Source: an uncultured Chlorobiaceae bacterium
GTDB lineage: Bacteria > Bacteroidota > Chlorobiia > Chlorobiales > Chlorobiaceae
Reading direction: 5' to 3'
DNA: 38,633 nucleotides
Assembly: GCA_903869365.1 (NCBI GenBank)
Contig: CAIPYV010000020.1
Span: 1 to 38,633 of the forward strand
In this document: positions 1 to 38,633 of the stretch, piece after piece
Numbering within the stretch: position 1 is the first letter of the stretch
Layout of the letters: each line of letters opens with the position of its first letter
Program-made: the position numbers and the translations under genes
The notes under the pieces: generated by a model
The model's database searches: none
What the model saw: the letters and a program-made list of their open reading frames with translations, nothing else
Told to the model about the DNA's origin: nothing

Positions 1-2
1 CG

Positions 3-116
3 TCCCGTAGTCAGTTGGCTGATCATTCCGGCTTTGCTTTTGAGCGAGAGTGCAGTGCCAACATTTTGGTGAGCGGCGGTGAGGGACGAGCGCCGCACGC
101 CAAAATGTTCTGGTAA
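3..116 (+). CDS. 3' end of an unidentified truncated gene
   Basis: Reading frame 3 is open from the window edge to a TAA at 114-116, giving about 37 C-terminal residues that end in HAKMFW. A strong intrinsic terminator follows 18 bases after the stop, which is what the end of a real transcript should look like. The last 18 or so codons are made by a large inverted repeat (61-108), so this part of the protein may be a repeat insertion. Frame 1 is also open up to a TGA at 73-75, so the frame choice is not certain. The family cannot be named from this fragment. Confidence 0.35.
   Translation, partial: SRSQLADHSGFAFERECSANILVSGGEGRAPHAKMFW
61..108. repeat. Large inverted repeat (REP/palindromic-element-like)
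   Basis: The outer arms ACATTTTGG (61-69) and CCAAAATGT (100-108) are perfectly complementary. The inner arms GCGGCG (73-78) and CGCCGC (91-96) continue the pairing around a short loop. No T-run follows on either strand, so it is not itself a classic terminator. It lies inside an apparent reading frame. The shape and GC-rich core suggest a dispersed palindromic element, but no second copy was noticed in this window. Confidence 0.6.
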
Positions 117-133
117 CAAACGACAACAGAAAT

Positions 134-162
134 GACCACCTCAGGTGGTCCAAATTTTTTTT
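134..162 (+). terminator. Rho-independent terminator of the left-edge gene
   Basis: GACCACC (134-140) pairs perfectly with GGTGGTC (144-150) around a TCA loop. A run of eight T follows at 155-162. It is oriented to stop plus-strand transcription from the truncated gene. Read on the minus strand the hairpin has only a weak T-poor tail, so it is a poor terminator for the cys operon that ends at 238. Confidence 0.8.
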
Positions 163-237
163 AACTCAGAGTCGTTCTTCATTAGTCCTATTTGTCGAAT
201 CCGTCCCATCTCTCCTATTATTCTCCAAAAAATACCC

Positions 238-1311
238 TCAAATCTCATAATCCCCTGTAAACACCCTGACCCTGTTAATGGTAACAAAAACCTGCACCCC
301 TTTTGCCAATTGAAGATTCACGAACAGCTCTCTCGGGACTTCAGCTTCAATGGTGCTGTCAAGACCTTCGCACGCTATGTTCAGCCCAATTTGTCCACCA
401 AGGAGACGTACCTCTCGGATGCTTCCTGCAAGATCATTTTCGCTGCTGCGTATTCTGCTGATCCCTATCTCATGAGGCCTTACAAAGGTCTGGCTTGGTT
501 TTTCATCAATGTTTTTCAGCTCATCAGGTGCATCAAGATGATGATTGCCAAAGCTGACCTTGCCGTTTTTGATACGCCCGTGAAAGACGTTGACATTGCC
601 CAGAAAGTTGTAGACAAAGGCATTTGCCGGATGATCGTAGACCTCCTGCGGGGTTCCCTGTTGTTCAATCCTGCCTTTGTTGATCACGACAATTTTATCC
701 GCAAGTTCGAGTGCCTCCTCCTGGTCGTGGGTAACAAAAATACTGGTGACATGGATTTCATCATGAAGTTTTCTGAGCCATCGGCGCAGCTCCTGCCGAA
801 CCTTTGCATCAAGAGCTGAAAATGGCTCATCAAGCAGCAGTACTCGCGGATTAACCGCCAAAGCCCTTGCAAGGGCAACACGCTGGCGCTGTCCGCCCGA
901 AAGTTGTGACGGGTAACGTTTCATGGCCCAATCCATCTGCACCAGCGTCAGAAGATGTTCAACCCTGTCACGAATCTCACTGCGCGAAGGACGTTCCCTG
1001 AAAGGGAGCACCTTAAGGCCGAAAGCAACATTCTCAAAAACGTTCAGGCGTCGGAACAGCGCATAGTGCTGAAAAACAAAGCCGACATTTTTTTTCCTTG
1101 GCGGAAGGTTTGTGGTGTCCTTGTTTTCCAGTATGATTTTTCCCGAATCGGCCAGCTCCAGACCGGCAATAATCCGCAGCAGAGTGGTTTTTCCACAGCC
1201 CGATGGTCCAAGAAGAGCAATGAGATCACCTGATGCGATCGTGAGGCTTAGGTCGTCAATTGCTCGATACTCACCGAATTTTTTCGTAAGGTGCTGAAGT
1301 TCAATACCCAT
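238..1311 (-). CDS. cysA: Sulfate/thiosulfate ABC transporter ATP-binding protein CysA
   Basis: This is the ATPase that drives sulfate or thiosulfate import through the CysT/CysW channel at the inner membrane. The 357-residue protein has Walker [10 protein letters not shown] (about residues 35-43), Q-loop [11 protein letters not shown] signature LSGGQ (137-141), Walker B LLLDEP (158-163), D-loop SALD and an H-loop in FVTHDQEEA. The C-terminal third is a TOBE-type regulatory region. Length and order fit the CysA family. It is the last gene of the operon, 8 bases after cysW. The molybdate (ModC) and phosphate families share this fold, but the two neighbouring permeases and the Sbp-type binding protein point to sulfate. 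Confidence 0.93.
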
Positions 1312-1319
1312 GAATGCTC

Positions 1320-2189
1320 CTAATGATGAAAGCTGTTTTTCTGAAAATGTTTCTCCATCCCGCTCTTCAGAACGACAGTGAGCAAAGCGAGGAAGACGAG
1401 AAGTGATGCAACAGCAAACGATGCTGTAAAATTGTATTCGCTGTAAAGAATTTCAACATGCAGCGGAATGGTGTTGGTCTGGCCGCGGATATGCCCCGAA
1501 ACAACCGACACGGCACCAAACTCTCCGATAGATCGAGCACCGCAAAGGATCATGCCATATAACAGTCCCCACCTGATGTTGGGAAGGGTGATTTTACCGA
1601 AAATCTGCCATCCTCTTGCGCCCAGAGTCAAGGCAGCTTCCTCTTCATCTCTGCCTTGGGCTTCCATCAAGGGAATCAGTTCGCGGGCGATAAACGGAAA
1701 GGTTACAAAGATGGTGGCAATGACGATCCCGGGGGTCGAAAAGATAATTTTAATGCCCAGTTCCCCAAGCCATGAACCAAACGGTGTCCGGCTGCCGACA
1801 AGGAGAACAAAAATAAGACCGGCAATTACCGGAGAGACTGCAAAAGGCAGGTCAAGCAGACTTTTCAGTGCCGTTTTCCCTTTAAAATTGAATTTTGTGA
1901 TGGTCCAGGCAGCTGCAACACCGAAAACAGCATTCACCGGCACGACGATGGCAACCGTCAGCAGGGTTAGTTTGACTGATTCAATGGCGTATGGTTCAGT
2001 GATGGAGGCCAGGTAGAAACTCCATCCTTTCAGGAAAGCCTGGGAAAAGACCAAACCAAGCGGCAGAAAAATAAACCCGATAAAAAAGAGATAGGTAAGA
2101 CCGATCAGCAGAACTTGAACTGCACGAGGATCTGAAACTCTTTTTTTTACAACAGGGGAGTTACTCTTTGATGTTTCGGGTTGTGGCAT
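1320..2189 (-). CDS. cysW: Sulfate ABC transporter permease CysW
   Basis: One of two inner-membrane subunits that form the sulfate channel. The 289-residue protein has a hydrophobic helix near residues 30-50 and five further membrane segments. The EAA loop that contacts CysA is visible as [19 protein letters not shown] (about residues 182-200). [20 protein letters not shown] near residue 220 is characteristic of CysW. Three bases separate it from cysT and eight from cysA, so the three are surely co-transcribed and probably translationally coupled. Confidence 0.93.
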
Positions 2190-2192
2190 GGC

Positions 2193-3029
2193 TTATGAAC
2201 GATATTCTTTCTGTTGCCACTCCTGCACTGCATTGAGCAGCAGAAGCATGGAAAATGAGATGCAGAGAAGCACAAGCGCAACAGCCGATGCGCCAGCATA
2301 GTCAAACTGATCGAGTTTCGACATGATCATCAAGGGAGCAATCTCGGTTTTCATCGGCAGATTGCCCGCGATGAAGATGACTGACCCGTACTCACCGATA
2401 CCACGGGCAAAAGCAAGCGTTACACCCGTGAGCAAAGCAGGGAAGAGGTGAGGAAGCAGGATTTTTCTGAAGGTCTGCCAGCGTGTTGCCCCAAGACAGT
2501 GCGCAGCCTCCTCAATCTCCAGTTCCATCTCTTCAAGAACCGGTTGAATCGTGCGGACAACAAACGGAAAGCCGATAAAAATTAGAGCAATCACTATCCC
2601 TGTCGGCGTATTGATAATCTGCAGGTTCAAGCGTGCGAGGATCTGTCCAAACCAGCCTATAGGTGAATAAAGAGTGGCAAAGCAGATGCCTGCTACGGCG
2701 GTTGGCAGTGCAAAAGGCAGATCGACCAGAGCGTCCAGCAACCCTTTGCCGGGGAAACGGTAACGCACCAGCACCCAGGCGGTCAGAAGGCCTGCAAAAG
2801 CATCAAAAAGCGCGGCAAAGAAAGCTGTGGAAAAGCTCAGTCTGTAAGATGCAAGAACACGAGGCGCTGTTACAGCATTCACAAACGGCTCCCATCCCAT
2901 CGGAATGGTGTTAAAGAAGATCATACTCAAGGGCACAAGAACAATTGCCGAAAGGTAGAATACCGTGTATCCCATCGACAGTCCGAAACCGGGAAGAATG
3001 TTGCGTCTTTTGCTCTGAAACAATGCCAT
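2193..3029 (-). CDS. cysT: Sulfate ABC transporter permease CysT (CysU)
   Basis: Partner permease of CysW. The 278-residue protein has about six membrane helices. Its EAA loop reads EEAAHCLGATRWQTFRKILLP, shortened here only in description, and the downstream ARGIGEYGSVIFIAGN motif is the CysT version of the family signature. The ATG lies 113 bases after the sbp stop, and no clear Shine-Dalgarno sequence precedes it. The gap to sbp is the only sizeable spacer in the operon and could hold a processing site that lets the binding protein be made in excess. Confidence 0.92.
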   Translation of the reverse strand: MALFQSKRRNILPGFGLSMGYTVFYLSAIVLVPLSMIFFNTIPMGWEPFVNAVTAPRVLASYRLSFSTAFFAALFDAFAGLLTAWVLVRYRFPGKGLLDALVDLPFALPTAVAGICFATLYSPIGWFGQILARLNLQIINTPTGIVIALIFIGFPFVVRTIQPVLEEMELEIEEAAHCLGATRWQTFRKILLPHLFPALLTGVTLAFARGIGEYGSVIFIAGNLPMKTEIAPLMIMSKLDQFDYAGASAVALVLLCISFSMLLLLNAVQEWQQKEYRS

Positions 3030-3142
3030 CGATTATGTTGTTAGTGCCATGTTGATGCGAACCGCAGTGGAAAACGGGATCGGAGGTGTTACCCCGCTTT
3101 CCGGATGATTATTCTGCAGTTCAGTGGTAAAGAATCCTTACA

Positions 3143-4159
3143 TCAGAGAGAGTAGATCTGATCGAAAATCCCGCCGTCGTTAAAATGAGTCTTCTGTGCA
3201 GAGCGCCAGTTTCCAAATACTTCGCCCAATGTGAAAAGCTTGATTTTGGGGAAGTTCGCCGCATATTTTTTCAAAGCTGCAGGGTTGCGCGGACGATAAT
3301 AGTTTTCTGCAATGATCTCCTGTGCTTGAGGGGTATAGAGGAAGTTCAGATAGGCCTCTGCAATCTTGCGGGTACCGTGCTTCGCGACATTTTTATCAAC
3401 AATAGCTACAGGTGGTTCAGCCAGTATACTTACCGATGGAGATACGATTTCATACTTGTCAGAACCGAACTCTTTAAGAATCAGGTGAGCTTCATTTTCC
3501 CAGGCTATAAGCACATCACCCAGTCCGCGTTGAGCAAAGCTAAGCGTCGAGCCACGGGCACCGGTATCAAGCACAGGGACATTCTTGTATAAAGCCTTGA
3601 TAAAAGTTTTAGCCTGTTCAGTGGAACCGGTTTGTTTTTGCTTGAACCCCCATGCCGCCAGGTAGTTCCAGCGTGCACCACCGGATGTTTTCGGGTTTGG
3701 CGTGATAACGGATACTCCCGGTTTAATAAGGTCATCCCAGTTTTTTATCTGTTTAGGATTTCCTTTTCTGACAACAAAAACTATCGTAGAGCTGTAAGGT
3801 GTACTGTTGCTGGCCAGTCTTTTCTGCCAGTTGATGTCGAGAAGTTTACTGTCAGCAATCGCATCGATGTCATAAGCAAGAGCAAGCGTCACAACATCAG
3901 CCTCCAGGCCGTCAATGACCGCACGCGCCTGCTTTCCCGATCCACCGTGCGACTGGTTGATCACCACGGTCTGGCCGCTTTTCTTCTGCCAGTACTGAGC
4001 AAATGCACTGTTTTCGCTCTGATAGAGCTCCCTTGTAGGGTCATAGGAAACATTCAGCAGTGTTGTACTTCCCGTAGCCCTTGCGATTGTCCCTGATATG
4101 CCCGAGGCCAGAATAATCGTTGCGGCAAGCGTTATTTTCTTTATCCCCTGAAAATTCAT
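3143..4159 (-). CDS. sbp: Periplasmic sulfate-binding protein (Sbp/CysP family)
   Basis: This captures sulfate in the periplasm and delivers it to CysT/CysW. The 338-residue protein begins with a typical signal peptide (KK followed by a hydrophobic stretch, probable cleavage near residue 28 after ATA-like small residues). Family hallmarks are [10 protein letters not shown] just after the signal, the [13 protein letters not shown] segment and [11 protein letters not shown]. It is the first gene of the operon, with a good ribosome binding site (AAAGGAGA) 6 bases before the ATG. Thiosulfate-specific CysP has the same fold, so substrate preference cannot be decided by eye. Confidence 0.92.
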
Positions 4160-4201
4160 GATCTTCTCCTTTAATGTGTAAAAATGTTATATAAATTATG
4201 G

Positions 4202-4241
4202 CAAAAAAAAAGCCGGTTCTCTGCACTGTCAGGAACCGGCT
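4202..4241 (-). terminator. Intrinsic terminator in the leader of the sulfate operon
   Basis: On the minus strand AGCCGGTTC pairs with GAACCGGCT around a loop of about 13 bases, and the 3' arm runs straight into nine T. This is a textbook terminator, yet it lies only about 40 bases before the sbp start codon and 300 bases after the upstream gene. It is therefore best read as an attenuator in the sbp leader. The alternatives are the end of a small RNA, or read-through control after the CMD gene. Confidence 0.8.
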
Positions 4242-4360
4242 AAAGAAAAGTGCTCAATCGCACTATCGACACAAACCGGATTTCCTTACCACCGCACACG
4301 TTATTATCTGACAGCAGCAACTACTGACGCAGCAAACAGTTCTTTCAGGCATAGTGCTCA
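4242..4360 (-). promoter_or_regulatory. Structured leader of the sulfate operon (possible riboswitch or attenuator)
   Basis: On the minus strand GCACTAT (complement of 4351-4357) can pair with ATAGTGC (complement of 4260-4266), closing a domain of about 84 bases that sits directly upstream of the terminator. Inside it is a direct repeat on the plus strand, CTGACAGCAGCAA and CTGACGCAGCAAA (4309-4337). CCGGTT (complement of 4274-4279) could pair with the 3' arm of the terminator and so act as an antiterminator. I do not recognise a known riboswitch consensus (not SAM-I, TPP, FMN or cobalamin as I can see). The role is inferred from layout only. Confidence 0.45.
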
Positions 4361-4436
4361 TAGTCTCAATGTTAAAGTTCATAACGCTTAATAAAACCTA
4401 ATCTTTTCAACCTCTCCAAGCATATACCCTAAAAAT

Positions 4437-4452
4437 ACCATAAATATGGTAG
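4437..4452. promoter_or_regulatory. 16-bp palindrome, possible operator of the sulfate operon
   Basis: TACCATA and TATGGTA are perfect 7-bp inverted arms around AA. On the minus strand a weak -10-like TATATG follows nine bases later, which would put the palindrome over the -35 area of a promoter for the sbp leader. A dimeric regulator could bind it. The rest of 4160-4546 contains no convincing reading frame. Confidence 0.35.
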
Positions 4453-4495
4453 ACGAAACTGGGGGACGAGATTCATAACGTACAGTATTATGTAG

Positions 4496-4520
4496 GTTGG
4501 GGCGATTCCTGAACCCCAAC
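4496..4520 (-). terminator. Hairpin after the CMD/AhpD-like gene
   Basis: GTTGGGG (4496-4502) and CCCCAAC (4514-4520) form a perfect 7-bp stem with an 11-base loop, 26 bases past the end of the minus-strand gene above. There is no T-run, so it may be a weak or factor-assisted end, or an mRNA-stabilising hairpin for the tgt-rimO transcript. Confidence 0.4.
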
Positions 4521-4546
4521 AAAACGAAAACTGTTCTGAGCGAAGT

Positions 4547-5530
4547 CTAAAGCCATGAACCAACTCTTCTGGCAGCCGTGAAACTGCTCCAGGCAAGGGC
4601 GGAGATAAGGATATCGTCTCCGGGGAAGTGCTCTGCAAATGCATGCACCGTACTGTCATCGACCCGGTAGGGGGCAAATGCCGTCAAGAACGCAAGCCTG
4701 CCCGCCGCTTTTTCTTTTCCCTCCAGTGCCGATATTTCCTCCTCAAACCACCCGGCATGCACGTCGAAGCTGCTCCCGTTCCATCTCTCAACGGCTCGTC
4801 TTACCGGAGTCCGGACCTCCTCTGAAAGCGAACGGACGCCCGCATCTTCTACTGCGCGGGCAAAACGAGCAAATGCACCTGCTATCGGCAGAGAGGCTTT
4901 TGCCCACGAAAGATCATCCGGCAATGTCACTTCCGTCAGGAGATCAAGCGATGCTCCTTGGGCCTTCGGTAGGCGGATAGCGCTACCGAAAAACCATGCG
5001 GCAAGATGCAGTGAAACTTTTTTAGGAAGCCCGCTGGAAAAGGGCAACGGAGAATTGCCGAGGAGTACGGTTACCATGCGGTTGATGTAATGGAAAAAAA
5101 CAGCCGTTCCAATAAATGCAGGGGCCTCAGCATCAGAAAAGGGAGGTGAATGCAGAATCGCTGAACCAGGTGTGAGCGTGGATGATGCCCATGAAGCGAT
5201 GGCGTTCAATTTTGGATCGGCAAGCGCATCCGTGTAATCATGTCCTGAAGTTTCCATCAGCATGATGCTGTGCGCATCGATACAGTAAGGGCAACGGTTG
5301 ATGGTTGAAACTGCAGTTGCAACAAGCTCTTTTGCATCACGATCTCCTTTGCCTGCGAGCAGTGTCTCCCTGCATGCCATCCAGGCTCCGGCAAGAAGTT
5401 CCGGTACCGGCCTGTGCAGGGTTAAAGGCTCAACCTCCGCTCCAAACTCCTTCCGCACCTGAGCAAGTACTTTTTCCGATAAATTGCCTGCCGCAACGGG
5501 ACGAAAGGATTTGATATGTCGAATGCTCAT
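4547..5530 (-). CDS. Carboxymuconolactone decarboxylase / AhpD-like protein, double length
   Basis: The N-terminal half carries the AhpD-type redox motif CPYCIDAHS (about residues 80-88) preceded by KELVATAVSTIN, typical of the CMD fold. Enzymes of this fold with a CxxC next to a His reduce peroxides or act as thiol oxidoreductases. At 327 residues it is nearly twice the usual single-domain length. The C-terminal half looks like a second helical CMD-type domain that has no CxxC, so it is probably structural. It starts two bases after the rimO stop, in the tgt-rimO operon. The substrate is unknown. Confidence 0.75.
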   Translation of the reverse strand: MSIRHIKSFRPVAAGNLSEKVLAQVRKEFGAEVEPLTLHRPVPELLAGAWMACRETLLAGKGDRDAKELVATAVSTINRCPYCIDAHSIMLMETSGHDYTDALADPKLNAIASWASSTLTPGSAILHSPPFSDAEAPAFIGTAVFFHYINRMVTVLLGNSPLPFSSGLPKKVSLHLAAWFFGSAIRLPKAQGASLDLLTEVTLPDDLSWAKASLPIAGAFARFARAVEDAGVRSLSEEVRTPVRRAVERWNGSSFDVHAGWFEEEISALEGKEKAAGRLAFLTAFAPYRVDDSTVHAFAEHFPGDDILISALAWSSFTAARRVGSWL

Positions 5531-5532
5531 AA

Positions 5533-6819
5533 CTAAACTACTGAACCATGCAGCTCAAAAGCGGTGGTATCGGTGATGCTTGCCAAACAGAATGAGCCGA
5601 CCCTGACATGCTTCTCTCCCATGGTGAGGATGCATTCATTGTCAACCTCCGGAGCATCATATTCCGTTCGGCCGATCGCGGTAGTATCTTCGATCATATC
5701 AATCAGAACCTTGACCTCTTTTCCCTCGAAAATCAGGTTTTTTTCTTCCGATACTCTTTCCTGTACCTCCATGAGTTCAGCGACCCGATCTCTTTTTTCA
5801 TCTTCGCTGAGCGTCTCCTCAAACGAATAAGAGGGAGCATGTTCCTCGTGACAGTAAGGGAAGCAGCCAAGTCGATCAAAACCGGTTTCTTCAACGAATT
5901 GCAACAACTCTTCAAACTCTTCACGGGTCTCCCCTGGATATCCTGCGATCATCGTGGTTCTCAGCCGGATGTCCGGGTTTTTTTCTCTTATGGTCTCAAT
6001 AAGACGGATGGTGTCACTTTTATTGATTCCTCGGTTCATTGATTGCAGAATTCTGCTGTTGCAGTGCTGCAGCGGAATGTCAAGATAGTTGCAGATATTT
6101 TCCCGTTTCCGCATGGTGTCGATTACCTCAAGCGGAAAGTTCACAGGGTAGGCATAGAACAGTCTGATCCAGTCGAAACCAATATCTGACAAGCGAAGCA
6201 CGAGGTCGTTCAGCAATGTTTTTCCCTCAAGATCATAGCCGTACATGCTGATGTCCTGCGCGATAACATTCAGCTCTTTGACCCCTGAGCTTTTCAGCAG
6301 AGTAGCTTCTCTGAGCAACTGTTCAGGCGGTTGGCTTATGTATCTTCCTCTTATTTTCGGAATTGAGCAGAAAGAACAGGCGCGGTTGCATCCTTCGGCA
6401 ATCTTGAGATACGCATAGTGAGGTGGTGTCAGTAATGATCGTTTATCGTAAAGCTCTTCGCGGTACTCGGACCCGAGAGCGGCAAGCACTTCCGGCAGTT
6501 CACGGGTGCCGAAAAAACCGTCAACTTCCGGCATCTCTTCCTGCAGCTCTGTTCTATGCAGTTCAGTAAGGCATCCCATCACATAAACCCGTTTAACGAC
6601 CCCCTCGGTTTTTTTATCAATGGCTGCCAGAGTTTCGGTAATGGATTCCTCTTTGGCATCGGCAATAAACCCGCAGGTGTTGATAAGAATAGTATCAGCC
6701 TCATCAGCCAAGTCAGTGAAGATGATCCCCGAAGCTTCAGCCTGTGCCATCAGGCGCTCCGAATCGACCGTGTTTTTCGAGCAGCCGAGGCTCAGAAGAA
6801 ATACTTTATGCTTGTTCAT
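5533..6819 (-). CDS. rimO: Ribosomal protein S12 methylthiotransferase RimO
   Basis: A radical-SAM enzyme that adds a methylthio group to the conserved Asp of ribosomal protein S12 in the cytoplasm. The protein shows the UPF0004 N-terminal domain with LGCSKNTVDSE and a second Cys in NTCGFI, then the radical-SAM cluster motif CNRACSFC with IPKIRGRY after it, and a C-terminal TRAM domain. LGCSKNxVDSE favours RimO over the tRNA enzyme MiaB. I chose the ATG at 6819 (428 residues); the frame continues upstream to a TTG at 6837 that has no better support. The start overlaps the end of tgt by 14 bases, so the two are translationally coupled. Confidence 0.92.
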   Translation of the reverse strand: MNKHKVFLLSLGCSKNTVDSERLMAQAEASGIIFTDLADEADTILINTCGFIADAKEESITETLAAIDKKTEGVVKRVYVMGCLTELHRTELQEEMPEVDGFFGTRELPEVLAALGSEYREELYDKRSLLTPPHYAYLKIAEGCNRACSFCSIPKIRGRYISQPPEQLLREATLLKSSGVKELNVIAQDISMYGYDLEGKTLLNDLVLRLSDIGFDWIRLFYAYPVNFPLEVIDTMRKRENICNYLDIPLQHCNSRILQSMNRGINKSDTIRLIETIREKNPDIRLRTTMIAGYPGETREEFEELLQFVEETGFDRLGCFPYCHEEHAPSYSFEETLSEDEKRDRVAELMEVQERVSEEKNLIFEGKEVKVLIDMIEDTTAIGRTEYDAPEVDNECILTMGEKHVRVGSFCLASITDTTAFELHGSVV

Positions 6820-7939
6820 TGCTATTGAATCGTTCAAGAAAATCCATTTTCCACTCTTTGAAAGCGCCTTGTTGTATCTGTTTTCGTGCCGTTGCAGTCA
6901 GCCACATGAAAAAAGAGATATTCTGCAGCGTGCACAGTTTCAGACCGAGAATTTCACCGACATTCAGAAGATGGCGGATATAAGCGCGAGAGAAGTTCCG
7001 GCACACATGGTTGTCGAATCCTTCATCAATTGAGGAGAAGTCAGCAGCATACTTCGCTGACCGCAGGTTCATCTTTCCGTGGCGGGTATAGACCCTGCCG
7101 TTCCGCCCTTCACGAGTGGGTATAACGCAGTCAAACATATCAACACCGCGTTCAATGGCATTGAGGATGTTTTCCGGAGTGCCGACCCCCATCAGGTAGC
7201 GCGGTTTCTCTTCGGGAAGCAGAGTATGGGAAAGTTCAAGGATCCGGTACATTTCAGCAGCCGGTTCTCCGACCGCCATGCCGCCTATTGAATATCCGTC
7301 AAAATCAAGATCGACCAAAGCCTCCGTCGAAATTTTGCGTAGATCCTCATGGATGCCGCCTTGTGTAATGCCGAAAAGGTATTGATCGTGACCATAAAGG
7401 GAAGAGGTCGTCGTAAAATGTTTTTTTGCCCGTTCAGCCCAGCGGATTGTCAGCTCTCCGGATGTGCGGATATACTCCTTTTCGGCTGTTGAAGGAGGGC
7501 ACTCATCAAGTGGCATCATGATGTCACTACCAATAATACGCTGGGTTTCAACGACATTTTCAGGGGTGAAGTGCTGTTTCGAACCATCAAGGTGCGATTT
7601 GAACATGACCCCCTCCTCTGAGATCTTGCGAAGGTCAGAGAGCGAGTAGACCTGGTATCCACCACTGTCCGTCAGGAGAGGCCCATCCCAGTTCATAAAC
7701 CGGTGCACACCGCCAGCTTTAAAAAGAATGTCGTTGCCAGGTTTCAGGTAGAGATGGTAGGTATTGGCCAGAATGATGTGGACGCTGCTCTCTTTCAGTT
7801 CCCGTGGCTCAACCGACTTGACGCTTGCGCGTGTGCCGACAGGCATAAATACAGGAGTAGGAACAATCCCATGGTCGGTTTCAAGAACTCCACATCGGGC
7901 GGAAGAGTGAGGATCGGTGGTAATGATGCTGAATTTCAT
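6806..7939 (-). CDS. tgt: tRNA-guanine transglycosylase (queuine tRNA-ribosyltransferase)
   Basis: Swaps guanine at the wobble position of GUN-anticodon tRNAs for preQ1, the first tRNA-bound step of queuosine synthesis. From the ATG at 7939 (RBS TTGAGG just before it) the protein has 377 residues. The general base Asp91 in LTDSGGYQ, the GGMAVGEP loop and the nucleophile Asp270 in FDCVIPTR are intact. The C-terminal zinc site is not: compared with the E. coli C-x-C-x2-C...H ligands, this protein has Phe308, Asn310, Cys313 and Gln339. The frame extends 13 codons further upstream, but that stretch looks non-coding. It is the first gene of the tgt-rimO-CMD operon. Confidence 0.92.
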   Translation of the reverse strand: MKFSIITTDPHSSARCGVLETDHGIVPTPVFMPVGTRASVKSVEPRELKESSVHIILANTYHLYLKPGNDILFKAGGVHRFMNWDGPLLTDSGGYQVYSLSDLRKISEEGVMFKSHLDGSKQHFTPENVVETQRIIGSDIMMPLDECPPSTAEKEYIRTSGELTIRWAERAKKHFTTTSSLYGHDQYLFGITQGGIHEDLRKISTEALVDLDFDGYSIGGMAVGEPAAEMYRILELSHTLLPEEKPRYLMGVGTPENILNAIERGVDMFDCVIPTREGRNGRVYTRHGKMNLRSAKYAADFSSIDEGFDNHVCRNFSRAYIRHLLNVGEILGLKLCTLQNISFFMWLTATARKQIQQGAFKEWKMDFLERFNSNEQA

Positions 7940-8275
7940 AACCTCAAGGTAGCCAATGACCCGCACAAAAAAAAGCATGGAAAGCGACTGTCGTCAGCTT
8001 TTCATGGCGATAATACCCAGATGGAAAATATTTGAAAAGGGTAGTGATTTTTTTGAAAATAATATATTAATTTATACGTGTCATGACGTAATTGTGATAA
8101 AATATTAATACATTAATATGGATAAAACGTAATTTATACTTTTTTTAGCAGCCGACAACTTGCACCTATATTGATTATCCAGCACGCTACTCATGATGGA
8201 CTTCGAGCTGCACGGGACCTTTATTCTATTTTTTTTCCTCAATGATGTGGACTTTTAGAATGTAACCCAATACCT
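7940..8275. promoter_or_regulatory. AT-rich divergent intergenic region with palindromic operator candidate
   Basis: This 336-base gap separates tgt (minus) from the sensor kinase (plus) and must hold both promoters. A perfect inverted repeat lies at 8102-8119: ATATTAAT, AC, ATTAATAT. A candidate plus-strand promoter TTGTGA (8092-8097), 16-base spacer, TAATAT (8114-8119) has its -10 box inside the right arm, so a bound protein would block it. I see no reading frame worth calling here. The promoter assignment is tentative. Confidence 0.35.
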
Positions 8276-10759
8276 ATGCAGAAAACCAGGTGCAGTAAAA
8301 AAACAGACATGCGTACCGTTAACCGGAAACACTTCGGAGAGGATACGCAGGCGGTAAGGAATGGTATTTCAGAGGTTGTCCTGCACTCCGTTTTCGTTAT
8401 TGATACCAAAGGGTATTTTGTCAGTTGGAGTGACTCTTTCCAGCAGAAAGCAGCAGTCAAACCTCGCAGAGCGAAAGATCGTATTAATGTTATTGACAAG
8501 CTGATTTATCATGCCGATCAGCCGCTTATCAAAGAAAAACTGTTGAATGTCCTGACAAAAGGCTATGCAGAAACAGCAGAAGCAAGGGTTCTTTTTCAGG
8601 GAGAGCAGGAGTTACGCTGGTTCATGATGACGGGCAGAAGGATAATGGTTGATGGAAATCCTTTCGTCATCTGTATGATACTCGACATCACCGCACGGAA
8701 GCGGGAGGAAGATACTCTTCTTCAAACAGCACATCAGTTTCGCTTCATTACAGAGAACCTCAATGGGGTTATTTTTACTGTTGATGGCAACTCGATATTG
8801 AGCTATGTTTCGCCGCCAGCTGAAACCCTCTTTGGGTTTATGCCGGATGAAATGATAGGGAAATCCTTTGCCGAATTTCTTGAAGAAGAAAAAGATATTC
8901 CTGGAACTCTTGCCGCCATCAATAAAACCGCCACCAATACCCTTCCGAAGCAGATACTCGAATTGCACTTTCGCAGAAAAAATGGTTCCCTTTTTTGGGG
9001 AGAGCTGCATTTACAATATGCCACAGATCAGGGAAATCCGATCATCGTAGGCGTGCTCCATGATGTCACGGCGCGCAAGGGCATAGAATTTCATTCTCTG
9101 TTTCGTGCCAGCCTGTTTGACAAAGCTGATACCTGTTCACTTGAAGAACTGCTTCAGGCAACGCTCGATGAGGCCGAACGCCTTACCGAGAGTACGATCG
9201 GGTTTTGCTACTTTCTCAGGGAGGATATGAGTGAACATGACCTGCAGGTTTTATCCAGCAATTCCATCAGGAAGACGCTTGGTACTCAAGGAGATGGCGA
9301 ACCGGACTGGTTAAACCAGATAAAGCATTTTGTTGAGGTATTACGGGCGCAGCGAACAGTCGTCCATAATGAATGCAATACGTCAGAGATTGTCATCAGC
9401 AGACCAGATAATCATTCGAAATTCAGGCGGACATTGGTTGTTCCCGTCATAAAAGGGGATATGGTTACAGCAATAGTCGGGGTTGGAGGAAAATCTGCTT
9501 GTTATGATGAGTACGATGAATGTGTGGTCAAAAGTTTTGCAGATATTGCCAGTGATCTTGTTTCCCGTAAACGTGCGGATCAGTCGGAAAAAAATGTATT
9601 CTCATCGTTGATTCAGACTCAGAAAATGGCATTTGTCGGCTGTTTTATCAAAAAAATGGGCTGTAACTACAGTCACATGCTCGATATCATTCATGATAAT
9701 GTCAGGATGGCGCTGGCTCACCAGCCATTAAGCAACTCGCTGGTAAATAACTTGAGGGATATTCTGGAAACCACTTGCAGTTATTCCGATATGATGAGTC
9801 AACTGTTGACGTTTGCACGAAGTAGTGTTGTTATGCCGATCGTTATTGATTTGAACATTCTTGTTGAAGGAAATCTGAGTACATTGAGAGAGCTTGTCGG
9901 CGAAAAAAATTCACTTGTCTGGATACCTGACAGACAAAAAACGCTGATAAAAATTGATCCTTCGCAGATTGATCAGCTTCTTGCCATTCTCTGTTTCAAT
10001 GCTCGATATGCAATAGCCGGTAAAGGTCAAATCACCATCGAAACCAGCCGGATTTCAGTCGATAACGATGATTGCGCCGCCGATCATGCATGCCTTGTAC
10101 CAGGAAACTATGTGATGCTTATCGTGAGTGATAATGGCATCGGGATAGAAAAACAGCATCTTCCCCATATTTTCGAACCTTTTTTTACAGCCTGGGAGGC
10201 AGGCAAAGCCATGGGTCTTGGCTTGTCGATAGCCTATGGTATAGCCAAACAGAACCGGGGATATGTTGATTGCCGGACTGAATTGGGTAAAGGAACCGTC
10301 TTTACCTTTTATTTACATCGTTATTCAGGGAAAAACTATTTTTCTGAAGATGAGCAACCGCATCCAGGCATGGAATTGAAAGAAACGATATTGCTGGTTG
10401 AAGAAGAACAGGATACCCTGAATCTCTATAAACGTATGCTTGAAAAAACAGGTTATAGTGTACTTGCCGTTGATACACCGGATGCAGCCGTCAGGATCGC
10501 ACATGAATACCGGGGCGATATTGATCTGCTTCTGGTTGATGCAGTCTTGCCGGACGTGAATGGCTGCGATCTTTCCAAACAGCTTTTAACGATCTTTCCC
10601 AAGTTAAAAACCTTGTTTATATCAGGTTCCGCTCACGTGTGTACCGCTCAACGCGGCATGCTCGGCGATGCAATCGGCTTTATCCGAAAGCCCTTTTTTA
10701 TCAATGAGCTGACGATAAAACTCAAAGAGCTCTTACGCTCCGTGGTTATTGTTTCTTAG
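8276..10759 (+). CDS. Hybrid sensor kinase (PAS-PAS-GAF-HisKA-like-HATPase-REC) with His replaced by Cys
   Basis: A soluble 827-residue signalling protein with no membrane segment. PAS domains lie at about 30-145 and 150-270, each ending in a DITARK/DVTARK motif. A GAF domain spans about 280-435. A dimerisation region covers about 445-515, then HATPase_c about 555-685 (N box around Asn575, DNGIGI 619-624, GLGLS 647-651), then a receiver about 703-820 with phospho-acceptor Asp755 and Lys805. The usual GGIAHDFNN segment reads KKMGCNYSH (459-467), so the expected phospho-His is Cys463; His467 is one turn away. The acidic pocket is EE rather than ED/DD. Monocistronic. The alternative ATG at 8309 is equally possible. 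The signal is unknown. Confidence 0.85.
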   Translation: MQKTRCSKKTDMRTVNRKHFGEDTQAVRNGISEVVLHSVFVIDTKGYFVSWSDSFQQKAAVKPRRAKDRINVIDKLIYHADQPLIKEKLLNVLTKGYAETAEARVLFQGEQELRWFMMTGRRIMVDGNPFVICMILDITARKREEDTLLQTAHQFRFITENLNGVIFTVDGNSILSYVSPPAETLFGFMPDEMIGKSFAEFLEEEKDIPGTLAAINKTATNTLPKQILELHFRRKNGSLFWGELHLQYATDQGNPIIVGVLHDVTARKGIEFHSLFRASLFDKADTCSLEELLQATLDEAERLTESTIGFCYFLREDMSEHDLQVLSSNSIRKTLGTQGDGEPDWLNQIKHFVEVLRAQRTVVHNECNTSEIVISRPDNHSKFRRTLVVPVIKGDMVTAIVGVGGKSACYDEYDECVVKSFADIASDLVSRKRADQSEKNVFSSLIQTQKMAFVGCFIKKMGCNYSHMLDIIHDNVRMALAHQPLSNSLVNNLRDILETTCSYSDMMSQLLTFARSSVVMPIVIDLNILVEGNLSTLRELVGEKNSLVWIPDRQKTLIKIDPSQIDQLLAILCFNARYAIAGKGQITIETSRISVDNDDCAADHACLVPGNYVMLIVSDNGIGIEKQHLPHIFEPFFTAWEAGKAMGLGLSIAYGIAKQNRGYVDCRTELGKGTVFTFYLHRYSGKNYFSEDEQPHPGMELKETILLVEEEQDTLNLYKRMLEKTGYSVLAVDTPDAAVRIAHEYRGDIDLLLVDAVLPDVNGCDLSKQLLTIFPKLKTLFISGSAHVCTAQRGMLGDAIGFIRKPFFINELTIKLKELLRSVVIVS

Positions 10760-10775
10760 GCCGTGATTTTAATGA

Positions 10776-10807
10776 GCCTCCGGTATGGAAGCGTTCATGC
10801 CGGAGGC
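10776..10807. terminator. Hairpin between convergent genes
   Basis: GCCTCCGG (10776-10783) pairs perfectly with CCGGAGGC (10800-10807) around a 16-base loop. It lies just after the sensor kinase stop and 25 bases from the end of the convergent transglutaminase-like gene. Neither side has a proper T-run. It could serve both transcripts as a weak or Rho-assisted end. Confidence 0.5.
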
Positions 10808-10831
10808 AGGGGGATCTGTTCAGGAGCTACT

Positions 10832-11650
10832 TTATTCCATTGAGCTGACTTTGACCGATACCTTCAGAGTTTCCAGACCATTGCCTTTATACGTGCCGCG
10901 TACAGGCGGAACGTCATCATAGTCTCTCCCCGAACCGATTTTGATATATCGCTCATCGACAAAAAGGGTGCTGTGTGTGGGGTCCATACCGATCCACCCT
11001 TTCTCCTTGCCGCAATAAACTTCACACCATGCGTGAGTAGCTTCATCCCGTCCATCCGGAGTGCTTCCCCCGAAAAGGTAACCGCTGACATATCGGGCAG
11101 GCACACCGAGATAGCGGCAGGCAGCAAGCATGATATGGGCAAAATCCTGGCAGACTCCCCGTCCAAGTGCCATCACGACCGCACTGGTACTGTGTACGTC
11201 GGTTACTCCAGGTTCGTAGATGAATGATTCATTGATGTGCCGGCATATCGATTCAGCAAGCTGAAAACTGTCGGTATTGGTGGCGAAAATGGAAGCAAAG
11301 TCACGTATAGCCTGATCAAAATGCACATAGCGACTCTGGCAGGTGAAGTCGATGAGAAAAATATCCTCATCTTCCGAGGCGGCACAGTGTCCAATACCGG
11401 TTTCAACCACGGAAGTTGCAACGATTTTCACCTGTTTATGACTCTGGAGCAGGTTGAAATGATTGACAATGTTGCCGTAGAAATCGGTGTATTCAAAAAT
11501 AGTTGCTGGGGGATCGACCTCCAGCTTGAAGCTTGCACACCGCTGTGGCGCAGCATGGTTGTTGTCAGGGTGCAGCCTTACTTCAGTAGCTGTTTCATAG
11601 ATCGGATTATCATATTCAAACAGGGTGGAATGTTCAACTTTTACAATCAT
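10832..11650 (-). CDS. Transglutaminase-like cysteine protease/amidase family protein
   Basis: A 272-residue cytoplasmic protein with no signal peptide. The N-terminal 80 residues match the bacterial transglutaminase N-terminal region (MIVKVEHSTLFEYDNPI). The core has a complete Cys-His-Asp triad: Cys167 in GRGVCQDFAH, His206 in EATHAWCEVY and Asp223 in WIGMDPTH. Family members cleave or transfer amide bonds. It is the last of three genes with the ATP-grasp and alpha-E proteins, a conserved trio proposed from comparative genomics to make and trim a peptide-like product. The real substrate is not known. Confidence 0.87.
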   Translation of the reverse strand: MIVKVEHSTLFEYDNPIYETATEVRLHPDNNHAAPQRCASFKLEVDPPATIFEYTDFYGNIVNHFNLLQSHKQVKIVATSVVETGIGHCAASEDEDIFLIDFTCQSRYVHFDQAIRDFASIFATNTDSFQLAESICRHINESFIYEPGVTDVHSTSAVVMALGRGVCQDFAHIMLAACRYLGVPARYVSGYLFGGSTPDGRDEATHAWCEVYCGKEKGWIGMDPTHSTLFVDERYIKIGSGRDYDDVPPVRGTYKGNGLETLKVSVKVSSME

Positions 11651-11674
11651 GCTCTCATGGTTAAGTGTGTCAGG

Positions 11675-12754
11675 TTATTGCTGCTGTTGCTGCTGATGCT
11701 GTTGTGCTTGGCTCCAGTTAGGACGTCCTCCGGCAACTCCGGTAAAAGGAAGTGCTTCAGCAATATCCGATGATTCAATTTCAGGGGTATGATAGGCAAA
11801 ATAGGTAAGGTGCACTTGTTCGCCAACTTTAACCAACCGCTGTTCAAGATCTTCAAGATAAACGTGTAATCCTTTCGAATAGATATCTTCAATGTTGGTA
11901 TAGCTGAGCTCTGCTTCTAATTTTCCGATCAGCCGGTCAGCATTGTTGACATAGCGGTGACGTGAGCTTCCCGATATGCGCCATAAAGCATCTTCAGCAG
12001 CACAGACTGAAAAGTTGATGCTGCGTGGAAATGTTCTGTCAAGAATGAGAAAACGCAGGATGTTGTCAGGATCGATTTTTGACAGATAGACTTTACGGAA
12101 GGCCTCCAGAGCACTGCAGCTTTTAAGCACGGCCATCCATTGAATAATATCCTCCGATCCCTCTACAATCTCAGCCTGGCTCTGTGCCTCTGAAAGCAGC
12201 ATGTGGTACTTGACATCAATAAGCCGTGCTATATTATCGCTTCGTTCAAGATACTTGGCAATCTGGATGAAGTCCCATCCTTCATTACGGGAAAAGGTGT
12301 TATCCGTAATCCCCTGAAAAAGATGAGATGCGTTTTTGATCTCCTTGTAAAACCCGTAGGGATCATTATGAACGAAGTGCGGCGTAACGCTCTGCAGATA
12401 GTGGTAGAGATTGTTGACCTGCTCCCACATTTCGCTTGATATGCTTTCGATAATGCTCCGCGCATTTTCTCTTGCCAGACCGATACAGGAGATGATGGAG
12501 TTCGGATTATTTTTGTTGAACACCAGATAATCGGTAACGCTCTGTGCACTGTACTCGCCGTACAGATTGTTGAAACGTTCCTTGTCGCTGGTGACAAGAA
12601 TGAGAGCTATCCAGTAATTCGGATTCTCGACATGAGTAATTTTATTCAGGTCGAGCAGCAGGTTGAAATTGACATCGAGGAACCTTGCTGTGTTTTCAGC
12701 CCGTTCAAAATAACGACTCATCCAGAACAGGGATTCGGCAACACGGCTTAACAT
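11675..12754 (-). CDS. Alpha-E domain protein (DUF403)
   Basis: A 359-residue helical protein that opens with MLSRVAESLFWMSRYFERAENTARFLDVN, in description the classic alpha-E start (key residues SLFWMSRY-ERAE). The family is always found next to circularly permuted ATP-grasp and transglutaminase-like proteins, as here. No catalytic residues are known; it may be a scaffold or a substrate. The C-terminus ends in a glutamine-rich tail (QAQQHQQQQQQ) coded by a CAG/CAA run, which is not part of the domain. It sits 20 bases after the ATP-grasp gene. Confidence 0.9.
   Translation of the reverse strand: MLSRVAESLFWMSRYFERAENTARFLDVNFNLLLDLNKITHVENPNYWIALILVTSDKERFNNLYGEYSAQSVTDYLVFNKNNPNSIISCIGLARENARSIIESISSEMWEQVNNLYHYLQSVTPHFVHNDPYGFYKEIKNASHLFQGITDNTFSRNEGWDFIQIAKYLERSDNIARLIDVKYHMLLSEAQSQAEIVEGSEDIIQWMAVLKSCSALEAFRKVYLSKIDPDNILRFLILDRTFPRSINFSVCAAEDALWRISGSSRHRYVNNADRLIGKLEAELSYTNIEDIYSKGLHVYLEDLEQRLVKVGEQVHLTYFAYHTPEIESSDIAEALPFTGVAGGRPNWSQAQQHQQQQQQ
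11678..11704 (-). repeat. CAG/CAA triplet run coding a poly-Gln tail
   Basis: Nine in-frame codons just before the alpha-E stop read almost only CAG or CAA on the minus strand, broken by one CAT (His). Such a run is prone to slippage, so the tail length may vary between strains without affecting the folded domain. Confidence 0.7.
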
Positions 12755-12774
12755 AGATAATCAGTGATTAGTGT

Positions 12775-14223
12775 TTATTCATCGACAACCCAGGTGTCCT
12801 TGCTGCCACCGCCCTGAGAGGAGTTGACAACCAGTGACCCACGCTTGAGGGCAACTCTTGTCAGTCCACCCGGAACAATAGTAACAGTTTTACCATACAA
12901 AACATAGGGGCGCAGATCGATATGACATCCCCAAAGGTCGGTGTCATTGAAAAAGCTGGGGTGACGCGACAGCGAAATAGTTGGCTGCGCAATGTAGTTG
13001 CGGGGATGAGCCACAATCATTTCGGCAAAATTCTCCTGCTGTTCAATTGTTGATTCAGGTCCTATCAGCATACCGTATCCGCCGGATTCATTCGCCGCCT
13101 TGACAACAAGTGTTCCTAAATTTTCAAGGATATATTTCAGATGTGAAGGATTGCTGGCAAGCCATGTCGGTACATTCTGCAGAATCGGATCTTCACCAAG
13201 ATAGTATTTGATGATTTCAGGCACAAAGCTGTAAATGACCTTGTCATCAGCCACGCCGGTTCCAATGGCATTGGCCAGCGTCACATTCCCTTTGCGATAT
13301 GCATTGACAAGACCAGCGACACCAAGCTTCGAATCCGGGCGGAACACAAGGGGATCAATATAGGCATCATCAACTCTTCTGTAAATCACATCAACCCGCT
13401 CAAGGCCACGGGTAGTTCTGGTGTAGACCTTATTATTGTTGACGACAAGATCTTTTCCTTCAGTCAGTTCAACGCCCATCTGTCGGGCAAGGAAACTGTG
13501 TTCAAAATAGGCGGAATTGTAGATGCCGGGAGTAAGAACCACAACATTCGGTTCGCGACGGGAATCAGGACTGATCTCCTGCAGGGTGCGCAGAAGTTCC
13601 TGCGGATAATTTTCTATCGGTCGGATCTTGTATTTGTCAAAGAGTACCGGAAACGCCCGTTTCATCGCCTGCCGGTTTTGCAGCATATAAGAGACGCCGC
13701 TCGGGGTGCGCAGGTTGTCTTCAAGAACTAAGTAGTTGCCATCGCCATCGCGAATGATATCGCTTCCGGTGACATGAATGTAAATACCAAGCGGAGGGTT
13801 TACACCAACAAACTCCCTTCTGAAATGCTGGCTTCCTAAAATCAGTTCCGGAGGGATTATTTTGTCTTTGAGGATTTTCTGAGTGTGATAGATATCATAC
13901 AGAAACTCATTGAGTGCTGTAATTCTCTGCACAAGACCTTTTTCGATGGCCTGCCATTCATGAGCCGCTACAACTCTCGGAATAAGATCGAAGGGAAAAA
14001 TCCGCTCCACACCCTCTTCCTCGCCGTAAACGGTAAAGGTGATACCCTGATTCCGAAAAAAAATGTTAACAATTTCTCGGCGGGCTTTGATATCATCAAT
14101 CGAAAACTGACCGAAGCGGTGAAGCAGTTTGTCGTAATGAGGCCGGGCGATTCCTTCCTTTGAGATAACCTCATCAAAAAACCGGCTGGTTTCTGCTTCA
14201 TATCGCTCAAAAAAGCGACTCAT
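12775..14223 (-). CDS. Circularly permuted type 2 ATP-grasp protein (DUF404/DUF407)
   Basis: A 482-residue predicted peptide ligase. Hallmarks are the N-terminal [10 protein letters not shown]-like segment (here [27 protein letters not shown]), the [17 protein letters not shown] motif near the middle, the [12 protein letters not shown] loop, and the C-terminal [14 protein letters not shown] nucleotide-binding loop and RPYVLYGK segment. ATP-grasp enzymes join a carboxylate to an amine using ATP. It is the first gene of the three-gene cassette, with a reasonable RBS (AAGGAA) upstream. The natural substrate is not known. Confidence 0.9.
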
Positions 14224-14405
14224 ACGGATATTTCCTTCTTGTTTATGGAGAATCAGCTTTTGTTTACTTTTAATGTTCTCTATATACTTAAATAAATTCG
14301 GATATTGATAATAAAAACCTAAATAAGTTACTCATCGAAGGAAAAAAACTATTTCCGATGGTTGCAACTTTTTTTTTCTCTTGGGCAGATACCTTATGTT
14401 TTGTC

Positions 14406-14434
14406 TTGTCAGGGCGGTAAATTGTTTTTATCAT
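14406..14434 (+). promoter_or_regulatory. Sigma70-type promoter of the epimerase gene
   Basis: TTGTCA (14406-14411), a 17-base spacer and TATCAT (14429-14434) match the housekeeping consensus well, and would give a leader of about 70 bases before the ATG at 14511. The rest of 14224-14510 is AT-rich with no supported gene and must also hold the promoter for the minus-strand ATP-grasp operon. Confidence 0.55.
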
Positions 14435-14510
14435 ACAGCACAAACAGGACATAAGGGGTATTTTATGATCTTGCGTAATAGGTTATGTAACATTTTAACG
14501 ATTGCAGCTG

Positions 14511-15551
14511 ATGCATATACTGGTGACCGGCGCAGCCGGATTTATAGGCTTTCATGTCTGCAGGCAGTTGCTTGAGCGCGGTGACCGGGTCACTGGCATC
14601 GATAACATGAATGACTATTACGATGTCACACTCAAGGAGGCGCGGCTTACAATGCTTTTACCTTACGAGGGATTCACCTTTATAAAAGCCGACATTGCCG
14701 ACCGCGACGCCATGGAAAAGCTTTTCTCGACTGGCGGATTTGAACGGGTGATCAATCTTGCCGCCCAGGCAGGCGTTCGTTATTCCCTGATCAATCCACA
14801 CGCCTACATCAACAGCAACATTCTCGGTTTCCTGAATATTCTTGAAGGGTGCCGGCATCATGGGGTCAAACATCTGGTTTACGCCTCCTCAAGTTCGGTG
14901 TATGGTTCCAACGAGACAATGCCTTTTTCGGTGCACGACAATGTCGATCATCCACTTTCCCTTTATGCTGCAAGCAAGAAGGCCAACGAGTTGATGGCGC
15001 ATACCTACAGTCACCTCTATAATCTGCCAACAACCGGGCTTCGTTTTTTTACCGTCTACGGTCCTTGGGGAAGGCCTGATATGGCTCTCTTTCTTTTTAC
15101 CGATGCTATTGTAAACAACAAGCCTATTCAGGTTTTCAACTACGGCAAGCATCGCAGGGATTTTACCTTTATCGATGATATTGCCGAAGGAGTTCTCAGG
15201 ACGCTCGATCATGTTGCAGAGTCCAATCCAGAGTGGTCAGGACTCAAACCTGATACCGGTTCGAGTCGCGCACCATGGAGAGTCTATAATATCGGTAACA
15301 GCAGCCCAGTCGACCTCATGGACTACATAAAAGCTCTCGAACAAGAGCTTGGCCAGACCGCCACAAAAGAGTTTCTCCCCATGCAGCCCGGCGATGTACC
15401 CGACACCTATGCCGATGTCGATCAACTCATGGAGGATGTCCACTACAAACCGGAAACCACAGTACAGGAAGGTATCCGCCGATTTGTACTGTGGTACCGT
15501 GCCTACTACAACCCGCACCCTATTCCGGCTTCAGGTGAGGAAAGAAGATAA
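14511..15551 (+). CDS. NAD-dependent sugar epimerase, UDP-glucuronate 4-epimerase type
   Basis: An extended short-chain dehydrogenase that inverts C4 of a UDP-sugar, most likely UDP-glucuronate to UDP-galacturonate, for LPS or capsule. It begins [16 protein letters not shown] with the GxxGxxG NAD loop. The LKEARL segment after NDYYDV is typical of glucuronate epimerases of the CapI/LspL type. The catalytic triad is visible as SSSSVYG and YAASKKANE, and [15 protein letters not shown] is the substrate loop. The ATG at 14511 is preferred over a TTG three codons earlier. About 346 residues, normal length. Its last 32 bases overlap the end of lysS on the other strand. Confidence 0.88.
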
Positions 15552-17055
15552 CATCTCTGATCGACTCCTCTCCGGTAATAAGCATTACCAGGCGGTCGAT
15601 TCCTATTCCAAGACCCGCGCATGGCGGCATGCCATACTCGATCGCGCGGAGGAAGTCTTCATCAACAATCATAGCCTCTTCATCACCCCGCTGCCTTAAG
15701 CGAGCCTGGGATTCAAGTCTCTCACGCTGTATGACCGGATCGTTCAGTTCCGAAAAAGAGTTGCAGACCTCTTTGCCACCGACAATAAGCTCAAACCGCT
15801 CAACGATTCCAGGTTGTGAAGGGTGTTCCTTGGCAAGCGGAGACATTTCTGTAGGATAATCAGTTATAAACGTCGGCTGAATCAGTTTTGGTTCTACAAA
15901 TTCACCGAAAATCTCATCAATAATTTTGCCGCTGCTGATTTTTGGATCAAGTGCCAGTCCAAGATCTTTAGCAGTGTAGCGTAACTCCTCTTCCGATTTC
16001 CCCCGAATATTTTGACCGGTGTATTCGGCAATAGCGTCGATAATGCTCAGTCGTTTGAACGGAGGCTTCAGATTGATGTCGTTGCCTAAAAAACGGGTCA
16101 CATCGCTTTTGTTGACCTCGAGAGCCGTCTGGCAGATAAGCTCCTCGACCAGTTTCATCATCCAGTTGTAATCCTTGTAGGCAACATAGAGTTCGACCTG
16201 AGTGAATTCAGGGTTGTGGAAACGGTCGATTCCCTCGTTCCGGAAATCCTTGGCAAATTCGAAGACCCCGTCAAACCCGCCCACAATAAGTCGTTTGAGA
16301 TAAAGCTCATTGGCGATACGCAGGTATAGCTGCATATCAAGAGCATTGTGATGTGTCGTGAAGGGACGTGCGGCTGCACCTCCGTAAATAGGTTGCAGGA
16401 TGGGTGTTTCAACCTCAAGCCACCCTTGTTTGGCAAAAAATTGCCGCATGAACGATACAATAGCAGAACGCTTGATAAAGGTCTCCTTGACCTCAGGATT
16501 GACAATCAGATCAACATATCGCTGGCGGTAACGAAGCTCTTTGTCGGTGAAAGCGTCAAAAACAACCTTCTCTCCATCAACCTCTTTTTCCTTTGCGACG
16601 GGTATCGGTCGAAGCGATTTCGTGAGCAGCTCCAACGTTTCAGCATGGACAGATATCTCGCCGGTTCTTGTTTTGAAGGTATAACCCTTCACGCCGACAA
16701 TATCTCCGATATCAAGAAGTTTGAAAGTGTCGTAGGTTGCTTCACCAACCTCATCTTTTTTCAGGTATATCTGGATTCTGCCCTTGGAGTCCTGAAGATG
16801 GAAAAATGATGCCTTTCCCATTTTTCTGATGGTCATGATCCTTCCCGCAACCGATACAGCTTCCTTGATATCTTCTTTGAAATGAATAATAATATCTGTC
16901 GAAGAATGGCTGACCTCAAAATGTGTCGGGTAGGGGTTGACTCCAGCCTCCAGGAGATGCTGGCGCTCCTCAAGACGTCGTTGCATCTGGTCATTCAAAG
17001 AGGGCTGAGCGGGTTGTTCAGGGTTATTCGGGTTCTGTTCGTTTTCTTTATGCAT
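15520..17055 (-). CDS. lysS: Lysyl-tRNA synthetase, class II
   Basis: Charges tRNA-Lys in the cytoplasm. The 511-residue protein has an N-terminal OB-fold anticodon domain (about 65-165, with [20 protein letters not shown]) and a class II catalytic core. Motif 2 appears as [16 protein letters not shown] and motif 3 as [18 protein letters not shown]. Length and order are those of LysS. The first 35 residues are a Gln/Asn/Pro-rich extension. It ends inside the convergent epimerase gene by 32 bases. crtB lies 21 bases upstream, so the two are probably one transcript. Confidence 0.96.
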
Positions 17056-17076
17056 GATCTCGTATGTTTTTAAACT

Positions 17077-18009
17077 TCAGGAACCAAGTCTGGTTTTAAG
17101 CCAGACCGATGGAATGGTACTGATTTTCTGATAAAAAGAACGATAGGCCCTTTTTGAAAATACATCGTAATTGTTTTTCTCGATAGCGCTTAAAATATTC
17201 CCGTAATTGATGCTGCTGATGCAGACGGCAAATCGGCTTTGCCTCTCAAGCATCGGGATTCCTTTTTCCGAAGAGCTGTAGTAACTTCTTGCCCGCTCTA
17301 TCTGAAACTTCATAAGATGGATGAAGTTAGGATTTATTTTTTTTTGCATGAACTCTTCTTTCGAATAGTTGAAACGTCGCAGATCCTCAAGAGGAAGATA
17401 GATCCTTCCACGGTCGACATCTTCACCGATATCGCGCAGAATATTGGTCAGCTGCATTGCTATTCCAAGCTCTATGGCATGCTCCAGAGCTTGTTTATTG
17501 CTGTATCCGAAAATTTCAGAAGTCATCAGCCCCACAACAGCAGCGACCTTGTAACAATACACATAGAGTTCATCAAAGGTCTCGAAGGGTTTGAACTCAA
17601 TATCCATGGCAACACCATCCATCAGATCAAGCGGCAACTCAATCGGGATTGAAAAGCTTTTCAGGGTATCGTGCCAGGCCATCATGATCGGATCATTATC
17701 AACATGACCGTTATAGCACGCTTGAAGCCTTGATTTCCAGCCGTCAAGCATCCTGCTGATCTCATCGCTGGTAATCTGACCATCTTTAAGCTTGTCTTCT
17801 GCCATATCGACAATATCATCGACTGTCCTCAAAAGGGCATAAATGGCAAAAATAGGTTTCTGCTGCTTTTTAGACAGAAACATGCTTGCAAGGTAGAATG
17901 TTTTAGCGTGATGCCGGGAGATTTGCCTGCAGTAAGCATAAGCATTTTCAAGCGTTATCAGCTTTTCTGTTTCCGGTGCAGCATTTTTTTTATTATAGCT
18001 GTCATTCAT
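17077..18009 (-). CDS. crtB: Phytoene synthase
   Basis: Condenses two geranylgeranyl diphosphates to phytoene, the first committed step of carotenoid synthesis, at the membrane surface. The 310-residue protein has both Asp-rich metal motifs: DDIVD in YALLRTVDDIVDMAED and DIGED in QLTNILRDIGEDVDRGR, followed by the IYLP segment. Tyr/Ala-rich FYLASMFL near the N-terminus also fits. Squalene synthases and the HpnC/HpnD enzymes share the fold, but LRDIGEDVDRGRIYLP is typical of CrtB. No other pigment gene is nearby. Upstream of lysS, possibly co-transcribed. Confidence 0.88.
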   Translation of the reverse strand: MNDSYNKKNAAPETEKLITLENAYAYCRQISRHHAKTFYLASMFLSKKQQKPIFAIYALLRTVDDIVDMAEDKLKDGQITSDEISRMLDGWKSRLQACYNGHVDNDPIMMAWHDTLKSFSIPIELPLDLMDGVAMDIEFKPFETFDELYVYCYKVAAVVGLMTSEIFGYSNKQALEHAIELGIAMQLTNILRDIGEDVDRGRIYLPLEDLRRFNYSKEEFMQKKINPNFIHLMKFQIERARSYYSSSEKGIPMLERQSRFAVCISSINYGNILSAIEKNNYDVFSKRAYRSFYQKISTIPSVWLKTRLGS

Positions 18010-18129
18010 CTGATATTGCGCGCTTATATTAGCCTGTTCAGGTTGTCACAGCTCTTCTATCCCTTTACAGAACGCTGTAAAAGTAAAAATGTGTAACTTT
18101 TTAAGATTTGATTTCGTTAACAAAAGGAG

Positions 18130-18158
18130 TTGTCAAGATAAAACAATGGTTGTAATAT
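18130..18158 (+). promoter_or_regulatory. Sigma70-type promoter of hflX-ybeY
   Basis: TTGTCA (18130-18135), exactly 17 bases, then TAATAT (18153-18158), a strong match to the housekeeping consensus. Transcription would start near 18165 and give a leader of about 55 bases before the TTG start of hflX. Confidence 0.6.
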
Positions 18159-18220
18159 ACCAACATGTCAAGTTAACGGCCACTCTCCTTTAACAACTTA
18201 TATAATCAATTATTGCCCTG

Positions 18221-19510
18221 TTGAATACTGTTACCTCAGAAAATAAAAGGGAAAAGGCCATTCTTGTCGGTCTGTGTTCCCCCCCAGAAATACCAAGAAC
18301 TCTTGTTGAGGAATATCTTAATGAACTCGTTTTTCTTGCCGATACAGCAGGAGCTGATGTAGTCGAGTCGTTCATACAGGATAAAAAACTGCGTGACCCT
18401 GCCTATTGTATAGGAAAAGGGAAGGTTGAAGAGCTGGTTTTATTTGTCAAGGAGAAGGAAATTGATCTTGTGATTTTTGATGACGATCTTTCTCCCGCTC
18501 AGGCAAGAAATCTCGAACAGAAGCTCGAATGCAAGGTTATCGACCGTACTGCCCTGATTCTGCAGATTTTTGCCATACGGGCTCAATCTGCTCAGGCCAA
18601 AATGCAGGTTGAACTTGCCCAGCTTGAATACATGCTACCCCGTCTTACGGGTCAATGGACTCATTTGTCGAAACAGAAGGGCGGTATTGGCAACAAAGGT
18701 CCAGGTGAAACCCAGATTGAGACCGATCGCCGACTGGTCCGTAACCGCATCTCCCTGCTGAAAAAAAAGCTCAAAGAGGTCTCACTGCAGCACGATACCC
18801 AGACACAAGGTCGGCAGACAATTCCGAGAGTCTCACTTGTAGGGTATACCAATGCTGGCAAGTCAACCCTTATGAACACCCTCTGCCCTGAGGCCCAGGC
18901 TTTTGCCGAAAACAGACTCTTCGCCACGCTCGACACCAAAACCCGCCGGCTTGAACTGAACATCAACAAGCTTGTTCTTTTGTCGGATACGGTAGGGTTT
19001 ATTCGCAAACTGCCTCACACCCTGGTCGAGAGTTTTAAATCAACCCTTGATGAGGTGTTGCAGGCCGATTTTCTGCTGCATGTCATCGATATCAGCCATC
19101 ACGGATTTGAGGATCAGATGGAGGTAGTAAAAACCACCCTCAAAGATATCGGCGTTGAGCACGACAATATTATCGAGGTCTTCAACAAAATCGACGCTCT
19201 TGAAGACCCCTCTCTCTTGAAGGATATCAGAGCAAAATATCCTGATGCGGTATTTATTTCCGCTGTCCGTGGCATTAATATTGTTCTCCTGAAAGAGATC
19301 ATCGGCCAGCATCTTGCACGTGAATACACGGAACGCAAAATAAGCGTGCATGTTGCAGATTATAAACTGATCAGCTATCTCTACGAGCACACTGAGGTTA
19401 TTGACAATTGTTGTATTGATGAACAGGTTGAACTGACCTTCCGTGTCCGTAAAAGCCAGCGTAAACATATTGATGCTCTCATTGCATCCTCTTCAATCGC
19501 TTTATTATGA
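18221..19510 (+). CDS. hflX: GTPase HflX
   Basis: A ribosome-associated GTPase that rescues or splits stalled ribosomes under stress. The 429-residue protein has the HflX N-terminal domain with GKGKVEEL, the linker GGIGNKGPGETQIETDRR, then a GTPase domain with G1 GYTNAGKST, G3 DTVGF and G4 NKID. The start is a TTG; no ATG in frame precedes the conserved region and no Shine-Dalgarno is obvious, so expression may be low. Its stop overlaps the start of ybeY (ATGA). Confidence 0.94.
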   Translation: MNTVTSENKREKAILVGLCSPPEIPRTLVEEYLNELVFLADTAGADVVESFIQDKKLRDPAYCIGKGKVEELVLFVKEKEIDLVIFDDDLSPAQARNLEQKLECKVIDRTALILQIFAIRAQSAQAKMQVELAQLEYMLPRLTGQWTHLSKQKGGIGNKGPGETQIETDRRLVRNRISLLKKKLKEVSLQHDTQTQGRQTIPRVSLVGYTNAGKSTLMNTLCPEAQAFAENRLFATLDTKTRRLELNINKLVLLSDTVGFIRKLPHTLVESFKSTLDEVLQADFLLHVIDISHHGFEDQMEVVKTTLKDIGVEHDNIIEVFNKIDALEDPSLLKDIRAKYPDAVFISAVRGINIVLLKEIIGQHLAREYTERKISVHVADYKLISYLYEHTEVIDNCCIDEQVELTFRVRKSQRKHIDALIASSSIALL

Positions 19511-19929
19511 CGCTACAGATTTATAACACCACAAAAAGGGTGTTTTCGGAGCAGATGCTTGAAAAAGCAATTCTTCTGGTTGTGAAACATGAGGGCTGTA
19601 CGGTGGAATCGATTGTGGCGGTCTATTGCGGCAATAAAATGATACAACGCATCAACCGCGAGTTTTTGCAGCACGATTATCCTACCGATACCATTACCTT
19701 CCGCTACAACAAGGGAAATGATATCGATGGTGAATTTTATATCTCGCTCGATGTTGTCAAAGAAAATGCCGCCAGGTTCACGACAGACTTTCAGCAGGAA
19801 CTGTTGCGCGTCACCTTCCACTCCGCACTTCACCTCATCGGTTATGACGACCAGTCGCCTGACGATCGCAAACTGATTGAGGAAAAAGAAGCCCTCTATC
19901 TCGACATGTTCAGTGTTGAAACCTCATAA
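19507..19929 (+). CDS. ybeY: Endoribonuclease YbeY
   Basis: A zinc-dependent endoribonuclease for 16S rRNA 3' maturation and ribosome quality control. The 140-residue protein has TDTITFRY and the metal motif HSALHLIGYDD: His105 and His109 are kept, but the third ligand of the usual HGxLHLxGYDH is Asp115. I recall the same change in Bacteroidota-group YbeY, so it is probably a lineage trait rather than a defect. The four-base overlap with hflX shows translational coupling of two ribosome-quality genes. Confidence 0.92.
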   Translation: MTLQIYNTTKRVFSEQMLEKAILLVVKHEGCTVESIVAVYCGNKMIQRINREFLQHDYPTDTITFRYNKGNDIDGEFYISLDVVKENAARFTTDFQQELLRVTFHSALHLIGYDDQSPDDRKLIEEKEALYLDMFSVETS

Positions 19930-19952
19930 TTTTATTTCTGTTTTCACTCACG

Positions 19953-19982
19953 TTGATGTAACTTTTCCTATCGAAATATTAC
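19953..19982 (+). promoter_or_regulatory. Candidate promoter of the DUF4412 lipoprotein gene
   Basis: TTGATG (19953-19958), an 18-base spacer and TATTAC (19977-19982) form a fair housekeeping-type promoter 55 bases before the ATG. It lies after the ybeY stop and would separate the envelope genes from hflX-ybeY. Confidence 0.4.
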
Positions 19983-20036
19983 CGTTAAAGTAACGTTCAC
20001 CAAGAGTTTTCCTTTAACCATAAACAGTTACCCAGT

Positions 20037-20864
20037 ATGCGAAAAGCTGTTTCTCCACTTCTGGTTCTTCTCATTGGTTTGCTGACACTCGGTGCCTGCA
20101 GCAACAAAAAAAATGAGACTGGTTCGTCCTCAAAAATCAGTGAAACAGGCACCTCTTTGCTGCCCTCTATCCTGCCGTTCGAAGGTACTCTGACCATGCA
20201 GACCACCATCCCAGAGGCTGGTTCCACGGAAACCAGGCTCTTTATTGCAAAGCAGGGGGTACGTACTGAGAGTACCTCACACATGAAAAACATGCCTTCG
20301 GACATACAGATGGTTATAATTTCTCCTTCTGAAACTCCGAATCTTGTCTATCTCATCAATACATCGCAAAAATCCTATTCGGTAATCGATACCGATGCAA
20401 TGAAAAAGGAGATAGCCGGAGCCGAAAAGTCTGATAGTTATAACAATGCGAAAATTGAAAATCTCGGTAAGGAGCAGGTTAATGGATACAACTGTACCCA
20501 TGTTAGGATCACTCACGGAGAATCAGTGATGGAAATGTGGGTTTCAAAAGAGATCCTTGATTATTTTACCTACGCTCGGATGCAGAGTGCAAATGACAAG
20601 AACATGCCGCTCTTAGCAAAGAGAATGAAAGCGGAAGGTCTTGATGGTTTTCCGGTAAAAATATGGCATAAGCAGGCCAACATTATTACTGAACTGACCA
20701 AAGTTGAGAAACACGGTCTTGAGGCTTCTCTGTTCAAGGTTCCCGATGGTTATACCAAAACTGAATTTCCTGCGATACATCTTGGCTCATCTTCCAGCAA
20801 TAAAAAGGATCTCGAAGCCATGGTGAAGAAAATGCAGGAGGAAATGAAAAATCGGAAAAAGTAA
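20037..20864 (+). CDS. DUF4412-type lipoprotein
   Basis: A 275-residue exported lipoprotein: signal peptide MRKAVSPLLVLLIGLLTLGAC with lipobox LGAC and lipidated Cys21. The body FEGTLTMQTTIPEAG...ETRLFIAKQGVRTE and the later MEMWVSKEIL strand pattern fit DUF4412, a beta-rich periplasmic fold resembling LolA/LolB-like lipid-carrier folds. The C-terminus is lysine-rich (KKMQEEMKNRKK). Function is not known. It heads a short run with a small membrane protein and a CPXCG protein. Confidence 0.75.
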   Translation: MRKAVSPLLVLLIGLLTLGACSNKKNETGSSSKISETGTSLLPSILPFEGTLTMQTTIPEAGSTETRLFIAKQGVRTESTSHMKNMPSDIQMVIISPSETPNLVYLINTSQKSYSVIDTDAMKKEIAGAEKSDSYNNAKIENLGKEQVNGYNCTHVRITHGESVMEMWVSKEILDYFTYARMQSANDKNMPLLAKRMKAEGLDGFPVKIWHKQANIITELTKVEKHGLEASLFKVPDGYTKTEFPAIHLGSSSSNKKDLEAMVKKMQEEMKNRKK

Positions 20865-20920
20865 GGTTAAGCTTATGGCAGGTATGCTCCGAAACTTTGC
20901 GAAATAAAACAATAAGCTGA

Positions 20921-21145
20921 ATGGACGAAAAAAAATATCAGGATGCAGAGAAAGTTGTGGTTACCGATATCCGTATGCCTTTCTGGTCAATGGTCATGTT
21001 TATGGTAAAATGGGTTTTTGCCAGTATTCCGGCGCTTGTCATTTTTTCCATGCTGATTAGCCTTATCATGGCGGTGATTACCACACTGTTTGGGGCAATG
21101 TGGGGATTTCATGGAATGTCTCATCAGGGCGGACCTTCATTCTAA
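20921..21145 (+). CDS. Small membrane protein, unknown function
   Basis: A 74-residue protein with a charged N-terminus (MDEKKYQDAEK), then a long hydrophobic stretch from about 22 to 62 that can form one long or two short membrane helices, and a glycine/histidine tail GFHGMSHQGGPSF. I do not recognise the family. It sits 56 bases after the lipoprotein gene and 14 before the CPXCG gene, all on the same strand, so it is probably in their operon. Confidence 0.6.
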   Translation: MDEKKYQDAEKVVVTDIRMPFWSMVMFMVKWVFASIPALVIFSMLISLIMAVITTLFGAMWGFHGMSHQGGPSF

Positions 21146-21159
21146 ACTTACAATAAACA

Positions 21160-21342
21160 ATGAATATTCTGGAGACAATTTCAGTGCAATGTCCCTATTG
21201 CGGTGAAGTTATGGAACTGCAGGTTGATTGTTCAGAAGGCAGTCAGGAAGTGACGGAAGAGTGTCCGGTTTGCTGCAACCCTTCCACCATTGCCATAACG
21301 ATTGCAGACAATGGTGTTTCATCGGTTGAGATGGTAAATTGA
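21160..21342 (+). CDS. CPXCG-motif cysteine-rich protein
   Basis: A 60-residue protein with two Cys pairs: QCPYCGE near residue 11 and CPVCC near residue 37, with VDCSEGSQEVTEEC between them. This pattern (CPYCGE...DCSEGSQ...C..CC) is the Cys_rich_CPXG family, probably a small zinc ribbon. Function is unknown. Such proteins are easily missed because of their size. The start is the ATG 14 bases after the upstream stop. Confidence 0.82.
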   Translation: MNILETISVQCPYCGEVMELQVDCSEGSQEVTEECPVCCNPSTIAITIADNGVSSVEMVN

Positions 21343-21533
21343 GTATCAGGTCGGTCTAAAATTTCATAGTCATACCGGTGAGCCCCCTTGCAATCCTCTA
21401 TCGAGGTCGAGATTCTCAGTAACACTGTAACTCAGTCCGATGATTATATAAACATGATAATTTTGGCGACCTCTTTCAGGAAAGTCTGTCCAATCTTAGG
21501 GAAGTCCGAAAATCACATCAACATGTTCAAAGG

Positions 21534-22724
21534 CTAAAACTTTTTCGATAGACCAACCTGAATGCTTCTTGCACCAAACGGTGCCAAACCGGAATCGCCG
21601 TTGCCATACACGCTCCATTTACTTCTTTGCTCATACTCCTCGTATTTGACGTCAGCCATCCAATCTCGACTCAATTGTTTGGTGACCTTCAATCCCAGCG
21701 TGATTGCACCGAAAGCTGACATGCGCTGGTCCTCTGAATAATGAACGGCACCAGCGGGAGGAGGAGTTGGTTGCGTAGGGTCTGCTTTTTCAACAGTACC
21801 GACAGCAACATAAAAGTCAGCTTCACGTTGGCTGTAGAGCCGAAGTAAAGGGGCCACTGTCCAGCCATTGAGGAGAGGCTGAACATATTCACCTTCAAGT
21901 GTATGTGCTCTAATACCGAAAGTATCTGAATAATAGCGATACGAAAGCCTCGCCGTGCCGTCAGTCCAGTCAAAATGATGGTTCCAGCGAGTGAGAATCG
22001 TTGTATTATTGCGTTTTGTTGGTCGATGATCATTGACCTTATAGGGATCCGAAAAATCACCGTTCCCGTTAGAGTACCCAAGATTGAGCTGAACAATATC
22101 CCCCTTTGATAAAATCCTTGTAATGCCGAAAATACCAGAGTAGATCTTTTTTTTGTATTCGGTATATGGCGGAATAACCGGATTAATGTCATCACGGTTC
22201 ATGCTGCCGCCAAGAGTAAACGTGCTGTTTTTATCGTCCGTTGAGAGACTCCCCTGAAGAGAAAAGGTGCGTGAAAGATAATCGCTCTCCTTGGAATAGC
22301 CGCTGCCGAAACTCAATGTTCCGCTTGAAAAGTAGCGTGTCAGCTCAACATCTATTGCACGACGTAAGTCAGTCATCTTTGTCAAGCCCGAGGAATGATA
22401 CATGGGAGATGCGCCGGAAACTGAATCAGAGGTGAAGCTTGTCCCTAAAGACCACACCCCTGCAACGGGCACTACAGCCTTCACGGAGTAGGCATTTACT
22501 CCCATCCTGCTTGACGAACCAGCTGAAGAGGCTCCACTGATACTATTGACCCCATCACCTATCTGACTGTCTTGGTAATGCAGATATTTGAAGCTTACCA
22601 CGCTTTCATCCGGAGCTGCCTCAGCATAGGCAAACTGCACTGAAGGCAGTGCCATAGCTGCAGATAGAAGAGCAGTACCAAGAATCGTTGACTTTGTTTT
22701 CGAACACGATACCATAGATCTCAT
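21534..22724 (-). CDS. DUF3570-type outer-membrane protein
   Basis: A 396-residue exported protein with a signal peptide of about 34 residues (cleavage after AYA). The body consists of alternating aromatic/polar strands such as YLHYQDSQ, RLSYRYYSDTFGI and YEQRSKWSVYG, and ends in Phe (GLSKKF), the usual barrel end signal. YKYLHYQDSQ-like opening and overall pattern fit DUF3570. In other bacteria DUF3570 genes sit with a small DUF4266 lipoprotein and an ApbE-type flavin transferase; these are not present here. It is divergent from the secreted protein gene at 22871. Confidence 0.7.
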   Translation of the reverse strand: MRSMVSCSKTKSTILGTALLSAAMALPSVQFAYAEAAPDESVVSFKYLHYQDSQIGDGVNSISGASSAGSSSRMGVNAYSVKAVVPVAGVWSLGTSFTSDSVSGASPMYHSSGLTKMTDLRRAIDVELTRYFSSGTLSFGSGYSKESDYLSRTFSLQGSLSTDDKNSTFTLGGSMNRDDINPVIPPYTEYKKKIYSGIFGITRILSKGDIVQLNLGYSNGNGDFSDPYKVNDHRPTKRNNTTILTRWNHHFDWTDGTARLSYRYYSDTFGIRAHTLEGEYVQPLLNGWTVAPLLRLYSQREADFYVAVGTVEKADPTQPTPPPAGAVHYSEDQRMSAFGAITLGLKVTKQLSRDWMADVKYEEYEQRSKWSVYGNGDSGLAPFGARSIQVGLSKKF

Positions 22725-22756
22725 GTTTTGAAATTCTTGCGAAGGAAATAAACAAA

Positions 22757-22785
22757 TTGATCGTCAAACCCTTTAAATGTATTAT
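22757..22785 (+). promoter_or_regulatory. Promoter of the secreted aromatic-rich protein gene
   Basis: TTGATC (22757-22762), a 17-base spacer and TATTAT (22780-22785) make a good housekeeping promoter. The gene at 22871 also has one of the best ribosome binding sites of the window (AAGGAGAGGGAG), so it should be well expressed. Confidence 0.55.
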
Positions 22786-22870
22786 GATGAAATACCAGAG
22801 CAACACGATATCAATCTCATAGACAGGTAGAGACAAAAGATAATACCTAAAAAGGAGAGGGAGAAAACCC

Positions 22871-23416
22871 ATGAAAAAAAATATTTGTTTAGCTGCAGGA
22901 ATTGCAGGAATACTTCTTGGTACATTTCCCACTGGAGCTCATGCTGAAGGCAGAATGCATTCTCGAGAGTGGCGAGGTGGCTCTCATTGGGGAGGGAGAG
23001 GCTCTTATGGTGTATGGAGAAGACCTTATTGGGTATGGGGAAATCCATATTGGGCATGGAATGGAGGATATCTGGTTATTGATACACGACCGAGTTTTAT
23101 TGTTCTGCCGGGATACGGCTTTTCTGTTTCTCTATGCACTCCTTATGACATGATCTATTACGATCATCTTTACTATATATACAATAACAAGTTCTGGTAT
23201 TCTGCTCCTGATTGCCGTGGGCCATGGGTTGTTATCCATGAAAACGATCTGCCAGATATCATAAGAAAGCATAACCTTGATGATATAAGGGAAGCACGTG
23301 ATATTGAGTCGCGAACTAATGGAGATCATGGTGATCTCGATAACAGCAAAAATCAAAATGACACGCATCGTGACAGTCGATCAGCTGATATCGATCACGA
23401 CAAGATAAAGGAATGA
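22871..23416 (+). CDS. Secreted Gly/Trp/Tyr-rich protein of unknown function
   Basis: A 181-residue protein with a clear signal peptide (cleavage after AHA, about residue 25). The next 40 residues are packed with Trp, Gly, Arg and Tyr (WRGGSHWGGRGSYG, RRPYWVWGNPYWAW). The middle DHLYYIYNNKFWYSAPDCRGPW and VVIHENDLPDIIRKHNLDDI resembles small periplasmic proteins of other Gram-negatives that carry a WYxxxxxxGPW unit. The last 40 residues are hydrophilic and Asp/His/Arg-rich. Function unknown; probably envelope associated. Confidence 0.65.
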   Translation: MKKNICLAAGIAGILLGTFPTGAHAEGRMHSREWRGGSHWGGRGSYGVWRRPYWVWGNPYWAWNGGYLVIDTRPSFIVLPGYGFSVSLCTPYDMIYYDHLYYIYNNKFWYSAPDCRGPWVVIHENDLPDIIRKHNLDDIREARDIESRTNGDHGDLDNSKNQNDTHRDSRSADIDHDKIKE

Positions 23417-23499
23417 GTTATGTTCATGGACGCAGGTATACATTGTTTGTCAAAGGGATATAAGAAAGCTCCTGATTGTAACGAATAAACAAGAAAACA

Positions 23500-24228
23500 A
23501 TGAAAAAGACAGTAATCGCATTATTAGTTGCTGGAGTTGGCCTATGGGCTGCACCGGCTTTCGCCGAAGATGGCGTGGATACCAGAAAGGCAATACCGGA
23601 TTCAGCTATAGAAACAGGAAATGGCCTCTGGTCCCCATCACCTTCGCCTTCTGTTGTCTATACTCGTCGTGGCAGGTTGATAGCGCCGGCAGCATCACCT
23701 TCCGGAGCGTATGTTAGTGCTGATATTGGTGGAGTAGAAATGAGCAATGGCGATTTCAGCAACTACTATAACTATAACTCAGGCATGACGCTTCTTGGAG
23801 CTGTTGGCTATGGTTTCAAGAACAACTGTAGAATTGAGGGAGAAGTTGGATATCAGACCAATGACAATAAAAACTATTACTGGATAAATGTAAACAGAAA
23901 TATCTCCGTGACCTCTTTTCTCGCCAACGGCTACTATGATATTCCTGTTTTCGGTACAGCACAACCTTATGTAACTGCTGGTGTTGGGGTGGCTGATGTC
24001 AATACCGGCAGCCTTGCCATGCGTGGAGGACGGCCTGACCTGCCCTCCATCAATGAAACTGCATTGGCATACCAGGTTGGCTTCGGCGTCACAATTCCGC
24101 TCAGCAGCAATATAAAACTTGATGCACGCTACCGCTATTTTGCAACGAATGTTACTGTTGATACCGTCTTTGAAAACAACAGATTATCAAGCAACAGCGT
24201 GCTTCTTGGGCTAAAGATTGGCATTTGA
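23500..24228 (+). CDS. Outer-membrane beta-barrel protein
   Basis: A 242-residue porin-like protein. The signal peptide ends in APAFA (about residue 22). A Ser/Pro-rich linker (SPSPSPSVV) precedes an eight-strand-type barrel: AYVSADIGGVEM, GMTLLGAVGYGF, NCRIEGEVGYQT, FLANGYYDIP, PYVTAGVGVADV, AYQVGFGVTIPL, IKLDARYRYF and SVLLGLKIGI. This is the OmpA/OmpX-like outer-membrane barrel pattern. It lacks a C-terminal OmpA peptidoglycan domain. It lies 83 bases after the secreted protein gene and ends at a strong terminator. Confidence 0.75.
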   Translation: MKKTVIALLVAGVGLWAAPAFAEDGVDTRKAIPDSAIETGNGLWSPSPSPSVVYTRRGRLIAPAASPSGAYVSADIGGVEMSNGDFSNYYNYNSGMTLLGAVGYGFKNNCRIEGEVGYQTNDNKNYYWINVNRNISVTSFLANGYYDIPVFGTAQPYVTAGVGVADVNTGSLAMRGGRPDLPSINETALAYQVGFGVTIPLSSNIKLDARYRYFATNVTVDTVFENNRLSSNSVLLGLKIGI

Positions 24229-24240
24229 AACAATCGCAAA

Positions 24241-24285
24241 AACATTGAACCGGAAAGTTTGCAGCAACTCTTCCGGTTCAATGTT
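24241..24285. terminator. Bidirectional terminator between the barrel gene and tolB
   Basis: AACATTGAACCGGAA (24241-24255) and TTCCGGTTCAATGTT (24271-24285) are perfect 15-base arms, with AGTT/AACT extending the stem inward. The minus strand continues with five T. The plus strand has three T and a T-rich stretch a few bases later. It lies between two convergent genes and can stop both. Confidence 0.85.
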
Positions 24286-24307
24286 TGAGTAATTTTCTGT
24301 TACAAGA

Positions 24308-25624
24308 CTACCTCCTGAACAGAGACCACGATGGTTGCATCTCTTCGCCTTCGCTTTGCAATAAACGTCTTTGATTCTCACCGGTCGAACTCATGACAAA
24401 CAATTTCTTCTTTCCCTGACGGTTGGACGAAAACACAATCATTCCTCCATCTGGAGACCATGCAGGGTGTTCGTTCTCCCCAGCACTTCTTGTCAATTGC
24501 TGCAGCCCCGATCCATCAGCATTGATGACAAATAAATCGATCTCACCTTTATTTTCCATTGTTGAGTAGGCAATTTTATCCCCTGCCGGTGACCATGATG
24601 GTTGGGTATTGTAGCGTCCACTGAAGGTTAGTCGTCGAGTCTCACCGGACTGAATATCCTGAATAAAAATTTGAGGCTGGCCATTTCGCGAAGAAACAAA
24701 CGCCATTTTACTACCGTCTGGAGAAAATGTTGGAGAAACATCGATACCCCTGTTGTTTGTCAGCTTTCTGGAAAGTGATCCATCGGGTTTGATAAGATAG
24801 ATTTTCTGATCACCTTCGAAAGAAAGAGTTGTCGCTACCTCGTTGTTGTTTCTCCAGCTGGGAGCAATGCTGACGCCGCTTTTACTTGCGGCTGCTATTT
24901 TCTTGTCTGCAAGGTTCTTTATGTAAAGAGCCGGTCTGCCGGATGTAAAGTCAGTATAGGCAAGATACCTGCCATCCGGAGAGAGCGCTGGAGTCAAGGA
25001 TATGGATCGGGAATTGGTAAGCTGTTCAACGCCGTGTCCATCAAAGTCACATTCATAGATCTCCTTGAATCCGGTTTTATTTGAAACATAGACAATCTTG
25101 CTGCCGAAAACCGATTTTTTGCCGGTAAGAAGCTCAATAAGATCTTCGCAGAATGCATGACCGATCGATCGAAGATGATCCTCTTTGCCTGTATAGGTTT
25201 TTTTAAAAAGGAGCTTGGCGCTTGCAATCTCATAAACCTCAACATCAAAATTGATAGAGCCAGCTTTATTTGAAACCGTTCCACCGGCATAGACTTCTCC
25301 ACCTACAGAACTTAGAGCGCCGAAATTAATAGTCACACTCTGTTTGTCTTTCATCTCCTTTACATTGAGCGGAGGAGAGAGGAGTGAAAAAATTCTGGTA
25401 AAATCAAGGCCATCATGTACAATGGTATCAAGACTCTTAGCCCAGTCACTCTCTTTTTTTCCAAAAGCATCCGGCTTGTTGAGTACAAGTGCGAGCTTAC
25501 CCGATCCCTCCTTGCGGATAGCGATATAATCACCAGGTTCAGCAGCATTCAGGTGCAGAGGGATAGAAAAAAAAGCATATAACGCAATAATACTGCATAG
25601 AATGGTTTTTCTGAAAAATGGCAT
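24308..25624 (-). CDS. tolB: TolB-type periplasmic beta-propeller protein
   Basis: TolB helps the Tol-Pal system join outer and inner membranes during division. The 438-residue protein has a signal peptide (about 1-27, ending LNAAEP), an N-terminal alpha/beta domain (about 30-175) and a six-bladed propeller with repeats of the form LSPDGRYLAYTD, FSPDGSKMAFVSSRNGQPQIF, WSPAGDKIAYS and WSPDGGMIVFSSNRQGKKKLF. Length fits TolB. pal, tolA, tolQ and tolR are not beside it, so it may be one of several TolB-like paralogues. Confidence 0.85.
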   Translation of the reverse strand: MPFFRKTILCSIIALYAFFSIPLHLNAAEPGDYIAIRKEGSGKLALVLNKPDAFGKKESDWAKSLDTIVHDGLDFTRIFSLLSPPLNVKEMKDKQSVTINFGALSSVGGEVYAGGTVSNKAGSINFDVEVYEIASAKLLFKKTYTGKEDHLRSIGHAFCEDLIELLTGKKSVFGSKIVYVSNKTGFKEIYECDFDGHGVEQLTNSRSISLTPALSPDGRYLAYTDFTSGRPALYIKNLADKKIAAASKSGVSIAPSWRNNNEVATTLSFEGDQKIYLIKPDGSLSRKLTNNRGIDVSPTFSPDGSKMAFVSSRNGQPQIFIQDIQSGETRRLTFSGRYNTQPSWSPAGDKIAYSTMENKGEIDLFVINADGSGLQQLTRSAGENEHPAWSPDGGMIVFSSNRQGKKKLFVMSSTGENQRRLLQSEGEEMQPSWSLFRR

Positions 25625-26011
25625 GGTAAGAGTAAAAGTCTTGAATATGACAGAAAAATACTTGTAAATTTAACTCGTTGAATTGGTCAAAGAAGAACTG
25701 AATCATGAAACGCTGGTAGAGAACAGGAACCACGGAGTTGGTTTCAAATCCAGATCTGCTCCGGAAAATGTACTTTTTTTTAGTCATATCGAAAAATTAT
25801 ACCGCTACTTTAGCAATTTTGCTTGACAGAGTATTGACACTGAAGAGGCTATATTGTTGCGCTTCAACACCCGAGTACTCAACTTGTCGACAGGAAAACA
25901 AAGCATGCAATTAGCTTGCTTGACGACCATGATAAACTTATAATAAGAGGCGATGGTTTGTTCCGCTATAACCTTATTATCTTGTCAAATAACAACAACA
26001 GGTGAACGCTG
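25625..26011. promoter_or_regulatory. Divergent intergenic region with a promoter for the exporter operon
   Basis: The best plus-strand promoter is TTGCTT (25916-25921), a 17-base spacer and TATAAT (25939-25944), a perfect -10 box, about 70 bases before the GTG start of the permease gene. Further upstream two TTGACA copies lie 11 bases apart (25823 and 25834) but neither has a -10 box at the right distance. No gene is supported in this 387-base stretch. Confidence 0.5.
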
Positions 26012-27148
26012 GTGTCAGGAATTCTGAAAATAGCATTGAAGCTTCTTGTCAATGACAAGAGCAAGTTTATCGCCCTCTTGGTTGGCATTACGTTTGCCGT
26101 ATTTCTCATGATTATGATGATGTCGATGTTTTCGGGAATATTAGCCCGCTCGTCATCATCTGTTTATAATATCGGAGCGAAAATCTGGGTCATGGATCCG
26201 GCGGTGAACAACGCCACCAGCAGTATTCCTATGCCTGATTATGTACTTTCAACAACAAGAAGCATCAATGGCGTTAAATATGCAGTTCCTGTTTATTTTG
26301 GCAACGCGCTGGTCAAACTCAAAAGTGGCGCTTATCAGGCAGTATCAGTCGTCGGCCTTGACGATGCAACCCTTTATGGCAGGCCGGAACTGATTGAAGG
26401 AAAGATTGAGGACATTTATTCCGAAAACGCTTTTTTTGTGGTCAAGGATGCGGAATTCAAAAAGCTTGAAAGTCCCAAAATTGGAACGGAATTTGAGATA
26501 AACGATCATAGGGGACGTGTCGTCGGTTTGGCAAAAGTTGCTTCAGGGGGTCTTTTTGGCATACCTACGGTTTACACGACGTATAATAGAGCAATCACCT
26601 ACATTCCTTCCATGCGCTTTACCACCTCTTATATTTTGATTGAACCGAAAAGTGAAGCCGATATTCCGTTTATTCAGCAGCGAATCAAAAAACTTGGCTA
26701 TCAGGCTCTTACCCGAGATCAGTTTGTGAGCAAAATCTCTGATTTTTATACATACCAGACTGGCATGGGTTTGAATGTTATGATGATGACAGCAATCAGT
26801 TTTATTGTCGGACTTTCGATCTCCGGCCAGACCTTCTATACCTTTATACTCGAAAACATTGAACGGTTTGGTGCCTTGAAAGCCATCGGGGCTAAAGGGC
26901 GCGAGTTGATTACAATGATTCTTTTTCAGGCATCCTTTACGGCAATGCTGGGTTATGGACTTGGTGTAGGCTTGGCCTCAAGTCTTATGATTCTAGCCAA
27001 GCTTCGCTTGCCAAGCTACGCTGCGCAGGTTACTTACACCAATCTCATCTTTGCATTTTTTATGGTTCTCATTATGGCAGGAGTTTCAAGTTATATCGGT
27101 ATCCGGAAAGTTCTCCAGATACAACCGTTTGATATTTTCAGGGGCTGA
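26012..27148 (+). CDS. ABC exporter permease (MacB/FtsX/DevC family)
   Basis: The 378-residue protein has one helix near residues 18-40, a large periplasmic domain (about 45-255) and three C-terminal helices, the FtsX/MacB permease layout without a fused ATPase. ENIERFGALKAIGAKGRELITM is the coupling segment shared by this family. The start is GTG. With the following three genes it forms a MacAB-TolC or DevBCA-like tripartite efflux system that moves its substrate from the periplasm to the outside. Substrate unknown. Confidence 0.87.
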   Translation: MSGILKIALKLLVNDKSKFIALLVGITFAVFLMIMMMSMFSGILARSSSSVYNIGAKIWVMDPAVNNATSSIPMPDYVLSTTRSINGVKYAVPVYFGNALVKLKSGAYQAVSVVGLDDATLYGRPELIEGKIEDIYSENAFFVVKDAEFKKLESPKIGTEFEINDHRGRVVGLAKVASGGLFGIPTVYTTYNRAITYIPSMRFTTSYILIEPKSEADIPFIQQRIKKLGYQALTRDQFVSKISDFYTYQTGMGLNVMMMTAISFIVGLSISGQTFYTFILENIERFGALKAIGAKGRELITMILFQASFTAMLGYGLGVGLASSLMILAKLRLPSYAAQVTYTNLIFAFFMVLIMAGVSSYIGIRKVLQIQPFDIFRG

Positions 27149-27150
27149 TA

Positions 27151-27855
27151 ATGAGAAATGTAGCCATAAAGGCCAATGCATTGGTAAAGTGGTTTGGAGA
27201 AGGAGAGACTAAAACCACAGCAGTGAATAGAGCAAGTTTTGAGGCTGACTTTGGAGAGCTGCTCTATATTGTTGGTCCGTCAGGAAGCGGTAAAACTACC
27301 TTGCTTAGTATGATTTCGGGCATTCTCAAACCAAACGAAGGAAATGTTCAGGTAGAAGGCAAAGATATCTGGCAAATGAAAAGTGACGAAATTGCCGATC
27401 TTCGCTTGCACAAAATCGGCTTTGTCTTTCAGGACTACCATCTCTTTCCTCGCTTGACCACCGTTGAAAATGTGGCGATTCCGTTGATCCTGAAAAAAAT
27501 GGATTGGAATAAAGCGCTGAAAGTTGCCCTGGAATATCTTGACATCGTCGGGCTTACCGATAGAGCACAGCTGCAACCGGTCAAGCTCAGTGGCGGTGAG
27601 CAGCAGCGTGTGGCAATTGCACGGGCAATTGCAGGCAATCCAGATATCCTGATCTTTGACGAGCCGACAGCTTCGCTTGACGGTGATACAGGAAGAAAGA
27701 TTGTCGAGTTTATCAAAACAAAAATACTCAATACAGAGCGATGCGTCATCATTGTAACACATGACAGTCGCATTTATGAGTATGCAGACTCAATCATGAA
27801 AATGGAAGATGGAAAAATAATAGGCTTTGAACGCAATACCTTAACGGCATTATGA
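27151..27855 (+). CDS. ABC exporter ATP-binding protein (LolD/MacB/DevA type)
   Basis: A 234-residue stand-alone ATPase: Walker A GPSGSGKTT, Q-loop VFQDYHLFPRLT, signature LSGGEQQRVAIARAI, Walker B ILIFDEPTASLD and H-loop VTHDSRI. The LSGGEQQRVAIARA form marks the MacB/LolD/FtsE family, matching the neighbouring permease. Two bases separate it from the permease stop, and its own stop overlaps the adaptor start by four bases, so the three are translated as a unit. Confidence 0.93.
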   Translation: MRNVAIKANALVKWFGEGETKTTAVNRASFEADFGELLYIVGPSGSGKTTLLSMISGILKPNEGNVQVEGKDIWQMKSDEIADLRLHKIGFVFQDYHLFPRLTTVENVAIPLILKKMDWNKALKVALEYLDIVGLTDRAQLQPVKLSGGEQQRVAIARAIAGNPDILIFDEPTASLDGDTGRKIVEFIKTKILNTERCVIIVTHDSRIYEYADSIMKMEDGKIIGFERNTLTAL

Positions 27856-28799
27856 GAACTAAACTTTTAATCGGATTCGCCGTCATTGGCGTCCTGCTCG
27901 CGATCGGTAGTGCCTATATTTCAGGGATACCCGCTAAACCTCAACCTCCGGCCTTCAAACCTGCATCGAACCCTTATGCACAGGGTATTTATGCTAACGG
28001 TATTGTTGAAACTGCCCAGACCAGTGGAGAAAATATCAATGTCTATCCTGAAGTTTCGGGTACCGTGGTTAAAATATTCGTTACAGAAGGCCAGCATGTC
28101 AAGGCAGGAACACCATTGTTGATGTTGGAAAATTCCGTACAGAGCGCCGCGACTGCAGCGGCCAAAGCCCAGATTGAAGTTGCCAGAGCTACCTGTAAAA
28201 GCCTGCAGGATCAATTCAGTAAACTGAAAACCTCTTTTGCGCTTGATCCGAGATCGGTAAGCAGGGATGCACTGGATAACGCAGAAAATGCCCTCAGAGG
28301 AGCGAAAGCAACTCTGGAACTCACGCAAAAACAGTATCAGGCTGCAAATGCACTTTTGGGGAAGTATGTTCTTAAAGCGTTATCGGATGCTTCTGTATTA
28401 TCGATGAACACTGCTCTTGGCAGTTATATTTCAAGCCAGGGTGTCTATAGTACCTATACAGGGTCGTTTCGACCTGTTATAGTTCTGGGAAATATGAAGG
28501 GTGATCTAGCTGTCCGCTGCTATATTGATGAAATACTGATTCAAAGGATTCCTGATCCTTCAGAGATTCATGCAAGGATGTATATTCATGGAACGGATAT
28601 CAGTGTTCCCTTGAAATTTGTGAGAATACAGCCGAATGTTTCCCCGAAAATAGAGCTTTCAAGCCAGAGAACAGAGCGGGTAGATGTCCGGGTATTGCCT
28701 GTTATTTTCTGTTTTGAAAAACGAAAAGGCGTTTCAATCTATCCAGGTCAACTTGTTGATGTCTACATTGCCGAGAAAAATAGTAGCCCAAAAAAATAG
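27852..28799 (+). CDS. Periplasmic adaptor (HlyD/MacA-type membrane fusion protein)
   Basis: Bridges the inner-membrane permease and the outer-membrane channel. The 315-residue protein has an N-terminal membrane anchor (about 4-25), a lipoyl-type half-motif VYPEVSGTVVKIFVTEGQHVKAG (key residues SGxV, GQxVKAG), a coiled-coil hairpin (about 95-170) and a C-terminal beta domain. The hairpin is short compared with MacA. Its last 41 bases also encode the start of the channel gene in another frame. Confidence 0.85.
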   Translation: MRTKLLIGFAVIGVLLAIGSAYISGIPAKPQPPAFKPASNPYAQGIYANGIVETAQTSGENINVYPEVSGTVVKIFVTEGQHVKAGTPLLMLENSVQSAATAAAKAQIEVARATCKSLQDQFSKLKTSFALDPRSVSRDALDNAENALRGAKATLELTQKQYQAANALLGKYVLKALSDASVLSMNTALGSYISSQGVYSTYTGSFRPVIVLGNMKGDLAVRCYIDEILIQRIPDPSEIHARMYIHGTDISVPLKFVRIQPNVSPKIELSSQRTERVDVRVLPVIFCFEKRKGVSIYPGQLVDVYIAEKNSSPKK

Positions 28800-30300
28800 T
28801 GCAGCATATCATGGTTATCATAGAGACAGCGCACTCCTCGTTATTTTCGGGATATCCCTCTTCCTTTTATCGGGCTGTGCCGTAGGACCAGACTTTGTAC
28901 GTCCCGAAGCACCGAAGGTTACACGGTACAACCAGGAAGGCGATCCCAGAGAGACCGCTTCTGTTGATGGTCTTTCACAACGCTTTGACGATGGTGTCGT
29001 ACCAGTAGCCAACTGGTGGCACATGTTCAATTCAAAGCAGTTGGATGCCGCTGTTGCTCAGGGTCTTGCTGATAATCCCGGGTTACAGGCGGCGACGGCG
29101 AGTCTGAGGCAGAGTCAGGAAAATTTGCGAGCCAGCTCAGGCATTTTTTATCCACAACTCAGCGCAACGTTTGCCGTTAATCGCCAAAAAAATTCAGCGG
29201 CAGCCATAGGGAGCACTGCCCCTTCAACTCTCTTTAATTTCGAAACCTTATCTTCATCGGTAACCTATGCGCTTGATGTTTTTGGCGGTCAACGTCGCGC
29301 TGTTGAAGGATTAGCTGCTCAGGTTGATCAGCAACGCTCGTTAACTCTGGGCACCTATATGATGCTCACGGGAAACATTGTCAATACCTCTATTGCCATA
29401 GCAGCGTATCATGCACAACTTGATGAGACAGGGGAGTTGATTGCGCTGGAAAAAGATCAGATCAGTGTAGCTGAAAAACAATACCAGGCAGGTATAACCA
29501 CCTATGGCGCCGTACTCGCGTTACGTCTTCAACTGAAAGCACTTGAAGCGACACAGCCTCCTCTAAGGCAGAAATTAAGCCAGGCGGAACATCTGCTTGC
29601 TACGCTTGAAGGCAAGGCACCAGCTGAATTTCAACCACCGGCAGTTCTGTTATCCGATATTGCACTGCCGCGCCAGTTACCGTTATCGCTGCCCTCGGAA
29701 CTGGTTCGTCAAAGACCGGACATTCTTGCTGCTGAAGCTCAGTTACATGCAGCCAGCGCAGGGATTGGTGTCACGACTGCCGCCTTGTTTCCGAGTGTTA
29801 CTTTGAGCGGAAGTTATGGCCAGAGCAGTCAGACAACGAATAACCTCTTGAACAGTTCCAGTAATGTCTGGGCGATAGGGGGGAATGTAACGGCTCCGAT
29901 ATTTAAGGGTGGTGCGCTTCTATCACAACGTCGGGCGGCAATTGACGCCTACCAGCAGAGTTTAGCCAGCTACAGGCAAACGGTTCTTGCAGCATTTGCT
30001 CAGGTAGCAGATATTGTACGTGCTTTGGAGCACGATGCGGAACTGGTGCAGACAGAAGCTCAGGCGGTGAAGGATGCCAGGCTCGCCATGGATCTTCTTA
30101 CGGCAAATTACAAGGCGGGAACAGCTGACTATCTCAGGGTAATGGTCACAGATATACAGTATCATCAGGCTAAAATCAGTCACCTGCAGGCTCAGGCCCA
30201 GCAACTGCAGGATACGACCGCACTTTTCGTTGCCTTGGGAGGGGGTTGGTCGACTGACCCTGAGGCGAAAAAAGTTGTTCATCTGAACGCCAGCAAATGA
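28759..30300 (+). CDS. TolC-like outer-membrane efflux lipoprotein (NodT family)
   Basis: Outer-membrane duct for the exporter. A lipobox LFLLSGC marks the mature N-terminus, followed by AVGPDFVRPEAP, the standard opening of NodT/OprM-type channels. Two OEP repeats follow (about 75-270 and 290-490), with the RQRPDILAAEAQLHAASAGIG signature (key residues RPDI-AE-L-A) and FPSVTLSGSYG. I chose the ATG at 28759 because it places the lipobox about 40 residues in. The frame extends to an ATG at 28684, which overlaps the adaptor more deeply; a TTG at 28768 is also possible. Confidence 0.88.
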   Translation: MSTLPRKIVAQKNSAAYHGYHRDSALLVIFGISLFLLSGCAVGPDFVRPEAPKVTRYNQEGDPRETASVDGLSQRFDDGVVPVANWWHMFNSKQLDAAVAQGLADNPGLQAATASLRQSQENLRASSGIFYPQLSATFAVNRQKNSAAAIGSTAPSTLFNFETLSSSVTYALDVFGGQRRAVEGLAAQVDQQRSLTLGTYMMLTGNIVNTSIAIAAYHAQLDETGELIALEKDQISVAEKQYQAGITTYGAVLALRLQLKALEATQPPLRQKLSQAEHLLATLEGKAPAEFQPPAVLLSDIALPRQLPLSLPSELVRQRPDILAAEAQLHAASAGIGVTTAALFPSVTLSGSYGQSSQTTNNLLNSSSNVWAIGGNVTAPIFKGGALLSQRRAAIDAYQQSLASYRQTVLAAFAQVADIVRALEHDAELVQTEAQAVKDARLAMDLLTANYKAGTADYLRVMVTDIQYHQAKISHLQAQAQQLQDTTALFVALGGGWSTDPEAKKVVHLNASK

Positions 30301-30364
30301 TTATGTTACCCATCAAGGCATGAAGGATGCAGAGAGAGCTAAGAAGGGCTAATTCAACACAAAG

Positions 30365-31588
30365 ATGGAACAACAAACCAAAATCGATCGATGGCTTCTG
30401 ATTCCAATGTTAGGGGTTATTATTATTGGATTGATGGCAGTCTATAGCGCAACCCACGGCACTGGTGATGCAACATTGTTTTACCGTCAGTTCTCTTGGG
30501 CTGTGATTGGTATCGTGGTTTTGTTTTTTGTTTACACCCATGATGTTCGTGTTATCCGCGATAATGCCTATATCTTCTATACCATAGGCATTCTGCTCTT
30601 GGTGGCCGTCCTGCTCTTCGGTAAAAAAGTTGGTGGTCATTCCAGCTGGATAAAAATCGGCTTTTTCAGTTTTCAGCCCTCCGAAATAGCCAAGATGTCG
30701 ACTATTCTTGCTCTTGCCAGATTTCTTTCAGAAGACGAAACCGATATACGGTCAATACCCCACTTGTTTATTGCCCTCGGAATTGCTTTTTTTCCAGCAC
30801 TGCTCATCATCCTTCAGCTTGATATGGGGACAACAATTACCTGTCTGTCATTTATTGCTCCCATGCTTATTATTTCAGGCTTTGATATCTATATCCTCAT
30901 GTTATTTGCGTTTCCCCTCATTCTTATGCTGTCCGGATTTTTCAATGTTTATTTTATTATCGCGTTTGCCATACTTCTGTTTGCCATACTGATTGTTTAT
31001 CGAAAGAAATTTCAATTGCACCAATTATTTGTTATTGGTACAGGTCTTGCCACCAGTCTTTTTACAAACCAGTTTGCCACCAGCCTTCTCAAACCGCATC
31101 AGATCGATAGAATTCAGACATTTCTTGATCCCATGAACGATCCTCGGGGCGCAGGATATAATGTTCTCCAGGCAAAAATAGCGATAAGTTCAGGGGGATT
31201 TTTAGGGAAAGGGTTTCTTCAAGGCACACAGACGCAGTTGCGATTTATTCCTGCACAGTGGACCGATTTTATTTTTTGTGTTATTGGTGAAGAGCTTGGT
31301 TTTATAGGAGCGGCACTCTTGCTTTCACTCTATCTTACGCTGATTCTCAGGTTGATCTGGGCGATATTCTCAATTAAAAACAGGTTCGTCGAGCTGACAC
31401 TCACCGGCTATGTATCGTTATTATTTATACATATCGTTATCAATACAGGGATGACCATTGGCCTTATTCCCGTCATTGGTGTGCCCCTGCCGTTTGTCTC
31501 TTATGGAGGTTCTTCTTTGATTGGAAATATGATTATGGTGGGATTGGCGATGAATTTTTCGCGCAACAAGAGGAGTTTAGGGTATTAG
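30365..31588 (+). CDS. rodA: Rod-shape SEDS glycosyltransferase RodA
   Basis: A SEDS-family peptidoglycan polymerase that works with a class B penicillin-binding protein and MreB in side-wall growth. The 407-residue protein has about ten membrane helices. Family marks are [20 protein letters not shown] near residue 90, [29 protein letters not shown]-equivalent [16 protein letters not shown] and the C-terminal [12 protein letters not shown]. FtsW is similar, but [19 protein letters not shown] fits RodA better. The usual mreBCD and pbp2 partners are not in the window. Confidence 0.9.
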
Positions 31589-31603
31589 TGGCGGAGATAA
31601 AAA

Positions 31604-32018
31604 AAGCTGAAACCAAAAGCTGTAAGCCGAATTCTGTGGATTACCCCCCTTAAAAGTTGGGTAAAACTGCAGCCATTTATCTAATGCGGCTTACCCGAAA
31701 ACTCTCCTTTCAGAATTGAGCGGACCACTCTTCTCCCCGTCAGGGGAAAGTTTTCCTATTTAGCCTTGCTTCGGGGAGGTTTGCCAAGCACACTACATTA
31801 CTGTACTGTCTGGTGGTCTCTTACACCGCCATTTCACCCTTACTCCGGTTGCCCGGAGCGGTTTTTTTTCTGTTGCACTCTCTGTGATAACCGGCTTGCG
31901 CCGTCATCCCCAGGCTTGAGTCCCAAGACTCTCGACCGGCACCCTGTCCTGTGAAGTTCGGACTTTCCTCTGCGTAGCCTGAAGCTACACGGCGACTGCA
32001 CACTTATGGTTTCAGCTT
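31604..32018 (-). ncRNA. rnpB: RNase P RNA (bacterial type A)
   Basis: The catalytic RNA that trims tRNA 5' ends, about 415 bases. On the minus strand the 5' end AAGCTGAAACCA pairs perfectly with the 3' end TGGTTTCAGCTT (stem P1). CR-I is visible as GAGGAAAGTCCG followed by ACAGGACAGGGTGCC. AGAGTGCAACAGA and GTAAGGGTGAAATGGCG match the specificity domain. CR-V is ACAGAATTCGGCTTAC near the 3' end. A T-run follows P1 directly, so the P1 strand also acts as the terminator. It is convergent with rodA, 15 bases away. Confidence 0.96.
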
Positions 32019-32049
32019 GTCAAAGAACGTTATTACGCAGAAAAATTCA

Positions 32050-32847
32050 TCATTTCGCTTCTTCAAAAAGTCGTTCATGAACAACAATTCGACCGCATGA
32101 CTCACAAAGATAAAACCCCCCTTGCACAATCATGGTATGACGATTGGTTGGAACCCTCGTGTTACAGCCGGAACAGGCATTGCGGTTCAGCATGACAACA
32201 GCGTTCTGCAATGTACCGCTTCTAAGGTGGTCATACTTGTCGAGCAATCTGTTTGCTTCTGCATGCAGCAGATTTCTCTGCTCCTTGACCTTTTTTTTCA
32301 GAGAATCAACGTCTTCTGCTGTTTCAATAACAATACTCTCCAGCTCCTCCTTTTTATGAGCAAGCTGTTTGCTCAAGTCTTCAAGCTGCTGAAGCAGGAC
32401 ATCGTCCGGCATCATCTCTTCAGTGATTTCATCATAGCGGTTTTCAGTAATCAACTGACGACCTTTTTTCTGTATTTCCAGAGCGCGCTGCTCAGCATGA
32501 ACAATATCCTGAAGCTGAATTTCCGCCTGCGCAATCTCTTTTTCTTCATACTCGATCTGCTTGGAGAGAGCATCATACTCCTTGTTGTTGCGGGCAAGGG
32601 TCTGCTTTTCCTTGAAGTTCAGGATTTTATTTTTACAATCGTGGATAGAGCCGTGCAGACGCTGTCGCAGCTTCAAATGATCGTTAGCAATTTTTTTCCT
32701 CGATTCAATCTGGCGGTTTGTAAACGTCAGATCTTCATCCAGCGCAATAATCTCTTCTGGCAGTCCTTTCTGTAAGCTGACTATGCTTTCTATCTGATTA
32801 TCAAGGTGCTGAAGCTTGACAAGAAGGTTAATTTTGGTATGATCCAC
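32050..32847 (-). CDS. Coiled-coil zinc-ribbon protein (COG1579 family)
   Basis: A 265-residue cytoplasmic protein. About residues 10-200 form a long antiparallel coiled coil with heptads of Leu/Ile and many Glu/Lys/Gln. The C-terminus is a C4 zinc ribbon: CSGCNTRVP and CESCGRIVVHERLF. This is the COG1579 layout, proposed to bind nucleic acid; the true role is not known. It lies between rnpB and tRNA-Leu, a neighbourhood of RNA genes. Its start is only 29 bases from the tRNA terminator, so it probably has its own weak promoter or relies on read-through. Confidence 0.85.
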   Translation of the reverse strand: MDHTKINLLVKLQHLDNQIESIVSLQKGLPEEIIALDEDLTFTNRQIESRKKIANDHLKLRQRLHGSIHDCKNKILNFKEKQTLARNNKEYDALSKQIEYEEKEIAQAEIQLQDIVHAEQRALEIQKKGRQLITENRYDEITEEMMPDDVLLQQLEDLSKQLAHKKEELESIVIETAEDVDSLKKKVKEQRNLLHAEANRLLDKYDHLRSGTLQNAVVMLNRNACSGCNTRVPTNRHTMIVQGGFYLCESCGRIVVHERLFEEAK

Positions 32848-32876
32848 TACTGCTGGTGTTTTGGATTATTAAAGCA

Positions 32877-32906
32877 TAAAAAAAGCACCTTCCCGGAAAA
32901 AGGTGC
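32877..32906 (-). terminator. Terminator after tRNA-Leu
   Basis: On the minus strand GCACCTT pairs with AAGGTGC (32900-32906 and 32885-32891) around a short loop and runs into eight T (32877-32884). It ends the rpmG-tRNA-Leu transcript, 100 bases after the tRNA. Confidence 0.85.
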
Positions 32907-33005
32907 ATATCTGTGTGTTGTATGTGAAAAAGTATGGCTGAACTGAATCGACTGTTGAGAGACTATTAAGTGTATTCACGTGCATATCGCAGGGAAGATT
33001 GTTTG

Positions 33006-33087
33006 TGCCCGAAAGGAGACTCGAACTCCTACACCTTGCGGCGCGCGTCCCTGAAACGCGTGCGTCTACCAATTCCGCCATTCGGGC
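33006..33087 (-). tRNA. tRNA-Leu (anticodon CAG)
   Basis: An 82-base class II tRNA. The acceptor stem GCCCGAA pairs with TTCGGGC. The D arm holds AATTGGTAGAC. The anticodon stem CGCGT/ACGCG encloses loop TTCAGGG with anticodon CAG. The long variable arm is CGCCGCAAGGTGT and the T arm AGGAG-TTCGAGT-CTCCT. The discriminator is A, and CCA is not encoded (CAA follows), so it must be added by CCA-transferase. It lies 63 bases downstream of rpmG on the same strand. Confidence 0.97.
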
Positions 33088-33150
33088 ATTGCGTTATGCT
33101 CAGACCTGAAAAATAAGCAACTGCCTTTTGCTTTAAGCGCAAAGATCAGT

Positions 33151-33333
33151 TTACTTGATCTCCTTATGCAGGGTATGACGCTGCATATTTGGATTGTACT
33201 TCTTCAAGATAAGACGTTCCGTGGTATTTTTCTTATTTTTTGTGGTTGTATATCTTGAAACTGTTTGCCCTTCTTTTTTGGCTTCAGTGCATTCAAGTGT
33301 GATAACGATTCTGTTTTCTTTTCCTTTTGCCAT
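33151..33333 (-). CDS. rpmG: 50S ribosomal protein L33
   Basis: A 60-residue ribosomal protein beginning [19 protein letters not shown] and containing [22 protein letters not shown], the L33 core. The two CxxC zinc pairs of some L33 copies are absent (only one Cys), so this is the zinc-independent form. Normal length. It appears to be transcribed with tRNA-Leu behind it. Confidence 0.95.
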
Positions 33334-33483
33334 GGTGTAGCCCTGATCAGGTATGAGTTGTAATAAGAGTTGAGAATATAAGCTCTGCAGAGTGATTTTG
33401 CAAATTATGGGTTTTTCTTTCCATGATAACAGGAGAAAAGCTATTTTTCACTTCTTTAAAACACTTTAAAAGGTAAAGACATC

Positions 33484-34749
33484 GTGCTTGACAGTAACTT
33501 ATTTCAGTATACCGGTACAACGCTCAGCTGTGAGGAAGTCAATCTTGAGGTACTTGCTGGTACTTTCGGAACTCCGCTTTTTGTAACATCTGCCAGGAGT
33601 CTCATTGAAAGCTACAGGGCTTTCGAGCGCGCTTTTGACACTTTACCCCATTTTACCTGCTACTCAGTCAAGGCCAACTATAATCTCAGTGTTATCAGAA
33701 CCCTCGCTGAGCTTGGCTGTGGTTGTGACATCAACTCAGGCGGAGAACTCTATCGTGCATTGCAGGCAGGAGTCTCTCCATCTAGAATTATTTTTGCAGG
33801 TGTAGGCAAAAAGCCGGAAGAGATTGCCTATGCACTCGAAAGCGGGGTGCTCATGCTCAAGGCCGAATCACTTTCAGAGTTGAAGGCCATCGATCGTATT
33901 GCCGGAGAACATGGCAAAACAGCTTCAGTCGCCATAAGAATTAATCCGAACGTAACGGCCGAAACCCATCCCTATATCACCACTGGCGACAGTAAAGAGA
34001 AATTCGGTATCGATGAAGCTGAACTGCCGGAGGTATTTGCCCTGATCCGTCAGCTGAAGCATCTCACTCTTATCGGCCTCGACATGCATATCGGCTCTCA
34101 GATTTTCGATCCCGAGTATTACGTGGCGGCAACCATGAAACTGCTTACTCTTTTGAATACAGCAAAAGCCATGGGGTTTGCTCTTGAATTTCTTGATATC
34201 GGAGGCGGGTTTCCGGTCACTTACGATCCGCTTAAACCAGCCACACCAATTCAGCATTTTGCTGACAAGCTGATTCCCATGCTTCTTCCTGCCGGTATCA
34301 CAGTGATTTTCGAACCAGGACGTTATCTGGTAGCCAATGCCTCGGTACTCTTGACCAGAATTCTCTATAAAAAACGTAATCACACCGGAAAAGAGTTTTT
34401 TGTAGTCGATGCCGGCATGACCGAACTCATTCGCCCGGCACTCTACCAGTCGCATCACGAAATTCAGACGGTAACCCGTCATGATAACACCATTGTGGCT
34501 GATGTCGTTGGTCCGGTTTGCGAGTCAAGCGATTTTTTTGCCCGACAAAGGGCAATTGGTGATGCAGGAGAAGGAGAACTGCTTGCGGTTATGTCATCCG
34601 GCGCTTATGCCGCGGTGATGAGCAGCAACTATAATGGCCGTCTGCGTCCAGCGGAAGTCATGGTCAATGGAAGCGAGGTAAAACTTGTTCGTAAACGTGA
34701 AACCTATGAACAGCTTGTTCAGAACGAACTCCTGGAAGAGCTTGAGTAA
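33484..34749 (+). CDS. lysA: Diaminopimelate decarboxylase
   Basis: A PLP enzyme that turns meso-diaminopimelate into lysine, the last step of the pathway. The 421-residue protein has the PLP lysine in YSVKANYN (about residue 62), the HIGSQ motif, the glycine-rich GGGFPVTYD, EPGRYLVA, and the active-site Cys in GPVCESSDFF. All residues expected for LysA are present. The start is GTG with AAAGGT ahead of it. It is convergent with metF, 39 bases away, and no clear terminator lies between them. Confidence 0.96.
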   Translation: MLDSNLFQYTGTTLSCEEVNLEVLAGTFGTPLFVTSARSLIESYRAFERAFDTLPHFTCYSVKANYNLSVIRTLAELGCGCDINSGGELYRALQAGVSPSRIIFAGVGKKPEEIAYALESGVLMLKAESLSELKAIDRIAGEHGKTASVAIRINPNVTAETHPYITTGDSKEKFGIDEAELPEVFALIRQLKHLTLIGLDMHIGSQIFDPEYYVAATMKLLTLLNTAKAMGFALEFLDIGGGFPVTYDPLKPATPIQHFADKLIPMLLPAGITVIFEPGRYLVANASVLLTRILYKKRNHTGKEFFVVDAGMTELIRPALYQSHHEIQTVTRHDNTIVADVVGPVCESSDFFARQRAIGDAGEGELLAVMSSGAYAAVMSSNYNGRLRPAEVMVNGSEVKLVRKRETYEQLVQNELLEELE

Positions 34750-34788
34750 AGAGCCGGTATCGCTTCCGTACTGATCAATGAAAATTCA

Positions 34789-35658
34789 TCACTGATGGAG
34801 GTTGTTGAAAATCCGAAGGGTAGCGTCGGCCATGTTCAGGGTATAGAAATGAATACCTTTGATATGATGGTCGATCAGCTCCTGAACCTGATTTGTCGCC
34901 CACTCAATACCGATTGACGAGACCTCTGTATCGTTTTCTGCATTCAGTACCTTAGATAACAGGGGGGCAGGGACTCTTGCACCAAGTGCCAGTTCCGCCA
35001 TTCTGATCACGCCTTTTTTTGTTGTGATCGGCATGATCCCCGGAATAATAGGCACGGTAATACCCCCAATTGCGCAACGCTCTACAAAGTCGAAATAGTC
35101 CCGGTTGTCAAAAAAAAGCTGTGTTACAATGTAGTCAGCCCCGGCATCGATTTTTTCCTTCAGATACTCAATCTCTTTCAGTCTGTTTGGTGTTTCAGGG
35201 TGACCTTCAGGAAACCCCGCAACCCCTACACCAATTGCAGGGTAGTTGGTTTTAATAAATCCGACAAGATCTATGGCATGTGGAAAATCCTTGATAGCTT
35301 CATCAAGAGAAGCAACTCCAGCAGGTTTGTCACCCCTCAGGGCAAGAACGTTGGTGATGCCGTTCTCCTGATAGTTCCGCAGAATCGTTCCGGTCTCCTC
35401 TTTGTCAGAACACATGCAGGTCAGATGAGAGACAACAGTCAACCCCGTTTCTTTCTGAATTTTTGTCACCAGATTATGGGTTCTTGAACGCGTCGAACCA
35501 CCTGCACCATAAGTAACACTGACATAGGAAGGGTTAAGTGGAGAGAGTGCAGCAATGGTTTCAAACAGCCTTTCCCACTCTTCATCTTTTTTAGGAGGGA
35601 AAAACTCAAAGCTGAAGACAGGTTTAACGGCCGCGCTCAGTATCTCTTTGACAAGCAT
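34789..35658 (-). CDS. metF: 5,10-Methylenetetrahydrofolate reductase
   Basis: A flavoprotein that makes 5-methyl-THF for methionine synthesis. The 289-residue protein has FEFFPPKKDEEW, the SVTYGAGGSTR loop, NVLALRGDKP and the active-site region GADYIVTQLFFDN. Length and motifs match bacterial MetF. It stands alone, divergent from comEC. The 5' region is short and shows no riboswitch that I recognise. Confidence 0.95.
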   Translation of the reverse strand: MLVKEILSAAVKPVFSFEFFPPKKDEEWERLFETIAALSPLNPSYVSVTYGAGGSTRSRTHNLVTKIQKETGLTVVSHLTCMCSDKEETGTILRNYQENGITNVLALRGDKPAGVASLDEAIKDFPHAIDLVGFIKTNYPAIGVGVAGFPEGHPETPNRLKEIEYLKEKIDAGADYIVTQLFFDNRDYFDFVERCAIGGITVPIIPGIMPITTKKGVIRMAELALGARVPAPLLSKVLNAENDTEVSSIGIEWATNQVQELIDHHIKGIHFYTLNMADATLRIFNNLHQ

Positions 35659-35861
35659 GCAGATAAAAAGGATTAAAGGCGTGATTAAAAAAGAAGAATA
35701 TACAACTCCTCATGATATAGTTTTACCAAGTTTTTTTACTGCTTCTAAAAAGCGATTCGGACAAGCTGAAGAATAAGGCAATTGATCTTTTTGTTATTTC
35801 GTATAAAAAACGTAATTACAGTATTATATGATTGCTGCCTTTTCAATCTGATCCGTTTGTA

Positions 35862-38057
35862 ATGGCACCCTATCCGGCATTGCGATTGCTTATTATAGTC
35901 ATAGTGGGAATTCTCGCAGGCGTAAATCTCCCAAGCCCGCTTGAGGGATGGCTTCTTTGCTGTGCACTCTCTCTTTCCGTTCTTATAGCAACTCTTCTCC
36001 ATGAAAAATTCAAACAGAAAACCCCTGCACCGACTCTTTTCACGACGCTCAGCTACTCTCTTTTTGTACTCTTCTGTTTTGCCGCCTACAGCACATTCCG
36101 GTTTAACTATCTTCCATCCGATAGTCTCTTGCGCTTCAGTGGCAAAACGGTTCTGCTCTACGGGAGAGTAGACGGTCGACCCGACCTCTCTGAAAAAGGA
36201 GGAAGCTGGATTATGGATGTGGAAGAGGTGTTTGATAATGGCCGGCAGGTGAAGCTTCATGACCGGACAAAGGTTTTTCTCCGTACCACCGGGTCACAGG
36301 GTTTCGAGATCAATGATGGCGATATGCTCCGTGTTAAGGGGAAGCTCGACCTTATTCCTGAAGCTGCAAACAGGGGAGAGTACGATCCCCGCAAAGCCGG
36401 TCGAATGAAACAGATTGCCGTTCAGCTTTACTGTAGTGGCCCCTGGATGGTGCAGCATGAAGGAGAGTCGCAGTTGAACGTTATTGAGCATTTCATGGTG
36501 CTTCCCGTCTACAGCTATATCATGAAGAGCCTTGAACAACTCATTCCTGCCGGTCAGGCGCGGAAGCTTGCAGCAGGAGTGCTGATAGGCGAAAAAGAGT
36601 CCATGTCTGAAGAAGTATTCGAATCATTCAAGCTGACCGGAACAGCGCATATTCTTGCGGTTTCCGGGCTCAATGTCGGGCTCCTTGCCCTCGCCATTCA
36701 TATATGCCTTCAGCGTCTCAAGGTTACTACAGCAGGTCGTTGGCTCGCCTTTGCTCTCTTTGCCTTTATTCTGCTTGTCTACTGTTATGTAACCGGCAAC
36801 TCTCCATCAGTCCAGCGTGCAGCCTTCATGTCCCTGCTGCTTATTGGAGGAGAGACCTTTGGACGTAAAACCTATCCCGTTAACTCTCTGGCCTTTGCAG
36901 ATATTCTTATTCTTCTGTTTGATCCCCTTGACATCCTCAATCCAGGGTTTTTAATGACCAACGGCGCTGTTCTGGCAATTCTTGTCATCTATCCCCGTTT
37001 CATCACCCCTCAGCGAAAGGGGAGGGGGTTTGTTCAAAGCATCGCTCATCTCCTGTTCAGCAGCCTTATGGTAACCCTTGCCGCCATCATCGGTGTCTCG
37101 CCGGTCATTGCCTTCTATTTTGGAACCTTCTCCCTCATCAGCTTTCTTGCCAATATTCCCGTTGTGCTTTTTTCCAATCTCTTGATGTACGATCTTGTTC
37201 CGATGCTGCTCCTTAACCTTGTTTCGTCCTATGCAGCCTCTTTTTTTGCAGCAAGCTCATTATTCTTTGCTGAACTCACCCTGAAGTCAGCACGTTATTT
37301 CAGTACTCTTCCTTTTGCATCCATCAGCATCAAACCTGATGCAACGGAAGTCTGGCTCTATTACATACTGCTTGGCGCCCTCCTTGTTTTCAGTTATCGA
37401 AAAGCATGGGGAAAGTTTGCTGTTTCACTCCTTCTCGGGATGAATGTACTCTTCTGGTACTCCTGTATCATCTCTCCTCACCCTGTTGTTCCCGATATGG
37501 TGACGGTCAATCTTGGTAAAAACCTTGCCACTCTCTTCTCCTCGGGCAGCGAAACAGTACTGATCGATGCAGGCAGGGGGGAGCCCCATGATCAGAAGCG
37601 AATTGCACAGCAGCTCGACGAGTACGGCATGGATGCACCCAAAGCCGTCGTTCAGTTTTATACCCCTGACTCTCTCATCACCAAACAGCCCGCACGTTTT
37701 CACTTGCAGCACGACAGCACAAAACTTTCCCTCTCATCCCTGCTCATTATCCGACCGCAAGAGAAAGTCCTCAAGCTCTGGAGCCGGCAACACTCGCTGC
37801 TCATGGCCTCAGGCACCAGCCATCTGAAAGAGACGGAACTCTACAAAGCCGATATCGCCCTCCTCTGGATTTACCGTTTTGCAGACAAACAGCAGCAGCA
37901 GCTCCAGACATGGCTCAACTACGCCCACCCGAAACACTGCATCCTCATCCCCGGCTCATTTCTTTCCCACTCCCACCTCGCAGCAATGCAGCGCTTCGCC
38001 ACCACCCATCCAGGCATCGAACTCCGCAGCAAAACCCGTCAGATAGTTGTTCCATAG
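35862..38057 (+). CDS. comEC: ComEC/Rec2-type DNA uptake channel with degenerate C-terminal domain
   Basis: An inner-membrane channel for single-stranded DNA during transformation. About 731 residues from the ATG at 35862; a TTG ten codons upstream (35832) is the alternative. The N-terminal DUF4131-like part has two helices and an OB-like region (RVDGRPDLSEKGGSW). The competence domain follows with AHILAVSGLNVGLLALAIH (key residues HxLAVSGLH-like), about ten helices and NSPSVQRAAFM. The C-terminal part starts MVTVNLGKNLATLF, where a metallo-beta-lactamase domain would have DVGQGD, and has no HxHxDH motif. Transport may persist while nuclease activity is probably lost. Confidence 0.87.
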   Translation: MAPYPALRLLIIVIVGILAGVNLPSPLEGWLLCCALSLSVLIATLLHEKFKQKTPAPTLFTTLSYSLFVLFCFAAYSTFRFNYLPSDSLLRFSGKTVLLYGRVDGRPDLSEKGGSWIMDVEEVFDNGRQVKLHDRTKVFLRTTGSQGFEINDGDMLRVKGKLDLIPEAANRGEYDPRKAGRMKQIAVQLYCSGPWMVQHEGESQLNVIEHFMVLPVYSYIMKSLEQLIPAGQARKLAAGVLIGEKESMSEEVFESFKLTGTAHILAVSGLNVGLLALAIHICLQRLKVTTAGRWLAFALFAFILLVYCYVTGNSPSVQRAAFMSLLLIGGETFGRKTYPVNSLAFADILILLFDPLDILNPGFLMTNGAVLAILVIYPRFITPQRKGRGFVQSIAHLLFSSLMVTLAAIIGVSPVIAFYFGTFSLISFLANIPVVLFSNLLMYDLVPMLLLNLVSSYAASFFAASSLFFAELTLKSARYFSTLPFASISIKPDATEVWLYYILLGALLVFSYRKAWGKFAVSLLLGMNVLFWYSCIISPHPVVPDMVTVNLGKNLATLFSSGSETVLIDAGRGEPHDQKRIAQQLDEYGMDAPKAVVQFYTPDSLITKQPARFHLQHDSTKLSLSSLLIIRPQEKVLKLWSRQHSLLMASGTSHLKETELYKADIALLWIYRFADKQQQQLQTWLNYAHPKHCILIPGSFLSHSHLAAMQRFATTHPGIELRSKTRQIVVP

Positions 38058-38548
38058 GGTGTGTGAATAAATATCTCACTCCATAGGTCACCTCTAATTA
38101 ATTCAAATGGGATGCATTAAATAAATTTATTATCAAATATTTACCTCAGTACGCCATATTAAAAGTGTAATTATCTTATAAATAACGGAAAACAAAAACC
38201 ATCCTGAGACGACAGCTCTTTTCATCCCGTAGGCCATTAGTGTTGAATCGTTATAGGCCAGACTATGAAGTAAATAGTTAGAAAAGTTGCAAAAAAATTG
38301 TCGTATTTGTTGGAAAAATCCATGACCCTTTGTGTTTTTCACTAATATGTTAACAATTGATAATATCTTTAAAAGAAACAGAAAAGGTTTTAAGTGTTTA
38401 TAGCGTACTTTTCGGATAACATGTTAAGTCCTTCAGAATATATTATTCCGTAATAAAGCGGTACATACACAAGGCATAAGCGCTTCATAAGAAATGATTC
38501 CGTAATATAAGGGCAAGAAACTAACAAGAAACACCTGCCCTTGAAATT
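38058..38548. other. AT-rich non-coding stretch before the right-edge gene
   Basis: About 490 bases with no supported gene. CCATAGG occurs twice (around 38054 and 38083) and TAGGCCA twice (around 38230 and 38256). A short open frame on the minus strand (38133-38342) has poor protein character. AAGGGCA (38509-38515) and TGCCCTT (38536-38542) form a 7-bp stem just before the next ATG. This may be the boundary between chromosome and an inserted element. Confidence 0.4.
38445..38507. repeat. Direct repeat ATTCCGTAATA, two copies
   Basis: ATTCCGTAATA occurs at 38445-38455 and again at 38497-38507, 52 bases apart. The first copy lies in a small palindrome TTATT-CCGT-AATAA (38443-38456). Both are just upstream of a transposase-like gene. 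They could be regulator sites or part of an element's end. Confidence 0.45.
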
Positions 38549-38633
38549 ATGAAGTTAAGTCACTTGGAATTATCTACAGCCGATCGTACAAAGCTACAAG
38601 AAGTTGTGGCAAAAGGGAAAGATTGGCAAGCAC
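38549..38633 (+). CDS. Start of a gene, possibly IS630-type transposase (cut by window edge)
   Basis: An ATG at 38549 opens a frame that stays open to the edge, 28 codons: MKLSHLELSTADRTKLQEVV followed by AKGKDWQA. The pattern resembles the N-terminal helix of IS630-family transposases, which precedes a helix-turn-helix region. The identification rests on a short stretch and on the AT-rich, repeat-bearing upstream area, so it is tentative. No clear Shine-Dalgarno is seen. Confidence 0.4.
   Translation, partial: MKLSHLELSTADRTKLQEVVAKGKDWQA

Follow-up and report, generated by a model that had tools for sequence, protein, structure and literature searches.

Sulfate transporter operon and its upstream region

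The window, i.e. the whole 38,633-nt stretch of DNA that was analysed, encodes a sulfate transporter on its minus strand with the gene order sbp-cysT-cysW-cysA. The first gene after the leader, sbp (3143..4159), codes for a sulfate ABC transporter substrate-binding protein (NF008022, 505 bits with a cut-off of 288; TIGR00971, 483 bits), followed by the sulfate permease genes cysT (2193..3029; TIGR02139, 391 bits, cut-off 246) and cysW (1320..2189; TIGR02140, 373 bits, cut-off 329) and the sulfate transporter ATPase gene cysA (238..1311; TIGR00968, 375 bits, cut-off 343). The intergenic end most distant from sbp holds a dispersed repeat (around GTTGGGGTTCAGGAATCGCCCCAAC, window 4489-4544) with at least 6 further partial copies in the genome.

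Ahead of the leader on the minus strand, a predicted promoter, TTGGAG - 17 nt - TTTTAT (4391..4419), could be read from the sequence, and a TTGGAR-N17-TTTTAT-like element is kept at the same place in relatives; a scan with a consensus promoter did not pick up this element. Transcription would be expected to start at about 4384. The earlier note had considered that a promoter might lie between the terminator described below and sbp. None was seen there, and the promoter-like element (4419-4391) is instead located upstream of the leader ORF, which is the position that attenuation requires.

Upstream of the predicted promoter, a pattern match revealed an operator-like site (TACCATATTTATGGTATTTTTAGGGTA, minus strand, 4425..4451; TACCATATTTATGGTA site), composed of the palindrome TACCATA-TT-TATGGTA and a third half-site and conserved ahead of sbp in relatives. 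The same pattern search gave 0 matches on a reversed control, and near-exact copies in the genome were restricted to three other contigs: C93, before a porin gene, C33, before a sulfite reductase-cysH operon, and C82, with one site. The copy on C33 (42274-42299, locus L003) precedes a sulfite reductase-like gene and then a cysH-like ORF. In this leader no clear ATG-started ORF was found in frame with the CCC-encoding TGTTGCTGT, and no consistent Cys leader ORF accompanies the operator of the sulfite reductase-cysH operon. The copy on C82 (ACCATATTAGGGGTATATTTACGGTA, 10842-10867, locus L246) lies about 280 nt upstream of the next ORF on the same strand, which by eye is radical-SAM-like. In a further group of sbp paralogues (L043, L051-L054), the operator is found about 90 nt before the start codon with neither leader ORF nor terminator, and these genes are presumably controlled at initiation only. 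The layout of the half-sites suggested a LysR-type activator; this candidate was dropped, as the genome gave no match to LysR_substrate (PF03466) in a search in which control genomes were positive. The genome also encodes two Rrf2 proteins, to which no link from the operator-like site was drawn.

A protein search with sbp gave matches in 58 of 86 genomes of the family, all from Chlorobiaceae and including Chlorobium ferrooxidans DSM 13031. Among 42 distinct Chlorobiaceae leaders, which come mostly from metagenome-assembled genomes, a common layout emerged, consisting of the palindromic operator, the promoter, a Cys-rich ORF with its stop codon, the terminator and sbp. When the class was searched with a covariance model built on the sbp leader, 50 of 98 genomes gave matches. 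All 50 were Chlorobiaceae, with both genera of the family represented, and the 12 class genomes of other families gave none. Outside Chlorobi, 8 of 43 sbp loci had some CC-containing ORF under a loose rule and none resembled this layout.

A short reading frame with conserved cysteine codons

The leader ORF (4263..4361, minus strand, stop codon TAG at 4265-4263) was delimited by comparison with relatives and has 32 codons, seven of them for Cys (MSTMPERTVCCVSSCCCQIITCAVVRKSGLCR). Its start codon (ATG at 4361) is a prediction chosen by the same comparison, and the Shine-Dalgarno sequence ahead of it is weak in the window and better in relatives. Thus, a short ORF rich in Cys codons, as leader-peptide attenuators need, is present at this locus, and the 42 distinct leaders have a similar ORF ahead of the terminator, mostly with 31-32 codons; tandem Cys occurs in 40 of them. 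Of the 1294 residues read in frame across these leaders, 208 (16%) were Cys, versus 18 and 36 when the two other frames were read (1-3%) and 62 +/- 7 in dinucleotide shuffles, although part of this enrichment is due to selection, as the ORFs had been chosen for CC or at least three Cys. A closely similar rule that required CC gave 1 match in 3000 random Chlorobiaceae stretches. Stop codons numbered 67 and 60 in the two other frames and 0 in frame, the latter by choice of the ORF.

The Cys codons are concentrated at particular positions. In leaders that aligned without gaps, Cys was found at codon 17 in 32/32, at codon 16 in 29/32, at codon 15 in 22/32 and at codon 31 in 24/32, with TGC and TGT interchanging at these conserved codons. 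Outside codons 15-17 and 31, 55 Cys remained in frame, the other frames had 7 and 28, and shuffles gave 26 +/- 4 with a maximum of 40. The rest of the peptide drifts under weak amino-acid constraint (pN/pS 0.75). The peptide of the Chlorobium ferrooxidans leader (L045/L103) is MSTFSYTPFCSEERCCCQLKRDYDNTISGCCP. In divergent leaders the Cys cluster itself is shifted, for example to RTRCCCDKSC or TFTCCCPKRE. A dN/dS test by frame (0.75, 1.03 and 0.66) did not discriminate the coding frame, as would be expected if only the Cys codons matter. As far as sequences can tell, a variable peptide with near-invariant Cys codons is the signature of a control-codon leader peptide, and the codons TGC-TGC-TGT in the window (Cys15-17; 4311..4319, minus strand) are, on the grounds of their conservation, the proposed site of ribosome stalling (region 1). 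What had initially been taken for an aptamer-like domain is accordingly a conserved reading frame rich in Cys codons, of which the control codons are conserved rather than the fold.

Terminator and alternative pairing

The intrinsic terminator (regions 3:4; minus strand, hairpin 4241-4211, U-tract to 4203) is a 9-bp hairpin with the sequence AGCCGGTTCCTGACAGTGCAGAGAACCGGCT and about -19.1 kcal/mol, followed by T's to 4203, and its hairpin ends 51 nt before the ATG of sbp (4159). It had been noticed in the window at the outset; it also precedes sbp in 48 Chlorobiaceae loci, where it recurs with compensatory changes. In the alignment 94% of the cells were paired, both sides had changed in 6 of 12 pairs, and the covariation score was matched by 0 of 500 shuffles, a test that is inflated, like the swap tests below, by the relatedness of the sequences. 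A terminator scan of viral contigs gave no match. Across the 42 leaders, the ORF stop codon and the terminator are mostly 21-25 nt apart, and the stretch between terminator and ATG of sbp varies from 37 to 74 nt.

The earlier note had also proposed that a domain of 84 nt is closed by the stem GCACTAT (4357-4351) / ATAGTGC (4266-4260). The elements named in the note are all present. This 7-bp match is free of mismatches, with exactly 84 nt enclosed, and yet it does not behave as a closing helix: it is absent from the MFE structure, and among the 12 closest relatives its covariation was not above that of shuffles. As an aptamer helix P1 the stem was rejected for this lack of covariation. Its first arm coincides with codons 2-4 of the leader ORF, and the second shares bases with the stop codon as well as with a local hairpin (4264-4249). 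The fold of the leader region as a single sequence was not unusual, with a z of only -1.31.

A different pairing partner of the terminator was found in the last third of the ORF. Here the segment AGGAA-AT-CCGG (region 2; 4276..4286, minus strand) is complementary to CCGGTTCCT (region 3; 4231..4239, minus strand), which is common to the 5' arm of the terminator and to the antiterminator. Nested within the antiterminator, between the stop codon and the terminator, lies a small hairpin, AGTGC-GATTGA-GCACT (4249..4264, minus strand); leaders of a second subgroup have a nested hairpin too. A CCGGTT motif, suggested before as an antiterminator element, is indeed located in the 84-nt domain (4279-4274) and could pair with the 3' arm of the terminator, but the pairing of AGGAA..CCGG with CCGGTTCCT is longer and recurs in relatives. 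Including flanking pairs, the region 2:3 duplex of the window amounts to about -22.0 kcal/mol versus -19.1 for the terminator. The two structures are mutually exclusive, as both need the terminator 5' arm.

The register of the antiterminator differs between subgroups of leaders, one of which uses GTGTAGGTAA around the stop codon. Owing to these shifts, RNAalifold gave no single antiterminator consensus when the subgroups were mixed, and they were then treated apart. In the two subgroups, 82% and 79% of the antiterminator cells were paired, versus 29-47% when the strands were slid. In the closest subgroup, the antiterminator covaried no more than shuffles, and in the second only modestly more. 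Native regions 2 and 3 of sbp leaders paired better than swapped ones (p about 0.005, a value that is optimistic owing to relatedness).

Folding of the nascent RNA was modelled with the ribosome at either of two positions, in calculations that leave out kinetics and the exact ribosome footprint. With the RNA made unavailable up to 9 nt past the last codon of the Cys cluster, as for a stalled ribosome, the nascent RNA of the leader in the window folded with -28.9 kcal/mol and 9/9 bases of the terminator 5' arm were engaged. Under the same model, bases of this arm were paired upstream in 42/42 leaders, and the stability of the nascent RNA exceeded that obtained with shuffled upstream sequence (mean z -1.73, 30/42 leaders below -1). 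With the RNA unavailable up to 9 nt past the stop codon, the terminator alone was left, and its pairing probability exceeded 0.9 in most cases. Even with a ribosome placed at the Cys codons, the terminator is usually still the favoured structure at equilibrium, so antitermination would have to depend on kinetics. Hairpins that join the Cys codons to downstream codons, of the 1:2 pause type, were found in many leaders and not in all. Taken together, complementarity, stability and geometry support, within these models, an antiterminator that would be exposed by a stalled ribosome and masked by one at the stop codon.

A second leader before a porin gene

A further Cys attenuator of this kind, as judged from its ORF, terminator and operator, is predicted before the porin gene on C93 (10263-10580, minus strand, locus L073). 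This leader of about 300 nt includes the operator, the reading frame MISQGLFSERVFSTLSCCCCLSMDADIPNTEFVT and a terminator, AAAGCCGGCTTTCAGTATCAGAGCCGGCTTT, with a run of T's after it, and its peptide has the CCCC-containing stretch TLSCCCCLSMDAD. It shares the operator and the layout of the sbp leader and differs in the sequence of the attenuator. In all 10 of the closest porin leaders examined (L154-L163, the one of this genome included), the leader ORF contained CC and was accompanied by an antiterminator and a terminator. Regions 2 and 3 of the porin leaders differ between subgroups and yet stay complementary, with TATACTGAATACCG facing CCGGTTTTCAGTATC in one and AAAAACGGAAAAGCC facing AGCTTTTTCGTTTT in another; in the swap test, p was about 0.02 (again inflated by relatedness). 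That the same logic recurs in different letters argues more strongly than any other observation for selection on the layout itself.

Proposed mechanism and alternative explanations

Judged from its sequence features, the leader is very likely a ribosome-mediated transcription attenuator of the trp/his type, which senses the charging of Cys-tRNA ahead of sbp-cysTWA. RNA polymerase would start near 4384 and transcribe the 32-codon ORF with a ribosome following. When Cys-tRNA is ample, this ribosome would reach the stop codon (4265-4263), its footprint covering the last codons of the ORF (AAATCCGGT) and thereby masking region 2, such that the 3:4 terminator could form and transcription would end before sbp. 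When cysteine, and with it Cys-tRNA(Cys), is scarce, the ribosome would stall on TGC-TGC-TGT (4319-4311), with region 2 lying about 24 nt further downstream. That segment (AGGAA..CCGG) could then capture region 3 before region 4 is synthesised, preventing the terminator and allowing sbp-cysT-cysW-cysA to be transcribed. The upstream operator-like site would add control at initiation that is common to the sulfite reductase-cysH operon and the porin gene. Based on this model, cysteine supply is most likely gauged by the speed of the ribosome on Cys codons, and sulfate uptake would be switched on only when cysteine is short; the direction of the response and its signal are taken from what is established for trp and his attenuation. 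The leader is very probably a new, sulfur-responsive cis-regulatory transcription attenuator for sulfate uptake, and its earlier nomination as a new cis-regulatory RNA candidate is supported.

Sulfur riboswitches are known in other bacteria, and a riboswitch, with the 84-nt domain as aptamer for a sulfur compound that switches the terminator, would account for the terminator, the alternative pairing and the sulfur operon downstream. We consider it very improbable. The proposed domain is a reading frame with 16% in-frame Cys, its sequence is free to vary apart from the Cys codons and the segments complementary to the terminator, no covariation supports the closing stem, and in stability the fold does not stand out from shuffled sequences. 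A conserved structured aptamer with covarying helices was not found. The statement of the earlier note that no known class was recognisable held in the Rfam search: no family matched at the gathering threshold in the window or in 20 relatives, with only chance matches in the leader at E<=10 and nothing but a tRNA elsewhere in the loci of the relatives. Of the two possibilities raised at that stage, a sulfur-responsive riboswitch or attenuator, the attenuator with its mutually exclusive terminator and antiterminator stands, and the aptamer gave way to the Cys ORF. There is only a small chance that the ORF instead encodes a functional Cys-rich microprotein, for example for binding of metal or sulfide, with the terminator merely setting its ratio to the transporter. 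While the ORF is conserved and carries Cys clusters, purifying selection on its residues is weak (pN/pS 0.75), Cys outside the cluster drifts and the cluster is shifted in divergent leaders. A microprotein would also have no need of a fixed terminator spacing or of complementarity between the 3' end of the ORF and the terminator.

Arrest peptides are conserved in their peptide sequence, unlike this leader outside its Cys residues. Control by such a peptide, or coupled to translation at the ribosome-binding site, in place of codon-limited transcription attenuation, would fit the presence of Cys in the leader and the precedent of mycobacterial polycysteine ORFs, which are described as cysteine-responsive attenuators (Canestrari 2020, as cited in PMC13236596). 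Nonetheless, the strong covarying terminator with its U-tract points to transcription and the non-Cys peptide sequence is not conserved, leaving this explanation with hardly any probability. A further reading, in which Cys-tRNA charging is not read passively and the Cys-rich nascent peptide would itself sense reduced sulfur, with sulfide or persulfide reacting with its Cys cluster in or near the ribosome, appears very doubtful; such a sulfide-sensing arrest peptide, if real, would suit an organism that alternates between sulfide and sulfate to obtain its sulfur. Finally, the terminator could be constitutive or mark the end of a small RNA, with sbp left unregulated. The strength of the terminator would agree with this, but the conserved Cys ORF, the spacing and the recurrence of this layout ahead of the porin gene, where the operator is also shared, speak so clearly against it that we regard it as practically negligible. 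The leader is thus best read as the Cys-codon attenuator outlined above, which shows how examining a leader codon by codon can settle the nature of a supposed riboswitch candidate.

Comparison with known systems

Green sulfur bacteria normally obtain their sulfur from sulfide. Photoferrotrophic and freshwater species living on scarce sulfate would need sulfate uptake only when cysteine is short, and the proposed attenuator offers a concrete and testable mechanism for such a switch. Sulfate assimilation has been shown for C. ferrooxidans and C. phaeoferrooxidans, and for photoferrotrophic Chlorobi transporter genes are described in an assimilation cassette, with LysR and porin going unmentioned there in a search for gene terms (PMC5498476).

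Leader-peptide attenuation as such is textbook knowledge, with the trp, his, leu and ilv attenuators of Proteobacteria as examples. The Chlorobiaceae leaders share with these the control codons, the competition of 2:3 with 3:4 pairing, the terminator before the first structural gene and a stop codon placed so that the terminating ribosome would mask region 2. They differ in the use of Cys codons, in the control of a transport operon, in their occurrence in green sulfur bacteria, in a region 2 that lies wholly inside the ORF and in a 1:2 hairpin that is not clearly conserved. T-box leaders likewise sense tRNA charging and switch a terminator, but the leader has no Rfam T-box match and contains an ORF instead of a specifier-loop architecture. 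In Chlorobia, a hisS T-box has been reported; it is the only case for which the 2010 survey of premature terminators lists this group, and sulfate is not mentioned there (PMC2965389).

The closest parallels concern cysteine. The uORFC-8-2 motif, a predicted case of ribosome-mediated attenuation by cysteine before cysS in Rhodobacterales (PMC8632094), is likened here by its text description: it has a short uORF with tandem Cys codons (14-15 there, 15-17 here) and an intrinsic terminator, and a stall at the Cys codons is proposed to allow readthrough, as in the present model. It belongs to Alphaproteobacteria and to cysS, unlike the leaders of Chlorobiaceae before a sulfate transporter and a porin, for which an antiterminator using the 3' end of the ORF is described. 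Mycobacterial polycysteine short ORFs are reported to be cysteine-responsive attenuators of operons (Canestrari et al. 2020, cited in PMC13236596) and resemble the Chlorobiaceae ORF as Cys-codon ORFs ahead of an operon. Those ORFs are leaderless, unlike the leadered Chlorobiaceae ORF, which is directly followed by a conserved intrinsic terminator. A search of full-text literature, of incomplete coverage, for cysteine leader peptides or attenuators found no case in Chlorobi or for sulfate uptake. While the kind of mechanism is known and Cys versions have been predicted elsewhere, its occurrence in Chlorobi and before sulfate uptake genes would, as far as found, be new. If the reading is correct, leader-peptide attenuation extends to Chlorobi, and its targets come to include sulfate transport genes as well as the gene for an outer-membrane porin.

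Follow-up and report, generated by a model that had tools for sequence, protein, structure and literature searches.

The question raised by this locus is what a hybrid sensor kinase can do when a cysteine stands where its phospho-acceptor histidine is expected. The gene lies in the window, that is, the whole stretch of 38,633 nucleotides analyzed here, between a tgt gene and a transglutaminase-like gene. Here we present its features, its comparison with orthologues and more distant relatives, and a reading of its probable mode of action. Published work is cited by accession and was consulted as excerpts of the articles. The features are as follows.

6806..7978, - strand: tgt, upstream flank, common to 10/10 carriers; context, outside the mechanism
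8276..10759, + strand: putative pseudo-histidine kinase gene, a single open frame of 827 aa, stop codon counted in the coordinates
8363..8695, + strand: first PAS domain, about residues 30-140 (PAS_9 in 2 stretches, Pfam)
8735..9073, + strand: second PAS domain, residues 154-266 (PAS_9 and PAS, Pfam)
9137..9556, + strand: GAF domain, residues 288-427 (GAF_2, E 1e-10, Pfam)
9509..9820, + strand: DHp-like helical hairpin without acceptor His, helices 412-481 and 487-515 (AlphaFold model; HisKA unmatched)
9662..9664, + strand: TGT codon of Cys463, in the place of the phospho-acceptor His (alignment with relatives)
9665..9667, + strand: Asn464 at H+1, where relatives are acidic (Asp 97/98, Glu 1/98; alignment)
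9674..9676, + strand: His467 at H+4, where the phosphatase motif has T/N; H4, Q3, S2, N1 in the clade (alignment)
9956..10318, + strand: HATPase_c (CA) domain, residues 561-681; N575, D619, G621, G623, G647 and G649 intact
9986..9988, + strand: Ile571, first N-box Asn lost; Asn in 98/98 relatives (alignment)
10388..10723, + strand: receiver domain, residues 705-816 (Response_reg), D755 kept and D710 replaced by Glu
10832..11650, - strand: transglutaminase-like gene, downstream flank, common to 10/10 carriers; context only

According to Pfam the domain order of the protein is PAS, PAS, GAF, HATPase_c and Response_reg; HisKA was matched neither in the window protein nor in any member of the orthologous clade described below (0/10). 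No membrane helix is evident in a Kyte-Doolittle scan, where the top mean over 19 residues is 1.6 and falls inside the GAF domain. The PAS-PAS-GAF input and the lack of membrane helices given in a preliminary description of this DNA are borne out by these two analyses. The first PAS domain is missing from the orthologues L174 (G053) and L175 (G050), which keep the initial residues of the protein and continue directly with the second PAS domain. The full-length AlphaFold model (33 sequences) has a mean pLDDT of 73 and a pTM of 0.38 and shows both DHp helices and the expected folds; because of the pTM value the arrangement of the domains is unreliable, and these helices and folds alone were used. 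Fold matches of the model include the CckA DHp-CA structure 5idj (TM 0.66 over the target), the CckA CA structure 5idm (0.82), FixL PAS dimers and NifL-NifA 9qq6. The nearest solved structure by sequence is CckA (PDB 5idj, E 1.6e-25; 5idm, E 2.4e-17).

Residues 459-467 of the window protein are KKMGCNYSH. The alignment set consisted of 120 open frames covering the region, 108 once copies were removed, and it included 98 non-identical relatives. Of these relatives, 95 carry His at position 463 and the other three Q, R and Y, which confirms that Cys463 occupies the place of the acceptor. In the ten orthologues the position is occupied by C, C, C, V, A, S, G, G, S and T, always small and not conserved. 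Orthologues with His at this spot, named beforehand as evidence to the contrary, did not turn up (0/10). A strain mutation or sequencing error is rejected, since ten genomes carry the gene and none has the acceptor His. Cys463 is confined to one sub-clade of three orthologues (G000, G052 and G078), and phosphorylation or redox sensing at this cysteine, offered as an option in the preliminary description, is contradicted by the orthologue alignment. The same applies to His467 as acceptor, as His is found there in 4/10 orthologues and residues 440-515 of the G053 orthologue, with its whole DHp region, are free of His. His473, present in the window copy alone (1/10), is rejected as well. The acidic residue after the acceptor, D464, is kept in 2/10 orthologues. 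In helix 1 the GG preceding the acceptor is now basic or polar, with Lys or Arg at position 460 in 9/10 orthologues, and Ser466 is invariant; these changes may be marks of a new contact surface.

The host genome (G000; 2.93 Mb, 136 contigs) contains 56 HATPase_c places. The DHp is readable in 46 of them and His is present in 45, with the window gene as the exception; the other ten were set aside, six as fragments or broken frames and four as other GHKL proteins by sequence reading. In G000 the kinase frames at C134:11618-11947 and C42:6105-6422 contain an internal stop codon, and several kinase fragments lie at the ends of contigs; its large complement of kinases may be partly collapsed or decaying.

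The search covered 65 genomes of one genus of the Chlorobiaceae, a family of green sulfur bacteria, and gave clear orthologues in 10 of them, counting that of the window, with 55-75% identity over the common length, and the best non-orthologue matches in the 65 genomes are at most 49% identical. All ten carriers have the gene between tgt and the transglutaminase gene. Across carriers the flanks share 87-93% (TGT) and 90-96% (transglutaminase) identity, compared with the 55-75% of the pseudokinase gene. The nine best tgt matches to the window are the nine other carriers, and since the tgt ranking equals the carrier set, inheritance of the gene appears to have been vertical, inside a single species group. 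In a quick tree search without bootstrap the ten orthologues form one clade (SH-aLRT 100); the relative closest to it, L047, retains HDFNN and is matched by HisKA. Because there is one clade, a variable residue at 463 and an HDFNN motif in L047, the loss of His is old and most simply single, with subsequent drift of the replacement. This drift speaks against a clade-wide role of Cys463.

In the 23 of 55 non-carriers inspected, no homologue lies beside tgt, hence there is no His-bearing orthologue at the locus in these genomes. In four further non-carriers, G044, G022, G041 and G046, the distance between tgt and transglutaminase is 107-155 bases by coordinates; G072 gave no matches to either flanking gene. 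The site varies among 13 non-carriers (L161-L173): in some the gap is too short to contain a gene, while others have longer inserts or a frame of some 340 aa that reads as hydrolase-like, and this gap may be a tolerated insertion spot. On the other side of the gene, window positions 10832-14223 (- strand) hold consecutive transglutaminase, Alpha-E and circularly permuted ATP-grasp genes, a row that we take to be a known cassette type. It adjoins the gene in those carriers whose contigs reach far enough.

The N, G1 and G2 boxes had initially been regarded as functional-looking. This stands for the ATP-pocket residues N575 (N box), D619, G621 and G623 (G1) and G647 and G649 (G2), which are kept in 10/10 orthologues, but the N box departs from the norm in the Ile at its first Asn position. 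Position 571 is I, T, A or L in the ten orthologues and Asn in none, versus Asn in every relative. Excerpts of PMC3904827 describe a Michaelis complex of CpxA in which Glu249 (H+1) and Asn356, the first N-box Asn, activate the His, whereas Asn360, the second N-box Asn, holds the nucleotide. They further report that N356Y is strongly kinase-deficient and that the catalytic Glu of GHKL ATPases sits at the position of Asn356. The equivalents of Glu249, Asn356 and Asn360 by position are 464, 571 and 575, and Glu at 571 occurs in 0/10 orthologues. The losses of D464 and N571, the absence of Glu571 and the retention of N575, G1 and G2 suggest that the transfer chemistry has been removed and the nucleotide pocket retained. 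The retained pocket could also reflect mere fold stability. Compared with an active HisKA kinase, the clade thus has the nucleotide-pocket residues (10/10) but neither the acceptor His in the H box (0/10) nor the combination of H+1 acidic residue (2/10) and first N-box Asn (0/10). A histidine-kinase fold with the catalytic step missing across orthologues, as expected of a pseudo-histidine kinase, is found in the ten genomes.

All ten carriers have intact frames with zero internal stops. For the 11 of 45 pairs listed, dN/dS over the whole gene is 0.20-0.30; for the first PAS domain it is 0.08-0.37 in listed pairs with the domain in both members. In five genomes dN/dS of the DHp region is 0.11-0.81 versus 0.02-0.14 in a His-bearing hybrid paralogue (7 of 10 pairs computable), and that of the CA domain 0.10-0.23 versus 0.05-0.36 (9 of 10 pairs). 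In this comparison several dS values are above 1 and hence imprecise, and values with saturated dS were left out. The ratio of DHp to CA divergence, taken from protein distances of pairs that are not independent, has a clade median of 1.76 (39 pairs), a value reached by none of 793 pairs of relatives with the same CA divergence. Constraint on the DHp region is relaxed and constraint on the ATPase fold is maintained, under purifying selection (dN/dS about 0.2-0.3).

The receiver had likewise been considered functional-looking on account of Asp755. The residue is present in the window copy, but position 710, an Asp in 91 of the 98 relatives, is Glu in this copy, and phosphorylation of the window receiver is doubtful for this reason. 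The ten orthologues have D (4), N (5) or E (1) at position 755 and D (4), E (4) or G (2) at position 710. With respect to the DD, D, T/S and K residues of a phosphorylatable receiver, S/T783 and K805 are found in 10/10, whereas D710 and D755 occur together only in G052 and G050 (2/10). Under the definition of an aspartate-less receiver taken from an excerpt of PMC12632262, at least six orthologues, those without D755, fall into this class. The receiver is eroding, probably on its way toward a module for protein contact only. L098 (G073), a His-bearing relative, has Asn in place of the receiver Asp, giving an active-looking kinase with an apparently dead receiver.

The protein is probably a cytoplasmic pseudo-histidine kinase that binds nucleotide, exerts its action by contact with other proteins and derives from a GGIAHDFNN (CckA-like) hybrid kinase. 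The alignments show the His, mostly the H+1 acid, and the N-box Asn to be gone clade-wide, while the predicted Mg-ATP residues remain under purifying selection. As the phosphate-passing parts are lost and the pocket is kept, signalling would probably proceed by a change of shape and by touching other proteins. Among the options put forward in the preliminary description, a pseudokinase with nucleotide-driven shape change fits best, with His absent and the pocket kept in 10/10. With an ordinary GGIAHDFNN hybrid kinase as the presumed ancestor, the protein would bind ATP or ADP with neither autophosphorylation nor ATP hydrolysis, the latter being argued solely from the missing catalytic residue at 571. 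PAS/GAF input and nucleotide state would together fix the arrangement of DHp hairpin and CA domain, and a dimer or mixed dimer would work by engaging a partner protein, the likeliest candidates being the many other kinases of the cell and response regulators. Among the 20 window proteins scanned there is no two-component partner gene. As to co-inheritance, the one candidate paralogue tested, L064, was rejected because at high similarity it is absent from 4/10 carriers; the best 15 candidates per large genome were scored, and weaker copies may have been overlooked.

More tentatively, and with rather more doubt than belief on our part, the protein may be silent in both halves, a pseudokinase joined to a pseudoreceiver. 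Deprived of its entire phosphoryl-transfer centre, it would then be a sensor gated by energy charge that joins PAS/GAF input to ATP/ADP and docks onto the cell's many active kinases.

Four other explanations have to be weighed against a nucleotide-binding pseudokinase. An obligate pairing of the protein with a single, specific active hybrid kinase in a mixed dimer, its receiver being phosphorylated in trans, has a precedent in the pseudokinase ChrS with HrrS (excerpt of PMC9491836) and agrees with the four orthologues that keep D755. Since the other six have lost this residue, trans-phosphorylation cannot be general, and at high similarity the L064 paralogue group is present in six carriers and G072, but not in G000, G052, G078 and G016; we regard this explanation as unlikely. 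A kinase-dead phosphatase, dephosphorylating a partner regulator by means of the H+4 residue, appears improbable. Position 467 is polar in 10/10 orthologues, and excerpts of PMC12632262 state that the His is not strictly required for HisKA phosphatase activity. They state, together with excerpts of PMC5727384, that the His also contributes to the HisKA reaction; furthermore, the E/DxxT/N motif (PMC5727384, in excerpt) is whole in one orthologue, G016 (D464, N467), and the DHp region is relaxed rather than held.

A functionless, decaying gene would account for the relaxed DHp region, for the missing first PAS domain in 2/10 orthologues, for the loss of receiver Asp755 in 6/10 and for an evolution faster than that of the flanking genes (55-75% versus 87-96% identity), which could itself represent slow decay. 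The ten intact frames, dN/dS well below 1 in CA, PAS and GAF, the ATP-pocket residues in 10/10 and the one locus maintained across the clade make this explanation improbable as well. That Cys463 or another DHp residue (His467 or His473) has become a new phospho- or redox-acceptor is scarcely credible. The cysteine is common to its sub-clade, but as a clade-wide mechanism such chemistry is contradicted by the distribution of all three residues (3/10, 4/10 and 1/10), by the His-free DHp region of one member and by the loss of Asn571 in 10/10.

The nucleotide-binding pseudokinase has several counterparts among known systems. DivL of Caulobacter resembles it in having a PAS-fed histidine-kinase module whose acceptor His is replaced across orthologues, and functions without kinase activity (excerpts of PMC4211667). 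According to the same excerpts, DivL proteins conserve a Tyr at this place, apart from one with Ala, and bind nucleotide weakly, their CA domain being dispensable, whereas here the residues are small and variable and the CA pocket is conserved. Tyr is found in 0/10 orthologues, which argues against membership in the DivL family, but Tyr alone is not decisive because of the one DivL reported with Ala. No entry named DivL is among the 26 PDB matches at E 0.001. The twofold silent protein considered above would be the inverse of DivL in its nucleotide binding and CA domain. NifL of Azotobacter vinelandii is similar in its PAS-PAS input, helical H region and GHKL domain, which binds ATP/ADP without hydrolysis, its action being exerted by partner binding (excerpts of PMC9866876). 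It differs in that it retains the conserved His, has no receiver among the four domains described in these excerpts and targets NifA. The clade has no linked NifA, its flanks being tgt and transglutaminase in 10/10, and no nifA-like gene was found among the 20 window proteins scanned. The protein is best read as working like DivL or NifL, yet as belonging to neither family.

Closest by sequence are CckA and the GGIAHDFNN hybrids of the genus, and the nearest relatives within the genus are active-looking HDFNN hybrids; CckA, however, is a bifunctional kinase with His, whereas here H463, N571 and mostly D464 are gone. RocA of group A Streptococcus is likewise a pseudokinase, modulating the real kinase CovS, but shows the reverse pattern, being a membrane protein with a CA domain without kinase residues and with a retained but dispensable H246 (excerpts of PMC7028121). 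DivL, RocA and evolved ChrS are examples of pseudokinases that direct genuine kinases or regulators, and NifL shows that a non-hydrolysing, nucleotide-binding GHKL domain can gate protein contact.

Pseudo-histidine kinases are a recognised class, and HisKA domains without His amount to 722 of 76,471 (0.9%) in a published survey (excerpts of PMC12632262). No paper on a Chlorobi group of this kind was found in the open literature. What sets the clade apart is the combination, in ten genomes, of a full-length hybrid with His and first N-box Asn lost, the pocket kept and the receiver eroding. Since the His was lost once and long ago in this clade, the N-box Asn went with it, the ATP pocket is intact and the receiver is half eroded, it becomes possible to test nucleotide binding without phosphotransfer as a signal in the histidine-kinase fold. 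The pattern of His gone, first N-box Asn gone and second Asn kept suggests a simple screen for distinguishing settled pseudokinases from recent point losses. Three single hybrid kinases of the genus, L089 (G020), L102 (G062) and L108 (G077), have Q, R or Y in place of the His and an intact Asn571. Because Asn571 is kept, they look like recent, separate losses; they may represent such losses or assembly errors, and hint that loss of the His recurs in the genus.
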